Assembly: GCA_902552475.1 (NCBI GenBank)
Contig: CACDJC010000002.1
Location: 36,483-100,482 of the forward strand
Reading direction: 5' to 3'
Source of the DNA: an uncultured Pelagibacteraceae bacterium
GTDB lineage: Bacteria > Pseudomonadota > Alphaproteobacteria > Pelagibacterales > Pelagibacteraceae
DNA length: 64,000 bases
The position numbers were made by a program, and so were the translations under genes. This document shows positions 1-64,000 of the stretch, in pieces (position 1 is the stretch's first letter; the number at the start of each line of letters is the position of its first letter). The notes beneath the pieces were generated by a model. It saw only the letters and a list, made by a program, of their open reading frames with translations, ran no database searches and had not been told where the DNA came from.

Positions 1-1005
1 GATGCAAAAGTTCCAGAGGATAGCGACATGAGAGGTCAATTTGGTCCAAGAACAAAAGATACAGTAGATAAAGCAAATGAACTTTTAGATAACTTTTCGT
101 CAATGCTTGAAAAACGTGGAATTAAAGTTGATAGACCAACACCTTTAGATTTTAATCAACCCACCTCAACACCAGACTGGAAAACAGAAACAATGTTTGG
201 GTGTATGCCCCCAAGAGATGTCTTGCTAACAGTTGGAAATGAAATTTTAGAAGCAACTATGAGTTATAGATGTAGATGGTTTGAATATCTTTGTTACAGA
301 CCATTATTAAAACAGTATTATAATGAGGATCCTAACATGAGACATGAATCTGCTCCCAAACCAAGACTAACTGATGCAGATTATAGAAAAGATTATTTAT
401 CAGATAAAATTGGTGTGCAAAAAAGACTAGAATGGACTGAGCAAAAATATTTTGTAACAACAGAGGAAGAACCTTTGTTTGATGCGGCTGATATTTTAAG
501 ATTTGGAAAAGATTTAGTAGTTCAGCATGGATTTACAACAAATCTTCAAGGAATTGATTGGATTAAAAGACACTATAAAGACCACAGAGTTCACGCAGTA
601 AATTTTCCAGGAGATCCTTATCCAATTCATATTGATGCAACTTTTACACCAATTAAAGAAGGTTTGATAATCAATAACCCCCAAAGAAGATTGCCTAAAG
701 AACAAAGAAAACTTTTCGAAGATAACGGATGGGAAATAGTAGATAGTGCACAACCATCTCATAATGAACCACCTCCACTATGTTATTCTTCAACGTGGTT
801 ATCTATGAATGTGCTTGTCCTTGATCCAAAAACAGTTTGTGTTGAAAAAAGTGAAATTTATCAAGCAGAACAGTTAGATAAATTGGGAATGGAAGTTGTG
901 CCTGTTGAACTCAGAGATGCCTATGCTTTTGGAGGAGGTCTGCATTGTTGTACAGCTGATGTATATAGAGAGGGAAAATTAGAAGATTATTTTCCCAAAC
1001 AATGA
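1..1005 (+). CDS. amidinotransferase family protein (glycine amidinotransferase-like), 5' end truncated by window edge
   Basis: Frame is open from base 1 through the listed ORF; C-terminus ...AYAFGGGLHCCTADVYREGKLEDYFPKQ has the amidinotransferase G-G-G-x-H-C-x-T active-site motif. Confidence 0.85.
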   Translation, partial: DAKVPEDSDMRGQFGPRTKDTVDKANELLDNFSSMLEKRGIKVDRPTPLDFNQPTSTPDWKTETMFGCMPPRDVLLTVGNEILEATMSYRCRWFEYLCYRPLLKQYYNEDPNMRHESAPKPRLTDADYRKDYLSDKIGVQKRLEWTEQKYFVTTEEEPLFDAADILRFGKDLVVQHGFTTNLQGIDWIKRHYKDHRVHAVNFPGDPYPIHIDATFTPIKEGLIINNPQRRLPKEQRKLFEDNGWEIVDSAQPSHNEPPPLCYSSTWLSMNVLVLDPKTVCVEKSEIYQAEQLDKLGMEVVPVELRDAYAFGGGLHCCTADVYREGKLEDYFPKQ

Positions 1006-1040
1006 TATGAATAGTTTCGAATCAAAAATAAGGAGAAAAT

Positions 1041-1100
1041 ATGGAAGTATTAATTGTTATCGCAGCTGCGGCTTGGATTTACACAACTTACATACAATAG
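1041..1100 (+). CDS. putative 19-aa hydrophobic micropeptide MEVLIVIAAAAWIYTTYIQ
   Basis: ATG preceded by AAGGAGAAAAT (strong SD at good spacing); hydrophobic, single-TM-like; below the ORF-track length cutoff. Confidence 0.45.
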   Translation: MEVLIVIAAAAWIYTTYIQ

Positions 1101-1121
1101 AAAAATTTAAAATTTTATAAA

Positions 1122-1349
1122 TTAGCTTGGGTTTTTTTTTAAAAACTCTATGTATCTTAAAACTTCATAAAATTTTTCATCCTCTATATCTTTATAACTT
1201 GCGTTAAATTTATTTTTTATACATATTGCTACATGTGCATAAGGGTTTCTTCCTTTGGGATGGTTAGGGTGATCTGGTAGCTGACCTTGTAAATAATCGC
1301 CAGCTTCCTGAATAATTTTCCAGAGTTTACTTGCGTTTTCTGGCGTCAT
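1122..1349 (-). CDS. conserved hypothetical 75-aa protein (MTPENASKLWKIIQEAGDYL...)
   Basis: ORF; its 5' end is duplicated as mini-ORFs at 3238..3306 and 4707..4775. Confidence 0.7.
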   Translation of the reverse strand: MTPENASKLWKIIQEAGDYLQGQLPDHPNHPKGRNPYAHVAICIKNKFNASYKDIEDEKFYEVLRYIEFLKKNPS

Positions 1350-1362
1350 TAACCCTCAAAAC

Positions 1363-1398
1363 TTGATTTATCTCTTTTGTATCTAGTTTGTATCTAGT
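1363..1398 (-). promoter_or_regulatory. 36-37 bp repeated upstream element, copy 1
   Basis: + strand ttgatttatctcttttgtatctagtttgtatctagt; ends 13 nt upstream of the ATG at 1349. Confidence 0.55.
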
Positions 1399-1417
1399 TA
1401 TCCTATAAAATCCCATA

Positions 1418-1696
1418 TTATGAAATGCCTGCAATTAAAATACAAAGTAAGATAATTAACATTAAAGGTAAGTTAATAATATTAACAAAATCCCACCATA
1501 AAATACTTAAAATACCCTCTCCATCTTTTTTCTTAGTCTTTTTTTTATTTTTCTTTTTATTTGTATTCGCAAAGTAAAATAATAAAAAAGCTAATATAAT
1601 TAACAAATAAGTTTGACCATCAGTTAAACCAAATGCATAACCAATTTTCATTAGGTAGATAAATACTACAAGTACAAAAGCAAATAAAATTACCAT
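1418..1696 (-). CDS. small membrane protein with Lys-rich cytoplasmic loop, hypothetical
   Basis: ORF; hydrophobic segments flanking NTNKKKNKKKTKKKDGEG. Confidence 0.5.
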   Translation of the reverse strand: MVILFAFVLVVFIYLMKIGYAFGLTDGQTYLLIILAFLLFYFANTNKKKNKKKTKKKDGEGILSILWWDFVNIINLPLMLIILLCILIAGIS

Positions 1697-1734
1697 ATTT
1701 TAAACAGAACCACGATCCCTAAAAGTTTTTTCAT
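1690..1734 (-). pseudogene. orphan signal-peptide stub MKKLLGIVVLFKIW*
   Basis: 33-bp segment 1705..1737 identical to 2582..2614 (start of the 2276..2611 gene), then diverges to a stop. Confidence 0.6.
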
Positions 1735-1737
1735 TAT

Positions 1738-2061
1738 TTATTCTAAACAGTTAATACAAGTTTTGTCACCAATTTTAGCCAATCTTGCAAAAGCAGTATT
1801 GCTTTCACTATCACAAACTTTACAAAAAAATTCATTTAGCTCTAGCTTATCATCAAATTCCTCTGCTGAAATTTTAAATCTTTCAATCACTTCAGTTTTA
1901 TTTAATCCACCAGAAATATGAACTTTATTAATATGAGATACCCAAAATATATAATAGTATTGTTCTTCATGGTGTGGTTGCTTGTCTACCTTAGTAATAC
2001 ACGTTAGATTTTTAACAGCTCCATGGATTAGAGGATCAGCATTTTTATAAGAGAGTGACAT
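1738..2061 (-). CDS. hypothetical protein with C-terminal CxxC...CxxC (zinc-ribbon-like)
   Basis: ORF; FCKVCDSE...KTCINCLE. Confidence 0.5.
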   Translation of the reverse strand: MSLSYKNADPLIHGAVKNLTCITKVDKQPHHEEQYYYIFWVSHINKVHISGGLNKTEVIERFKISAEEFDDKLELNEFFCKVCDSESNTAFARLAKIGDKTCINCLE

Positions 2062-2292
2062 TTAATTTAATTTAACAGCATCTTCTAGATCCCATTCCCA
2101 TCTTTTAATTGATTTTTTATTTGGATTTTCTGAAAGTTTTGCCTCAATAAAATCTTTTTTAATTCTTACTTTTATTAGTATTGAGATATCTTTAGGAAAA
2201 TTATCTATTAATTTAGGTATCTGATTATCAAATTCTTGGAGCGATATTCTTTTATCAAAGTAAGCTAAAAGTTTTCTACATCTTTTCTTCAT
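2062..2292 (-). CDS. hypothetical 76-aa protein
   Basis: ORF packed between neighbours, 17-nt overlap with 2276..2611. Confidence 0.45.
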   Translation of the reverse strand: MKKRCRKLLAYFDKRISLQEFDNQIPKLIDNFPKDISILIKVRIKKDFIEAKLSENPNKKSIKRWEWDLEDAVKLN

Positions 2293-2611
2293 ATCCCCAA
2301 AATTTTCCTTGATTATTTGTACCTGTGCTTTTCCATGTACCTTTTATTTTGTTCGAAAAATAAGACCTTGAACCTTTCATTATAAATACTGAGTTACTAA
2401 TATTAATATAAACCTTATTACCATTACTGGTGTAAGAACATCCGCTGCCAAAGGTACCAAATACGTTGCAAAAATTTCCACCTAGAAGTTGAATTTTATA
2501 TGCTGATCCATCATCAAGTTCTACATTCCAAATTACATTTAAATCTTTTGCATAAGAATTATTGCTAATTAACAATAAACCCAGAACCACGATCCCTAAA
2601 AGTTTTTTCAT
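2276..2611 (-). CDS. small secreted/periplasmic hypothetical protein
   Basis: N-terminal signal peptide MKKLLGIVVLGLLLISNNSYAKD. Confidence 0.6.
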   Translation of the reverse strand: MKKLLGIVVLGLLLISNNSYAKDLNVIWNVELDDGSAYKIQLLGGNFCNVFGTFGSGCSYTSNGNKVYINISNSVFIMKGSRSYFSNKIKGTWKSTGTNNQGKFWGYEEKM

Positions 2612-2614
2612 TAT

Positions 2615-3037
2615 CTAATCTTTATCAAAAAGAGAGTCTCCACCAATTGTTTCTTCTTCTTTTTGCTTAATCTTTTGTCTTTCATATTGATCTGACATAT
2701 TTAGTATATGTCTCATCATAGTTCCAATATAAGGCTCAAATTCATTTTCAGTAGCCTCTTCCCACATTTCTTCAAATCTCAGGTCAATATACTTTGAGTC
2801 TGCATTTTTATTTTTTGATAGTCTTATTGCTTTCATCATAATGGCTCGATCATGTTTTTTTGAAGAAACTTCTTTATCTATATTTAGGTATATTTTTTTT
2901 TCATTAGATTTAAGTAATGTTTTAAATTCTTTTTCGGCATTCATGAATAGGATATCACATTCTGAATTCCAATATTTCTTAGATTTTTTAAGTTTTAAAA
3001 ACCAATTTTTAAAGTTTGCAAATAGTGATTTATCCAT
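2615..3037 (-). CDS. hypothetical protein (140 aa)
   Basis: ORF preceded by the repeated leader and 37-bp element. Confidence 0.55.
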   Translation of the reverse strand: MDKSLFANFKNWFLKLKKSKKYWNSECDILFMNAEKEFKTLLKSNEKKIYLNIDKEVSSKKHDRAIMMKAIRLSKNKNADSKYIDLRFEEMWEEATENEFEPYIGTMMRHILNMSDQYERQKIKQKEEETIGGDSLFDKD

Positions 3038-3043
3038 AACCCA

Positions 3044-3103
3044 AGACTAACAAATCCTGAACCATGAGTCTATTTGCTTGAAATATGACTATTTGATTTA
3101 TCT
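3044..3103 (-). repeat. repeated ~60-bp leader, copy A (homologous to 4512..4571)
   Basis: agactaacaaatcctgaaccatgagtctatttgcttgaaatatgactatttgatttatct vs agattaacaaatcctgaactgagagtctatttgctttgaaaatagctatttgatttatct. Confidence 0.7.
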
Positions 3104-3129
3104 CTTTTGTATCTAGTTTGTAATGTAGT
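3093..3129 (-). promoter_or_regulatory. 37-bp repeated upstream element, copy 2
   Basis: ttgatttatctcttttgtatctagtttgtaatgtagt. Confidence 0.55.
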
Positions 3130-3200
3130 TTTTTAATTAAATTAATGAATCTTTTAGCGATTTATTTCAAACTAACTTTTTAATATCCGCATAAGTACTT

Positions 3201-3230
3201 TAGTTTAATGCAGTTTAATGTGGAATAATG
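3201..3230. repeat. 10-bp period tandem triplet
   Basis: tagtttaatg cagtttaatg tggaataatg, next to the shared tccgcataa. Confidence 0.5.
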
Positions 3231-3237
3231 TGTCCCT

Positions 3238-3306
3238 CTATTCCCGCAAATAATCACCAGCTTCCTGAATAATTTTCCAGAGTTTACTTGCGTTTTCTTT
3301 GTTCAC
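3238..3306 (-). pseudogene. 22-codon mini-ORF (V)NKENASKLWKIIQEAGDYLRE* (stub of the 75-aa protein, or a leader peptide)
   Basis: GTG-initiated frame, near-identical nucleotides to 1292..1340. Confidence 0.55.
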
Positions 3307-3319
3307 ACACTCACTTTTC

Positions 3320-3356
3320 TTGTTTTATCTCAATCTGGCCTAGTCTGTGGCATAGT
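3320..3356 (-). promoter_or_regulatory. 37-bp repeated upstream element, copy 3
   Basis: ttgttttatctcaatctggcctagtctgtggcatagt. Confidence 0.55.
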
Positions 3357-3375
3357 ATTTTATAAAATCCCATAA

Positions 3376-4506
3376 CTAATTAATATTTAGTATATTTTTT
3401 TTAAAAATTTCTAAAGCCTTGTCAAAATCACAATCTATATATTTGAAGATATAATCATCATCATTTTCCTCCTCATCTCTATTTACTACTCCTACATCAT
3501 AAAGTGATGGTGTATAATAATTCCAACGATAAAAAGGTGATCGAAAATTATCTTTTTTGCTTTCAACAATTAATTTCGCAAAATCTTTAACAATTTGTTT
3601 AAAAAACTTATCAAGATTTACTATATTATTATCAGACCAACTGCCTGTATTTTCGTAATATTTATATTTGTAGTGCACACGTGCTTCACCAAATATAACA
3701 CGACCCCAATTAAATTTGATAAATGCTGAATCTATATCAGAGGCATGTGGAGATCTACCCATCCAATTTTTCTTTTTGTTCCAATAATTTAATTGTTTTT
3801 CATGATGTTGTTTAGATTGTTTGATTTTTTCAGGATTATTTGGTGGTGATATTACAACTAAAATTTCTATCAAATTTCCGTAATGATCACTTTTAAACTT
3901 TGCGCTTAAATCTTCTGTGTTTTCATAAAAATTAATAAAATCAAACTTCTTTAAGCTTTTAACAAGTTTAACAATATTTTTTCTAAAGTTTTTTTCTTGG
4001 AAATTTACAAATTTTTTTATGATCTTTTTATCTTCAGTTTCTCTTTTAATTTGCTCGTCTTTTTCCTTTTGAGATGATTTAAGCTCATTTTCTAATAATG
4101 AGTCTAAATCAAACTCAGATTCGATGAATTCCTTTTCTTTCTTTAATTTATTTTTCTCTAACTCTTTGAGTTGCTTTGGATTAGGTTTTAATAAAATTTC
4201 CTTTTTTATACAATGTTCGGAGATTATATCTTCAACTTTAAAGAGTAATTCAGCATACTCCATTTCAAAAAACTCTCTATTTTTCTGATATCTGTTTGAA
4301 GATAATTTTTTATGAATGTGTTTTTCCATGTAATCAATATCATCAACTAAAAAAGTTGCATGTGGTTTAAACTTACCAAGAGTACCAGTGGCACTGTTTA
4401 ATTCCTTTATTCTTTCAGTAATCGTTCTAGATGTTTTTCCGATTTTAAAGAGATTTTTTTTCTGTTCAGAATTACTAACTATATAAATCAAACCATACTT
4501 AGACAT
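3376..4506 (-). CDS. GIY-YIG-type T5orf172/MUG113-domain protein with unknown C-terminal region
   Basis: GLIYIVSNSEQKKNLFKIGKTSRTITERIKELNSATG...DIDYMEKHIHKKLSSNRYQKNREFFEM. Confidence 0.75.
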   Translation of the reverse strand: MSKYGLIYIVSNSEQKKNLFKIGKTSRTITERIKELNSATGTLGKFKPHATFLVDDIDYMEKHIHKKLSSNRYQKNREFFEMEYAELLFKVEDIISEHCIKKEILLKPNPKQLKELEKNKLKKEKEFIESEFDLDSLLENELKSSQKEKDEQIKRETEDKKIIKKFVNFQEKNFRKNIVKLVKSLKKFDFINFYENTEDLSAKFKSDHYGNLIEILVVISPPNNPEKIKQSKQHHEKQLNYWNKKKNWMGRSPHASDIDSAFIKFNWGRVIFGEARVHYKYKYYENTGSWSDNNIVNLDKFFKQIVKDFAKLIVESKKDNFRSPFYRWNYYTPSLYDVGVVNRDEEENDDDYIFKYIDCDFDKALEIFKKNILNIN

Positions 4507-4511
4507 ATTTT

Positions 4512-4571
4512 AAGATTAACAAATCCTGAACTGAGAGTCTATTTGCTTTGAAAATAGCTATTTGATTTATC
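4512..4571 (-). repeat. repeated ~60-bp leader, copy B
   Basis: Homologous to 3044..3103; immediately upstream of the 3376..4506 gene. Confidence 0.7.
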
Positions 4572-4598
4572 TAAATCTGGCCTAGTCTGTGGCATAGT
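4562..4598 (-). promoter_or_regulatory. 37-bp repeated upstream element, copy 4
   Basis: ttgatttatctaaatctggcctagtctgtggcatagt. Confidence 0.55.
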
Positions 4599-4601
4599 TT
4601 T

Positions 4602-4629
4602 TTGCTTAAATTGATGAGTCTTTAAGCAA
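4602..4629. repeat. perfect 9-bp inverted repeat
   Basis: ttgcttaaa (4602-4610) / tttaagcaa (4621-4629), 10-nt loop. Confidence 0.5.
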
Positions 4630-4660
4630 TTTATTTTTGGTGAAAATTAAATTGTCCGCA

Positions 4661-4694
4661 TAACTAGTGTGAAGTAGTGTGAGGTAGTGTCAGG
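4661..4694. repeat. 10-bp period tandem triplet
   Basis: agtgtgaagt agtgtgaggt agtgtcaggt at 4665..4694. Confidence 0.55.
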
Positions 4695-4706
4695 TAGGTT
4701 GTACCA

Positions 4707-4775
4707 CTAGCACCCCAAATAATCGCCAGCTTCCTGAATAATTTTCCAGAGTTTCTGCGAGTTTTCTGGCGTCAT
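4707..4775 (-). pseudogene. 22-codon mini-ORF MTPENSQKLWKIIQEAGDYLGC* (stub of the 75-aa protein, or a leader peptide)
   Basis: ATG frame, near-identical nucleotides to the start of the 1122..1349 gene. Confidence 0.55.
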
Positions 4776-4788
4776 AACTACTAAAACT

Positions 4789-4825
4789 TTGTTTTATCTC
4801 GAAAGTCTCTAGTCTGGACACTAGT
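4789..4825 (-). promoter_or_regulatory. 37-bp repeated upstream element, copy 5
   Basis: ttgttttatctcgaaagtctctagtctggacactagt. Confidence 0.5.
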
Positions 4826-4850
4826 TTAGACTAAATAAATAAAGAAATCA

Positions 4851-4946
4851 CTAATAAAAAATAAAGGATCGCTGCTCTAGTTTTGGATTCAAAAATGGGC
4901 CTTTTCCTGGATTTGTGGGTTGTGGATAATTATTCCAATCTTCGTT
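4851..4946 (-). pseudogene. possible C-terminal gene remnant ...NEDWNNYPQPTNPGKGPFLNPKLEQRSFIFY*
   Basis: Open minus-strand frame with Pro/Gly/Gln/Trp-rich content unlike typical AT-rich spacer. Confidence 0.3.
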
Positions 4947-4971
4947 TTTTTTCCCTAAAATTAAGTAATAA

Positions 4972-5997
4972 TTATTTAGTTTTTTGATTTACAATGCTAG
5001 CCCCTTTTATTAGATCAAAACCAACATCATGTATTTTTTTTATCTTTTGATTTTTAATTTTACTAATTAAATTAGTAGCAGCGATTGCACCCATTTCTTC
5101 AGCCTTAAAATCAATTGTAGTTAACTGAGGATGAAGAAGTAATGTAATATCTGAGCTACCAAATGTTGCGATACCTAATTTTTTAGGAATTTGAAAATTT
5201 CTATTGTTACACTCACTTATTAATCCTGCTCCAGAAGCTTCATACCCACAAATAATACAGTCAATCTTTGAATTATGTTCTTTAAATTGATTAAAGATTT
5301 GCTTACCAGATAATTTGTGGTTCGATGGTTCTGTGAAATAAAAAATAGTGGTTTTTAATTTAGCTATTTTCATTCTTGACACATAACCACTTAATCTTCT
5401 TTTTGATCTATTCTCATTTCCCATTTGTTTATTTGCAGGAGTTGCAAAAGCTATATTTTTATAATTCTTGCTGATTATATAGTCAGTAATTTGATAACCT
5501 GCTGAAAAATTTGAAAAACCCACTACTATGTCAAGTGGCTTATCAGTAATATTCCACGTTTCAACTATAGGTGATTTTGAATTTAATAATAATCTTGTTG
5601 TAGTTTCAGTATGCTGCGTTCCAACAACTATAAAACCCTCAGGCTTATAGCTTAAAAATTTTGTAACTAATTCCTCTTCTGTTTTAAGGTTATAATTTGT
5701 AAGACCTATTAAAAGTTCAAAACCGTTTTCTCTTAATTTTTCCTTAATACCATAAATATAATCTGCAAATACAGATAATCGCAGAGTAGGAATTATTCCG
5801 ATAACGAATCCAGATTTTCCTGATTTTAGGCTACTAGCTAAATAATTATGAACATAGCCAGTTTTCTTTATGATTTTTTCAATTTTAACTCTAGTCTTTG
5901 AAGAAACAACTCTTGGATTGCTAATGGATCGTGCAATAGTAGAAGTTGAATACCCAGTTTTTTTAGCAATTTCTTTTATAGTTGTTTTTTTTTTCAT
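4972..5997 (-). CDS. LacI-family transcriptional regulator
   Basis: TIKEIAKKTGYSTSTIARSISNPRVVSSKTRVKIEKIIKKTGY HTH plus periplasmic-binding-like domain. Confidence 0.95.
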   Translation of the reverse strand: MKKKTTIKEIAKKTGYSTSTIARSISNPRVVSSKTRVKIEKIIKKTGYVHNYLASSLKSGKSGFVIGIIPTLRLSVFADYIYGIKEKLRENGFELLIGLTNYNLKTEEELVTKFLSYKPEGFIVVGTQHTETTTRLLLNSKSPIVETWNITDKPLDIVVGFSNFSAGYQITDYIISKNYKNIAFATPANKQMGNENRSKRRLSGYVSRMKIAKLKTTIFYFTEPSNHKLSGKQIFNQFKEHNSKIDCIICGYEASGAGLISECNNRNFQIPKKLGIATFGSSDITLLLHPQLTTIDFKAEEMGAIAATNLISKIKNQKIKKIHDVGFDLIKGASIVNQKTK

Positions 5998-6597
5998 TTA
6001 TCTTGATTTTTTTAAAGCGTCTTCTAAATAATCTAATCTATCTTGACCCCAAAAAATTTCGTTATTTAGAACATAAGAAGGCGCACCAAATACATCTTTG
6101 TCAATTGCGTCGTTAGAGTTTTTTTCGTATTCTAATTTAACCTCATCAGTTAATGCTATCTCTTTTAACACATTAAAATTTAAACTTAAATTTTCACAAA
6201 TTTCCTGAAGAGATTTATAATCTGAAATATCTTTTTCTAAAGACCAAAGATATTTTAAGCATTCATTACCAAAATTAAGTTTATTTCCAATTTTATTTGA
6301 GGCTATTACAAATTTTGCTGGTAGATGTGGGTCTTTAGGTGGAAAAAATTTTGGTTGTTTATTAATTGGCAATCCTAATTTATTTGCAATTCTTATTAAT
6401 TCTAAAAGTCTGTATTTTTGTCTAGCGGGATGTCTTTTAGAAATTGGTAATCCACCAGTATTTGGAAAAATATTTCCAACTAAATCAAATGGTTTTTCTA
6501 TAACATCGACTTTATATTTTCTTACCAATTTTTTAAATCTTATCGTTCCTAAATAGGCAAAAGGAGACGTAATACTATAATAATATTCAATTCTCAT
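5998..6597 (-). CDS. 2-hydroxychromene-2-carboxylate isomerase-like / DsbA-family protein
   Basis: EYYYSITSPFAYLG...VFGAPSYVLNNEIFWGQDRLDYLEDAL. Confidence 0.85.
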   Translation of the reverse strand: MRIEYYYSITSPFAYLGTIRFKKLVRKYKVDVIEKPFDLVGNIFPNTGGLPISKRHPARQKYRLLELIRIANKLGLPINKQPKFFPPKDPHLPAKFVIASNKIGNKLNFGNECLKYLWSLEKDISDYKSLQEICENLSLNFNVLKEIALTDEVKLEYEKNSNDAIDKDVFGAPSYVLNNEIFWGQDRLDYLEDALKKSR

Positions 6598-6703
6598 TTA
6601 AATTAAATATATCTTAACTTAATAAATTTCAATTAACATTATCAAAATTACCTAAATTTACTTTTTTATTTAGTATATTTCAAAACTAACAATTATTTTT
6701 TCA

Positions 6704-6811
6704 ATGAATAAAATTCAAAACATAAAAAAAACTTTTACCAATAGAGAACAATATAAATTAAAACAAATGGTCTATAAAAATTTTTCGAAAATAAAAATTA
6801 GTTTTTTTTGA
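6704..6811 (+). other. 35-aa small ORF MNKIQNIKKTFTNREQYKLKQMVYKNFSKIKISFF, convergent with next gene; possible remnant
   Basis: ATG frame only; no recognised family. Confidence 0.2.
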
Positions 6812-8060
6812 TTGAATTTATTATTATTTCAATACCTTTATTCAGTTCATCATCTGTAATAACCAATGGAGGCATCAAACCAATTACATTACCATTTATT
6901 CCACACTCATAAGTTATTAAACCTTTTTTTAAAGCCTCTAATCTTATTTTTTTTGTCAATTTTTTATCAGGTTTACCATTTGTTTGTATTTCTATACCTT
7001 GCATAGCTCCCAATCCTCTCAATTCTTTGACGCATGAAAATTTGTTTATTTCTTTTTCTCTTTTTTTAAAAATTTTTCCAATTTTTTTTGCTTTTGATAG
7101 TAAATTTTCTTCGTCAAGCGTTTCAATCAATGCACATCCAGCGGCAGCCGCAAATGGATGAATTTGAAATGTTGATGATTGTGTACCAGACGACCATTTA
7201 TTTAAAAAATTATTTTTAGCTACTACCATTCCTGTTGGGATACCTCCACCTATTGCTTTTGACAATATTAAAATATCTGGAGTAACATTAAAGTAATGAT
7301 GTGCAAATAAATTACCTGTTCTTCCAAAACCAGTAAATATTTCATCAAAAATTAAAGGAATATTTTTTTCTTTTGCAATTTTTGCTAAACCCTTAATAAA
7401 TTTTTTTTGAGGTATTCTTACCCCCCCTGATCCTTGCATTGGCTCTAATATAATCCCAGCATATGGACCAGAACCTGTCCAGCTACTATTAATTGTTGAA
7501 CGTGCAATTTTTAAATATGGTTCCACTTCAGACTTTTTCGTTGCGTATGGAAGAAATTGAGTAAGAGGCATATAAGGACCATACTTCGCATTATTTCCAC
7601 CTTTTAAAGAAGACACTGCTAGAGATCCTGATGTTCTTCCATGATACGATCCCCAAAAAGCTAAAAATTGGCTACAACCTGTTTTATATTGTGCTACTTT
7701 AAGAGCCACTTCGGTTGCCTCTGTTCCATTTGTAGCAGGATGAAAATGTGTAAATTCTTTCGGAAATAACTTCCTTAATTTTTTGAAAATTTCAATATGT
7801 GATTTTGTGTGAAAATGAGGTCCAAGATGAGAAATGCCTGTATCAAGTTGTTTTTGTAATGCAAAACTAATTTTTTTGTGACCATGCCCCATAATTGACA
7901 CAGCTGATCCAGTAGCCATATCAATATATTTTTTACCTTTTGTATCAACTAAAGTTGACCCATATCCTTTAATAAATATAGGAGGATTATCCGATAAACT
8001 AAAAGTTTTAGTACCAGTTGATTCTAAATCTTTAAAAATTTTATTAATATTATTTTTCAT
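6798..8060 (-). CDS. class-III PLP aminotransferase
   Basis: GSYHGRT, FDEIFTGFGRTG, LSKAIGGGIP (PLP Lys). Confidence 0.93.
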   Translation of the reverse strand: MKNNINKIFKDLESTGTKTFSLSDNPPIFIKGYGSTLVDTKGKKYIDMATGSAVSIMGHGHKKISFALQKQLDTGISHLGPHFHTKSHIEIFKKLRKLFPKEFTHFHPATNGTEATEVALKVAQYKTGCSQFLAFWGSYHGRTSGSLAVSSLKGGNNAKYGPYMPLTQFLPYATKKSEVEPYLKIARSTINSSWTGSGPYAGIILEPMQGSGGVRIPQKKFIKGLAKIAKEKNIPLIFDEIFTGFGRTGNLFAHHYFNVTPDILILSKAIGGGIPTGMVVAKNNFLNKWSSGTQSSTFQIHPFAAAAGCALIETLDEENLLSKAKKIGKIFKKREKEINKFSCVKELRGLGAMQGIEIQTNGKPDKKLTKKIRLEALKKGLITYECGINGNVIGLMPPLVITDDELNKGIEIIINSIKKN

Positions 8061-8101
8061 TTTAATTATAATTTTTTGTATTTATTAAGATTTAAAAATT
8101 A

Positions 8102-9070
8102 CTAAATTAATAAATCAGTATTTTTTAAAACTAGTTTTCCATCTAATTCTAAACTAGCATTTGTAACTATCGTATCATAATGTGCAGCAGCTAAAACTGT
8201 TCCTCCAATATATAGACTTGTTCCTAGAGCTAGTTGGATAGCACCAAAAACACTTTCATCACTCGACATTGTTCCATCGACAGAACACTCTGGGTTCATA
8301 CCAACACCCAATTCACCCAAATTATAAACTTTATCATCATTAAAACTTTTAAGCAAATTTCTAAAAGCGTCTGCTTCTTTTCCACCATTAATTTCTGTAG
8401 CTAGCCCGTCTTTTATTTTGATTTCTATATTTTTTTCTTTAATAAGGCAAAGTCCAGGCACGCTAGTGTTTACCATTATAGTACCATTCGCTGTTCCCTC
8501 AACAGGAGCTAAACTGGACTCTAAGCAATAACCAGCTGAAACATCGATAGAATTACCATAACCTGTTAATGCTCTTCCATTTCTACCTTTTATGCTCATT
8601 TCAATATCAGTTCCATCTTCAGTATGAACGCGTGCTCTGTCTGCATCAGTAAGTGCTTGAGCGAGTTTCTCAATTTGAGGTTTTGTTTTTTCAAAATCAC
8701 AATTCCATCCATTGGCTAAAAAAAAATTATCGAGATGTGACTCTGGCAAAGCTATAACATGCACACCTTCATTTTGAGCATCTTTTCTTGCTTTAGTATG
8801 AGTAATGTTACCTTTTGTTAAACCAATAACTAAATCAACTAACTTCATTTCTTCAGCAATTTTTTCAGATAATTCAGATCCATGTGACTTAGCTGTTTCA
8901 ATCTGTATATGTTTATAAGTACATTTTGAGTCTTCTAAAGATGAGATTAAGTATTCTCTATTTTTTTCAGTTTCCTGATCGGTTAAGAGAAGAACTTTTG
9001 AGGTTTTTTCTACTTTACCTAATATTTCTACAACTTTTTTTGCATTATTTAATTTTTTATCTTCGCTCAT
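8102..9070 (-). CDS. M29-aminopeptidase / 2,5-dihydroxypyridine 5,6-dioxygenase (NicX)-like protein
   Basis: Overall family resemblance: GYGNSIDVSAGYCLESSLAPVEGTANGTIMVN... NLGELGVGMNPE...GTVLAAAHYDTIV. Confidence 0.6.
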   Translation of the reverse strand: MSEDKKLNNAKKVVEILGKVEKTSKVLLLTDQETEKNREYLISSLEDSKCTYKHIQIETAKSHGSELSEKIAEEMKLVDLVIGLTKGNITHTKARKDAQNEGVHVIALPESHLDNFFLANGWNCDFEKTKPQIEKLAQALTDADRARVHTEDGTDIEMSIKGRNGRALTGYGNSIDVSAGYCLESSLAPVEGTANGTIMVNTSVPGLCLIKEKNIEIKIKDGLATEINGGKEADAFRNLLKSFNDDKVYNLGELGVGMNPECSVDGTMSSDESVFGAIQLALGTSLYIGGTVLAAAHYDTIVTNASLELDGKLVLKNTDLLI

Positions 9071-9133
9071 AAAAATAATTTAAATTAAAAAATTTTAAAT
9101 TCAAAGCGTTATGTTTATACCTCAACTAAAAAG

Positions 9134-9196
9134 TGAAAATAATAGCAATTTTATGAAAACGATAGCATTTTTAAATGAAAACGATAGCAATTTTTT
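9134..9196. promoter_or_regulatory. three tandem LacI-type operator-like sites
   Basis: tgaaaataatagca (9134), tgaaaacgatagca (9154), tgaaaacgatagca (9176); fits LacI-family TGnAAnCGnTnnCA. Confidence 0.65.
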
Positions 9197-9242
9197 ATTG
9201 TAGGTGATATATTGAAAGAAAAAATATAGAGGGGATAATATA

Positions 9243-10415
9243 ATGAAAATATATAAATCAACACTTAGATTATTAAGTTTAATAGTCTTATTATTTTCTT
9301 TTGTTTCTACTCAATCAATAGCCAATGAGGGTGTAACAAAAGATAAAATAGTAATCGGAGGAATAGGAGCTCTTTCAGGGCCATACTATCTTTACGGTGA
9401 ATTAGTTCTTAATGGAGCAGAAGCTGTTTTCAAAGAAGCAGGCGCTATAAATGGTAGAACAATTGAACTGCAAAAAGAAGATAGCATGTGTAAGGGAGAA
9501 GGCTCTATAGCAGCTGCAAAAAAAGTTATTGCTGAACATAATCCATTAATGTTAGTTGGCTTTGGATGTTCAAATGCCACTCTTGCATCCCAATCAATAG
9601 TGTTAGAAGCTGGAATACCATCAATAGTGGCTGGAGCTACTAATGACAAAATAACAACTCCAAACAATGGACTTTATTTTAGGGTAGTTATGAAAGCTTC
9701 TGAGGAAGGTGCAATGCAGGCTAATTTTGTAAGTACAATTCCAAATGTTAAAAAAGTTGCTGTAGTAACCCAAAAAGATGCTTGGGGAACTGCAAAATGG
9801 GAAGGTTTTATGTCTGCAGCGAAGTCTAAAGGATTGGATGTTGTTGCTGTTGAGGAAATGACATTAGATACACCAGATGCTACAGCTCAAGCTTTGAGAA
9901 TGAAAAATGCTAATCCTGATGCTATAGTTACAATTTTGTATCCAAAACCAACAATTGTTTTTTTAAGATCTGCGCATCAATTAGGTCTTACGAAATTGCC
10001 TACAATTGGTCATACATCAGTTAGTGACGTGAAAGATCTAGCTGGTAAAGTTAATTTGCCAGGAGCTTTAGATAACTTTTATACGATTTCATTAACTTCT
10101 TTTACACCGGGAGAACCTGAAGCAGCTAAAACAACTGCAATGCTTAAAAAACATTTGCCTAATGAAGAGTTAACGCAATATCATTTATGGGGAGTTGCAG
10201 CAGGAGAACTTATTGTAGATGCGCTTAAAAGAGCAGGAAAAGATTTAACAAGACAAAAAATGGTTGATACTCTTAGATCAACAAGTTCTTTCAAGGCATC
10301 TCCATATCCAGCTCCATTGTCATTTTCGAAAACTGACCATGACGGATATGAAATGGGTCTATTTACCAAATTGAAAGATGGCAAAGTAGTAAAAATTGGA
10401 ACTTCTTACAAATAA
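9243..10415 (+). CDS. ABC transporter substrate-binding protein, branched-chain amino-acid (LivJ-like) family
   Basis: Signal peptide; KIVIGGIGALSGPYYLYGELVLNGAEAVFKEAG. Confidence 0.93.
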   Translation: MKIYKSTLRLLSLIVLLFSFVSTQSIANEGVTKDKIVIGGIGALSGPYYLYGELVLNGAEAVFKEAGAINGRTIELQKEDSMCKGEGSIAAAKKVIAEHNPLMLVGFGCSNATLASQSIVLEAGIPSIVAGATNDKITTPNNGLYFRVVMKASEEGAMQANFVSTIPNVKKVAVVTQKDAWGTAKWEGFMSAAKSKGLDVVAVEEMTLDTPDATAQALRMKNANPDAIVTILYPKPTIVFLRSAHQLGLTKLPTIGHTSVSDVKDLAGKVNLPGALDNFYTISLTSFTPGEPEAAKTTAMLKKHLPNEELTQYHLWGVAAGELIVDALKRAGKDLTRQKMVDTLRSTSSFKASPYPAPLSFSKTDHDGYEMGLFTKLKDGKVVKIGTSYK

Positions 10416-10436
10416 AAAAGTTGTAAGGTTTCAAAG

Positions 10437-11318
10437 ATGCTAGATACTAGTATATTGCTCGTCAACGGTATTGCTGTTGGCGGGCTTTATTCTTTATTGG
10501 CAATGGGTCTTGTTATAGTATTTAAAGGCTCAGGCATAGTTAATTTTGCACACGGTGCTCTTTTTACAATTTCAGCATATGCTGCTCATACATTATTAAA
10601 TTTAGGATTTTCTTATTTTTTATCAATTTTATTTGCAATTATCATTACTACACTTATTGGAATGATTATTGAAAGGACAGCTTTTAGACCATTAATAAAA
10701 ACAGCAGATCCACTAATTTTTAAAGGTGCTACTGTTGCTTGCGCTTTTATAATTATAGGACTAATAAGATGGAGATTTGGGGGATTAGGAGATTACTTAT
10801 CGCTTCCGCCACTTTTTTCATTTTCTCCAATTATTGTTGGACAATTTATAATTCCTAGTCAGCAATTAATTATAATAATTTGTGTAACTTTAATTATGTT
10901 TATTTTTGGCGCCTTTTTTACTTATTCTGGTCCAGGAAGGCTAATGCAAGCGGTTGCTGAAGACTCTGAGGCTGCAAAGGTAGTTGGTATAAATGTTGAT
11001 ATAATATTTTTATGGATTTGGGGCGCCGGAAGTTGTTTAGGTGCACTTGCTGGAGTGCTGATGGCTCCAGTAACATTAATATTCCCAGATATGGGTCTAA
11101 TTATGTTAATTAAAGCTGTAGCAGCAGCAGTTGTTGGAGGATTTGATAGACTTTCAGGTGCCGTAGCTGGCGGACTTTTATTAGGGCTAAGTGAAGTTTG
11201 TTTTGGTTATTTTGTTGGAACTCAATATCAAGACGTAATTGGTTTTATTGTAATAATATTTATTCTCACATTTATGCCAAGAGGACTTTTTGGTTCTAAG
11301 AATTTATCAAGAGTATGA
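10437..11318 (+). CDS. ABC transporter permease, LivH-like
   Basis: NGIAVGGLYSLLAMGLVIVFKGSGIVNFAHGALF. Confidence 0.93.
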   Translation: MLDTSILLVNGIAVGGLYSLLAMGLVIVFKGSGIVNFAHGALFTISAYAAHTLLNLGFSYFLSILFAIIITTLIGMIIERTAFRPLIKTADPLIFKGATVACAFIIIGLIRWRFGGLGDYLSLPPLFSFSPIIVGQFIIPSQQLIIIICVTLIMFIFGAFFTYSGPGRLMQAVAEDSEAAKVVGINVDIIFLWIWGAGSCLGALAGVLMAPVTLIFPDMGLIMLIKAVAAAVVGGFDRLSGAVAGGLLLGLSEVCFGYFVGTQYQDVIGFIVIIFILTFMPRGLFGSKNLSRV

Positions 11319-13114
11319 AACTTAGTGCTCCAGTAGGATTAAAACTTCATAGATATATTTATATTATTTTAGCAATTTTTTCATTTTTTATTCCTTTTTG
11401 GGCTAATCAATATATTTTACATGTAGCAACAATAACATTTATTCACATTTTATTAGCTGTAAGTTTAAATTTTGTCATGGGATTTGCAGGTCAATTAACT
11501 TTAGCTCATGTTGCGGTGTATGGTTTTGGAGCATACGCAACTGCTAACTTTTATATTGTACTAAAATTCCCATATATTATTTCAATTTTCTGTGGAGCTA
11601 TATTTGCTTCATTAATAGGAATTTTTCTAGGATTTCTATCAAGCCGATTGAAACAGTTTTATTTTGGGATTGCGACCTTATCTTTTACTATGCTCTCCCA
11701 TTGGTTTTTTGTTCATGGCGGCGATATAACCAGAGGTGCAAGTGGATGGTTTATTCCAAAACCAGAATTTGGATTCATCTCAAGTCACAATGGAATTTTT
11801 TATCTTTCATTACTTCTTGCTTTTTTTGTTTTATGGTTTGGATCCAATATTGCTGCAGGACCTTTCGGAAGAAGATTGGGAGCGTTAGCTGATATTGAAA
11901 ATGCTTGTGGAAATTTAGGAATAGATACAAAAAAACTAAAATATGAGGTGTTTATTATTTCTAGTTTTATTGCTGGGCTCGCTGGAGGTTTGTTAATGGG
12001 CATTTTAGGATTTGCTGATCCCGAAAGTTTTCATTTTGTTAATATGATAGTTCAATTTTTAATGGTAATCTTGGGTGGTCTTAATTCTATATTTGGTGGT
12101 TTAATTGGAGCTATTACTCTAACAGGATTATGGGAATGGGTTAGAGAATTTGAAGGATTATGGGAAATCGTTTTAGGAGCAATTTTATTATTATTAATGA
12201 TTTTAGCGCCGTATGGACTTTATGGATTTTTGATTAAAATACTTCCTCAATGGAGAGAACCAAGGCACGCAATAAATACATTAAATGTAAATACACTAAT
12301 ACCAGAGAAAATAAATAATATTGAAAATAATAAAAAAATTTCAGAAAGTTCAATAATTATAGAAAATGTTTCTAAAAATTTTGGAGGTGTAAAAGCTCTT
12401 AATGAAATTAATTTAGAAATAAAAGAAGGAGAAATTCATGCAATAATTGGTCCAAATGGCTCAGGAAAATCAACATTTGTTGATGTTTTATCTGGAGCAG
12501 TTTTTTTTGACTCAGGCACTATTGATATCTTTGGTAAAAAAACTAACAACCTAAAATCTCATGAAATTGCAAAATTAGGTGTTTCAAGAACTTTTCAAAA
12601 TTTTAGAATATCTTCAAGATTAAATGTTTTAGAAAACGTTCTTTTAGGCTCAAATATTCGTCAACAGCATGAGAGTGGGGCTATAATTAGATCTAAGAAA
12701 TTTTTAAATGAGGAAAAAATTTTAATTGAAGAGGCTCTAGCTGCATTAGAATTTGTAGGCATGATAGATTTTATTAATTCAAAAGGAAATGAATTATCGG
12801 GTGGTCAAATGAGGTTAGTTGAGCTTGCTAGAGGTATAATGTCAAAACCAAAAATAATGTTATTAGACGAACCTGCCGCAGGACTTAGTTTAAAACACGT
12901 TGAAACCGCAGCAAAAGTTATAAAAAAACTTAGAGATGAGTTAGGTGTTACAGTTATTTTAGTAGAACATGTCTTAAGATTAGTAATGGATTTATCTGAT
13001 AAAGTAACTGTTTTGAATTCAGGAAAAATAATAGCCTCAGGTTCACCGATAGAAGTTAAAGATATGTCTGTTGTGAAAGAAGCCTATTTAGGTAAAAGAA
13101 AAAATGTAATTTAA
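11315..13114 (+). CDS. LivM-like permease fused to LivG-like ATPase
   Basis: N-terminal multi-TM LivM region; C-terminal GPNGSGKS / LSGGQMRLVELARG / MLLDEPAAGL ATPase. Confidence 0.93.
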   Translation: MKLSAPVGLKLHRYIYIILAIFSFFIPFWANQYILHVATITFIHILLAVSLNFVMGFAGQLTLAHVAVYGFGAYATANFYIVLKFPYIISIFCGAIFASLIGIFLGFLSSRLKQFYFGIATLSFTMLSHWFFVHGGDITRGASGWFIPKPEFGFISSHNGIFYLSLLLAFFVLWFGSNIAAGPFGRRLGALADIENACGNLGIDTKKLKYEVFIISSFIAGLAGGLLMGILGFADPESFHFVNMIVQFLMVILGGLNSIFGGLIGAITLTGLWEWVREFEGLWEIVLGAILLLLMILAPYGLYGFLIKILPQWREPRHAINTLNVNTLIPEKINNIENNKKISESSIIIENVSKNFGGVKALNEINLEIKEGEIHAIIGPNGSGKSTFVDVLSGAVFFDSGTIDIFGKKTNNLKSHEIAKLGVSRTFQNFRISSRLNVLENVLLGSNIRQQHESGAIIRSKKFLNEEKILIEEALAALEFVGMIDFINSKGNELSGGQMRLVELARGIMSKPKIMLLDEPAAGLSLKHVETAAKVIKKLRDELGVTVILVEHVLRLVMDLSDKVTVLNSGKIIASGSPIEVKDMSVVKEAYLGKRKNVI

Positions 13115-13121
13115 AAAATTT

Positions 13122-13832
13122 ATGTCTTTAGAATTTAATGATTTGTATTTAGGATATGGAAACTCACTTGTAGTGCAGGGTGTTTCTATGACTTTAAATG
13201 ATGGTGATAGAATTTGTCTTTTAGGCGGAAATGGATCTGGAAAAAGCACTTTAATAAAAGGGTTATTTGGATTAGTTGAATTAAGAAAAGGATCAATTAA
13301 GTTTCAAAATAAAGAAATAGGTAAACTTAAAGCTCATGAAAGATTTCATTTAGGAATTGCTTATGTTCCTCAGAATAGAAAACTTTTTGCTAACAAATCT
13401 GTTTTAGAAAACCTTCAACTGGCTTGTTTGAGTAGCGGAATGTCAAAGGAAAAAATTGAAAAAAGACAACAAAGGGTAATTTCATCCCTTCCTCGTCTAT
13501 CAGAAAAATTAAATTCACAATGTGGTCTTTTAAGTGGTGGGGAACAACAAATGGTAGCAATTGGAAGAGCTTTAATGTGTGAACCAAAAGTTTTACTTTT
13601 AGATGAGCCATCAGCTGGATTAGCCCCTGTTTGGATAGACATTTTATACGATGTTATTGAGTCAACTATTAAAGAATATAAATATTCAATGTTATTAGTT
13701 GAACAAAATGTACAAGTTGGTTTGGACTTAACGGATACAGCAAATATTTTAGCAAATGGGATTTTTGTAAAAACTGAAAAAAGTTTAAAGTTGATAAATG
13801 ACAAAGATTTAATTAAAACTTATTTAGGATAA
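13122..13832 (+). CDS. ABC transporter ATP-binding protein, LivF-like
   Basis: GGNGSGKSTL, LSGGEQQMVAIGRAL, LLLDEPSAGLAP. Confidence 0.93.
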   Translation: MSLEFNDLYLGYGNSLVVQGVSMTLNDGDRICLLGGNGSGKSTLIKGLFGLVELRKGSIKFQNKEIGKLKAHERFHLGIAYVPQNRKLFANKSVLENLQLACLSSGMSKEKIEKRQQRVISSLPRLSEKLNSQCGLLSGGEQQMVAIGRALMCEPKVLLLDEPSAGLAPVWIDILYDVIESTIKEYKYSMLLVEQNVQVGLDLTDTANILANGIFVKTEKSLKLINDKDLIKTYLG

Positions 13833-13851
13833 CTAATTAGAATCATATCTG

Positions 13852-14946
13852 ATGTTTAGAAAATCAATTACTTTATCATTACAAGATGAAATTAATTTTT
13901 TAAAAAAAAGAAAAAAATTTGCAATTTCTCTTAGCAACCCATCGTTTGAAAAAAAAAATCTAAGAAATTTTAATTTAGAAAATTTTAATGTCCAAAAATC
14001 TTTATCTGGTGAAGAAAAATTAATAGAATTGGCAAAAAAAAATTTACTAAGACAATGGATCATAAAAAAACCAAAAGAAAATGATATTATTATAACTAAT
14101 GGAGCAAAAGCAGCTTTGTATTGTGTATTTAAGGTAATTGCTAATAGGCAAAAAAAAAATAATTTTGGTATAGTAAATCCTAATTGGCCGACTTACATTG
14201 ACTTAATAAAAATATCAGGAGCAATTCCAGTATTTTTCAATACAAAAATAGAAAATAAATATGAAATTAATATAGCGACTTTAGAAAAATTTATAAAACA
14301 AAAAAAATTACGAATTTTGGTGATTTCAAATCCAAACAATCCTTCAGGAAAGATTTATAATCATCAAATTATAAAAAAAATTATCAATATTTGTGAAAAA
14401 AATAGATGTTACTTAGTATTAGACGAGAGTTTTTCTTCGCATGTTTTTGAAAAGAAGTTTACGCAAAACAAAAAGGATTACAAAAGCAAATATTTGATAA
14501 TAATAAATTCATTTTCTAAAAATTACCATCTTCAAGGCCTTAGATTAGGAGTTGTTCTTGCAAAAAAAAAATTAGTTGAGGAATTTTCCAATTTGCATAT
14601 AGCAATCAATGGCGCCCCAAACAATATATCGCAAAATTTAATAATAAATCATAATAAGGCACTACTGAAAACTAAAGATATTAAAAATAAAATGAAATTT
14701 GTAACAGATTTTCTTTTTTCAAAAGGAGTAGATTTTTATAAACCAGAGGGTTCATTTTATATTTTTCCAAAAATTTTAAACAAAAAAAACTTTAAAAATT
14801 TATCAAAAAAATATGGTTTATTTTATATAGGTGGAGAAAATTTTGGAAGCAAAATCTATAAAGATCATTATAGATTTTGTTTTGAAAAAAACATAAATGA
14901 ACTAAAAAAAATTATTCAAATTATGAATAAAAATAAAATATACTAA
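13852..14946 (+). CDS. class I/II PLP aminotransferase (HisC/CobD-like)
   Basis: VISNPNNPSGKIY, LDESF, INSFSKNYHLQGLRLG. Confidence 0.87.
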   Translation: MFRKSITLSLQDEINFLKKRKKFAISLSNPSFEKKNLRNFNLENFNVQKSLSGEEKLIELAKKNLLRQWIIKKPKENDIIITNGAKAALYCVFKVIANRQKKNNFGIVNPNWPTYIDLIKISGAIPVFFNTKIENKYEINIATLEKFIKQKKLRILVISNPNNPSGKIYNHQIIKKIINICEKNRCYLVLDESFSSHVFEKKFTQNKKDYKSKYLIIINSFSKNYHLQGLRLGVVLAKKKLVEEFSNLHIAINGAPNNISQNLIINHNKALLKTKDIKNKMKFVTDFLFSKGVDFYKPEGSFYIFPKILNKKNFKNLSKKYGLFYIGGENFGSKIYKDHYRFCFEKNINELKKIIQIMNKNKIY

Positions 14947-14953
14947 ATAATAA

Positions 14954-16276
14954 ATGCAAGAAAAATTACTCAATAAAATAAGATACAACAATAAAAATGA
15001 TATAATTTCAAAAATTAATTTAATTAATTATCATAATATTAAAATTGAAAATATAAAATATAGGAAAAAATATTTAAATATTTTAAAAAGCTTTCTAAAA
15101 AAACATGAAAAAAATCTTACTAAACTTATTAATTTAGAAGCACACAAGACTATCGATGAGTCAAAAAATGAATTTAATTACGCTTTAGAGTTTGTTGATT
15201 ATTCAATATCCACAATATCAAGTTATGATTTTGAAAAAAAATCCTCCAAAACAAGAAAAATTTTTTATAAATCTTCAGGATCGGTTTTTGCAATAACACC
15301 TTATAATGATCCACTGGCTGGTATGATAAGGAAAATTGCACCATCAATAGCTGCGGGCTCAACTATGATCATGAAGACCTCTGCTCACTGTATTTATCTA
15401 TGTAAATATATTGAAAAACATCTTCCAAAAGAACTTAAAAAAATCGTTCAGTTTGTATTTATTAAAAATAGAAAATTGATTGAAAAGATTGTTCAAAATA
15501 ATCATATAAAATTAGTTACCTTTACAGGCTCAACTAGTGTTGGTTTAAAACTAAATGATATAAAAACTAAACATCTTCAAAAAAAAATTTTAGAATTAGG
15601 TGGTATTAACTATGCTGTAATATTTGACGACAAAAATTTAAATAATGTTATTGAAGAAATTTTAATACGTAAAATTAAAGCTGCAGGACAAGCTTGTTCC
15701 TCTATAAACAAATTATTTGTCAGTAAAAAAATTAAGAAAAAATTTGAAAAAATATTAAAAGAAAAAGTTTCAAAGATTGAATGTGGATCTGTGAGAATAA
15801 AATCTGAAACAGATTTTGGACCTGTTATCTCTAGCGGACATTATAATTTTTTAAAAAAGCTTCAAAAAAAATCTATTAAAAATGGATATCTGATCTGTGA
15901 ATCAAATAGTAGAAATGATACTAAAAATTTATTTCCTTTAAGTTTAATTAAGGTTCCATTTAATGATGAAATTTTTGATAATTTTGAAACATTTGGACCT
16001 TTACTTGGAGTATCTTATTTTAATAATAGTGATAAAGTGCTAAAAAAAATTTCTCAAAGTGATTATTCATTAGTTTGTTACCTGTTTACTAAAGACCAAA
16101 AAATTATTAATTCTTCAAAAAATCTAAATCTTGGAAGCATTGGTATAAATACTACAAAAATACAGAGCCCAGGAAGTCCAACTGGAGGTAATAATTTATC
16201 AGGAATAGGCAGAGAAGGTGGAATTTGGGGTTTTGAAGAATTTTTAACTACTGTAAATTATGTTATAAAAAAATAA
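14954..16276 (+). CDS. aldehyde dehydrogenase family protein
   Basis: FTGSTSVG, LELGGINYAVIF, GQACSS catalytic Cys. Confidence 0.9.
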   Translation: MQEKLLNKIRYNNKNDIISKINLINYHNIKIENIKYRKKYLNILKSFLKKHEKNLTKLINLEAHKTIDESKNEFNYALEFVDYSISTISSYDFEKKSSKTRKIFYKSSGSVFAITPYNDPLAGMIRKIAPSIAAGSTMIMKTSAHCIYLCKYIEKHLPKELKKIVQFVFIKNRKLIEKIVQNNHIKLVTFTGSTSVGLKLNDIKTKHLQKKILELGGINYAVIFDDKNLNNVIEEILIRKIKAAGQACSSINKLFVSKKIKKKFEKILKEKVSKIECGSVRIKSETDFGPVISSGHYNFLKKLQKKSIKNGYLICESNSRNDTKNLFPLSLIKVPFNDEIFDNFETFGPLLGVSYFNNSDKVLKKISQSDYSLVCYLFTKDQKIINSSKNLNLGSIGINTTKIQSPGSPTGGNNLSGIGREGGIWGFEEFLTTVNYVIKK

Positions 16277-16277
16277 T

Positions 16278-16655
16278 ATGAAAAAAGTGATCAATACAAA
16301 TAAAGCACCCTTATCCACTTCTCCAGTATCTCAATGTAATATTATTAATGGAACTATATATATTGGTGGTCAGATGCCTAGAGATATGAAAACAGGAAAA
16401 ATAGTTGAAGGCGCTTACGAACAAACAAAAATTTCACTAGAGCACTGCTTAACAATTTTGAAAGAAGCCGGTGGATCAATAGATACTATAGGTTTGGCTA
16501 TTATTTATGTCACCGACTTATCTATAAAAAAACATGTTAATAAAGTTTTTAGTGAATTTTTTCCTAAAGATGCCCCAGCTAGAAATTTAGTTGAGGTATC
16601 TGATATTGGCGAAGAAGCTCTTATCGAGATTGCTTTGATAGCAGGAAAAAATTAA
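16278..16655 (+). CDS. RidA family enamine/imine deaminase
   Basis: TIYIGGQMPRDMKTGKIVEGAYEQTKISLEHCLTILKEAGGS...ARNLVEV. Confidence 0.92.
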   Translation: MKKVINTNKAPLSTSPVSQCNIINGTIYIGGQMPRDMKTGKIVEGAYEQTKISLEHCLTILKEAGGSIDTIGLAIIYVTDLSIKKHVNKVFSEFFPKDAPARNLVEVSDIGEEALIEIALIAGKN

Positions 16656-16696
16656 AAACAATTGTTAATTATTTTAAATTTACTTTAATTAAATAA

Positions 16697-17923
16697 ATGA
16701 AAGCACATTTTAATCTTAAAACTTTATCTGGATTAGGTAAGTATTTTAAACTATCTAATAAACCTCCTATATTTTTATATGGTAAAAAAGAATTTTTAAT
16801 AGATTCAAATAATAAAAAATTTTATGATTTTGCCTGTGGATCAGGTACTACAATGCTAGGACACAATATAAATGTATTAAACTCAAATATAAAAAAAAAT
16901 ATAGATAGAGGTATTCTTCATGCAGGGCCACATTTTATTACTACCTCTCATATAAAATTTTTCAATCAGCTATCTAAATTCTTAAAATATAAATTTAATA
17001 TTTTTAACACTGCAACAAACGGTTCAGAGGCTACAGAAACAGCTTTAAAATTAGCTTTTCATCACACAAAGAAAAAAAAAATAATTTATTTTGATGGATC
17101 ATATCATGGAAGAACAGGTTATTCTCTTCTAAGTTCAGATATGAAGGGTGTAAATAAAAATTATTTTTATAATAATAATTTTATAAAGTGTGAATTTAAT
17201 AATATAAATGATTTTAAAAAAAAATTTAATAAACATAAAAAAGACCTAGCAGCTGTAATTATTGAACCCATACAAGGAACATCAGGTTTTATCTTTTCTG
17301 ACAAAAAGTTTTTAAAATATTTATATGAATCTCTAAAAGATTGTCCCGCATTACTAATATTTGATGAGACTTGGACTGGATTCGGTAAAACAGGTTATAA
17401 TTTTGCTTACGAACTTTATAAAATTACACCAGATGTTTTAATATTAGGAAAATCAATAGGTGGAGGATTACCTTTAGGACTTATTGCTTTTAATAAAAAT
17501 ATTAATCATAATCATACAGGAGCACAATCATCAACTTTCCAAGGGAACATTCTTTCTGTTAATAATTCATATAATTTAATGAAATATTTAAATAAAATAA
17601 ATTATTTAAAAAAAATAAAAAAAATTGAAACTTTTTTCAAAAAAAAAATTAAAATAATGAACTCATACGATTTTGTCATAAGTTTTAAAGGTATTGGTTC
17701 CATGTGGGGCATTGAGATAGATAACAAATTTTTTAATGAAGAAGACTTTACTAATAAAATAAGAAGTTTGCTTTTAGAAAATGGCCTAATTACTTGGGAA
17801 TGTGGCAAAAACTCTGAGGTAATAGGATTAGTACCACCTTTATGCGTTTCAAATAAAAGTTTACAAGATGCATTAAATATAATTCTAAAAATTTTTAATG
17901 TATTGGAAAAGAAATATAATTAA
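16697..17923 (+). CDS. class-III PLP aminotransferase (paralog of 6798..8060)
   Basis: GSYHGRTGYSLLSS, FDETWTGFGKTG, LGKSIGGGLPLG. Confidence 0.93.
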   Translation: MKAHFNLKTLSGLGKYFKLSNKPPIFLYGKKEFLIDSNNKKFYDFACGSGTTMLGHNINVLNSNIKKNIDRGILHAGPHFITTSHIKFFNQLSKFLKYKFNIFNTATNGSEATETALKLAFHHTKKKKIIYFDGSYHGRTGYSLLSSDMKGVNKNYFYNNNFIKCEFNNINDFKKKFNKHKKDLAAVIIEPIQGTSGFIFSDKKFLKYLYESLKDCPALLIFDETWTGFGKTGYNFAYELYKITPDVLILGKSIGGGLPLGLIAFNKNINHNHTGAQSSTFQGNILSVNNSYNLMKYLNKINYLKKIKKIETFFKKKIKIMNSYDFVISFKGIGSMWGIEIDNKFFNEEDFTNKIRSLLLENGLITWECGKNSEVIGLVPPLCVSNKSLQDALNIILKIFNVLEKKYN

Positions 17924-17950
17924 AATATTAAAAGTTTTTTCATTTTTTAA

Positions 17951-18172
17951 TCAAAACCATCTAATCATTCCAATAACGCCAGCGCTAGCATAAAAGAATT
18001 GTAATAATAATATTCCTTTGTGTTTTCCTCGATAAGCCCAAATACCTATTAAGATTGCTGATAATAATAATAATGAAAAACCAATAAATTCTATACCAAT
18101 ATTTAATGCTACAAATAGAGAGTACAAAATTGCTGTCGTAACACCTGCCCATTCAAAAATTTTATTATTCAT
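17951..18172 (-). CDS. small integral membrane protein
   Basis: 73-aa hydrophobic ORF, multiple TM segments. Confidence 0.55.
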   Translation of the reverse strand: MNNKIFEWAGVTTAILYSLFVALNIGIEFIGFSLLLLSAILIGIWAYRGKHKGILLLQFFYASAGVIGMIRWF

Positions 18173-18216
18173 TTAATTATCTCCATAAATTACTATAAAA
18201 TTTTCTTTTTCAGTTG

Positions 18217-18255
18217 TCATTGACCCAGAACCACGATCCCTAAAAGTTTTTTCAT
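18217..18255 (-). pseudogene. orphan signal-peptide stub MKKLLGIVVLGQ*
   Basis: 32 bp (18224..18255) identical to 2580..2611, then in-frame stop. Confidence 0.6.
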
Positions 18256-18335
18256 AATAAAATGTTATCAAAAGACATTAGAATGTACCATTTGATTTTT
18301 CTCAAATAAGTATACTTCTAGGTATAGTTTATTGT

Positions 18336-18797
18336 TTAATCTGATGGTTTAAAAATTAGACAAAGTCCATTATTACAATATCTTTTTCCATTTTTTCCTG
18401 GCCCGTCATCAAAAACATGTCCATGATGAGCACCGCAATTTGCACAATGATATTCTGTTCTTTTCATCCCAAATGAATAATCAATTTTTGTTTTGAATGC
18501 TCCAGGCAAAGCCTCAGTAAATGAAGGCCAACCAGTACCACTGTCATATTTATTGTCAGATTTAAATAATTTTGCATCACAATTTGCACAATGATAAAAA
18601 CCTTTTCTTTTTTCATAATTTAATGGACTAGAAAATCGTCTTTCAGTTCCTTCATTAAACATAATATTTTTTTGTTTTTCTGATAATGATTTGTTAATTA
18701 TTTTTTTAGGAGTATTTGAGCTAGCAAAGCTTGTTGAAAAAAAATAAGATATAAACAAGCAAGAGCAACCTACCTTTATAAATTTTCTTCTTTTCAT
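18336..18797 (-). CDS. msrB: peptide-methionine (R)-S-oxide reductase
   Basis: YHCANCDAKLFKSDNKYDSGTGWPSF...EYHCANCGAHHGHVFDDGP...RYCNNGLCLIF. Confidence 0.95.
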   Translation of the reverse strand: MKRRKFIKVGCSCLFISYFFSTSFASSNTPKKIINKSLSEKQKNIMFNEGTERRFSSPLNYEKRKGFYHCANCDAKLFKSDNKYDSGTGWPSFTEALPGAFKTKIDYSFGMKRTEYHCANCGAHHGHVFDDGPGKNGKRYCNNGLCLIFKPSD

Positions 18798-18828
18798 AAA
18801 ATAATTAAGTTAATATTAAATTTATAAT

Positions 18829-19845
18829 ATGAATTTAAAAAAATTTAAACGTTATCCATTAACTTTTGGTCCAACTCCTATAGAATTTTTGCCGCGTTTA
18901 ACAAAGGCCATAGGATCAGATGTTGAAATATATGCAAAACGAGACGATTGTAATTCGGGTCTTGCCATGGGTGGTAATAAACTTCGTAAACTTGAATATA
19001 TTATTCCAGATGCTATTTCATCTGGCGCTGATACTTTAGTTTCAATTGGCGGAGTGCAATCAAACCATACAAGAATGGTTGCTGCAACTGCAGCAAAGAT
19101 AGGAATGAAGTGTGTGGTTGTTCAAGAAAGCTGGGTTCCACATGATGATGCAGTTTATGATAGAGTAGGGAATATCTTATTAACTAGATTAATGGGGGCT
19201 GATAGCCGTCTTGTTGACGAAGGTTTTGATATTGGAATTCGTAAAAGCTGGGAAGACGCACTTCAGTCTGTTCGTGATAAAGGAGGAGTGCCCTATGCTA
19301 TTCCAGCTGGAGCATCAGTACATAAGTATGGTGGTCTTGGATATGTTGGGTTTGCTGAAGAAGTTAGAGAACAAGAAAATCAAATGGAAATTAAATTTGA
19401 TTATATAATTGTTTGTGTTGTAACAGGCTCAACTCAAGCAGGAATGATAGTTGGTTTTGCCGCTGATGATCGTGCAGATCGAGTGATTGGAATTGATGGC
19501 TCTGGAACTCCTGAGAAACTAAAAAAACAAGTAAAAGAAATAGTTGATAATACTGCCAAACTTGTTGAATTAGGAAGAATAGTGCGTGACGATGAAATAA
19601 TTATAAATCCAGATTATGCTTATCCAGCCTATGGAGTTCCAAGCAACGAAACCAATGAAGCAATTCGTCTAGCTGCTAGAACTGAAGCTATGATAACAGA
19701 CCCAGTTTATGAAGGTAAATCAATGCAAGGCATGATCGATTTGGCAAAAAAAGGTTTTTTTCCAAAAGGATCTAAAATTCTTTATGCTCATCTAGGAGGA
19801 GCTCCTGCAATCAATGGTTATAGTTATACTTATCGAAACGGGTAA
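18829..19845 (+). CDS. acdS: 1-aminocyclopropane-1-carboxylate deaminase-like PLP enzyme (D-cysteine desulfhydrase is an alternative)
   Basis: [52 protein letters not shown]. Confidence 0.85.
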
Positions 19846-19878
19846 AATTTATTTAGGCAGAAAAACACTATACATTTT

Positions 19879-20706
19879 TTAATATTTTCCTATTTTTTTT
19901 GAACCATTATAAAAAATTTTATTTAGTTCTTCGTTTGCTTTTTTTCTTGATATTATATCTTTTGGATCCATTAATCGTTTTGGCCTTGAAACATAATCAT
20001 GATAATTAAATTTATCTTCACCCCTTGCTTTTTGTACAAACATTTTGCCTAATATTTGATCTACGTCACTTCCTATATAGCTTTGAATAACAAAACCAAT
20101 TCTTCTGTCATTACTTTGGTTTAAACCTGAACCATGTACTACTTTTGGATGATGTAATGACATTTGTCCCGCTTTTAATATTACAGGTTTGGTTTTTGAT
20201 AATGGAACATTTTCGACAGATTGACCTCTAGTTAACAAATTATCATCATCAAATTTTTCATTATGGTGTTTTAGGTTTTCTTTATGTGATCCAGCCCACA
20301 TTCTCATACATCCATTATTTTCATTAGCATCAGTAACCGCAATCCAGGCTGTTACCCAATTATATGGCTCTAAACCTATATATTTAGCATCTTGATGGAA
20401 ACTTACATATCCTTTTTCATTAGGATTTTTAATAAACAAGGTAGTTCCACATACAAGTATATTTTTACCTATTATACTTTCTACTGCGTCTAAAATTTTA
20501 TTATTATGTGCAACTTTATCAAATACAGTGGAAATTAAATGCACATAGTTTCTACCAGATCCATCTAGTTCATTTGGCCATTTATTTTCAATAAATTCAA
20601 TTTCTTTTCTAATTTCATTTGCTTCTTTTTTAGTTAATACATTAACAGGAGCAACATATCCTTCATCATTATATTGTTTGAGTTGATTTGAAGTTAAATA
20701 AGTCAT
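19879..20706 (-). CDS. phytanoyl-CoA dioxygenase (PhyH) family protein
   Basis: FHQDAKY (HxD), VVHGSGLNQSNDRRIGFVIQ. Confidence 0.88.
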   Translation of the reverse strand: MTYLTSNQLKQYNDEGYVAPVNVLTKKEANEIRKEIEFIENKWPNELDGSGRNYVHLISTVFDKVAHNNKILDAVESIIGKNILVCGTTLFIKNPNEKGYVSFHQDAKYIGLEPYNWVTAWIAVTDANENNGCMRMWAGSHKENLKHHNEKFDDDNLLTRGQSVENVPLSKTKPVILKAGQMSLHHPKVVHGSGLNQSNDRRIGFVIQSYIGSDVDQILGKMFVQKARGEDKFNYHDYVSRPKRLMDPKDIISRKKANEELNKIFYNGSKKIGKY

Positions 20707-20741
20707 ATTGTTTTTGAATACAAAAATATTTTAAAGAATAT

Positions 20742-21515
20742 ATGAATTGTACAATTTCATCCATACATTATTGTCCTGTTAAATCTATATCATTTCAAAG
20801 TTTACAATCATGTAATATTAAAAAAAATCTTGGTATGGAAAATGATAGAATATTTGCCTTTTCAAGAATTATAGAACTAAAAAAAGCAAAATTGGTTGAA
20901 AAAAACCCTGATGAAAGAAATTTGAATAATTTTTTAACTTTAAAAAATTCTCCTGCATTAAATCAATATAACTTCATTTATCAAAACCAAGTATTAACTC
21001 TAACTAAAAATGATAGGGAAATATTGTCAATTTCGACAGAAGATGAAAATGAAAGATTATTACTTTCAAATAAATTAACTGAACTTGAGAGTTCTTTAAT
21101 GAAACCCATAACTTTATTAAAGAATAAAGAATTTCCTTTTTTTGATACTTCTCATTCAAAAAATATTTTTAACTCAGTGTCTTTAATAAATTTGAATAGT
21201 ATTAGAGACTTTGAAAAAAAAATTAATGAAAAAGTTGAACTTCAAAGATTTAGAGCTAATTTTTATGTCGACGGAATTGACGCATGGGAAGAAAGAAATT
21301 GGTTAGGTAAAATTATTAAAATTAATGATGTTTCTTTTAAAGTTGAAAAAAATATTCCTAGATGTGTTGCAATAAATTTAAAGCCAAAAACTGATGATAA
21401 CTCTTTAAATTTGCTTACTTCACTAAAAAAAACTTATAATCATTTTGATATGGGAATTTATTTAACGGCATTGAATGATGGAAAAGTAGAGATAGAAAAT
21501 AAAATTAAAATTTAA
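20742..21515 (+). CDS. MOSC domain protein
   Basis: ISSIHYCPVKSIS...RFRANFYVDG...FKVEKNIPRCVAINLKP. Confidence 0.85.
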   Translation: MNCTISSIHYCPVKSISFQSLQSCNIKKNLGMENDRIFAFSRIIELKKAKLVEKNPDERNLNNFLTLKNSPALNQYNFIYQNQVLTLTKNDREILSISTEDENERLLLSNKLTELESSLMKPITLLKNKEFPFFDTSHSKNIFNSVSLINLNSIRDFEKKINEKVELQRFRANFYVDGIDAWEERNWLGKIIKINDVSFKVEKNIPRCVAINLKPKTDDNSLNLLTSLKKTYNHFDMGIYLTALNDGKVEIENKIKI

Positions 21516-21624
21516 AAAAGTACTTATATATCAACCTAAGATTGAATTTTTTGTTATTAAAAAACTATACAAATAAGTTTAAGTTTGGTTAAATAATTTT
21601 TTTTAACTTAAATAGGAGATAAAA

Positions 21625-22470
21625 ATGAATAGATTTTTAAAATCTTTTACAGTTTTACTTGTTCTTCTTTTCAGCATTTCATCTGTAAGTGCAAAAACTT
21701 TAACAGAGAGATTAGCCGATGGTCACAAGTTAAGACTTGGATTTGGAACAGCTGTGCCCTGGGCATATGCTGGAGACAATGGTGAAGCTTTAGGCTTTGT
21801 TAACATGATTGCTTTAACAGTTTTAGAAGAAATGGGCATAACTGAACATGAAACAAAGGTTTTTGAGTGGTCAGGACTAATACCAGGAATAAATGCTGAT
21901 CGTTCTGACATGATTACTGGTGGTATGTATATCTTAAAAAGCAGATGTGAAAATATAGACTTTTCAGACCCAATAGGAGTATTTGGTGACGCAATGTTAG
22001 TTCCTAAAGGAAATCCTAAGGGAATTAATAACTATGCAGATGTTATTAGAACAGGAGCTACACTTGTTACAGGAACCGGTTTCAATACTGTAGAAGCTGC
22101 TAAAAAATTTGGTGTACCTGATAGCCAAATGTTATTAGTAGAAGGTGAAGTAGGAATACTTGCTGCTATGAAAGCGGGAAGAGCTGATGCTGCTGTACAA
22201 ACATTCTTTGGTGCAAAAGAGCATGAAGAGAAAACTGGCGGCGCATTTGAAGTAACTGATCCTAAGCTAATGCCAAAAGAAACTGTTAACGTGGTTGGAA
22301 TAGGATTTAGAAAAACTGATGATAAGTTTAGAGAAGCATTCAATGCTGCTTTAGCTAAAGTTTTAGCTAACCCAGGAAAAATGTTAGAGAGAGCTGGTAA
22401 GTATGGCTATGATAAAGCTCAACTTCCTCCTCCTGACATGACAACAGAATGGGCTTGTTCAACTAAGTAG
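21625..22470 (+). CDS. ehuB: ectoine/hydroxyectoine-type ABC transporter substrate-binding protein
   Basis: Signal peptide; FEWSGLIPGINADRSDMITGGMYILKSRCENIDFSDPIG. Confidence 0.75.
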   Translation: MNRFLKSFTVLLVLLFSISSVSAKTLTERLADGHKLRLGFGTAVPWAYAGDNGEALGFVNMIALTVLEEMGITEHETKVFEWSGLIPGINADRSDMITGGMYILKSRCENIDFSDPIGVFGDAMLVPKGNPKGINNYADVIRTGATLVTGTGFNTVEAAKKFGVPDSQMLLVEGEVGILAAMKAGRADAAVQTFFGAKEHEEKTGGAFEVTDPKLMPKETVNVVGIGFRKTDDKFREAFNAALAKVLANPGKMLERAGKYGYDKAQLPPPDMTTEWACSTK

Positions 22471-22489
22471 TATTAAAAATATAATTATT

Positions 22490-22528
22490 AATCAGGCGAC
22501 TAAATATTAAAGTCGCCTGATTTTTTTT
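22490..22528 (+). terminator. intrinsic terminator/attenuator between ehuB-like and ehuC-like genes
   Basis: AATCAGGCGACT (22490-22501) - 9-nt loop - AGTCGCCTGATT (22511-22522) followed by T-run. Confidence 0.92.
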
Positions 22529-22549
22529 AATTTAATTTTAGGTAATATA

Positions 22550-23221
22550 GTGAGTTACTTTGCATTTTTATCCGAACATGGAATAACATTACTATTAGGC
22601 ACTGTTACAACAATAAAAGTTTTGATTTGTTCAATGATACTTTACGTAGTTATATCTATGATTTTTGGATTAATGCGTCTATCAAAAAACCTAGTTATTC
22701 AAGGAATTGCTACAGTATATATTGAATTTTTTAGAGGAACTTCATTATTGGTTCAATTATTCTGGGTTTATTATGTATTACCATTTTTTGGAATTTCTTT
22801 AGAAGCTTTTGTAGCTGGAGTAGTTGCTTTAGGATTGAACTTTGGAGCCTATGGTGCTGAAATTGTAAGAGCAGGTATATTAGCAGTTCCAAAAGGCCAA
22901 TGGGAAGCAGCACATGCTCTTAATTTTAGTCCAGCGAAAAGAATTAAGAGAATAATTATACCACAAATATTTCCAATTATTTTACCACCAGCTGCAAATT
23001 TGACTGTAGAACTTTTAAAAGCAACAGCATTGGTTGCGCTTGTTACGGTTGTTGATTTAACTTTTGAAGCAAAACAAATTAATTCAATTACTTGGCTTTC
23101 TGCACAGTGTTTTGGTACAGCTTTATTAATTTATTACTTTATGGCTAGATTTGCGCTCGTTCCATTTTTAAGATGGTTAGAAGTTTTAGCCGCAAGAAAA
23201 GTTGGAAGAGGAAAGGCATAA
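22550..23221 (+). CDS. ehuC: ABC transporter permease (EhuC-like, GTG start)
   Basis: FFRGTSLLVQLFWVYYVLPFFG; AHALNFSPAKRIKRIIIPQ. Confidence 0.8.
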   Translation: MSYFAFLSEHGITLLLGTVTTIKVLICSMILYVVISMIFGLMRLSKNLVIQGIATVYIEFFRGTSLLVQLFWVYYVLPFFGISLEAFVAGVVALGLNFGAYGAEIVRAGILAVPKGQWEAAHALNFSPAKRIKRIIIPQIFPIILPPAANLTVELLKATALVALVTVVDLTFEAKQINSITWLSAQCFGTALLIYYFMARFALVPFLRWLEVLAARKVGRGKA

Positions 23222-23903
23222 TATTATGGAAATGGGTTTTAGATGGGATTTTGCTTATGAAATTCTACCACAGATGCTTTTGGCAACTTTTAATACCATA
23301 ATTGCTGCTGGTGTAGGTTATTTAATAGCTCTTGTTGTAGGTTTATTGTTTTTATTAGGGCAAAGAACTCCATATAAAATAATAAATGTAATAAATAGAG
23401 AAATAGTTGAATTTATTCGTTCTACACCTCTTCTTATACAATTATTTTTTGTTTATTTTGTTCTACCACAATTTGGCATTACTTTATCTGCATGGGTATG
23501 CGGAATGATTACAATTGGGCTTCATTTTGGAACTTATCTTTCGGAAGTATATAGAGGAGCATTAGAAGGAGTCTCAAAAACCCAATGGGAAGCATGTAGA
23601 GCACTAAATTTTTCTACTTTATATACTTATAGAAGAATTGTTCTTCCACAAGCTTTTCCAATAGCAATACCAGGGATGGGAAATTATTTAGTTGGTATTT
23701 TTAAAGATACTCCTCTTTTATCAACAATCGGGGTTGCTGAATTATTCCATGCAGCGACTGCTGTAGGTGGATATAATTATAGATATTTGGAACCTTACAC
23801 AATGGTTGGTATAATATTTTTAATTCTTTCAGTTCCAGCAGCTATGTGGGTTAGAAACTTAGAAAGAAAAGTTAATATTGCACAAGGAAAAATTAAAAAG
23901 TAA
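23202..23903 (+). CDS. ehuD: ABC transporter permease (EhuD-like)
   Basis: EFIRSTPLLIQLFFVYFVLPQFG; CRALNFSTLYTYRRIVLPQAFP; ATG likely at 23226. Confidence 0.8.
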   Translation: MEEERHNIMEMGFRWDFAYEILPQMLLATFNTIIAAGVGYLIALVVGLLFLLGQRTPYKIINVINREIVEFIRSTPLLIQLFFVYFVLPQFGITLSAWVCGMITIGLHFGTYLSEVYRGALEGVSKTQWEACRALNFSTLYTYRRIVLPQAFPIAIPGMGNYLVGIFKDTPLLSTIGVAELFHAATAVGGYNYRYLEPYTMVGIIFLILSVPAAMWVRNLERKVNIAQGKIKK

Positions 23904-23911
23904 TAAAAGTT

Positions 23912-24703
23912 ATGGAAAATAAAAACTCAGACGAAATTATTGTTAAATTTGAAGATGTAACAAAACAGTATGGCGATCTAGTTGTTTTGGACAAATTAAA
24001 TCTAGAGATTAAAAAAAATGAAATGGTATCAATTATTGGACCTTCGGGTTCAGGCAAAACTACAGTTTTAAGAGTTTTGATGACACTAGAAAAAATTAAT
24101 GGAGGTGTAATTCATTTAGATGGAGAACCTTTAACTCATATGAATAGTGAAGGTAAATTAACAGAAGCAAATGAAAAATATTTAAGAGATAGACGCTCAA
24201 AAATTGGTATGGTATTTCAGCAGTTTAATCTTTTTCCTCATATGACAGCACTTCAAAATTGTATTGAGGCACCTGTAGAGGTTCTAGGTATGAAAAAAGA
24301 AGAAGCAGAAGAAAGAGCTCTAGAACTATTAGAGTTAGTAGGTTTGACAGATAAAAAAGACCAACATCCAAGTCGATTATCTGGAGGACAACAACAAAGA
24401 GTTGCAATAGCTAGAGCGTTAGCAATGAGACCCAAAGTTATGCTTTTAGATGAAATTACTTCTGCATTAGACCCAGAGGTAGTAGGTGAAGTTCTTAATG
24501 TAATTAGATCTTTAAACAAGGAGCATAATTTAACAATGATCATGGTTACTCACCAAATGGGATTTGCTAGAGAAATATCAGATCGTGTTTGTTTTTTTAA
24601 TGAAGGTAAAATTTTTGAACAAGGACCACCAGAAAAGCTATTCGGCAATCCACAAAACGAAAGAACTAAGCAATTTTTACATGCAGTTCTTGATGCTAAT
24701 TAA
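23912..24703 (+). CDS. ehuA: ABC transporter ATP-binding protein (EhuA-like)
   Basis: GPSGSGKTTVLR, LSGGQQQRVAIARAL, MLLDEITSALDPE. Confidence 0.82.
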   Translation: MENKNSDEIIVKFEDVTKQYGDLVVLDKLNLEIKKNEMVSIIGPSGSGKTTVLRVLMTLEKINGGVIHLDGEPLTHMNSEGKLTEANEKYLRDRRSKIGMVFQQFNLFPHMTALQNCIEAPVEVLGMKKEEAEERALELLELVGLTDKKDQHPSRLSGGQQQRVAIARALAMRPKVMLLDEITSALDPEVVGEVLNVIRSLNKEHNLTMIMVTHQMGFAREISDRVCFFNEGKIFEQGPPEKLFGNPQNERTKQFLHAVLDAN

Positions 24704-25998
24704 ACTTTAGACTCTACTATCGGTTCATCTTTTTTTGGTTCCTCTATAGGCTCAGTGCTTGGATTTAATTCCATTCCAATCGGAGTAATTGTGTTAGGCA
24801 TTGGAGTAAATTGGGAGTCAGGATTACCAACAACACTTCTAATTCTTTGTCTGTATATTCCATAAATACCCATTGAAGAGTGAAAAATGATTAAGAATAC
24901 AAAAAATCCATTTTCACCAAATATATCCATAAAAATAGAGCATAAAAATGGCCCAGACATTGCACCCATTCCAAAAACAAACTGTAAACCTGCCCCAGCA
25001 GAAACAAATTTTTCTTTTGGAATAAAATCATTAGTGTGAGCAAAGATTAAAGCAAACAAAGGTAAACTGAAGAATGCAAATAAACCAGTAAAAACATAAA
25101 ACCAAAATTTTGAACTTGCCAAACCTTCTGGAAGGTGCATTGTTCCTGTTGAAAAAATTGCAAATAACGCAAATAAAGCAGAAGCAAATGTTGTATAAAT
25201 AATTACAGTTCTTCTATCGTAATTGTCAGATAACTTTCCGATTGGCCATTGAGATATTGCACCAGAGATAGCTATCAAGAATGATACAAATGAAATTTCA
25301 AATATACTAAAATTCATTGATGCAGCATAAACAGCAATTAAAGAAAACATCGAAGAATGACATATTCCACACAACAAAGAACTAACCATTCCCATTGGAG
25401 AAGCCTGATAAAGCTCTTTGATAGTCATACCTGAAATAGATTTAAATCTAGGTGCTTTTTTTTTTGTAAGTAAAATTGGTATAAGAGACAAAGACATAAA
25501 TAGAGAGACAAGTATAAAAGGTTGAAAATTTTCAGGTCTATTAAAGTTAAGAAAAAACATTCCTAATGCCATAGCAGTAAATAATACGATCATATATAAT
25601 GATAAAACACTTCCTCTATTTTTATTGCTTGCCCTATCATTTAACCAACTTTCAGCAACAGTGTACAAACAAACCATACTAAATCCTGTTACAATTCTTA
25701 AAATAAACCATGTGAAAGGTGTTACAATAATAGAGTGGAGCAGAACAATAATTGAAGCCGTTGAAGCAAATGCTGCAAATACTCTTATGTGTCCAACTCT
25801 ACCTATTAAAGAAGGAATAGTTCCTGCGCCTATAAAGTATCCTATAAAATATCCTGAAAGCATGAAACCAGTAGCCGCAATACTAAATTCTTCTTGTACA
25901 GCTCTAACTCCTAGCAAAGATCCTTGTAAACCATGTGCCAACATGATTAATGCCATACCAGTAAAAAGAGCCCAGGAATTTTTAAGTATTTTATTCAT
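24700..25998 (-). CDS. MFS transporter
   Basis: 12-TM pattern; GKLSDNYDRRTVIIYTT. Confidence 0.88.
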   Translation of the reverse strand: MNKILKNSWALFTGMALIMLAHGLQGSLLGVRAVQEEFSIAATGFMLSGYFIGYFIGAGTIPSLIGRVGHIRVFAAFASTASIIVLLHSIIVTPFTWFILRIVTGFSMVCLYTVAESWLNDRASNKNRGSVLSLYMIVLFTAMALGMFFLNFNRPENFQPFILVSLFMSLSLIPILLTKKKAPRFKSISGMTIKELYQASPMGMVSSLLCGICHSSMFSLIAVYAASMNFSIFEISFVSFLIAISGAISQWPIGKLSDNYDRRTVIIYTTFASALFALFAIFSTGTMHLPEGLASSKFWFYVFTGLFAFFSLPLFALIFAHTNDFIPKEKFVSAGAGLQFVFGMGAMSGPFLCSIFMDIFGENGFFVFLIIFHSSMGIYGIYRQRIRSVVGNPDSQFTPMPNTITPIGMELNPSTEPIEEPKKDEPIVESKV

Positions 25999-26055
25999 AA
26001 TTTCACGCTATTTATTTGCGATCTATTTCTAAATCAAGTCTTAATTGTGACAAAA

Positions 26056-26934
26056 TTAATTTAATTTTGGCTGAGATTTTTTAATTTTAAGATATGAATG
26101 AATGGCTATAGTTATAATTATTATAGTGCCACCAACGATAGTCTCTAGGCTTGGCTCTTCTTTTATAACTAACCAAACCCAAATTGGACCAAGTATAGTT
26201 TCCATTAAAAAGAAAAGATTAACCTCTGCGCCAGTTATAAATCTAGGAGCAATTGTTACTAATACAAAAGGGATTGCTACACACATTACACACATCAAAG
26301 GTATATAAAATAAATCTTTTCCAATTAATTCAAAACTATCAACAAAGAAAAATGCAAAAATTGCCACACATAACTTACCAATTACTGCAGAAGGTACTAA
26401 ATCTCTATTTTTAGCGTATCTTGCAAGCGTTGCGTTACAAGCCAAACCAAATGCTGTTACTAAACCAAATAAGTCACCATAAATATTACCCAATTTAAGA
26501 GAGTCATGAAAAATATACACGCAAGCTGCAAAAGTAATAAATATAGCTGTAAGTGTTTTTTTATCAGGCGCTTCTTTTAAAAAAAGAGCTCCCAGTATAG
26601 CTGAAAGCATGGGAGCCAATGCAATCATAACCAAAGTATTAGCTACGTTGGTATTTTGTATCGATATTAAGAAAGTAATATTACAAGCAGAGAAGCTTAT
26701 AAAATAAAATATTCCTGGGTAACCAATACCAAATAATGCTTTTAAAAAATTACTTTTATAAAAGAATAATAGACCAATCAAAACCACTAAAAAAGGTATA
26801 GCACCTCTGTAAAACAACATTCCCCAAGTCTCTATATTAGATAACCTTATTAATAATGAGTCTGGTGTGAGCAACATTACAGCTACAAATGCTAATAAAG
26901 AACCTTTTTGTTGGTTGGTTGAATTTTGAAACAT
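26056..26934 (-). CDS. EamA/DMT-family transporter
   Basis: 10-TM permease; FLKEAPDKKTLTAIFITF, VIKEEPSLETIVGGTIIIITI. Confidence 0.88.
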   Translation of the reverse strand: MFQNSTNQQKGSLLAFVAVMLLTPDSLLIRLSNIETWGMLFYRGAIPFLVVLIGLLFFYKSNFLKALFGIGYPGIFYFISFSACNITFLISIQNTNVANTLVMIALAPMLSAILGALFLKEAPDKKTLTAIFITFAACVYIFHDSLKLGNIYGDLFGLVTAFGLACNATLARYAKNRDLVPSAVIGKLCVAIFAFFFVDSFELIGKDLFYIPLMCVMCVAIPFVLVTIAPRFITGAEVNLFFLMETILGPIWVWLVIKEEPSLETIVGGTIIIITIAIHSYLKIKKSQPKLN

Positions 26935-28877
26935 TACAATTTATTTTCTATATAATTATTAATTTCATTTAGATTTTTTAATTTTTCAGAGCAAGTTTGG
27001 TTTTTACAAACCACAACACTACCTTCTGCTTCGTTTTTATTTTTGTATACAAAAGTTGCTCTTCCCAAATAGTCTTTTTGTAAATTAAGTTTTATATCTT
27101 TTATTGAATCTTGGTTTCCAAAAAAAGTAAATGAAATGCTATTTTCACATAAATCTAAAGTTTTAATAAAACTAAACATTTGAGAAAAAAAAGAATTAAG
27201 CACTTGATGAAATGATTTTTTTAAAATTTCAACTTTATCAAACCAAAACTTATCATTTGTTATTGTATATATTTTGTTACACAAATTTAGATAAATACTA
27301 TTTCCATTTGGAATATTGTTATCATTTAGATCTATTGGACTTACGAAAAGATCATTATCTTTAATTTTATTCTTTTGTAATAATTGAATATCCTTATTAT
27401 AAAATATTTCCCATATTTCTTTCATTATAGTTATTGCTTTTTGTAGCGCTTTTTCATCGCCATTAACTTCGTATAAAGTAACCAACAACATAGCGTAATA
27501 AACATAATCTTCTAAAAACGCATCTATTTCGCTAGTATCATAACAATGATAAATTTTATTTGATAATTTATTATTTAATATTTCTAAAGTGCTAATGGCT
27601 TCATTCTTTAAATTATTATCTTCCAGGACAATTGAGGAACTTATTAAAGTATCTATAATAAAAGCATTTAAGTCAGTTTGTGATTTATCATCAAAAAAAG
27701 GTTTAACCCTTTTCTTTCTTTCTTGAATAAGTTTCTCTTCTATATTAGTTATTTTATTTTGTTCTTCTTCACTTAATTCATTCTTCGACTCAACTAGTAT
27801 ATTTTTTCCTTCAAAATTACCTGAATTAGAAATCTCATATTTTTTTTCAAATAATGGAAAATCATTATCTAGAAGTTTTTTTAATTCTTCATAAGACCAA
27901 ACATAATATTTGCCCTCTATTCCTTCACTATCTGCATCGTATGCAGAACCATATAAATTTTCTTCATTTTTAAATTCTTTATTAATAAAGTTGATTGTTT
28001 GTATAAGTTTCTTTTTAAAATACTCTTTTTTAGTTCTTTGGTAGAACTTGGTTAAAAGACTTATATATTGAATATTGTCATATAACATCTTTTCGAAGTG
28101 AGGTATTACCCACTTTTCATCAACAGCATATCTTGCAATACCTCCTGCTAGTTGATCATAAACTCCCTTTGAAGATATATTGGATAATAATTTTTCAACA
28201 GGAGTTAAGTATTTTTGATTATTTGTTTTTAAGTAAAAATAAAAAATTGCATCAAACATATAAAATTGAGGAAACTTCGGGGCACCTTTGAAACTTCCAT
28301 ATTTTTCATCTAAATAAGATATAATTTTTTCCACGAATGGTTCTAGTGGTTGGCTTAGTACAGCTGATCTTTGATTAATTTTTGAGAAAACTTCTTGCAT
28401 TTGTGGTGCTTGGTTAATTATTTTTTCTCTATTTTCATTGTAAACGCTTGAAACATTATTTAATACTTTTTTAAAATCGGGACGACCTTGCATTTCTCTT
28501 GGAGGGAAATAGGTTCCTCCTGTAAAAGGAACTCCATTTTCATCTAAAAACATAGATAATGGCCAACCACCTTGAGTTCCAGTAAGTATAGAAAGGCTTT
28601 TTTGAAATACATAATCTAAATCAGGTCTTTCTTCTCGATCAACTTTTATATTTATAAATTTTTCATTCATTAACTTTGCCGTATCTTCATCTTCAAAACT
28701 TTCATGAGCCATTACATGACACCAATGGCAGCTTGCATAACCAACACTTAGGAATATTGGTTTTTTTTCTTCTTTTGCTTTGAGCAGTGTTTCTTTATTC
28801 CAGGCAAACCAATTAACCGGATTATTCTCATGCTGCCTAAGGTATGGACTTTTTTCTTTTTTAAGAAGATTTGGCAT
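26934..28877 (-). CDS. DUF255 / YyaL-like thioredoxin-domain protein
   Basis: SVGYASCHWCHVMAHESFEDEDTAKLMNEKFINIKVDREERPDLD. Confidence 0.93.
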   Translation of the reverse strand: MPNLLKKEKSPYLRQHENNPVNWFAWNKETLLKAKEEKKPIFLSVGYASCHWCHVMAHESFEDEDTAKLMNEKFINIKVDREERPDLDYVFQKSLSILTGTQGGWPLSMFLDENGVPFTGGTYFPPREMQGRPDFKKVLNNVSSVYNENREKIINQAPQMQEVFSKINQRSAVLSQPLEPFVEKIISYLDEKYGSFKGAPKFPQFYMFDAIFYFYLKTNNQKYLTPVEKLLSNISSKGVYDQLAGGIARYAVDEKWVIPHFEKMLYDNIQYISLLTKFYQRTKKEYFKKKLIQTINFINKEFKNEENLYGSAYDADSEGIEGKYYVWSYEELKKLLDNDFPLFEKKYEISNSGNFEGKNILVESKNELSEEEQNKITNIEEKLIQERKKRVKPFFDDKSQTDLNAFIIDTLISSSIVLEDNNLKNEAISTLEILNNKLSNKIYHCYDTSEIDAFLEDYVYYAMLLVTLYEVNGDEKALQKAITIMKEIWEIFYNKDIQLLQKNKIKDNDLFVSPIDLNDNNIPNGNSIYLNLCNKIYTITNDKFWFDKVEILKKSFHQVLNSFFSQMFSFIKTLDLCENSISFTFFGNQDSIKDIKLNLQKDYLGRATFVYKNKNEAEGSVVVCKNQTCSEKLKNLNEINNYIENKL

Positions 28878-28898
28878 TATTGATTATACAAGAAATTG

Positions 28899-29456
28899 TT
28901 AATGATGATAGAAAGGTTTTCTTGCAAAAATATTTCTCACCATTGGCTCAAACTCTTTTAATGTCATAGATTTGTAATTTGGATCAAATGAGCATTGATC
29001 ATATTTTTCACAAAAATCTATAGTAGCTTGATAATACTTATGATCTTTATATATTTCTCTAGCATTTTTATCTCCTCCTAAATGTTCAGCAGAATAATAA
29101 GTTTGAAACAAACCATGTTTCTCAACAATCCAATGAGTTTTTTCAGAAACATAAGGTCGTAACACTGCTGCAGCATATTGAGAGTGATTCATCGGTGCAA
29201 ATTCGTCTCCAATGTCATGTAATAAAGCAGCAACAATCATCTCTTCACTTTCTCCATTTTTAAAAGCTCTAGTTGCTGTTTGTAATGAATGTTCTAACCT
29301 TGAAACTTGATAACCTTCAAGAGTATTATTAAGACCAGACATAAATTTTAAAATTCTATTTGCCGTCTCTCTTTCAAATTTTTTTTCATGTTTATCTAAA
29401 AGAAGATAATCTTCTTTTGATCCATTTTTCATTTCAGTAAAACTAACTTTTTTCAT
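28899..29456 (-). CDS. HD-domain phosphohydrolase-like protein
   Basis: RLEHSLQTATRAFKNGESEEMIVAALLHDIGDEFAP. Confidence 0.85.
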   Translation of the reverse strand: MKKVSFTEMKNGSKEDYLLLDKHEKKFERETANRILKFMSGLNNTLEGYQVSRLEHSLQTATRAFKNGESEEMIVAALLHDIGDEFAPMNHSQYAAAVLRPYVSEKTHWIVEKHGLFQTYYSAEHLGGDKNAREIYKDHKYYQATIDFCEKYDQCSFDPNYKSMTLKEFEPMVRNIFARKPFYHH

Positions 29457-29458
29457 TT

Positions 29459-30928
29459 CTAGTTATTAGAGCCAGTACTCAAGAGAGAAAGTTGTGTAAC
29501 TTTTTCTTCTCCTAATTCATCAATTATTTTAATAGGGTATTCTCCAGTAAAATAATGATCTGTCAATTGTGGATATGTATTATTTCTTTTTTCAAAGCCC
29601 AAAGCTTTATATAGACCATTTATAGATAAATATTTTAAGGATCTTGCGCTAATAAATTCACAAATTTCTTTAACAGATTTATTAGCAGCTAATAATTCTT
29701 TTTTAGTCGGCATATCAACTCCATAAAAATCTGGATATTTAATTTCAGGACTTGCAATTCTTACATGCACTTCTTTAGCCCCTGCATCATATAGCATTTT
29801 AACTATTTTATAAGAAGTTGTTCCTCTAACCAAAGAATCATCAATTAAAATTATTTTTTTATTTTTAATAACAGACAAATTAGCATTTAATTTTAATTTA
29901 ACGCCCAAGCTTCTAATTTTCTGAGTAGGTTCAATAAAAGTTCTTCCTACATAATGATTTCTTATCAATCCTAAATCAAAAGTAATATTTTTCTGTTGAG
30001 CATAACCAAAAGCTGCTGCATTTCCTGAGTCGGGCACAGGAACAACAACATCTGCATCTAAATTGTCTTCTTTAGCTAATTGTGCTCCTAAGTTTTTTCT
30101 ATATTCATAGGCTGTTATTCCATTTAAGATACTATCTGGTCTTGAAAAATATATATATTCAAAAACACATGGTCTAATTTTTTTTGGAGAAAAAGGTTTT
30201 AAACTTTTTAATTCATTGTTTTCAACATAAACTATTTCACCATTTTCAACTTCTCTAACAAATTTTGCTCCAATAATATCGAATGCACAAGTTTCAGAAG
30301 CAAAAACATATGAATTTTTTAATTTACCAATTACTAAAGGTCTTATTCCGTAAGGGTCTCTTACTCCAATAAGAGTGTTTTGTGTCATCATTACTAATGC
30401 ATAGCCACCTTGTATTTGAAAAAGTGCATCTACGATTTTATCAATTGTTTTTTCTCTTTTTGATTTTGCAATAAGCTGAACAATAGTTTCAGTATCTGAA
30501 GTAGTGTAAAATATAGCACCTTCTTGAACTAATTTTTTTCTCAAAGTTATTGCATTAGTAAGATTACCATTGTGAGAAACTCCAATTCCTCCAGCATTTG
30601 TATCTGCAAAGAAAGGCTGGACATTTCTTAAGGCTGTACCCCCAGTTGTTGAATATCTATTATGCCCGATAGCATACTTTCCAGGCAGTTTTTTTAAAAC
30701 TTTCTCTTTATTAAAATTGTCTCCAACCAGTCCAAATCTTTTTTCTGAATGATATTTTTCTCCATCAAAAGATACTATTCCACAACCTTCTTGCCCTCTA
30801 TGTTGAAGGGCATGAAGTCCTAGAGCAGTTAATGTTGATGCATCAGTAATATTACCAATACCAAAAACACCACATTCTTCCTTTAGTTTTGGATTATAAA
30901 TCTTGAACTTTTTCTTTTGCTTTTTCAT
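29459..30928 (-). CDS. purF: amidophosphoribosyltransferase
   Basis: EECGVFGIGN, ALQHRGQEGCGI, ILIDDSLVRGTT. Confidence 0.97.
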   Translation of the reverse strand: MKKQKKKFKIYNPKLKEECGVFGIGNITDASTLTALGLHALQHRGQEGCGIVSFDGEKYHSEKRFGLVGDNFNKEKVLKKLPGKYAIGHNRYSTTGGTALRNVQPFFADTNAGGIGVSHNGNLTNAITLRKKLVQEGAIFYTTSDTETIVQLIAKSKREKTIDKIVDALFQIQGGYALVMMTQNTLIGVRDPYGIRPLVIGKLKNSYVFASETCAFDIIGAKFVREVENGEIVYVENNELKSLKPFSPKKIRPCVFEYIYFSRPDSILNGITAYEYRKNLGAQLAKEDNLDADVVVPVPDSGNAAAFGYAQQKNITFDLGLIRNHYVGRTFIEPTQKIRSLGVKLKLNANLSVIKNKKIILIDDSLVRGTTSYKIVKMLYDAGAKEVHVRIASPEIKYPDFYGVDMPTKKELLAANKSVKEICEFISARSLKYLSINGLYKALGFEKRNNTYPQLTDHYFTGEYPIKIIDELGEEKVTQLSLLSTGSNN

Positions 30929-31436
30929 ATTCTTTCTGGCTTGGGAATTCTTTTATAAGATAGTTGCTACCTTTTTCAACCCATGGAAATGTAACAGATT
31001 GAGCTAAGTTAATTGGCCATTTTTTGTGATTATAAATTATATTAATAGTTGCAAATATACATACACATATAATGTATGCTTTAAAGAATCCAAAAAAGAA
31101 ACCAAAGATTCTATCCATAGCACCTAAACCAGTGTATGTAATTGCTTTTTTAATTGATCTATTGATTAAAAGAATAATAAAAATAACTATTACAAATAAA
31201 CTTATACCTAAAGCAACATCTAGCACATACTCACTATCAATTAAACCATCGACATACGGTTTTGCTTTTGGAAATAAAAATAATGTAATTACATATGCTA
31301 ACAACCATTTCGATGCTGAAAGTAAGCTTAATAAAAAACCTTTTTTTGAACATTCAAACAATGTCCAGAGGGTTATGATTAAATAAATAGTATCGAATGA
31401 AGAGATTTCATTAAAAAAATCAAAAATTGTATCCAT
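30894..31436 (-). CDS. cvpA: CvpA family protein
   Basis: 4-TM protein directly upstream of purF; GAMDRIFGFFFGFFKA. Confidence 0.85.
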   Translation of the reverse strand: MDTIFDFFNEISSFDTIYLIITLWTLFECSKKGFLLSLLSASKWLLAYVITLFLFPKAKPYVDGLIDSEYVLDVALGISLFVIVIFIILLINRSIKKAITYTGLGAMDRIFGFFFGFFKAYIICVCIFATINIIYNHKKWPINLAQSVTFPWVEKGSNYLIKEFPSQKEYEKAKEKVQDL

Positions 31437-31441
31437 TAAAA

Positions 31442-33817
31442 TTATTTTATTCCAAAAGGTTTAAATACTAACAAAAGAGAAGGTAACAATGTAAGAACCG
31501 AAATCATTGCTAACAACATAGCTATTCCAGTAAAAACACCAAAGTATATTGTTGGTATAAAATTAGATAAAACAAGTATTGAAAAACCAAATATAATTGT
31601 AACTGATGTATTGAGAATAGCGATGCCAACTGTTGAGTGACAAAGTTTTAATGTTTTAATATAATTTCTAGATTTGTTAAACTCTTCTTTAAATCTATAA
31701 ATATAGTGTATGCTATTATCAACAGCTATTCCTATTGTTATTGCGGCAATTGTTATAGTCATCATATCTAAAGGTATTTCAGCAATTCCAAATATTCCCA
31801 GAATAAAGAAAGCAGCAATAAAGTTTGGAACTACACCAATTAACGACAATTTAATATTTTTAAATAAAATTAAAAACATTATAAATATTCCGCTAATTAC
31901 TACTCCTAAAGTAAGTATTTGTGATTTAAATAAACTTTGTAGTAGATTATTAAATAAAATTAAAATTCCTCCCAATTTAAATTCATCTTTTTTTAATTTT
32001 AATTTATTTTCTAAGTCATGATTAATTTTTTTTATTAATTCATTTCTTCTTAAATTCTCTTGAGAGTCTTTAATTCGAAGACTTATTCTAGCTTCAGATT
32101 CTTCAATAGATATATATGGATCAACTATTTCTTTTTTTATAGACTCTGGGATTTTTGAATAAAGAACACCCATTTCTAATGTTCCCAAAGGTTTGTTATT
32201 ATTTAATTGAGTTGCAACTTTAATTATTGAAGAAAAAGACAAAACTTTACCAACAGGCTCTAATCCATCCAAGTAATTGTGAACTCTAGTGATTTTATCT
32301 ATTTTATCTTTAGTAAACCAATATTTTTCATCATTTTCATTTTCATCACCCCAATCATCTTCATCATCATTTTTTTCATTCTTATCTTTTTTTGGAAATT
32401 TAATAATTACTTCAAGTGGAGTTGTTCCTCCTAATTTTTCATCAATTAGTTTCATTCCTTTATAAATTTCAGTATTTTTGTTAAAATAATTGATAAAGCT
32501 ATTTTCTACTTCAAGCTTATTAATGCCAAAAATGCTTAAAATTATTATTATTGACGTTATTCCAAATACAATATGTTTTTGTTTTATCGATCTATCTTTT
32601 AAATAATTTGTAATCTTAGAATTTTCTTTTTTAATAAAATAAATATTGGAGTCATTTGCAAAATTTAACAAAGTAGGAAGAAGTGTAAAAGTAATTATGA
32701 ACGAAGTTATTAATCCATAGGTCATCATCCAACCAAAATCTATAATTGGTTTAATTTCGCTAAAAATCAAAGATAAAAATGCACATACAGTTGTAAGAAC
32801 AGTATATAAAATTGGCCATAACATTTTTTGAGTTGTCATAAGAATAATTTTTGATTTTTTTAATTTTGGAAATTGTTTTTTTAATTGTAAAAACCTAGTA
32901 CTCATATGAATATTCATTGCCATAGTTAAGATTAGCATTAAGGCAATAAAGTTTGATGATATAACCGTAACTTTCCAACCTAATAGACCCAAAAATCCCA
33001 TCATTATAACTACAGCAAAGAAACAGCTACTTATAGGGATGACTATCCATATCAATTTTCTAAAAACAAACCAAAGAGTTGCGATGATAAATAAAAAAAC
33101 TCCCAATCCAAATACAACTATGTCGTTTTTGATAAAAGTCATCATATCATCTGCTATCATTGGAACCCCACCAAGATGTATTTTGCTTTCTTGGTTAAAA
33201 TTTTTAATTATATCTCTAATTTCTAAAATATTTTGATGATTTTGTTTTTTAATTTTATCTTTATATATTTCTAATTCTTCTTTATTTTTAAAGTCTTTAT
33301 TATTTTTATTTGATTTTATATAAACGATTATACCACTTGTTTTTCCATCTTCGCTTATAACGAAATTTTTAAAAACAGGACTATTTAAAATTTCTTTAAA
33401 ACCACGGTCTTTATCAACTCCTTCAGTGTTAAGAGTGGAGTAGTTTTGAATTCTTTCAACTAAAGAACTATCTGAGTTTTCAAGTAATGGAATATCTAAA
33501 ATGGTTATAACACTATGAACCCAGTTTAAATTCTCAATTTTTCTTTTTAATTCATTTAAATTATTAATTGAGCTAGAAGAAATCATTTCTTCTTTTGGAG
33601 TATACGTTAGAACTAAAAATTCTCTCGCTCCATATCTTTCCGTTATTTTATTTAAATATTTTAGATCTGGATCACCTTCTAACAACAATGTTTCTGATGA
33701 TGCATCTAACCGAAAATTTTTTGCATTATATCCAAAAATAATTAAGCACAAGATTAATAATGCAAAAATAAGTTTAGGTTTTTCTATAATATTTTTTTGA
33801 TAAAAATTAGCTAACAT
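31442..33817 (-). CDS. MMPL/RND-family transporter (sterol-sensing-domain-like)
   Basis: Two 6-TM repeats; GIAVDNSIHYIYRFKEEF. Confidence 0.88.
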   Translation of the reverse strand: MLANFYQKNIIEKPKLIFALLILCLIIFGYNAKNFRLDASSETLLLEGDPDLKYLNKITERYGAREFLVLTYTPKEEMISSSSINNLNELKRKIENLNWVHSVITILDIPLLENSDSSLVERIQNYSTLNTEGVDKDRGFKEILNSPVFKNFVISEDGKTSGIIVYIKSNKNNKDFKNKEELEIYKDKIKKQNHQNILEIRDIIKNFNQESKIHLGGVPMIADDMMTFIKNDIVVFGLGVFLFIIATLWFVFRKLIWIVIPISSCFFAVVIMMGFLGLLGWKVTVISSNFIALMLILTMAMNIHMSTRFLQLKKQFPKLKKSKIILMTTQKMLWPILYTVLTTVCAFLSLIFSEIKPIIDFGWMMTYGLITSFIITFTLLPTLLNFANDSNIYFIKKENSKITNYLKDRSIKQKHIVFGITSIIIILSIFGINKLEVENSFINYFNKNTEIYKGMKLIDEKLGGTTPLEVIIKFPKKDKNEKNDDEDDWGDENENDEKYWFTKDKIDKITRVHNYLDGLEPVGKVLSFSSIIKVATQLNNNKPLGTLEMGVLYSKIPESIKKEIVDPYISIEESEARISLRIKDSQENLRRNELIKKINHDLENKLKLKKDEFKLGGILILFNNLLQSLFKSQILTLGVVISGIFIMFLILFKNIKLSLIGVVPNFIAAFFILGIFGIAEIPLDMMTITIAAITIGIAVDNSIHYIYRFKEEFNKSRNYIKTLKLCHSTVGIAILNTSVTIIFGFSILVLSNFIPTIYFGVFTGIAMLLAMISVLTLLPSLLLVFKPFGIK

Positions 33818-33842
33818 TCAATATTAGCTTATATAATTTATA

Positions 33843-35258
33843 TTAATTATTTTGAATATCTTTAAATTTGGTAAACATTGGCTCAAATTCAAGCATTATG
33901 TTACCTGTTGGACCATGGCGCTGTTTTCCAATTATGATTTCTGCTAAATTTGCTACTTCGTTCATTTTTGCCTGCCATTCTGCATGATCTACAGTTGCTG
34001 CTCTAGGTTCTTGTTTTTCTAGGTAATATGCTTCTCTATAAACAAACATAACAACATCAGCATCTTGTTCAATTGATCCAGACTCTCTTAAATCAGATAA
34101 TTGAGGTTTTTTAAGATCTCTTTGTTCTACTGCCCTAGAAAGTTGTGATAATGCAAGTACTGGAACAGATAATTCTTTAGCTAATGCTTTTAAACCTTGA
34201 GTGATTTCTGAAATTTCTTGAACTCTACCATCTTTAAAATTTGAAGCTCTCATTAATTGTATATAATCAATTACAACCATATCTAATCCGTACAATCTCT
34301 TTATTCTTCTAGCTCTATTACTTAAAGCAGCTATTGAGATGGCTGGAGTTTCATCAATATACAGAGGTAATTCTGAAATATTTTTGGATGTTTCAATGAA
34401 TTTGTCAAATTGTTCTTCAGAAATTCTTCCTCTTCTAATATCATTTGATTTTATTCTTGATTGTTCAGCAAGAATTCTAGTAGATAATTGTTCTGAGGAC
34501 ATTTCCAAAGAAAAAAAGGCAATAGAAGATTTTTTTCCTTCGTCCTGTATTTTTTTTGCTGCATGGAATGCTATATTAGTTGCCAATGCAGTTTTACCCA
34601 TTGATGGTCTACCTGCAATTATAACTAAATCAGATTTATGTAATCCACCCAGTCTATCATCTAGATCTGTAAGACCGGAAGGCACCCCAACTATACCCTC
34701 TTCATTTTTGTATGCATTCGAAGCCATTTCAATTGTTTGTTTCATTGCCTCATCAAATTTGACAAGAGATGAAGCAAAAGAACCTTTTTCAGCTAAATCA
34801 AACAATGATTTTTCATAATTTTCTATTATTTTTTGACCATCATTATCTATTTCGTTTAATTTTGCAGAATCTATAACATTTCCAGAAATCTTAATTAATT
34901 CTCTTTTTACATATAGGTCATATATTAATTTTGAATATTCAATTGTTTGTCTAGTAGATGAAGAAAATTTTGTAATTTTTACAAGGTATTCAGGAATATT
35001 TAATTCATCTTGTTGATTTTCAAAAAAATTTTTAAGAGTTATAGGGTTTGCAAGCATTCCTTTATAAATTAAGCTTTCGATAGAATTGTAAATTTTTTGA
35101 TGCATTGGATCATAAAAATTTTTACTAGAAATTAACATGCTGATTTCATCAAATATTTCATTAGATAGCAAAATTGATCCTATTACTGACTGTTCAGCTT
35201 CAATATTATTTGGAAGTTCCTCAAGTTTATTTTTAATAACATTTAAAGATTGGGACAT
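33843..35258 (-). CDS. dnaB: replicative DNA helicase
   Basis: IIAGRPSMGKTALATNIA; LSQLSRAVEQR. Confidence 0.97.
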   Translation of the reverse strand: MSQSLNVIKNKLEELPNNIEAEQSVIGSILLSNEIFDEISMLISSKNFYDPMHQKIYNSIESLIYKGMLANPITLKNFFENQQDELNIPEYLVKITKFSSSTRQTIEYSKLIYDLYVKRELIKISGNVIDSAKLNEIDNDGQKIIENYEKSLFDLAEKGSFASSLVKFDEAMKQTIEMASNAYKNEEGIVGVPSGLTDLDDRLGGLHKSDLVIIAGRPSMGKTALATNIAFHAAKKIQDEGKKSSIAFFSLEMSSEQLSTRILAEQSRIKSNDIRRGRISEEQFDKFIETSKNISELPLYIDETPAISIAALSNRARRIKRLYGLDMVVIDYIQLMRASNFKDGRVQEISEITQGLKALAKELSVPVLALSQLSRAVEQRDLKKPQLSDLRESGSIEQDADVVMFVYREAYYLEKQEPRAATVDHAEWQAKMNEVANLAEIIIGKQRHGPTGNIMLEFEPMFTKFKDIQNN

Positions 35259-35324
35259 AATAAAAAAATATAAAATTTTAAAAATATTACAATTATAAAA
35301 ATTACTGGGGAAAATAATGTATAA

Positions 35325-35783
35325 TTATTTTATTTCTTCTTGAGGAGATACTTTTATTACAATCTGTGTTTGAATTTCAGAATGCAAGTTTACCATAACT
35401 TTAAAATTTCCTAGAGATTTAATTTCATTAATTGGTTGAATTAAAGAAGGGTTAATTTCAACCTTTTCTTGTTCTGCTAATAATTTTGAAATTTCAGTTG
35501 GTTTTACCGATCCATATAGCTCTTTATTTTCGGTACTTAGTTTTTTTATTTCATATTCTTTATTCTTTATTTTTTCTTGAATTGTTTTGGCTTCTTTTTT
35601 TTTGTCTTGATCCTTTTTATTTAACTCTTGCTTAATTTTTTCAACTTCTTTAATATTTTCTTTTGAGGCAAAAAGAGCTTTTTTTTTTGAAATAAGAAAA
35701 TTTCTAGCAAACCCTCTCTTGACATCAATTATTTCTCCAATTGATCCAACTTTTCTTACATTTTCTAATAGAATTACTTTCAT
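35325..35783 (-). CDS. rplI: 50S ribosomal protein L9
   Basis: [31 protein letters not shown]. Confidence 0.97.
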   Translation of the reverse strand: MKVILLENVRKVGSIGEIIDVKRGFARNFLISKKKALFASKENIKEVEKIKQELNKKDQDKKKEAKTIQEKIKNKEYEIKKLSTENKELYGSVKPTEISKLLAEQEKVEINPSLIQPINEIKSLGNFKVMVNLHSEIQTQIVIKVSPQEEIK

Positions 35784-36052
35784 TACATTAATGCTAAGTT
35801 TCTTGCTCTTTTAATAGATAAAGATAGTTCTCTTTGTTTTTTTTGACTAACAGAAGTAATTCTTGAAGGTAAAATTTTTCCATTCTCAGAAACATACCTT
35901 CTTAATAATTTAATATTTTTGTAATCAACCACTGGAGCACCTTTTCCTGATAAAGGACATTTTTTTTTAAATTTATATTTTTGATTTTGAAATATGCTTA
36001 GTTTAGAAAAGTTACTTGATGAAGATTTTTTTTTGTTATTTCTTTTTTTCAT
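35783..36052 (-). CDS. rpsR: 30S ribosomal protein S18
   Basis: [47 protein letters not shown]. Confidence 0.97.
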
Positions 36053-36408
36053 TATAATCTTGATTTATTTTTTTCAACTTCTTTGTCTTCATTTTTTTTA
36101 AAGTAATCTGTTTCTAGATCAAATTTTTTTACTCTGACTGTTAAATATCTTAATAAGTTTTTATCAATTTTTTCACTTTTTTCTAACTCGGATATAGTCT
36201 TACCGCTAGCTTTAATTTTGAAGTGAATATAGTTTCCTTTTTTATTTTTTTTTATTAAATAAGATAAATTCATTAAACCCCAATTTTCAAGTTTAACCAC
36301 ATCTCCTTCATTTTTCTCAACAATTTTAGAATACTTTTCCTGTATTTGTTTTAATTGAGATGGGCTAGTATCTTGTCTAGCTATGATTGTATGCTCGTAT
36401 AAGTTCAT
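36052..36408 (-). CDS. rpsF: 30S ribosomal protein S6
   Basis: [21 protein letters not shown]; operon with rpsR-rplI. Confidence 0.95.
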
Positions 36409-36492
36409 AATAATTCTTTTAAAAAAAAGAGGATATACTATTATAAATTTTTAATTACAATATAAAAAATACAATTTTTACTTAAATTTTCT

Positions 36493-37410
36493 ATGTTTTC
36501 AGTTCTATTTCCTGGTCAAGGCTCTCAAGAAGTGGGAATGATAAAAAATCTATATAATAATTTTAACTATATAAAATCTTTATTTGAAGAAGCTGATGAA
36601 TTACTTCAAATATCATTAAGTAAAATGATATTAGACGGTCCAAAAGAATTATTAAATCAAACTGAAAATACCCAACCAGCAGTTTTTTTAACATCATATT
36701 CAATTTTTAAAGTGATAAAAAATGAAACTTCTTTTGATATAAACCAAGCCAAGTTTTTTGCAGGTCATTCACTTGGTGAATATTCTGCTTTGGCTTGTGC
36801 AAATTCAATTACATTTGAAAAAACAATTAAACTTTTAAAAATTAGAGGCAAAGCAATGCAAAGTGCCGTTCCTCCAGGCGAAGGTGGAATGATTGCTGTT
36901 TTAGGAACAGAAGTTGAAAATATTAATGAAATAATAAATAAAAATAATTTTGAATGCTATATAGCAAATGATAATTCAGTAGGTCAAATAGTTGTAAGTG
37001 GAAAAATGAAAGATTTAGATAATTTTTCAAGTGAATTGAAAATTGCAAATATAAAAAATATTAAATTACCAGTTTCTGCACCTTTTCATTGTAAATTAAT
37101 GAGCCATGCTACAAAAATTATGAATAATGAAATTACAAATACTGAATTTAAAGCCCCAAAAAATGATATAATTTCAAATGTTACAGCAAAACCATCAAAT
37201 GATCCTAAAGAAATTAAAAATTTATTAATCCAACAAATTGAAAAGCCTGTAAGATGGAGAGAAAGTGTTACTAATATGATTGATTCTAGTGTTGAAAAAT
37301 TTGTAGAAATTGGACCTGGAAAGGTTTTGTCAGGATTAGTTAAAAGAATAGATAGAAATGTAAAATTAATTCAAGTAAATGATATAGAGGATTTAAAAAA
37401 TTTAAATTAA
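36493..37410 (+). CDS. fabD: malonyl-CoA-ACP transacylase
   Basis: FPGQGSQEVGM, GHSLGEYSAL. Confidence 0.97.
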   Translation: MFSVLFPGQGSQEVGMIKNLYNNFNYIKSLFEEADELLQISLSKMILDGPKELLNQTENTQPAVFLTSYSIFKVIKNETSFDINQAKFFAGHSLGEYSALACANSITFEKTIKLLKIRGKAMQSAVPPGEGGMIAVLGTEVENINEIINKNNFECYIANDNSVGQIVVSGKMKDLDNFSSELKIANIKNIKLPVSAPFHCKLMSHATKIMNNEITNTEFKAPKNDIISNVTAKPSNDPKEIKNLLIQQIEKPVRWRESVTNMIDSSVEKFVEIGPGKVLSGLVKRIDRNVKLIQVNDIEDLKNLN

Positions 37411-37412
37411 AA

Positions 37413-38150
37413 ATGATAGATCTTAAAAATTTAAATATAATATTAACTGGAGCTACTGGCGGTATTGGAAATTCTATATTAGAAAAATTAGTATCTGGTG
37501 GTGCAAATGTTTTAGCAAGTGGTACCAATGAAGAGAAATTAAATTTAATTAAAGAGAATTATAATGAAACAAAGGTTAAAAAGTTTGATATTTCTAATCA
37601 TGATCAAATCGAAAATTTTGTTAATGATTGTTACGAAGTTTTGGGGAATAAAATAGATGTTTTGATTAATAATGCTGGCGTCACTCAAGACAACCTTTCA
37701 ATCAGAATGAAAACAGATGAATGGAACAAAGTTATTGATATAAATCTTAAATCTACATTTTTAATGAGCAAAAATGTTATAAAAAAAATGTTAAAAAGTA
37801 AAAAAGGTAAAATAATAAATATTACATCAGTTGTTGGCCACACTGGAAATATTGGTCAAGCAAACTATGCAGCTTCCAAAGCTGGGGTCATTGGAATGTC
37901 TAAAAGTCTATCTTTAGAATATGGTAAAAAAAATATTACAGTAAATTGTGTGTCTCCTGGCTTTATTACATCAAATATGACTGATAAAATTAATGAAGAA
38001 CACAAAGAACTATTAAAATCAAGAATTTCTCTAAATAAATTTGGAAATCCCAAAGATGTTGCAAATACAGTTGCCTTTTTATGTTCAGAAATGTCAGATT
38101 ATATTACAGGTGAAACAATCCACGTGAATGGTGGCATGTATTTTAGTTGA
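37413..38150 (+). CDS. fabG: 3-oxoacyl-ACP reductase
   Basis: TGATGGIG, NNAGVTQD, YAASKAG. Confidence 0.95.
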   Translation: MIDLKNLNIILTGATGGIGNSILEKLVSGGANVLASGTNEEKLNLIKENYNETKVKKFDISNHDQIENFVNDCYEVLGNKIDVLINNAGVTQDNLSIRMKTDEWNKVIDINLKSTFLMSKNVIKKMLKSKKGKIINITSVVGHTGNIGQANYAASKAGVIGMSKSLSLEYGKKNITVNCVSPGFITSNMTDKINEEHKELLKSRISLNKFGNPKDVANTVAFLCSEMSDYITGETIHVNGGMYFS

Positions 38151-38197
38151 CAAAATTATTAAAATATTTATTAACGACTTAACTTAAAAGGAACAAA

Positions 38198-38437
38198 ATG
38201 TCAGATGATATTTCAAGTAAAGTAAAAAAAATTGTTGCAGATCATCTTGGAATAGATGAGTCCAAAGTGACTGAAGAATCAAGTTTTATAGATGATCTTG
38301 GAGCGGATAGTTTAGATACAGTTGAATTAGTTATGGCGTTCGAAGAAGAATTTGGATCAGAGATATCCGATAGCGATGCTGAAAAAATTTTAACTGTTGG
38401 AGACGCCGTTAAATTTATAGAAAATAAAGCTAATTAA
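38198..38437 (+). CDS. acpP: acyl carrier protein
   Basis: [19 protein letters not shown]. Confidence 0.98.
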
Positions 38438-38448
38438 TTTTACTTTGA

Positions 38449-39084
38449 ATGTCCGAATTAAATGAAGGGATAATTGTAATATTATCATCACCTTCGGGCG
38501 CAGGTAAGACAACACTTGCAAAAAAAATTTCTTTAGAAAAAAATTTTTTTATTTCAGTTTCACACACTACAAGAAAGCCCAGAGCAAATGAAATAAATGG
38601 ATTAGATTATTTCTTTGTTTCAAAGATAGAATTTGAAAAATTAATAAAAAAAGAAAAATTTTTAGAGCATGCCAATGTTTTTAATAATTACTATGGATCA
38701 TTGAAAGATACAGTTATTCAGAAATTAGAGAGTGGAGTAAATGTTGTATTTGATATTGATTGGCAAGGAACAGAACAAATTAAACAAAAAAAATTGAAAT
38801 ATAAAATTATTACTATTTTTATATTGCCTCCATCTAAAAATGAACTTTTTAAAAGATTATTAAATAGAGATCAAAATGATAAAAAAATTGCCAATGATAG
38901 AATGAAACAATTTAATAGAGATGTTTTGCATTGGAAAAATTATGATTTTGTAGTCATTAATGATGATTTACAAAATTGCTATAAAAAAATTAATAAATAT
39001 ATAAATTTAAAAAAAAAAAATGTTGCTTTTGAAGCATTTGATAAAAAATTAATAAAAGAACATGTTAAAAATTTAATTAATTGA
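38449..39084 (+). CDS. gmk: guanylate kinase
   Basis: [31 protein letters not shown]. Confidence 0.97.
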
Positions 39085-39864
39085 CTTTTCGTACATAGAA
39101 CAAATTTTATAATAAGTTAGTTTTGAAAGATTTTGAGGTCTTAAATTTAAATCCAATGAAAGTTCATTTGATATTTGCTCATAGTTTTTAAATAAAATTT
39201 TCATAGGTTTTTTTATCATTTTTCTTCTTTGATTAAAAAATACATTGGTAATGTGTTCTAAATTTTTACCATCTTGTATTGGATAGATATTTTTTTTTGG
39301 TTTTAAAGTAAGAATTGTACTTTCAACTTTTGGGATTGGAGTAAAACTTTTTGGATTAATATCCATTATTTTTTTTATATCTAATTTCCAATTTGAAATA
39401 ATAGTTAATCTACTATAATTTTTAGAATTTACTTCTGCAACTATTCTATCGGCCACCTCTTTTTGGAACATTAATATAAATTTTTTACAATACTTGTCTA
39501 ATTTTTTTATTTTTACCCACTTTGATAAAATCTTAGTTGAAATATTATATGGCAAATTACCAAAAATAATAATTTTTTTTTTAAAATTATTTTCATAAGA
39601 AAAATCTAACATATCAGAATTAATTATATCTATTTTTTCTTTAAATTTTTTTTTTAAAATTTCAACCATTGCTTTATCTTTTTCTATTACAGCTAATTTT
39701 TTTGGTTTTTTATATAAAATTTCTTCAGTTAAATTTCCTGTACCAGGTCCTACTTCTAAAACAATGTCTTCATTGCTTATATTTCCAAGTTCAGCAATTA
39801 TTTTTATTATATTTTTATCTATTAGGAAATTTTGACCTAAACTTTTTTTTGGTCGAAGTTTCAT
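39073..39864 (-). CDS. ksgA: 16S rRNA (adenine1518/1519-N6) dimethyltransferase
   Basis: [32 protein letters not shown]. Confidence 0.97.
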
Positions 39865-40826
39865 GAAAATTTGTTAAAAAATTTAATTGCATAAAACATT
39901 GATGAAGGATCAGATCTATTTTCTCCAAGCATAGAATAATTAGGTCCATGATCTGGTGTAATTCTTAAAAAAGGTAATCCAATAGTTAGATTTATTGCAT
40001 TAAAACCAAAAAGTGTTTTAGAAGGTATCAAAACTTGATCATGATACATTCCAATTACAACATCGTATTTTTTTATATTTTTGTCGGAAAAAAATGTATC
40101 TGCAGAGTGAGGTCCGTCAATATTCAATTTCTTATTTTTTAGATAATTTATAGCGGGTAAAATTTTGGTCTTTTCTTCACTTATTTTGTCAGTTGTTTCA
40201 CAGTGTGGATTAAGTCCTAGAACAGCAAATCTTGGTTTTTTTTTAAATTTAATTTTAAAAAAATTATTAATTTTAAAAATATTATTTATTATTTTTTTTT
40301 TGGTTATGTATTTATTTATACTTTTAACAGGAATATGAGTTGTTATTGGAGAAACTGACATTTTTTCATTATAAATTAACATTACTTCATTTTTTGAATT
40401 TGTTTTATAAGCAATGTATTCAGTAACACCAGGAAATTTTTTTTTTAAAAAATGTTTTTTTGAAATTGGTCCATTTATAAATCCAATTGATTTATTTTTT
40501 TTTATAATTGCAAAACCAGCATCAAAACAATTTTTAATATATTCATTTGATTTATTTGAAATTGTATCAAATGTCTTTTTAAATTTATAATCAATATTTA
40601 TTATATTGATTTTTTTATTTTTTGAAAATTTGATATTTGATATTTCATTCAAAGATAATTTATATTTTAACTTATTCATTTGCATTAAAAGCAAATTTTT
40701 GCATCCAATCAAAACTATTTTTTTTTTCATTTTCTTAAAATTTTTTGAATTAAAAAATTTAAACAAAATTTCTGAAAATGTACTATTGGGTTCACCCATC
40801 ACAACTAGGATTGTCTTAATATTCAT
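39861..40826 (-). CDS. pdxA: 4-hydroxythreonine-4-phosphate dehydrogenase
   Basis: GLNPHCETTDKISEEE, GPHSADTFF, YHDQVLIPSKTLF. Confidence 0.93.
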   Translation of the reverse strand: MNIKTILVVMGEPNSTFSEILFKFFNSKNFKKMKKKIVLIGCKNLLLMQMNKLKYKLSLNEISNIKFSKNKKINIINIDYKFKKTFDTISNKSNEYIKNCFDAGFAIIKKNKSIGFINGPISKKHFLKKKFPGVTEYIAYKTNSKNEVMLIYNEKMSVSPITTHIPVKSINKYITKKKIINNIFKINNFFKIKFKKKPRFAVLGLNPHCETTDKISEEKTKILPAINYLKNKKLNIDGPHSADTFFSDKNIKKYDVVIGMYHDQVLIPSKTLFGFNAINLTIGLPFLRITPDHGPNYSMLGENRSDPSSMFYAIKFFNKFS

Positions 40827-41745
40827 TTATTTGTGTATTTTGTTTTAATCTTTTATAATAGATTATTGAAAAATTATTAAGTTGCCTATTTGTTTCATAA
40901 TCAATCATATTTTTCAGTTCTTTTTCAATATCAATTTTTTGATTTAGTATTTTTTTATTATTTAGTTTTATCAGAAGATAGCCATTTGCTATTTTAATTG
41001 GTTTTGATATTCCGCCTATTTTAAGTTCTTTAACGATATTTTTTAATTTATTTGAAATTTGTATTTCATTAATCCATCCAATCAGTCCACCATTTTTTGA
41101 TGTATTTGATATGCTTAAAGTATTTGCGGTATTTTCAAAACCTATATTTTTAATACTGTCTTTAACTTTTTTTAAAGTTATTTTATAATTTTCATTTGGT
41201 TTTTCTTCAAATACTATTTCTGATAAATTGTATTGAAATTTCTTTTCTTTTTTTTGAAATTCATCTAATAATTTTTTTTTCATAACTTTTTTATCAATCT
41301 TGATATTTTTTAAATATTTTTTATAAACCAGTTGATTCCAAAGAGTTTCAATTCTAAGTTTTTTTCTTATTTCAAGATAATCTAAATCATTTTTTTTTAA
41401 TAAATTAACAAGTTCACCTTTTTTAATATTTTTTTGTTTTAAAAGATTATTTTCTATTTTATCTACAAGGCTATTTTTTTTATCTATATCAAAAAATTTT
41501 TTTAGTTCTTTCTTCTTAATTATTTCTCTTATAATTGAATTTTCGGCAATACTATCTGTATCTTTTTCACTTAATTCCTTTAATTTTGGGTTCAAAAAAA
41601 ATAAATATTTCTTTTCATTCTCTATGTCTATATTTGTAATAATAATATTATCAATTTCTGCCACTATTTTAATTTCTAAGCCAAAAGATTTATTGCCCAA
41701 AAAAGAAAAAAAAATTAAAATTATTAAGATTTTTCTTAATAACAT
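40816..41745 (-). CDS. surA: SurA/PpiC-type peptidyl-prolyl isomerase
   Basis: Signal peptide, SurA N-like region, position next to lptD. Confidence 0.8.
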   Translation of the reverse strand: MLLRKILIILIFFSFLGNKSFGLEIKIVAEIDNIIITNIDIENEKKYLFFLNPKLKELSEKDTDSIAENSIIREIIKKKELKKFFDIDKKNSLVDKIENNLLKQKNIKKGELVNLLKKNDLDYLEIRKKLRIETLWNQLVYKKYLKNIKIDKKVMKKKLLDEFQKKEKKFQYNLSEIVFEEKPNENYKITLKKVKDSIKNIGFENTANTLSISNTSKNGGLIGWINEIQISNKLKNIVKELKIGGISKPIKIANGYLLIKLNNKKILNQKIDIEKELKNMIDYETNRQLNNFSIIYYKRLKQNTQINEY

Positions 41746-41746
41746 T

Positions 41747-44140
41747 CTAATCTTCCAAAATTGTATTATTTGTTCCTCTTATTTCTGCAAAAGGTATAAA
41801 TTTTATCAAAAACATTAAGTTTTCATCTGGCTTAAGACTTCCATCATTAAAGAATTTTTTTTTATATTCAAGAGAGGCCGACAAACAATCTGTTTCATAA
41901 GTATAATTTAAGTTGTAAAATTGAGTAAAATCTTCGCTCAAATCTTTTGTTGTATTAAATGACAAACTATGTTCTTCGGTAAAGTTTATCATTGTTTCGT
42001 TGCTAATTACTTCACTATCGCCAAAATCATAATTTTCTGTTATGTAATCGAATTTTGTTACAAAATTATTTACACTTAAATTTACTGCTATAGAGTCATA
42101 ATTAGAATAATCTAAATCTCTATCATATGAAAAATTATAGCTTAATTCTAAGTTTTTATTTAAGTTATAAAATGCACTTCCAACAATATCAGATCTTGTT
42201 TGATCCAGTCTAGATTTTGAAGGCAAATTGTTATTTTTTTTATCTTTAATAACATTTCCAAGGTTTAATCCTATAACTTTTTCGTTCAATGAATTCTGTT
42301 TTTCATACTCAATTCCTATAGTCAATGATTTACCTTTTTCAACCATGTCATTTCTACCAATTCTATTTTGAGAAAATAATGCATTATAATCCATTAAAAA
42401 ACTGTCTGAAGATATATCTTTTCCATTTGTTGGACTAAATCTAGCTTGAACAATAGGTTTTATGAAGTTTGAAGAATTCTTTAATTGTTTTTTTAGAGGG
42501 TATTCTGTTTTTATTAATGCCGTTCCAAATATTTCATGGTCATTTTTTTCATCATAAGTTGATGAATTTTTTCCATATGTATTAAAATTTTTTAGTAATA
42601 AACTATAATCTGTTACCAAACCTGAGTTTGATATAAAATCAATGGAATTAAAATTAAAATCATTGTTGATTTGAGCTTCATAAATATTTGTATCGTAATT
42701 TTTTTGATAACCAGAAGATAAAAAAGTGAAATTACCTTTATAATCTGGATCTAACTCAATTGCTTTAGAAAAATTAAATTCTGGAAAAACATATTGGTAT
42801 CTATCACTGTCTGTTTCTGATAAATTTTCATAACGTTTAAATGAGCCATCAAATTTTGTATTTTTATCAATATTTCTATTGATTTTAAAATGAGATGTAA
42901 GAGAGCTATCATCTTCAATTATTTTTGTATTTTGTTTTAGATCATGAATTTTGAGATAGTTATCATTACTTACGTTTTGAATTTTTAAATCATAGTCTGT
43001 TTTATTGTCTAATTTACCATTTATTTCAGCAAATAAATGTGTATGTGAATTATCCTCATCTCTATTCAAACTGAAATCAGAAATTAAATTTGAATTTTCA
43101 AAAGCCTCTCTATATTCAGAATGCATTATAAAATCGTTATCTAAATAAATTCGTGGCTTAAAAGTTAGATCTTTCGAATTAGATAGTGAATAAAAATAAG
43201 GTATATTTACCGCTTGTCCTAAGAGTTTTGAATTTTGGAAAGAAGGTGTCAAAAAACCCGATTTTCTTTTTACTGAAGGATCTGGATGATTAAAATAAGG
43301 CAAAAAGAATGCTTTTTTATTAAAAACTTTTAACCAAGAATTTTTGTACTCAAATAATTTTTTAGTCTTATCGTGAGTAAACTCTTCGCTTTGCAGCTCC
43401 CAACCTCTACATTTTTTATTTTCTAAGCTACAAGTGCTAAATACAGTTTTATAAATTTTAGTTTTTTCATCATTTGAGATTGTGCTTTTTCCTTTTAAAA
43501 TAGGATCATTTTTATTATTTCCAAAAAATGAATCTATGAAATCAACTTTTATATCTTTTCCAGCTATCTCATTTTTCTTTAAGTTAACTTTAGAATTTTC
43601 AAAATAATAATAATTATTGTTTACATCAATTATATTGGTTTTTTTTGACGAAATAATTTCTTTAATTAAATTAAATAAAAATCCTTCTTGAAATCTGTAT
43701 TCATTTAGTTTGTGGTCATTAACAGTTGTATGTTCTCTACTAGAGATTTTCATAAAATTTCTGTCATACAAAATATTTGATGAATTAACTTTGTACTTAT
43801 CTTCAAATTCTACGAATGTTTTTCCTTTTGAATAAATTGTATTATTGATTTGATTATAAATTAAATTTTCAGAGTCAATATGAATTTTTTTTTTACTATC
43901 AATAAATTTTACATTGTCAATAATTGTAAGTTCTGAAATTAATTTATTATAAATAAATTTATCACCCTCAATTTTAATATTTTTTGAAGGTATTCTTGCA
44001 AAACCATTTGTAGCAAAAATCATATTTCCTTTTTGCTTGATTTTTATATTTTCTGAGTCAAAAAAAATTTCATTAGAATATGATTTTGAAATTAAAAAAG
44101 ATAAAAAAATAAATGTGTATAAAAATAAATTAATTTTCAT
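41747..44140 (-). CDS. lptD: LPS-assembly protein LptD
   Basis: OstA-like N-domain; KSGFLTPSFQNSKLLGQAVNIPYFY; beta-barrel. Confidence 0.93.
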   Translation of the reverse strand: MKINLFLYTFIFLSFLISKSYSNEIFFDSENIKIKQKGNMIFATNGFARIPSKNIKIEGDKFIYNKLISELTIIDNVKFIDSKKKIHIDSENLIYNQINNTIYSKGKTFVEFEDKYKVNSSNILYDRNFMKISSREHTTVNDHKLNEYRFQEGFLFNLIKEIISSKKTNIIDVNNNYYYFENSKVNLKKNEIAGKDIKVDFIDSFFGNNKNDPILKGKSTISNDEKTKIYKTVFSTCSLENKKCRGWELQSEEFTHDKTKKLFEYKNSWLKVFNKKAFFLPYFNHPDPSVKRKSGFLTPSFQNSKLLGQAVNIPYFYSLSNSKDLTFKPRIYLDNDFIMHSEYREAFENSNLISDFSLNRDEDNSHTHLFAEINGKLDNKTDYDLKIQNVSNDNYLKIHDLKQNTKIIEDDSSLTSHFKINRNIDKNTKFDGSFKRYENLSETDSDRYQYVFPEFNFSKAIELDPDYKGNFTFLSSGYQKNYDTNIYEAQINNDFNFNSIDFISNSGLVTDYSLLLKNFNTYGKNSSTYDEKNDHEIFGTALIKTEYPLKKQLKNSSNFIKPIVQARFSPTNGKDISSDSFLMDYNALFSQNRIGRNDMVEKGKSLTIGIEYEKQNSLNEKVIGLNLGNVIKDKKNNNLPSKSRLDQTRSDIVGSAFYNLNKNLELSYNFSYDRDLDYSNYDSIAVNLSVNNFVTKFDYITENYDFGDSEVISNETMINFTEEHSLSFNTTKDLSEDFTQFYNLNYTYETDCLSASLEYKKKFFNDGSLKPDENLMFLIKFIPFAEIRGTNNTILED

Positions 44141-45212
44141 TTAATCTTGTTAACCCTAATGTGCATATGAGAAAAATAATTAATTGTGGTAACCATATGG
44201 CAATTTCTACAGGTAAAGTTTCATTTTTTCCAAAGAGCATAGCAAAATAATTTATATAATAAAATACTACAGATACAATTACCCCAATAACCACTAAAAA
44301 GAATTTTGATTTTATGTTATTAAATTTGAACATAAGTAATGACCCTATGATAGTAGTCAGAGCTAAATATATAGGAAGACTGTAAAGCTTATTTAAATGT
44401 AATTTAATTTCAGTTGAGGAATACCCTATATCTTTATAATTTTGTTTAAGTTTAAGCAGTTCAAAAATATTTAAAGAATTTAAATTTGAATATAAGTTTG
44501 ATATAATTTTTCCATTATAAGAAGACTTATAATTATATAATTTGTGTAATTTATTTTGTTTTTCTTCATTAAACATTATTACACTTTTAAGCACCCATAA
44601 ATTATTTTCAATATTTGCTTTATCAGCAATAATTGTATTTAATAATTCATAATTTTGATTAAGCTCAGTAATTTTAATCTTTTCTAAAGTGTTGAACTTA
44701 TAAATTTTAGCATTAATAATAAATATTTTCTCATTATTTTTTTCTTTTATCCATAAGCCATCTGAGTTTACTACGGCAAGGTGGTCACTGGAGTTTGAAA
44801 ATTGATATTTAAAATTAAGGTATAGGCTCTTTAAGTTAGACGAAACAGAGTAATATACAACAATTAACAATATACCTACTATCAATGAAACCGTTGAAAT
44901 AATAAATGTAACTCTAAAGTTATTTACTCCATGACTTTTTAGCAGTTCTATCTCTTCTTTTTCATATAGACTTATAAAAAAAAACATAACTCCTAGTAAA
45001 AAAATAAATGGAAGTGTTTCAAAAACTATTGATGGAATATTTAAAACTGTGAGAAAAATAGGATAAAAAATATTACTGTCTGTGTTTTCTAGATATTTTA
45101 ATTCTTCAAAAATATGTAAAAAAAAACTTAAAAAAAAGAAAACAACTCCAATTATTAAAATATTCTTTAAAAATAATTTACTTAAATAATTTTCGTGTTT
45201 TTTTAATATCAC
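44130..45212 (-). CDS. lptG: LPS export permease LptG
   Basis: YjgP/YjgQ-like protein; conserved lptD-lptG-lptF order. Confidence 0.88.
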   Translation of the reverse strand: MILKKHENYLSKLFLKNILIIGVVFFFLSFFLHIFEELKYLENTDSNIFYPIFLTVLNIPSIVFETLPFIFLLGVMFFFISLYEKEEIELLKSHGVNNFRVTFIISTVSLIVGILLIVVYYSVSSNLKSLYLNFKYQFSNSSDHLAVVNSDGLWIKEKNNEKIFIINAKIYKFNTLEKIKITELNQNYELLNTIIADKANIENNLWVLKSVIMFNEEKQNKLHKLYNYKSSYNGKIISNLYSNLNSLNIFELLKLKQNYKDIGYSSTEIKLHLNKLYSLPIYLALTTIIGSLLMFKFNNIKSKFFLVVIGVIVSVVFYYINYFAMLFGKNETLPVEIAIWLPQLIIFLICTLGLTRLNEN

Positions 45213-46351
45213 AATAAACCTAAATTAAATTTTGTTACTATTCCTAAAATTAAATAATAAGATAAAACTAATAATAATGGTAAAGAAATAATGAAGTATA
45301 AAATAATTCCTGAGGATACAAAAAATTTTAAACCTATTTGAGATAAAATTATCGCAAATACACCTATTAAAAAAATATTTAACTTATAAAATTTATTAAA
45401 ATATTTTGTTTTTGGTGAAATTATTAAGCTAGCTCCAATCAATGATATTATTAAAGTATAAAATGGCAATATTAACCTTTTGTAAATTTCTTCCAAAAAC
45501 GATTTGAGAGATTTCTCAGGGGCAGTCTTAGTTCTTTCTTTACATTCAAGACTTGAAAATTTTTTTTCATAAAAATATTCTTTTATACAATTAAATAAAA
45601 ATAATGTGTTTAATTCTTGAACTTTTGGGTAAGTAACTGTTTTTGTTGAAAGATTTGATAAATTATAGTCAGTTTCAGAAAAATTCAATTTATAAATTTG
45701 TTCTTTATCAATATTTGTAATTCCGCCGTTAAATAATCTTAAAATAAAATTATCATTTTTTCTAATCATTCTTCCATTTTCTGCTACAATTATTTTTGCT
45801 TTATTATCTTCTAAAGTTTCATTGATATATATTTTTTTTAATTCACCATCTTTATTTATTTTCTCAACAAATATAGTGAGATTATTTACTACATTTATAA
45901 ATTTTTTTTCTGAAATTAATTTAGGTAAAAATTCTATTTTTGAATCTTTTATATAATTTCTTGCTAAGTTTTGTGTGGTAGGCACAACAAATAAGTTTAA
46001 AATTAAATGAAAAAATAAAAAAATAATAGATAATTTTAAAATAAAATTTATAAATTCAATTTTTCTAATCCCATTGTTCCAAAATACAATTAATTCATTT
46101 GAATTGTTGTATTTATTAATTATGTAAAAAATAGAAATAAAAAAAACAAATATTATTGTATTGCTAAGTATTTTAGGAAAGCTCAATGTTGCATAATAAA
46201 AATATACCTTTAGCCCGTGCCCATCATCAGAAACTAGATCGAGAAGATTGACAGCTTGAATTATCCAAATTATGAAAGATATGCTAAAAGCCGATATTAA
46301 AAAAAAATTGAATATATCCAAAGAAAATTTGCGAAAAATTAATTTATTCAT
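45209..46351 (-). CDS. lptF: LPS export permease LptF
   Basis: YjgP/YjgQ family, adjacent to lptG. Confidence 0.88.
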   Translation of the reverse strand: MNKLIFRKFSLDIFNFFLISAFSISFIIWIIQAVNLLDLVSDDGHGLKVYFYYATLSFPKILSNTIIFVFFISIFYIINKYNNSNELIVFWNNGIRKIEFINFILKLSIIFLFFHLILNLFVVPTTQNLARNYIKDSKIEFLPKLISEKKFINVVNNLTIFVEKINKDGELKKIYINETLEDNKAKIIVAENGRMIRKNDNFILRLFNGGITNIDKEQIYKLNFSETDYNLSNLSTKTVTYPKVQELNTLFLFNCIKEYFYEKKFSSLECKERTKTAPEKSLKSFLEEIYKRLILPFYTLIISLIGASLIISPKTKYFNKFYKLNIFLIGVFAIILSQIGLKFFVSSGIILYFIISLPLLLVLSYYLILGIVTKFNLGLL

Positions 46352-46405
46352 TGAAATTACTATTTTAATAAATATACAACATTATCTATTAAATATTTCA
46401 AAAAA

Positions 46406-47815
46406 ATGAAGCTAAAAGTAAATTTTGTCGGTAAAATCTCAAAAGCAGCAGCAATAAATGAGATAGTTTTTGTAAAAAACAAAAGTAATAAAAATGTTGC
46501 TGATGATGAATTGTTTAAAGAGCAGCTAATTACCCAAAAAGAGCTAAATGGAAAAAATAAAATATTCGTTAATTGTATTAAATCCACATCATCAAAAGAT
46601 TATGAAAAAATAGGATCAAAACTTTTTGATTATTTAAAAAATAATAAAAAAGAAAAGTCTTATATTGAGTCAGATAAAATCAATATTAATAAGATAAATT
46701 TAGAGAAAGTTTTGCATGGAGCTAAACTTAAATCATATAATTTTGATATTTATAAAAGTAATAACAAAAAAAAAAAAACTATTGAATTAAATGTTGTAGG
46801 TGAAAAAAATAACATAACAAATGTTTTAAGAAAAAAATTAGATGCATTAGTTGAAGGAATATTTTTTACTAGAGATTTAGTTTCTGAACCAGGAAATATT
46901 TTACATCCTGATGAATATGCAAAAAGATTAATTAAATTAAAAAAATTAGGATTGAAAGTAAAAGTATACAATGAAAAAAAATTAAAAAAATTAGGATGCA
47001 ATGCTTTACTTGGAGTAGGACAGGGAAGTATTAGAGGTTCTTATCTTGTAACTATTGAATGGAGAGGACATAAATCAAAATCGAAACCTTTGGCATTTAT
47101 TGGAAAAGGAGTTTGTTTTGATACTGGTGGTTACTCTTTAAAACCAGCAAGATTTATGGAAGACATGACTTATGATATGGCAGGCTCGGCTGCTGTAGTA
47201 GGTTTAATGAAAACTCTAGCTTTAAGAAAAGCAAAAATTAATGCAGTTGGTGTAGTAGGCCTTGTTGAGAATATGGTAAGTGGAAACGCACAAAGACCTG
47301 GTGATATTGTAAAATCTTACAGTGGAAAAACAATAGAGGTATTAAATACAGATGCAGAAGGAAGATTAGTTTTAGCAGACGCTTTAACTTTCACAGAAAA
47401 AAAATTTAAACCTAAATTCATGATTGATTTAGCAACCTTAACTGGTGCTATTATTGTTTCTTTGGGTTCAGAGTATGCGGGGCTTTTTTCTAATGATGAT
47501 AAATTATCAAAACAATTAATTGAAGCAGGAGAAAGAGTTGAAGAAAAATTATGGAGAATGCCTCTTCACAAAAACTTTGACAAGCTGATAAACTCTAAAA
47601 ATGCTGATATGCAAAATATTAATTATGTTGGTGGAGCTGGATCAACCACTGCAGCACAGTTTTTACAAAGATTTGTAATTAACAATACACCTTGGGCACA
47701 CCTTGATATAGCAGGTATGGCCTTTTCTAAATATGCTAGTGCTTTAAATTCAGGAGGTGCAACAGGATATGGTGTAAGATTGTTAAATAAATTTATTGAG
47801 GAAAACTATGAGTAA
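46406..47815 (+). CDS. pepA: cytosol (leucyl) aminopeptidase
   Basis: GKGVCFDTGGYSLKPARFMEDM, NTDAEGRLVLADAL. Confidence 0.96.
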   Translation: MKLKVNFVGKISKAAAINEIVFVKNKSNKNVADDELFKEQLITQKELNGKNKIFVNCIKSTSSKDYEKIGSKLFDYLKNNKKEKSYIESDKININKINLEKVLHGAKLKSYNFDIYKSNNKKKKTIELNVVGEKNNITNVLRKKLDALVEGIFFTRDLVSEPGNILHPDEYAKRLIKLKKLGLKVKVYNEKKLKKLGCNALLGVGQGSIRGSYLVTIEWRGHKSKSKPLAFIGKGVCFDTGGYSLKPARFMEDMTYDMAGSAAVVGLMKTLALRKAKINAVGVVGLVENMVSGNAQRPGDIVKSYSGKTIEVLNTDAEGRLVLADALTFTEKKFKPKFMIDLATLTGAIIVSLGSEYAGLFSNDDKLSKQLIEAGERVEEKLWRMPLHKNFDKLINSKNADMQNINYVGGAGSTTAAQFLQRFVINNTPWAHLDIAGMAFSKYASALNSGGATGYGVRLLNKFIEENYE

Positions 47816-48218
47816 TACAGAACAAACCTTATCTATAATCAAACCCGATGCAGTTGAAAGAAATTTACAAGATGAAATAAAAAATGAATTTAAAATAAAT
47901 GGGTTTGAAATTGTTAAAGAAAAAAAAATTCATATATCTAAACAAGAAGCAGAAAAATTTTATAAAGTTCATGAAACGAAGCCTTTTTATAATAATTTAT
48001 GCGCATATTTATCGTCTGGCCCGATTGTTGTGATGACCCTTCAAAAAGAAAATGCAGTATTAGATAACAGGAAGCTAATGGGTGCTACAAATCCAGATCA
48101 AGCAGAAGAGGGTACTCTAAGAAAAAAATATGGGATATCTATTGATAAAAATTCAGTTCATGGATCAGACAGTAACGAAAATGCAAAAATAGAAATTGAT
48201 TTCTTTTTTAAAGATTAG
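47808..48218 (+). CDS. ndk: nucleoside diphosphate kinase (start ATG 47808 preferred over 47796)
   Basis: TLSIIKPDAVERN; active-site His in SVHGSDSNENA. Confidence 0.96.
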   Translation: MSNTEQTLSIIKPDAVERNLQDEIKNEFKINGFEIVKEKKIHISKQEAEKFYKVHETKPFYNNLCAYLSSGPIVVMTLQKENAVLDNRKLMGATNPDQAEEGTLRKKYGISIDKNSVHGSDSNENAKIEIDFFFKD

Positions 48219-48789
48219 ATAAAAATTTACAAACAGCGGCAGAATAAATTTTGTGTTCTATTTTTAATACTTTTTTTTCTAACGATTTTACATTATCTAA
48301 TTTAGAAATTTTAATTTTTTTTTGTAAAATAATTTTTCCCGAGTCTAATTTTTCAGTAACTAAATGAACTGTTGAGCCAGAATATTTATCTTTGTTTCTA
48401 ATTGCTCTAAAATGAGTATTTAAACCTTTATACTTTGGTAAAAGAGAAGGATGAATATTTAAAATTGGTTTATTAAACTTATCGATAAACTTTTTTGATA
48501 TTATTTTCATAAATCCTGCAAGGCAAATTAATTCAATTTTAAATTTTTTTAACAATTTCAACAATTTGATTTCTGCATTTTCTATATTATTGTAATTTAT
48601 AACATAAAATTTTATTTTTGATTTTTCAGCATATTTTAAACCTAATGCATTTGAGTTATTTGAAATAATTAAATTAACTCTAAATAATGAATTTTTATAA
48701 TTAGAATTTTTTATTAAATATTTTAGATTGCTACCTCTTCCAGAAATAAATACAGCTATGTTAGTTTTATTTCCAATTGATTTTGCCAC
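48208..48789 (-). CDS. purN: phosphoribosylglycinamide formyltransferase
   Basis: VFISGRGSNLKYLI; LNIHPSLLPKYKGLNTH. Confidence 0.95.
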   Translation of the reverse strand: MAKSIGNKTNIAVFISGRGSNLKYLIKNSNYKNSLFRVNLIISNNSNALGLKYAEKSKIKFYVINYNNIENAEIKLLKLLKKFKIELICLAGFMKIISKKFIDKFNKPILNIHPSLLPKYKGLNTHFRAIRNKDKYSGSTVHLVTEKLDSGKIILQKKIKISKLDNVKSLEKKVLKIEHKIYSAAVCKFLSNL

Positions 48790-49792
48790 TTAATTTTACT
48801 CTCCGGGAATTATTAGTAATTTTTCCTATAACATAGGGTTTATAATTTGCTGAAAAATATTTATATACTTTTTTTAAATTATTTGGACTAATTATAATAC
48901 AAAATCCTACACCACAATTAAATGTATTTAACATTTCTTTTTCACTAATTTTTGATTTTTTAAGCCATTTAAATATTTCAAAAATTTTTATTTTATTTAA
49001 ATCTATTTCAGCGCACAAATTTTTTGGCACAATACGTTTTAAGTTATCTTTGAGTCCACCACCAGTAATATTTGCACATCCGTTCAATAAATTTTTATCA
49101 TTAAGTTTTAATATTTCATTAACATATATTTTTGTAGGTTTAATTAATTCTTTTTTTAAAAACATATTATTTTTAATTTTAATTTTTTGCTTTTTAATTA
49201 TGTGTCTTACTAGTGAGTAACCGTTAGAATGCAGACCATTAGAAGGTATAGCTAAAATTATATCGTTTTTTTTTATTTTATTTATTAATATTTTTTTTTT
49301 TTCAACAAAGCCTACAGCAAAACCTGCTAAATCAAATTTACCATTAGAATAAGTGCCAGGCATTTCTGCAGTTTCTCCTCCTACCAGCGAACAATTTGCT
49401 AGCTCACAACCTTTTACTATCCCTTTGACTATTTTTTTTAGTTTATTAAGTTTTATTTTATCTATCGATATATAATCAAGAAACAGGTGTGGCTTTGCGC
49501 CTTGAACAATTAAATCATTTACACACATAGCAACCAAATCGATTCCAATTGTATCAAATTTATTTAACTCATTTGCAATTTCGATTTTTGTTCCGACACC
49601 ATCAGTGCTTGTTACTATCTGAGGTTTTTTAAGGTTATTTGGTACTTCTGTAATTGCACCAAATCCACCTATATTCTTAAAATCAACACTTTTATTTGTT
49701 TTTTTTGTTATAGATTTTATGAAGTTTACAAATTTATCTGCTTGCTTAATGTTAACTCCGCTTCTTTGATATGTTAACTTATTTGTTTTCAT
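48767..49792 (-). CDS. purM: phosphoribosylformylglycinamidine cyclo-ligase
   Basis: TYQRSGVNI, TSTDGVGTKI, GGETAEMPGTY. Confidence 0.96.
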   Translation of the reverse strand: MKTNKLTYQRSGVNIKQADKFVNFIKSITKKTNKSVDFKNIGGFGAITEVPNNLKKPQIVTSTDGVGTKIEIANELNKFDTIGIDLVAMCVNDLIVQGAKPHLFLDYISIDKIKLNKLKKIVKGIVKGCELANCSLVGGETAEMPGTYSNGKFDLAGFAVGFVEKKKILINKIKKNDIILAIPSNGLHSNGYSLVRHIIKKQKIKIKNNMFLKKELIKPTKIYVNEILKLNDKNLLNGCANITGGGLKDNLKRIVPKNLCAEIDLNKIKIFEIFKWLKKSKISEKEMLNTFNCGVGFCIIISPNNLKKVYKYFSANYKPYVIGKITNNSRRVKLSGKINWK

Positions 49793-49803
49793 AATTGATT
49801 TTT

Positions 49804-50880
49804 ATGCCAAAATTTAAAAAAAAAATATATTCATATCTATACATTCTTTTTTTATTTTTAGTCTTTAATTTTATCGAGTTTTCCACAAACAATGCATTAG
49901 GCAAAAATTTTATTATTTCAGAAATAAATATAGAAGAAAAATATAATCTTAATTTTGATAAATCAAAAGTTATAGATAAGGGTTTTTTAAAAGCTTTCAA
50001 AGTACTAACTCACAAAATTCTTGAAAAAAAGGATCAGTTAAAAGTTAAAAATATTCAAATTGAAGATGTTAAATATTTAATCGATAATTTTTCTATATTA
50101 GATGAGACTTTTATAGATAAAAATTACCAGGTTACTTTAGAAGTACAATTTGATAGAAAAAAAATAATCAAATTCTTAAATAAAAAAAAAATTTTTTCTT
50201 CTCTACCAAGTGAAATTGATGTTTTTCTGTTGCCAATATTATTGGATACAAAAAATAATGAACTATATTATTTAAATCAAAATATTTTTTTTAATTTATG
50301 GAATGATGTATTGGAAAATTACTTTCTAATAAAATATATTTTACCTAATGAGGATATTGAAGACCATTTTATTATCAAAAAAAATATTAATAATTTAGAA
50401 AATTATAGTTTTGAGGAAATAGTAAAAAAATATAATTTAGAAAATCATATAATTTTGATTTTACTAAAAAGTGACAATAAATTGAGACTTTATTCTAAAA
50501 TTAATTTTGAAAATAAAAATATGATAATAAATAGAAATTTTAAAAATATAGATATTAACAATAAAACTTCAATTAAAAATATTATTTTAGAAATAAAAAA
50601 CATGTATGAGGATAAGTGGAAATCTCTTAATAAACTTAATACTACAATTGAGCTACCTATAAGATTATCTCTTGACTCAAAAAATATTAATTTATCTATT
50701 AAACTTGAAAAAACATTAAAAGATTTAGATTTTGTCTCAGATTTTAAAATTGAAAAATTTAATAATAATGAAATTATATATAAAATAATTTTTAATAGTA
50801 CACCTCAAAGATTTTTAGATGACATAATAACTTCTGGCTTTAAGATTGACACAACAAAAAGTATTTGGAAAATAAAATGA
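49804..50880 (+). CDS. DUF2066-like hypothetical protein
   Basis: Signal-peptide-like N-terminus and position upstream of an Hda-like gene; ATG 49804 preferred over TTG 49795. Confidence 0.6.
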   Translation: MPKFKKKIYSYLYILFLFLVFNFIEFSTNNALGKNFIISEINIEEKYNLNFDKSKVIDKGFLKAFKVLTHKILEKKDQLKVKNIQIEDVKYLIDNFSILDETFIDKNYQVTLEVQFDRKKIIKFLNKKKIFSSLPSEIDVFLLPILLDTKNNELYYLNQNIFFNLWNDVLENYFLIKYILPNEDIEDHFIIKKNINNLENYSFEEIVKKYNLENHIILILLKSDNKLRLYSKINFENKNMIINRNFKNIDINNKTSIKNIILEIKNMYEDKWKSLNKLNTTIELPIRLSLDSKNINLSIKLEKTLKDLDFVSDFKIEKFNNNEIIYKIIFNSTPQRFLDDIITSGFKIDTTKSIWKIK

Positions 50881-51533
50881 GAGAGTTAAATCAATTATTA
50901 CTTGGATTAGATCATAAAAAAAATTTTAATGAACATGATTTTTATGTATCAAAAAGTAATTATTATGCTTTTAATATAATTGATAAATGGCCAAAGTGGG
51001 AAAAAAAAATTCTTAATATTTTTGGAGAAAAACTTTCAGGCAAAACCCATCTTGCAAATATATTTAAATCTAAAACTAATGCTATAATAATAGATGCAAA
51101 AGATATTAACGATGAAATTTTTAAAAAATTAAAAATGTTTGAAAATATAGTTATTGATAATTTTGAAAGTAATTATGATGAAAAATTAATATATTCTATT
51201 TTTAATCTAGTTGACCAAGACAACAAATATATGATGATTAACTCAATATTTCCTATCAATGAAACTAAGTTTGAACTTCCAGATTTGATTTCAAGATCAA
51301 AGAATTGCTTAAGTGTCAAAATAGATAATCCTGATGATGATTTAATTTTTGCATTAATACTTAAGAATTTTTCTGATCGTCAAATAAAAGTAGAAAAGAA
51401 AATTATTGAATTCATAGTTAATAGAATAGACAGATCCTATAGCAAAATATATGAATTTATATATAAGGTTGATGAACTAAGTTTAAAAAAAAAGAAACCA
51501 ATAAATTTAAAAACAATTAAAGAAATTTTATAA
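50877..51533 (+). CDS. hda: Hda/DnaA-like ATPase
   Basis: IFGEKLSGKTHLANIF (Walker A); short DnaA-like AAA+ protein. Confidence 0.75.
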   Translation: MRELNQLLLGLDHKKNFNEHDFYVSKSNYYAFNIIDKWPKWEKKILNIFGEKLSGKTHLANIFKSKTNAIIIDAKDINDEIFKKLKMFENIVIDNFESNYDEKLIYSIFNLVDQDNKYMMINSIFPINETKFELPDLISRSKNCLSVKIDNPDDDLIFALILKNFSDRQIKVEKKIIEFIVNRIDRSYSKIYEFIYKVDELSLKKKKPINLKTIKEIL

Positions 51534-51535
51534 AG

Positions 51536-53320
51536 TTGAGTAAATACAGAACACATACTTGCGGCGAGTTAAATATTACTCATAAAGGAAATGAAATTAT
51601 ACTTTCTGGATGGATTAATAAAAAAAGAGACCATGGAAATTTATTATTTATAGATTTAAGAGATAATTATGGTCTAACACAGTGTGTAATTGACAAAAGT
51701 AATAAAATCTTCAATGATTTGGAAAAGCTACCATTAGAAACAGTAATAAAAATAGAAGGAACTGTTCTTGAAAGAACAAAAGAAACGATTAATAAAAATA
51801 TTATTACAGGTCAAATAGAAGTTAAAATTAAAAAAATATTTGTTTTAGGTAAAACGAAAGAATTACCATTGCCAGTATTTTCTGATCAAGAATACGCAGA
51901 AGAAATTAGACTAAAATATAGATTTTTAGATTTAAGAAGAAAAAAAATACATCAAAATATAATTTTAAGATCAAAAGTAATTTCATTTATAAGGTTAGAA
52001 ATGCAAAACTTTGGATTTCTAGAATTTCAAACACCTATATTAACTTCTTCTAGCCCAGAAGGAGCTAGAGATTTTTTGGTTCCAAGTAGATTAAATCAAG
52101 GAAAATTTTATGCTTTACCTCAGGCACCTCAACAATTTAAACAATTAATTATGGTTTCAGGATTTGATAAATATTTTCAAATAGCTCCATGTTTTAGAGA
52201 CGAAGATGCAAGAGCCGATAGAAGTCCTGGAGAATTTTATCAATTAGATTTAGAAATGTCTTTTGTAGAGCAAGAAGATGTCTTTAATGTTATTGAAAAA
52301 TTATTTGTAAAGTTATTTAAAAATTTTTCAAAGAAAAAAATTTTAGATGAAAAATTTCCAAGAATTTCATATTCAGATGCAATGCTTAGATATGGATCAG
52401 ATAAACCAGATCTAAGGAATCCATTACAAATTTATGATTTGACAGAAATATTTAAAAGAGAAGATGTAAAATTTGATATTTTTAAAAAACTTGTAAAATC
52501 AGGATCTGTTGTTAGATCTATAATTACAAAAAAAACAAAAGAAAAACCAAGAAGTTTTTTTGATGGAATAGATAATTGGGCTAAAGAGCAAGGCTCATCA
52601 GGCTTAGCTTATTTTAGTTTAGAAAAAAATGATAAAATTCTTGGAAAAGGGCCAGTAGGTAAATTTTTTTCAGAAGAATCTTTAAAAGAAATTATGAAAA
52701 AAACAAATGCAGCAGTAGGGGATACAGTATTTTTGTCTTGTGGAAAAAAAAATGAAGTTGAAAAAATACTAAGTCAAGCAAGAACTAAAATTGCAGAAGA
52801 GTTAAACTTGATTGATAAAAATGTATTTTCATTTTGCTGGATTATAGATTATCCAATGTATGAAATGGATGAACTTTCAAAAAAAATAAAATTTAGTCAT
52901 AATCCTTTTTCTATGCCCCAAGGAGATTTGAATAATATTAATTTTTTGGATCCATTAAATATAAAAGCATATCAATATGATATTGTTTGTAATGGCATCG
53001 AGCTATCATCTGGCGCTATAAGAAATCATATTCCTGAATTAATGTATAAATTATTTGAAATTGCAGGTTATTCTAAGTCAGATGTAGATCAAAAATTTAG
53101 CGGCATGATAAACGCATTAAGTTATGGAGCGCCACCACATGGAGGTATTGCACCTGGAATTGATAGAATAGTGATGCTTTTAGCTGATGAAAAAAATATA
53201 AGAGAGGTTACCATGTTTCCAATGAATCAAAATGCTCAAGATTTAATGATGAATGCCCCTTCGAAAGTTTCTGACGAACAATTAAAAGAGCTAGGTATAA
53301 ATATAAAGAAAAAAAACTAG
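51536..53320 (+). CDS. aspS: aspartyl-tRNA synthetase (TTG start)
   Basis: CFRDEDARADRSPGEFYQLDLEMSF; GIAPGIDRIVML. Confidence 0.97.
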   Translation: MSKYRTHTCGELNITHKGNEIILSGWINKKRDHGNLLFIDLRDNYGLTQCVIDKSNKIFNDLEKLPLETVIKIEGTVLERTKETINKNIITGQIEVKIKKIFVLGKTKELPLPVFSDQEYAEEIRLKYRFLDLRRKKIHQNIILRSKVISFIRLEMQNFGFLEFQTPILTSSSPEGARDFLVPSRLNQGKFYALPQAPQQFKQLIMVSGFDKYFQIAPCFRDEDARADRSPGEFYQLDLEMSFVEQEDVFNVIEKLFVKLFKNFSKKKILDEKFPRISYSDAMLRYGSDKPDLRNPLQIYDLTEIFKREDVKFDIFKKLVKSGSVVRSIITKKTKEKPRSFFDGIDNWAKEQGSSGLAYFSLEKNDKILGKGPVGKFFSEESLKEIMKKTNAAVGDTVFLSCGKKNEVEKILSQARTKIAEELNLIDKNVFSFCWIIDYPMYEMDELSKKIKFSHNPFSMPQGDLNNINFLDPLNIKAYQYDIVCNGIELSSGAIRNHIPELMYKLFEIAGYSKSDVDQKFSGMINALSYGAPPHGGIAPGIDRIVMLLADEKNIREVTMFPMNQNAQDLMMNAPSKVSDEQLKELGINIKKKN

Positions 53321-54157
53321 TTATTTTTTTCCTTTTAAGTTAATTCTTATATCAGATAGATCTACTAATTTTTTTTTATAGTCACTTCTAACAAAACCTT
53401 TGCTAGTAATATCTTTTACAAGTTTTAAAAACTTAGTTTGATCCTCGTCATTTTCTGCACTATCTAGATTTTCATCAGATTTTTCTCCAACACCTATCGA
53501 AGGTGTATGTGCCAAGTCTTCTCTATTAAGATAAGAAATTGCAAGTTCTCTAAATATATAATCCAGTATAGAGGTTGCGCTTAGAATACGATCATTTCCA
53601 AAAACTTTACCCGAAGGTTCAAACTTTGTATCAACGTAAGCATTTACAAACTCGTCAAGAGGAACTCCATACTGCAAACCTAGTGAAATAGCTATTGCAA
53701 AATTGTTCATTAATGCCTTCACTAACTCACCTTCCTTACTTGTATCTATGAATATTTCTCCAATCTTTCCATCTTCATATTCTCCTGTGTGAAGATAAAC
53801 TTTATGATCTCCAATGGAAGCTTTTTGAATATAGCCTTTTCTTCTGTCTGGCATACTAAATCTTTTACCAATATTTTCATGGAGATTTTTTGAAAATTTT
53901 TCATCAATTTTTATATTTGTTTTTAAAGGATTTTTTGAAACTAAACCGTTTGGCGTATCTTCAATTTTTTCAGTCTTTTTATTATCAACTTTTTCAAGAT
54001 TTTTTGTTTTTCTACTGTCTAATTTTACATCCAAGACATCAAATTTGCCATCATCTCTTTTTTCTAGATTTTCAATATTAGCATCATTAATGTCATCTAG
54101 GTAATGACTAACTTTAAAGCTACAAGTATAAAAGGTTTCTACCAAAAATTTTGCCAT
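53321..54157 (-). CDS. stand-alone C-terminal domain of B12-dependent (class II) ribonucleotide reductase, NrdJ/TSCPD-like
   Basis: [39 protein letters not shown]...[34 protein letters not shown]. Confidence 0.8.
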
Positions 54158-54269
54158 TTAATTTCCTTATTAATAAAATTGAATCTTATTAAATAAATGT
54201 ATATACAAAATAAATTTTTAGTCTAATTTAATTTTTACAATTTTGAATTGAAAAAAAACTTAAATTTTT

Positions 54270-54629
54270 ATGTTGACAATATTAAAAGAAATATTCACTT
54301 GGTGGAATCAACAAACCTTAGGTACTAGGATACAAACATTTTTTTTTGGAAAATTTGTTGGTGAAGACCATCTAGGAAATAAATATTATAAAAGTAAATC
54401 TGGTAGAAGATGGGTTATCTATAATGGAGAAATAGAAGCATCAAAAATACCAAATGAATGGTATTCTTGGATGCATTTCACAAACAATAATATAGAAAAC
54501 ACTCATAATATTAAAAAATATAATTGGCAGAAAGAACATTTACCAAACCAAACGGGCACTCAAAACTCATATCATCCAAAAAAAAATAAAAATGCTGTTA
54601 AAAAAAAATACAATAGCTGGCAAAATTAA
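54270..54629 (+). CDS. NADH:ubiquinone oxidoreductase 17.2 kDa subunit (NDUFA12) homolog
   Basis: VGEDHLGNKYYKSKSGRRWVIYNGEIEASKIPNEWYSWMHF. Confidence 0.93.
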   Translation: MLTILKEIFTWWNQQTLGTRIQTFFFGKFVGEDHLGNKYYKSKSGRRWVIYNGEIEASKIPNEWYSWMHFTNNNIENTHNIKKYNWQKEHLPNQTGTQNSYHPKKNKNAVKKKYNSWQN

Positions 54630-54999
54630 AATTTATTTTTTAGTATATATTGTAAGTCAATTTTTAAATTCAAATTTATATTCTGATACAAAAAAAAATA
54701 GTGAAATTTTTGCTGATCTTAACGTTTTGGATAAAGTCAGCTCGAAAAGTTCAAATATAACTTTAAAGATAGGCGAAGAAACAGAATTTCAAAATTTACT
54801 AATAAAAGTTTTAAAATGTTTTAATTCTAAATTTGATGACGAACCTGAGGTTACAGCATATATGCAAGTAAGAGATTTAACAAATAAAGATAAGGATAAA
54901 GTCTTTTTTTTTAATGATTGGACCTTTGCTTCAAGTCCTTCCATAAGACCATTTGATCATCCAGTTTATGATATTTGGCTTAGAAAATGTTACAGTTAA
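54592..54999 (+). CDS. DUF2155 family protein
   Basis: ADLNVLDKVSSKSSNITLKIGEETEFQNLLIKVLKC...FNDWTFASSPSIRPFDHPVYDIWLRKC. Confidence 0.85.
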   Translation: MLLKKNTIAGKIKIYFLVYIVSQFLNSNLYSDTKKNSEIFADLNVLDKVSSKSSNITLKIGEETEFQNLLIKVLKCFNSKFDDEPEVTAYMQVRDLTNKDKDKVFFFNDWTFASSPSIRPFDHPVYDIWLRKCYS

Positions 55000-56333
55000 A
55001 TAATTTTTTCATTATCTAACCAACTTACATTAAAATCTGATGAAATAAACTTTTCATGGTTTAAAAGTGTTTTATGAAGTTCAATTGTTGTTTTAATTCC
55101 TTCTATAACAAATTCGTCCAAAGATCTTTTCATTCTTTGTATAGCTTCTGTTCTATTTCTTCCATGGCAAATAAGCTTACAGACCATACTATCATAGTAA
55201 GGTGTTACCTTGTATCCTTGATAAATTGATCCATCAACTCTTGTTCTAAATCCAGATGGTTGGTGACACATAGTTATTTTTCCTGGTGAAGGTTGGAAGT
55301 TTTTACTCGCATCTTCAGCATTAATTCTACATTCTATTGCATGACCTCTTGGTTTTATATCTTCTTGCTTTAGAGCTGTTTCTCCAGTATATGCAATCCA
55401 AATTTGTTCTTTTATGATATCTATTCCAGTTACAACTTCAGTTACGGGGTGTTCAACTTGAACTCTTGTGTTCATTTCTAAAAAAAAGAATTTATTGTCT
55501 TCATATATAAATTCAACTGTTCCAGCCCCTTCATAACCAATTTGACTGACCATTTTTACAGTTTTATCGAATAGTTCTTTTCTTAATTCATTATTCAATA
55601 TAGGACTTGGTGTTTCTTCAATTAGTTTTTGATGTCTTCGTTGAACAGAGCAGTCTCTTTCATGAAGATGAACAGTTCTGTTTTTTCCTGATAAAACTTG
55701 TACTTCTATATGTCTTGGGTTTTGAAAAAATTTCTCTATATAAACTTCATCATTTCCAAAAAATTTCTTTGCTTCTAATTTAGCTGTTAAAAAAAGGTTT
55801 TCAAACTCTTCTTCATTTCTTACAATTTTCATTCCTTTACCACCACCACCGCCTGCTGCCTTTATAAGAATAGGTAAACCAATATTTTTAATTAATTTTT
55901 TTGCTTCTTCTATATCTGAAACTCCACCATCAGAACCTTCAATTACAGGTAAACCATATTTTTTTGCAATTTGTTTAGCTTGAATTTTATCCCCCATCAT
56001 TTTAATTAATTTTGATGATGGTCCTATAAATTTAATTTTATAGTCTTCTAAGATTTTTGCAAATTCAGAATTTTCAGACAAAAAACCATAACCAGGATGA
56101 ACTGCTTCAGCATTTGTTAATTCTATAGCTGACAATATTGATGGAATATTTAAATAACTATTAGTTGGTTGATGTGAACCAATACAAACACTTTCATCGG
56201 CTAATCTAACATGCATGCTATCTCGGTCTACATCAGAGTGAATAGCTACAGTTGATATACCCCATTCTTTACAGGCCCTGATTATTCTAACTGCTATTTC
56301 ACCTCTGTTTGCAATTAAAATTTTTTTAAACAT
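54996..56333 (-). CDS. accC: acetyl-CoA carboxylase, biotin carboxylase
   Basis: KILIANRGEIAVRIIRA; AAGGGGGKGMKIV. Confidence 0.97.
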   Translation of the reverse strand: MFKKILIANRGEIAVRIIRACKEWGISTVAIHSDVDRDSMHVRLADESVCIGSHQPTNSYLNIPSILSAIELTNAEAVHPGYGFLSENSEFAKILEDYKIKFIGPSSKLIKMMGDKIQAKQIAKKYGLPVIEGSDGGVSDIEEAKKLIKNIGLPILIKAAGGGGGKGMKIVRNEEEFENLFLTAKLEAKKFFGNDEVYIEKFFQNPRHIEVQVLSGKNRTVHLHERDCSVQRRHQKLIEETPSPILNNELRKELFDKTVKMVSQIGYEGAGTVEFIYEDNKFFFLEMNTRVQVEHPVTEVVTGIDIIKEQIWIAYTGETALKQEDIKPRGHAIECRINAEDASKNFQPSPGKITMCHQPSGFRTRVDGSIYQGYKVTPYYDSMVCKLICHGRNRTEAIQRMKRSLDEFVIEGIKTTIELHKTLLNHEKFISSDFNVSWLDNEKII

Positions 56334-56689
56334 TAATCTAGAACTGCAATTTTTTGATCAAATTCTACTGGCTGTCCATCCTCAACACAGATTTCTTTCA
56401 CAACACCATCTGAGGATGAAGGAACATGATTCATTGTTTTCATTGCTTCAACAATCATTATTGTGTCGCCTTTTTTTATTTTTTTTCCAATTTCTACAAA
56501 TTTTTTTCCACCTGGTTCTGGCGCAAGATAAGCAGTTCCTACAATTGGACTTTTAATAACTGTTCCAGATATTTCAATTTCTTCTTCAGTTGAAGTTTCT
56601 TCATTGCTAATTTCAATTCCTTTTAAAGATTTCTTTAAATCTTCTAGAGCATTTATTAATTTTATTACTATTTTTTTATCAATTTCCAT
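56333..56689 (-). CDS. accB: acetyl-CoA carboxylase biotin carboxyl carrier protein
   Basis: IVEAMKTMNHVPSSSDG. Confidence 0.96.
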   Translation of the reverse strand: MEIDKKIVIKLINALEDLKKSLKGIEISNEETSTEEEIEISGTVIKSPIVGTAYLAPEPGGKKFVEIGKKIKKGDTIMIVEAMKTMNHVPSSSDGVVKEICVEDGQPVEFDQKIAVLD

Positions 56690-57122
56690 TTTTTAGTAAT
56701 TCTTGCATTGAATTTATGGCCAAAATATATCCGTTAGTTCCAAGACCAAAAATTCCTCCTGTTGCTACTCCACTAATTAAAGATTTATGTCTAAAGTCTT
56801 CTCTTTTATAAATGTTCGATATATGAAGTTCTATAATAGGTTTTTTATAAATATTTAAAGAATCTCTAATAGCAACAGATGTATGGGTGTATCCGCCAGC
56901 ATTTATAATAATTCCGTCATGGTTATTTCTAGCTTTTTGAATTAAATCAACTATTTCACCCTCTAAATTTGATTGTTTTATTTCTATTTCTAGATTTAGT
57001 TCTTTGGATCTTTTATTACAAATTTCTACTAAATAATTATAATCTTCTTTACCATATTGAGATTGTTCTCTTTCGCCTAATAGATTAAGATTAGGGCCGT
57101 TAATAATTAATATTTTACTCAC
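56679..57122 (-). CDS. aroQ: 3-dehydroquinate dehydratase type II
   Basis: INGPNLNLLGEREQSQYG; INAGGYTHTSVAIRD. Confidence 0.97.
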   Translation of the reverse strand: MSKILIINGPNLNLLGEREQSQYGKEDYNYLVEICNKRSKELNLEIEIKQSNLEGEIVDLIQKARNNHDGIIINAGGYTHTSVAIRDSLNIYKKPIIELHISNIYKREDFRHKSLISGVATGGIFGLGTNGYILAINSMQELLKNGN

Positions 57123-57138
57123 AAAAACTTTATATTAT

Positions 57139-57357
57139 ATGAATAATAAAAATAAAATAAAAATTATAGTTAATGGCAAACAAATGACAGTAAAATTAAA
57201 ATATTCACTAAAAAATCTAGCTGATAAGTTAAAATTGCCAATAACAAAGGTAGCTATCGAAATTAATAGGGAAATAATAAATAAAAAAAATATAAAAAAA
57301 ATATTTCTTAAAAATGGCGATAAAATCGAAGTAGTTCATTTTATAGGTGGAGGTTAA
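57139..57357 (+). CDS. thiS: sulfur carrier protein ThiS
   Basis: C-terminal ...[10 protein letters not shown]; overlaps thiG. Confidence 0.93.
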
Positions 57358-58130
57358 TGAAAAAAGATAATTTTACTGTAGCAAAAAAAAATTTTTTTTC
57401 CAGACTTATTGTAGGTACTGGCAAATACAAAAATATGAAAGAATGCGCAAAGGCAATAAAAATTTCTGGTGCAGAAATAGTAACTGTAGCCGTCAGAAGA
57501 GTTAATATTTCAGATAAATCAAAACCAAGATTAATGGATTTTATTGATCCAAAAAAAACCACATATTTACCAAATACTGCTGGTTGTTTTACTTCTGATG
57601 AGGCTTTAAGAACTTTAAGATTAGCAAGGGAAATTGGTGGATGGACATTAGTTAAATTAGAAGTATTGGGAGATAAAAAAAATTTATTTCCAGACATGAT
57701 TGAAACTTTAAAATCAACTGAAATTCTAACAAAAGAAGGCTTCAACGTTATGGTTTACTGCAATGATGATCCATTAATGGCAAAAAGACTTGAGAATTCA
57801 GGTGCAAGTGCAATTATGCCTTTGGCTGCTCCGATTGGTTCAGGTTTGGGAATACAAAATAAAATTAATATAAAAATTATTAGAAATCAAACAAGACTTC
57901 CACTTATTGTTGATGCTGGAATTGGTCAAGCATCTGATGCAGTAGAAGCTATGGAATTAGGTTGTGATGGAGTTTTAATCAATACGGCAATAGCTAAAGC
58001 AAAAAATCCTTATCAAATGGCTGAAGCAATGAAATATGCTGTAATTTCTGGAAGAAAGTCATATCTATCAGGAAGAATAAAACCTAATTTATTTGGTTCG
58101 GCCTCTACAACTAATAAAGGATTAATCTAA
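57357..58130 (+). CDS. thiG: thiazole synthase
   Basis: [49 protein letters not shown]. Confidence 0.97.
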
Positions 58131-59896
58131 TTTTTTTTTACAAATTTCTTTTTTTTGCTTTTAAATTTTTTCTTTTTAAAAAGAGATTTTTTTTCTTTTT
58201 TAATATTTAATTTTTTGTGTACTTTATCTTTCACCATTTTTTGTAAAGTTTCAAATTTTTCTATTTTTTCTAAAACTTTTTTTGATTTTGATTTAAATTC
58301 AATAATATATTCAAATAAACTTAAATCTTTTCTTGAATTAAAGTTAATTTTTAATTTATTTTTTTTTTGGAAATAGATTAAATCTTCATTAAAGTGATTT
58401 TCAATAAACATTAGTATTTTTTCATTAATATCGATATCAACAATTTTTGCACTATTTTCAAAAGATTTAATTTCAATCAATTTTAAAATTTTTAGTGCAA
58501 ATGACTCATTTGTTAATGTAATTGACCATTTAACATTACTTTCCCTAAGTCTTTGTCTTGACATTTCAAGCAATCCAAAATTACTTATCCTGCCTATTTG
58601 GATTCTTGCTCTATCATTTCTACACCTTTCTTTTAATTTTCTTTCTACTTGTTTTCTATTTCCAAAATTTAACATATCTATAAAATCTATTATTATTAAG
58701 CCTGAAAGATCTCTAATTTTTATTTGTCTTGCTATTTCTTCTGCTGCCTCGAGATTTGTATCTAAAGCAGTACTTTCTACATTTTTTTGCTTTATCGATT
58801 TTCCTGAATTAATATCTATAGAAACAAGAGCTTCTGTTGGGTTGATTACCAAATAACCTCCCGAACTTAGTTTTACTTCGGTCTTAAAGATTTCAAAAAG
58901 TTTTTTTTCTATATTTTCTTTAAAAAAAAGTGGGATTCTTTCTCTATATTTTTTAACTTTTTTTAAATGTCTTGGCATCATTAGCTTAATATAATTTTTA
59001 GTTTTTTGGTATCCTTCATTTCCTTCAACAATAATATTTTGAGTTTCTTCATCGTACATATCTCTAATACTTCTTTTTATAATATCACTTTCTTGATGGA
59101 TGAGAGATGGCGCTATAGAATTTAAGGCATTTTCTTTAATTGAATTCCAAACAGATATTAAATTTTTTAAATCTCCATCAATTTCATTTTTTGTTTTATT
59201 TGATCCTGCTGTTCTTACTATTATTCCCATCTCTTTTGGTATCTCTATTTCATTCAGTATATTTCTTATTTTTTTTCTATCACCAGGATTAAATATTTTT
59301 CTTGATATGCCACCACCTTTTGCAGTATTTGGCATAAGAACAATATATTTTCCAGCAATGCTTATGAAGGTACTTAAAGCAGCCCCTTTAAATCCTCTCT
59401 CGTCTTTAAGCACTTGAACTAATATTACTTGATTTGGTTTTATAACTTCTTGAATTTTATATCTTCTAGAAGGAAATTTTTTTTCATTTTTTTCTTTTTC
59501 AAAATTTTCATCTATTGTTTTTTCCAAAGGATCGCTTAGCTTATTTTCTTCGCCATCTTGTAAAATTTGTTCTTCATTTTTTTCACTTTCCTTAGAAAGC
59601 TCCTCTCTAACTTTCTCTTCTTCTTTTTTTATTTTTTCTAAATCAGTTTGTGGTAATTGGTAATAATCAGATTGAATGTCATTAAAAGATAGAAATCCAT
59701 GCCTTTCTCTTCCAAAATCTACAAATGCAGCTTGAAGAGAAGGTTCAATTCTACTTACTTTTCCAAGATAAATATTATTCTTAATTAGTGTGTTATTTAC
59801 ACTTTCATATTCATAGTCTTCAATATGATTATCTTTTTTAAGAACAACTCTAGTTTCATTAGGATGCGATGCATCGATATATAAATTTTTTGCCAT
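58127..59896 (-). CDS. rne: ribonuclease E/G
   Basis: S1 domain; [29 protein letters not shown]. Confidence 0.93.
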
Positions 59897-59977
59897 AAAT
59901 TTTGATTTTTTTTCATTATTTTATTTGTAAATTCGGTGCCTTAACAATAACAAATTCATTAGATAATTTAAACTAAA

Positions 59978-62320
59978 ATGAGTAGTTTTATAAAAAAATT
60001 TTTAATTATTTCAGCATTAATTTCAATTGTTACTTTAATAGCAATCATTTCAGTTCTATGGTCATATTCAAATAAATTACCAGATTACAAATTTTTAAAA
60101 AATTATAAACCTCCAGTTTCTAGTAAAGTTTACTCAGGAAATGGTGAGTTGCTTAGTGATTTTTCAACGGAAAAAAGAATATTTGTTCCTTTTAGCGCAA
60201 TACCCAAAAAGGTAATTAATTCATTTTTGTCCTCAGAGGATAAAAATTTTTTTAAACATCCAGGAGTAGATGCGAAAGGGGTAGTAAGAGCAATAAAAAA
60301 TAATATTTATAATGTTATATATTCAAAAAGATTAGAAGGTGCTTCTACAATAACTCAACAGGTTGCTAAAAATTTTTTATTATCCAATGAAGTGAGCATT
60401 GATAGAAAATTAAAAGAAGCAATTCTTGCATTTAGAATTGAGAGAGCTTTATCTAAAGAAAGAATTTTAGAATTATATTTAAACCAGATTTATCTTGGAG
60501 AAGGCGCTTATGGCATTGCATCAGCCAGTCTTAGATATTTTGATAAATCTATTAATGAACTAAATTATTCTGAAGCCGCTTTATTAGCTGCGCTACCAAA
60601 AGCTCCGAGCAGGTATAATCCTTATAAAAATGAAAAATTGGCAACATATAGAAGAAATCTTGTAATAAATAATTTGTTTGAAAATTCATATATAAATAAA
60701 GAAGAATATGAAGAACTAATTAAATCAAAAATAAAATTAAAAAAAAGAAAAAGAATTTATCTTGAAAATACAAGATATTTTATTGAAGATATAAGAAAAA
60801 GTGTACTTGAACTTTATGGCCAAGAAAAAGTCTATGAAGAAGGTTTTAATATAAAAACACCACTTAGTTTAGAACTTCAAAATTTAGCAACCGAAGCATT
60901 AAGAAATGGTTTAATAGAATATGATAAAAGGAAAGGTTGGAGAGGGCCATTGTTAAATAAAAAAAATAATAAAAATTGGAAAAAAGATTTGGAAAAATTT
61001 AAATTAGAAAAATCAATTGGATGGGAGTTAGCAATAATTAGAAGAGTAGATAAGTTTGAAGTTGTAATTGAAACAGAAGAAAAAGTTTTAGGAACAATAA
61101 GTTATGAAAATATCAATTGGACAAGAAAAGATCTGAAACAATTATTTAAAATTGGAGATATTATTTACGTTAAAAAAATAGAAGATGGCAATTATAGCTT
61201 GCAACAATTACCAAAAGTAAACGGTGGAATAGTAGTTATGGATCCTTTTAGCGGCAGAGTATTGGCTATGTCTGGTGGTTTTAGTTTTAAAAAAAGTGAA
61301 TTTAATAGAGCTTCTCAAGCTTCAAGACAACCAGGCTCTGCATTTAAACCATTTATATATGCTTTAGCATTAGAAAATAATTTTACTCCCTCTACATTAA
61401 TTTTAGATGCACCTATCGTACTTGACCAGGGCAGTGATTTAAAATTATGGAAACCCGAAAATTATGGAAAAAAATTTTATGGTCCGTCAACTTTAAGAAC
61501 GGGAGTCGAAAAATCAAGAAATTTAATGACAGTTAGAATTTCACAACAACTCGGGATAGATAAGATAATAAATTTTGCAAAAAAACTAAATATTTATAAG
61601 AATCCTGATGAATTAATGTCCGTATCATTAGGGTCGGCCGAGACAACTTTATTAAAAATAACTTCAGCATACTGTTCTTTTGTAAATGGAGGTAAATTGG
61701 TAAATCCTATATTAATTGATAGAATTCAAGATAGTGAAGGAAAAACGATATTTAATAATGAAAAAAGGATATGCACTAACTGTGATCAAATTTCTTATGA
61801 AGGAAATAAGACTCCAAAAATTAAAAATAATTTTAAACAAATTTTTTCACCACAAACAGCTTATCAAATGACATCTATATTAGAAGGAGTGATACAAAGA
61901 GGGACAGGAAAAGGTTTAAAAGATTTAAATTTGCAACTTGCCGGAAAAACAGGAACAACAAACAACAATACCGATACTTGGTTTATTGGATTTACTTCAA
62001 ATTTGGTCGTAGGGGTATACGTGGGACATGACAATCCTAGAAATCTTGGAAAATATGAAACAGGATCAAAAACAGCAATGCCAATATTTAAAGAATTTAT
62101 AAAAAAAGCAGTTAATAACTATGAAGCAAGACCTTTCAAAATTGCAAAAAATATTAAAATGATGGTAGTTGACACAAAGACTGGAAAAAAGGCAGATTTT
62201 GGATCAAAAAAAACAATTATTGAGTCATTTAAAAAAGAAAAAATTGAAAATAAATTAAATATAGGTATTGATAATTTTATGTATAAAATTTCAAAAAATA
62301 ATATTTTAAAATTTTATTAA
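59978..62320 (+). CDS. mrcA: penicillin-binding protein 1A
   Basis: SSEDKNFFKHPGVDAKG; EGASTITQQVAKN; SRQPGSAFKPF; AGKTGTTNN. Confidence 0.96.
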   Translation: MSSFIKKFLIISALISIVTLIAIISVLWSYSNKLPDYKFLKNYKPPVSSKVYSGNGELLSDFSTEKRIFVPFSAIPKKVINSFLSSEDKNFFKHPGVDAKGVVRAIKNNIYNVIYSKRLEGASTITQQVAKNFLLSNEVSIDRKLKEAILAFRIERALSKERILELYLNQIYLGEGAYGIASASLRYFDKSINELNYSEAALLAALPKAPSRYNPYKNEKLATYRRNLVINNLFENSYINKEEYEELIKSKIKLKKRKRIYLENTRYFIEDIRKSVLELYGQEKVYEEGFNIKTPLSLELQNLATEALRNGLIEYDKRKGWRGPLLNKKNNKNWKKDLEKFKLEKSIGWELAIIRRVDKFEVVIETEEKVLGTISYENINWTRKDLKQLFKIGDIIYVKKIEDGNYSLQQLPKVNGGIVVMDPFSGRVLAMSGGFSFKKSEFNRASQASRQPGSAFKPFIYALALENNFTPSTLILDAPIVLDQGSDLKLWKPENYGKKFYGPSTLRTGVEKSRNLMTVRISQQLGIDKIINFAKKLNIYKNPDELMSVSLGSAETTLLKITSAYCSFVNGGKLVNPILIDRIQDSEGKTIFNNEKRICTNCDQISYEGNKTPKIKNNFKQIFSPQTAYQMTSILEGVIQRGTGKGLKDLNLQLAGKTGTTNNNTDTWFIGFTSNLVVGVYVGHDNPRNLGKYETGSKTAMPIFKEFIKKAVNNYEARPFKIAKNIKMMVVDTKTGKKADFGSKKTIIESFKKEKIENKLNIGIDNFMYKISKNNILKFY

Positions 62321-62322
62321 AA

Positions 62323-63421
62323 ATGGAACAAGAAGTAGAAAAACATAAGCTAGATGCTGCGAAGATAAACCAAAGAATTAAGGAGTTTCTTTGAAAAGCA
62401 GGATATTGAATCAAAACAAAAAAATCTAAATAAATTAATTAACAGCCCAAATTTTTGGAACGATAAAAATCAAGCTGAAAAAATATTAAAAGAAAAAAAA
62501 AACATAGATAATCTAATTAATTCTCAAAAGAAATCTGAAAAAGAATTAAAAGATTTATATGATCTTTACTTGTTGGCAAATGAAGAAAAAGACCAGCAAA
62601 TTATTAAAGAAGCATTAGACAAATTCAAAAATTTAAAAAATGAATATAAAAAATTAGAAATAAAATGTTTTTTATCAAATGAAAACGATACTTTAGATAG
62701 TTATTTAGAATTTCATGCAGGAGCCGGAGGAACAGAAAGTCAAGATTGGGCAGCAATGTTGAGAAGAATGTATATTAAGTGGGCTACGAACAAGGGATTT
62801 AAAGTTGAGTTAATTAGCGAACATAGAGGCGATGAAGCAGGAATAAAATCTTCAGTAATTAAAATTTTTGGTGATTATATTTATGGTTTTTTAAAATCAG
62901 AGTCTGGTATACATCGTTTGGTTAGAATATCTCCTTTTGACTCTGGAGCAAGAAGACACACTAGTTTTGCAAGTGTATGGGTATACCCTGTTATCAATGA
63001 AGATATTGATATTGAAATTTTAGAAAAAGATTTAAGAATTGATACATTTAGATCTAGCGGAGCAGGCGGTCAACACGTCAATACAACAGATAGCGCTGTT
63101 AGAATAACTCACTTACCAAGTAAAATTGTTGTACAGTGTCAAAATGAAAGATCTCAACATAAAAATAAAGAAACTTGTATGAATATGTTGAAAGCAAGAC
63201 TTTATGAATTTGAATTACAAAAAAAAGAAAAAGCAAGTGAAAGTATTGAAAATTCAAAATCAGACATAGGATGGGGGCACCAAATAAGATCTTATGTTTT
63301 GCATCCATATAGAATGGTTAAGGATAATAGAACAAATTACGAAAATTCAAACCCCGATAAAGTTTTAGATGGTGACCTAGATAATTTTTTGGAAAACTCA
63401 CTTTATAAGTTAAATGCGTAA
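62323..63421 (+). CDS. prfB: peptide chain release factor 2 with programmed +1 frameshift: join(62323..62391,62393..63421)
   Basis: MEQEVEKHKLDAAKINQRIKEFL then UGA at 62392-62394; +1 shift gives EKQDIESKQKNLNKLINSPNFWND...; GGQHVNTTDSAVRITHLP. Confidence 0.92.
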
Positions 63422-64000
63422 ATATTTATCAATCTCAGTTTTTTCTTTAATTATAATTATTGCAATTAGTTTATTTTATTTAAGTTACTTTGGAATAAAA
63501 ACTGACAATTTTAATAGCTTAATCAAAAATAAAATAAAAAATTATGATTCAAGAATATCCATGATACTTGGTGATGTTTTTTTAAAATTAAATTTGCAAG
63601 AATTATCAATCAAACTTAATACAAAAAATACCAAACTTAACATAAATCAAAATTACATTAAATTAAATAACGTTGACGTACACTTAAATTTAATAAAATT
63701 TTTAAAAAAAGAAAATTCAATACAAAAAATTAAACTAATATCTGACGAAAATAAAATTAAAAATGTATCAAATTTTTTAAGCTCTTATAGATTTAATTTT
63801 TCGAGATCATTACTTTTTGAACAAATAAAAGAAGGCACAATTCAAGCTGAAGCAAATATTTATTTTGATGATAAAAATCAAAATAATTTAAATTACGATT
63901 TAAATGGAAATATTTATGATGCAACAATTAATTTAATTGGAGCAGACGATCTAAAAAAAATTAATTTTAGCTTTGATATAAAGAAAAATAAATATATTTT
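63414..64000 (+). CDS. AsmA/YhdP-like membrane-anchored protein, 3' end truncated by window edge
   Basis: ATG overlaps prfB stop by 8 nt; MRKYLSISVFSLIIIIAISLFYLSYFGIKTDN..., frame open to window end. Confidence 0.5.
   Translation, partial: MRKYLSISVFSLIIIIAISLFYLSYFGIKTDNFNSLIKNKIKNYDSRISMILGDVFLKLNLQELSIKLNTKNTKLNINQNYIKLNNVDVHLNLIKFLKKENSIQKIKLISDENKIKNVSNFLSSYRFNFSRSLLFEQIKEGTIQAEANIYFDDKNQNNLNYDLNGNIYDATINLIGADDLKKINFSFDIKKNKYI

Follow-up and report, generated by a model that had tools for sequence, protein, structure and literature searches.

Small integrase-less cassettes stacked at the start of the MTPEN gene in SAR11 bacteria probably carry the attachment site of a phage-satellite integrase

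Introduction

SAR11 are the commonest bacteria of the ocean and have streamlined genomes. To our knowledge, few mechanisms are known by which they gain accessory genes. The window analysed here, a stretch of 64,000 nucleotides from an uncultured Pelagibacteraceae bacterium, contains an array in which non-coding modules recur around unrelated genes. In the first-pass annotation the array was likened to a cassette system driven by recombination, in which the non-coding modules are conserved and the cargo is exchanged. This raises the question of what the modules are and by which enzyme the cargo may be moved.

Organisation of the array

On the minus strand, the order E1-M'-R-S-E2-L-cargo was found twice, followed by E1 (a 37-bp element) and the full-length MTPEN gene, as had been described (Table 1). 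The two module copies are located at 4843-4499 and 3374-3030 with a constant offset of 1469, and a long stretch common to both covers 256 nt at 71% identity (E = 3e-33). The 37-bp element together with the MTPEN start aligned with the full gene at 77-80% identity over 110-128 nt (E ~1e-21), which is far beyond chance. The cargo differs as claimed: cassette 1 carries a T5orf172 ORF (Pfam PF10544, E = 5e-15), cassette 2 an unrelated 140-aa ORF.

Several details of the description were refined. The first mini-ORF is also preceded by a 37-bp element, and cassette 2 carries five ORFs rather than one, the further four (92, 107, 76 and 111 aa) matching no Pfam family above the curated cut-off. The mini-ORF (M') corresponds to the first ~20 MTPEN codons followed by a conserved stop, and is 22 aa long in 66/73 copies. 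Within the ~60-bp leader, near the start codon, lies a promoter-like TAGACT-N17-TARTCT; this motif recurs at near-fixed offset in 13/56 cassettes, with 0.04 expected. The M-R-S module is confined to this locus in the genome of the window. The reported lack of an integrase in the array was correct, and no recognisable attC was found near it in a search run without positive control. As read from the sequence, two elements without integrase, of 1469 and 1957 bp, make up the array together with what remains of a satellite's right end; this remnant is 77% identical to satellites L155 and L156.

Table 1. Features of the MTPEN-associated array, in window coordinates
Feature	Position	Strand	Evidence
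Full-length MTPEN gene, 75 aa; putative attB target gene, intact at right end of array (attR side)	1122..1349	-	ORF
Inferred crossover core, MTPEN codons 18-20 (ATTATTT region)	1290..1298	-	L110/L114 identity end; L137, L149 codons
E1 arm of cassette 2: direct repeats AACTAGATACA + GAGATAAATCAAG	1362..1399	-	13/13 vs own E2
Cassette 2 cargo ORFs, 92, 107, 76, 111 aa	1418-1696, 1738-2061, 2062-2292, 2276-2611 (span 1418..2611)	-	
First ORF of the cassette 2 cargo, 140 aa	2615..3037	-	98% identical copy, different E2 arm, in G338 (L168)
L leader of cassette 2, promoter-like TAGACT-N17-TAGTCT at 3044-3072	3035..3090	-	motif recurrence
E2 arm of cassette 2	3092..3130	-	
S module of cassette 2	3131..3194	-	74% mean identity among 56 cassettes
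R, 10-bp repeats, T-type	3198..3232	-	
M'2, 22-aa MTPEN stub; putative att core at cassette 1/cassette 2 junction	3238..3306	-	
E1 arm of cassette 1 (ACTATGCCACAG ACTAGGCCAGATT)	3319..3356	-	13/13 vs own E2; 24/25 vs satellite L156 E1
Cassette 1 cargo, 376-aa T5orf172/MUG113 protein	3376..4506	-	Pfam 4.8e-15; PADLOC PDC-S57 3e-19
L leader of cassette 1, promoter-like TAGACT-N17-TAATCT at 4513-4541	4504..4559	-	
E2 arm of cassette 1	4561..4599	-	
S module of cassette 1	4600..4663	-	
R, 10-bp repeats, C-type (CACACTACYT)	4664..4692	-	
M'1, 22-aa MTPEN stub; putative att core at left end of cassette 1	4707..4775	-	
E1 arm of putative former upstream element	4787..4826	-	
Putative satellite right-end remnant with its attP (overlapping features listed above)	4661..4960	-	84% over 300 bp vs L086 4773-5070

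The MTPEN gene as attachment site

MTPEN was detected in 81/127 near-complete genomes of the family, in 10/14 genera. The protein belongs to no Pfam family and gave weak PHROG matches, anti-repressor families among them; its predicted fold of three helices found no PDB match at E < 1. At 50 loci, M' is located at the left and full-length MTPEN at the right of the cassettes, that is, a core repeat at both ends and a target gene which is split and restored. attB is predicted to be the 5' end of MTPEN, and the 'mini-ORF' is read as the displaced stub of an MTPEN start. In a pair of related cassettes (L110 and L114) the shared identity stops directly after GATTATTTGG, and at L137 and L149 element-type codons run to MTPEN codon 18. 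We infer that the crossover core lies at codons 18-20. Synonymous conservation is higher in codons 9-20 (0.83) than in codons 21-75 (0.62, p = 0.001).

The cassette modules and the attP of satellites

The order E1-M'-R also immediately precedes the integrase gene of four phage-satellite-like elements of ~9 kb (L084, L086, L155 and L156), where an E2-like element lies within the first codons of the integrase at the same spacing as in the cassettes. The cassette modules are colinear with the attP adjoining the integrase genes in L084, L086 and L155, and likewise in L156. The 'non-coding modules' are best described as a tyrosine-integrase attP. The ~9-kb elements possess their own integrase and replication genes, which are absent from the window cassettes, and a primase with DUF5906; no structural genes were recognised in them. 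An Xer/dif origin of the array (pdif, XerC-6 bp-XerD site), considered from the tccgcataa (TTATGCGG) motif, was rejected, as no dif-like match was present in the window and the motif is missing from the attP of the satellites.

These four satellites come from three viral contigs and one SAR11 single-cell genome, and the integrase found no match in isolated phages. A satellite with a broken integrase is inserted at MTPEN in genome G218. Resident helpers are rare, an integrase of this clade being detected in 1/399 genus genomes and there in broken form, which counts against the mobilisation proposed below. Structures matched by the integrase model, which is of modest quality (pLDDT 72), include those of Tn1549 Int, XerA/XerH and lambda Int. 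The N-terminal part of the model resembles the domains with which HPI and P4-like integrases bind arm-type sites (3jtz, 3rmp; TM 0.75 by target, E > 0.1). Among L086, L155 and L156, the N-terminal part is 0.61-0.68 identical, against 0.91-0.93 for the catalytic part.

Arm matching and transfer of cassettes

Within a cassette, E2 and E1 match at a mean of 10.96/13 positions, against 7.44/13 between cassettes (0/20,000 permutations), even with cassette ends 0.7-7 kb apart. Restriction to 11 representatives of dissimilar types also gave 0/20,000. An M' pair 15 kb apart (L144), probably no cassette, was left out of the cassette counts and kept in the permutation test, where it lowers the observed match. 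No match is seen between arms that face each other at one junction (7.16). As the variable repeat of E is particular to each cassette and pairs with the far end of that cassette rather than with the arm beyond the junction, E as ordinary operator of one regulator was rejected. Binding of both arms by a single integrase would account for the match within a cassette. Mismatched arms in several cassettes (L034, L097, L102 and L152) count against this and are what decay or secondary recombination would give. Satellite arms fit particular cassettes (L086 25/25, L156 25/25, L084 24/25; medians 11-15), and the L156 arm fits both ends of window cassette 1 at 24/25; for L155 and L085 the best cassette partner reached at most 19/25.

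Transfer is indicated by the cassette of L110 and L114, 99.7% identical over 2352 bp in hosts which are 82.6% identical; the identity stops sharply in the MTPEN core and the left flanks differ. L041 and L136 are 97% identical over 2703 bp, with both arms changed together and no integrase in this pair. The 140-aa gene of the window and L168 have DNA in common only from inside E2 onward. In both of the latter pairs one cargo occurs with different arm types, and one arm type likewise occurs with differing cargo, so that flanks and cargo are not always co-inherited. Since 59 cassettes at 50 loci have their own matched arm types, one recent tandem duplication with divergence is ruled out as well. 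Both results support the cassette system proposed in the first-pass annotation.

One non-autonomous lineage or decayed satellites

None of the 59 cassettes collected at these SAR11 loci has an integrase gene, no integrase match was obtained among their 154 cargo ORFs, and the att sites are retained despite this loss. The cargo is widely different and often consists of defence genes, restriction-modification among them; hydrolases and secreted proteins are also encoded. In many cassettes the cargo lies on the opposite strand. The T5orf172 protein of the window belongs to a candidate defence family of PADLOC, and a search for it in 369 genus genomes gave nothing beyond short DNA matches of low score, the genome of the window itself excepted. 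In multi-cassette arrays, neighbouring cassettes are usually of different arm type. An E2-L-cargo unit without M-R-S occurs in L168, which the model proposed below does not predict.

The cassettes could be decayed satellites, remnants comparable to CIMEs, from which integrase and replication genes were deleted, with arms matching from a former functional element and no present mobilisation. CIMEs have been described as such decay products (PMC5704250), the satellite remnant in the window and the broken satellite in G218 fit this explanation, and E2 retains the N-terminal codon pattern of the integrase without start codon. We nevertheless regard it as unlikely. The S module, with 74% mean identity among 56 cassettes and 32% to satellites, argues for a common integrase-less ancestor, and the cassettes look like one non-autonomous lineage since this module is common to them and absent from satellites. 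Decay also agrees poorly with the movement of a whole cassette between diverged hosts, with the joint change of both arms in a pair without integrase, with cargo recurring under several arm types and vice versa, and with cassettes far outnumbering resident satellites.

Proposed mechanism

The array likely represents small elements stacked at one attachment site, the MTPEN 5' end, each with the complete attP of a satellite tyrosine integrase whose gene the cassettes do not carry. This reading starts from the attP architecture common with integrase-bearing elements, the matched arms, the sharp boundaries of a transferred cassette and the integrase-free state of the cassettes. Each element would be bounded by the cores of two successive MTPEN starts, with arm E1, core M, R, S and arm E2 forming its attP. 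The cassettes would have lost the satellite integrase gene and carry cargo instead, often behind a promoter. Integration would supply MTPEN with a new promoter and start, leaving the old start as the 22-aa stub, and repeated integration would produce tandem arrays. As the cassettes carry the landing site of a satellite family and themselves encode no enzyme to act on it, their movement probably depends on the integrase of that family, with excision and integration in trans by that of an incoming satellite; cassettes of different arm type would answer to different integrases. Cassettes would also be transferred between cells, perhaps in phage particles; S or L modules of cassettes were found in no viral contig searched, so packaging is unsupported.

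RecA recombination between the nearly identical M repeats of ~60 bp could be another means of moving cassettes, and was counted against the trans-integrase model. Taken as sole mechanism, homologous recombination would use M and E as short homology and swap cargo with no site-specific recombinase. The DNA shared by the 140-aa gene and L168, starting inside E2, indicates that exchange at E does occur, and the mismatched arms of L034 and L152 fit secondary recombination. Such a mechanism leaves unexplained that the modules equal an attP beside an integrase gene, that distant ends match and that arm spacing is fixed, and we hold it to be very improbable. An integron-like system, with attC sites in the array and the integron integrase encoded at another place in the genome, would suit a tandem array that lacks an integrase and whose cassettes are mostly short and vary in cargo, but is contradicted by boundaries in the MTPEN core with full armed attP, by opposite-strand cargo in many cassettes and by the lack of an attC-like pair in the region (search without positive control), and its probability is negligible.

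A wider hypothesis, to which we would give even chances, is that this SAR11 cassette lineage parasitises satellite integrases with the 11-bp arm repeats as specificity code: satellites would diversify arm-binding domain and arm sites with attB constant, and cassettes would follow by changing both arms together. If true, the lineage would supply the most streamlined bacteria of the ocean with defence and surface genes in an integron-like manner. The MTPEN start would be a family-wide landing site at which cassettes with defence, hydrolase and secreted-protein genes are stacked and exchanged, and matched arms would allow prediction of which integrase moves which cassette. The matched arms also raise the possibility of a hyperparasite that exploits a phage satellite's integrase. 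The attP/attB pairs obtained are candidates for a genetic tool in SAR11.

Comparison with known systems

CIMEs and their tandem accretion were described for ICESt1-related elements of Streptococcus; like the cassettes, they have no integrase, retain both attL and attR and accumulate in tandem at a single attB (PMC5704250). The cassettes differ in being related to a phage-satellite-like family and not to ICEs, in forming a lineage marked by a conserved S module of its own and by varied cargo, in that each carries both arms, matched, and in the usually different arm types of neighbours in multi-cassette arrays. In dusA-associated islands, a tyrosine integrase also targets a gene at its 5' end, the function of which may thereby be restored, and the cargo is diverse (PMC4482086); there, the integrase gene is universal, whereas the cassettes have none. 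CALIN arrays and MITEs are likewise non-autonomous and moved by the recombinase of another element (PMC11389934), but the cassettes have, in place of attC or terminal inverted repeats, a full attP in which two regions hold arms. The ~9-kb helper elements resemble PICMIs in plan, with integrase, DUF5906 primase and no recognised structural genes (PMC10803314). Unlike small marine phage satellites (VEIMEs, tycheposons, PICMIs), the cassettes have neither integrase nor primase and would depend on a satellite; the helper satellite is itself probably a parasite of a phage. CIMEs and dusA-type 5'-end islands, and not integrons, appear to be the closest known systems.

Organization of the array

In the first-pass annotation the same module order had been read twice on the minus strand. 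This was borne out: the two units, set 1469 bp apart throughout, share 71–80% identity over ~345 bp. The modules were named E (37-bp element; E1 and E2 are the arm elements at the two ends of one cassette), M (MTPEN start; M' for its displaced stub), R (10-bp repeats), S (spacer) and L (leader). Within the genome of the window (1.04 Mb, 54 contigs, ~71% complete), M-R-S occurs only at this locus. The stop after 22 aa is kept in 66 of 73 M' stubs and in the phage-satellite-like elements described below, and the adjacent bases vary (e.g. window 4707–4775 and 3238–3306). A search of other genomes of the genus for the T5orf172 gene gave nothing beyond short low-scoring matches.

Modules of the array, in window positions
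Feature	Position	Strand
E1, first unit	4787-4826	minus
M', first unit	4707-4775	minus
R, first unit	4664-4692	minus
S, first unit	4600-4663	minus
E2, first unit	4561-4599	minus
L, first unit	4504-4559	minus
T5orf172 gene, first unit	3376-4506	minus
E1, second unit	3319-3356	minus
M', second unit	3238-3306	minus
R, second unit	3198-3232	minus
S, second unit	3131-3194	minus
E2, second unit	3092-3130	minus
L, second unit	3035-3090	minus
Five ORFs after L, second unit	between 1418 and 3037	minus
E1 after the ORFs of the second unit	1362-1399	minus
Full MTPEN gene, end of array	1122-1349	minus

The MTPEN locus in relatives

The MTPEN start is present in 249 of the 399 genus genomes and the protein in 81 of 127 near-complete family genomes (10 of 14 genera); M' stubs, too, occur outside the genus. 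About 60 loci were fetched and compared. Loci usually keep the same right side (MTPEN, a beta-eliminating-lyase-family gene, then an amidinotransferase-like gene), and zero to several cassettes lie between MTPEN and a variable left flank. At three cassette-free loci (L049, L050, L052), host DNA directly adjoins MTPEN without any E. What flanks an M depends on its place in the array: the first M' often lies between host DNA (left) and R-S (right), inner copies between E1 and R-S, and the last M between E1 and the full gene. This flank pattern is that of attL, attP-like and attR junctions, respectively.

On the 21.8-kb viral contig L085, too, MTPEN is present in full length (13892–14119), accompanied by an E element and located beside a satellite-like replication module. 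The gene may be of phage origin (weak anti-repressor matches).

Satellites and their integrase

The M core pattern was matched in two viral contigs. One element, L084 (9070 bp), carries E1-M'-R immediately upstream of a 581-aa tyrosine integrase (PHROG_1, 1e-22) and encodes a primase with AEP-TOTE and DUF5906 domains and a RusA-like gene; no structural genes were recognised in it. Elements related to it are L086 (9003 bp), L155 (8983 bp) and L156, the last being an 8864-bp contig from the SAR11 single-cell genome AG-447-P19. In all four, an E2-like element lies inside the first integrase codons. Alignment showed the attP of L084, L086 and L155 to be colinear with the cassette modules; cassettes and integrase genes have a common attP architecture. 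Window 4661–4960 shares 84% identity with the right end of L086, indicating that a satellite was formerly located left of cassette 1. An integrated relative with a broken integrase lies in the usual MTPEN neighbourhood of genome G218.

The integrase structure model (mean pLDDT 72, pTM 0.39) matches PDB tyrosine recombinases, and its N-terminal part matches the domains with which HPI and P4-like integrases bind arm-type sites. Among L086, L155 and L156, this predicted arm-binding part diverges fastest (identity 0.61–0.68 vs 0.91–0.93 for the catalytic part). Four further satellites (L096, L098, L099, L100) have related integrases (~30% identity) with no M core nearby, and presumably use other attachment sites.

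Matched arms

Two direct repeats of ~11–12 bp, partly variable, make up E. Over 13 positions in 57 M-to-M intervals, the second E2 repeat was compared with its counterpart in the E1 at the opposite end of the cassette. The two arms of a cassette are matched: agreement was 10.96/13 within and 7.44/13 between cassettes, and none of 20,000 permutations reached the observed sum (625; permutation maximum 490). Local homogenisation is ruled out as the source, since agreement between the E elements on either side of an M' is only 7.16. The result holds for 11 representatives of dissimilar arm types (10.27; 0/20,000 permutations), of which just five have their own E1 as strictly best match. Both window cassettes match at 13/13.

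Satellite arms also match those of particular cassettes: L086 that of L110 (25/25), L156 those of L035 and L128 (25/25) and both ends of window cassette 1 (24/25), and L084 those of L112 and L146 (24/25), the medians of satellite-to-cassette matches being 11–15. This may reflect descent or function.

Cassette transfer and cargo

Cassettes are transferred as discrete units with ends sharp in the core. The second cassette of locus L110 and the sole cassette of L114 share 99.7% identity along 2352 bp, with DNA to the right 82.6% identical and unrelated left flanks, and identity stops just behind GATTATTTGG, MTPEN codon 20. Full-length MTPEN genes of L137 and L149 have satellite-like codons up to 18, from which a crossover at codons 18–20 is inferred. 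Loci L041 and L136 share 97% identity along 2703 bp, and their hosts are 77% identical in the stretch compared; both arms have nonetheless changed jointly, and the differences cluster in the att ends. In genome G338 the window's 140-aa gene recurs at 98% identity, there preceded by a different E2 arm and with no M-R-S, so that cargo also switches arms by another route. That copy (L168 ~1400–1940, contig C4) forms E2-L-140-aa gene behind an unrelated gene, and the MTPEN array of G338 lies on a different contig.

The cassettes look like a lineage of their own: S identity is 74% among 56 cassettes, 43% among satellites and 32% between the two. Cassettes measure 749–6847 bp (median 2203) and carry no integrase: none of their 154 cargo ORFs (121 clusters) matched that of the satellites. 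The cargo includes C5 and N6 DNA methyltransferases, type I restriction subunits, an EcoRI-type methylase, Eco57I-, GmrSD-, Schlafen/AlbA- and Z1-domain proteins, VSR/DUF559-like nucleases, hydrolases, a DUF1330 protein, BipA with a DEAD helicase, and many small secreted proteins. The motif TAGACT-N17-TARTCT occurs at near-fixed distance behind E2 in 13 of 56 cassettes (0.04 expected). L-like promoter elements also occur away from MTPEN, without E or M (L048, 2792–2831 and 7967–8010).

The start of MKKLLGIVVLGLL signal-peptide genes (window 2577–2611 and 1705–1744, minus strand) is a dispersed near-identical repeat of ~35–40 bp, ATGAAAAAACTTTTAGGGATCGTGGTTCTGGG. It dominates the genus-genome search matches (250 of 369 genomes, often several copies each), and truncated copies lie just before E1 in L034, L037 and L040. 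Possibly the repeat serves as a second recombination site of similar style.

Proposed mechanism and comparison with known systems

We propose that the integrase of an incoming satellite would bind the matched arms and move cassettes in trans. As integrase of this clade is present in only one of 399 genus genomes, where it is broken, the helper would usually come by infection. No cassettes were found in viral contigs.

The literature passages compared here describe no matched arms on integrase-less cassettes, and searches of an open-access library turned up no SAR11 case. The proposed helper satellites resemble PICMIs, VEIMEs and tycheposons in kind, as these are outlined in PMC10803314, and CALINs and MITEs provide the general concept of recombinase-less hitchers (outlined in PMC11389934). 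Integration in the 5' end of a gene is described for dusA islands (PMC4482086), and loss of the integrase with attL and attR kept, together with tandem stacking, for CIMEs (PMC5704250).
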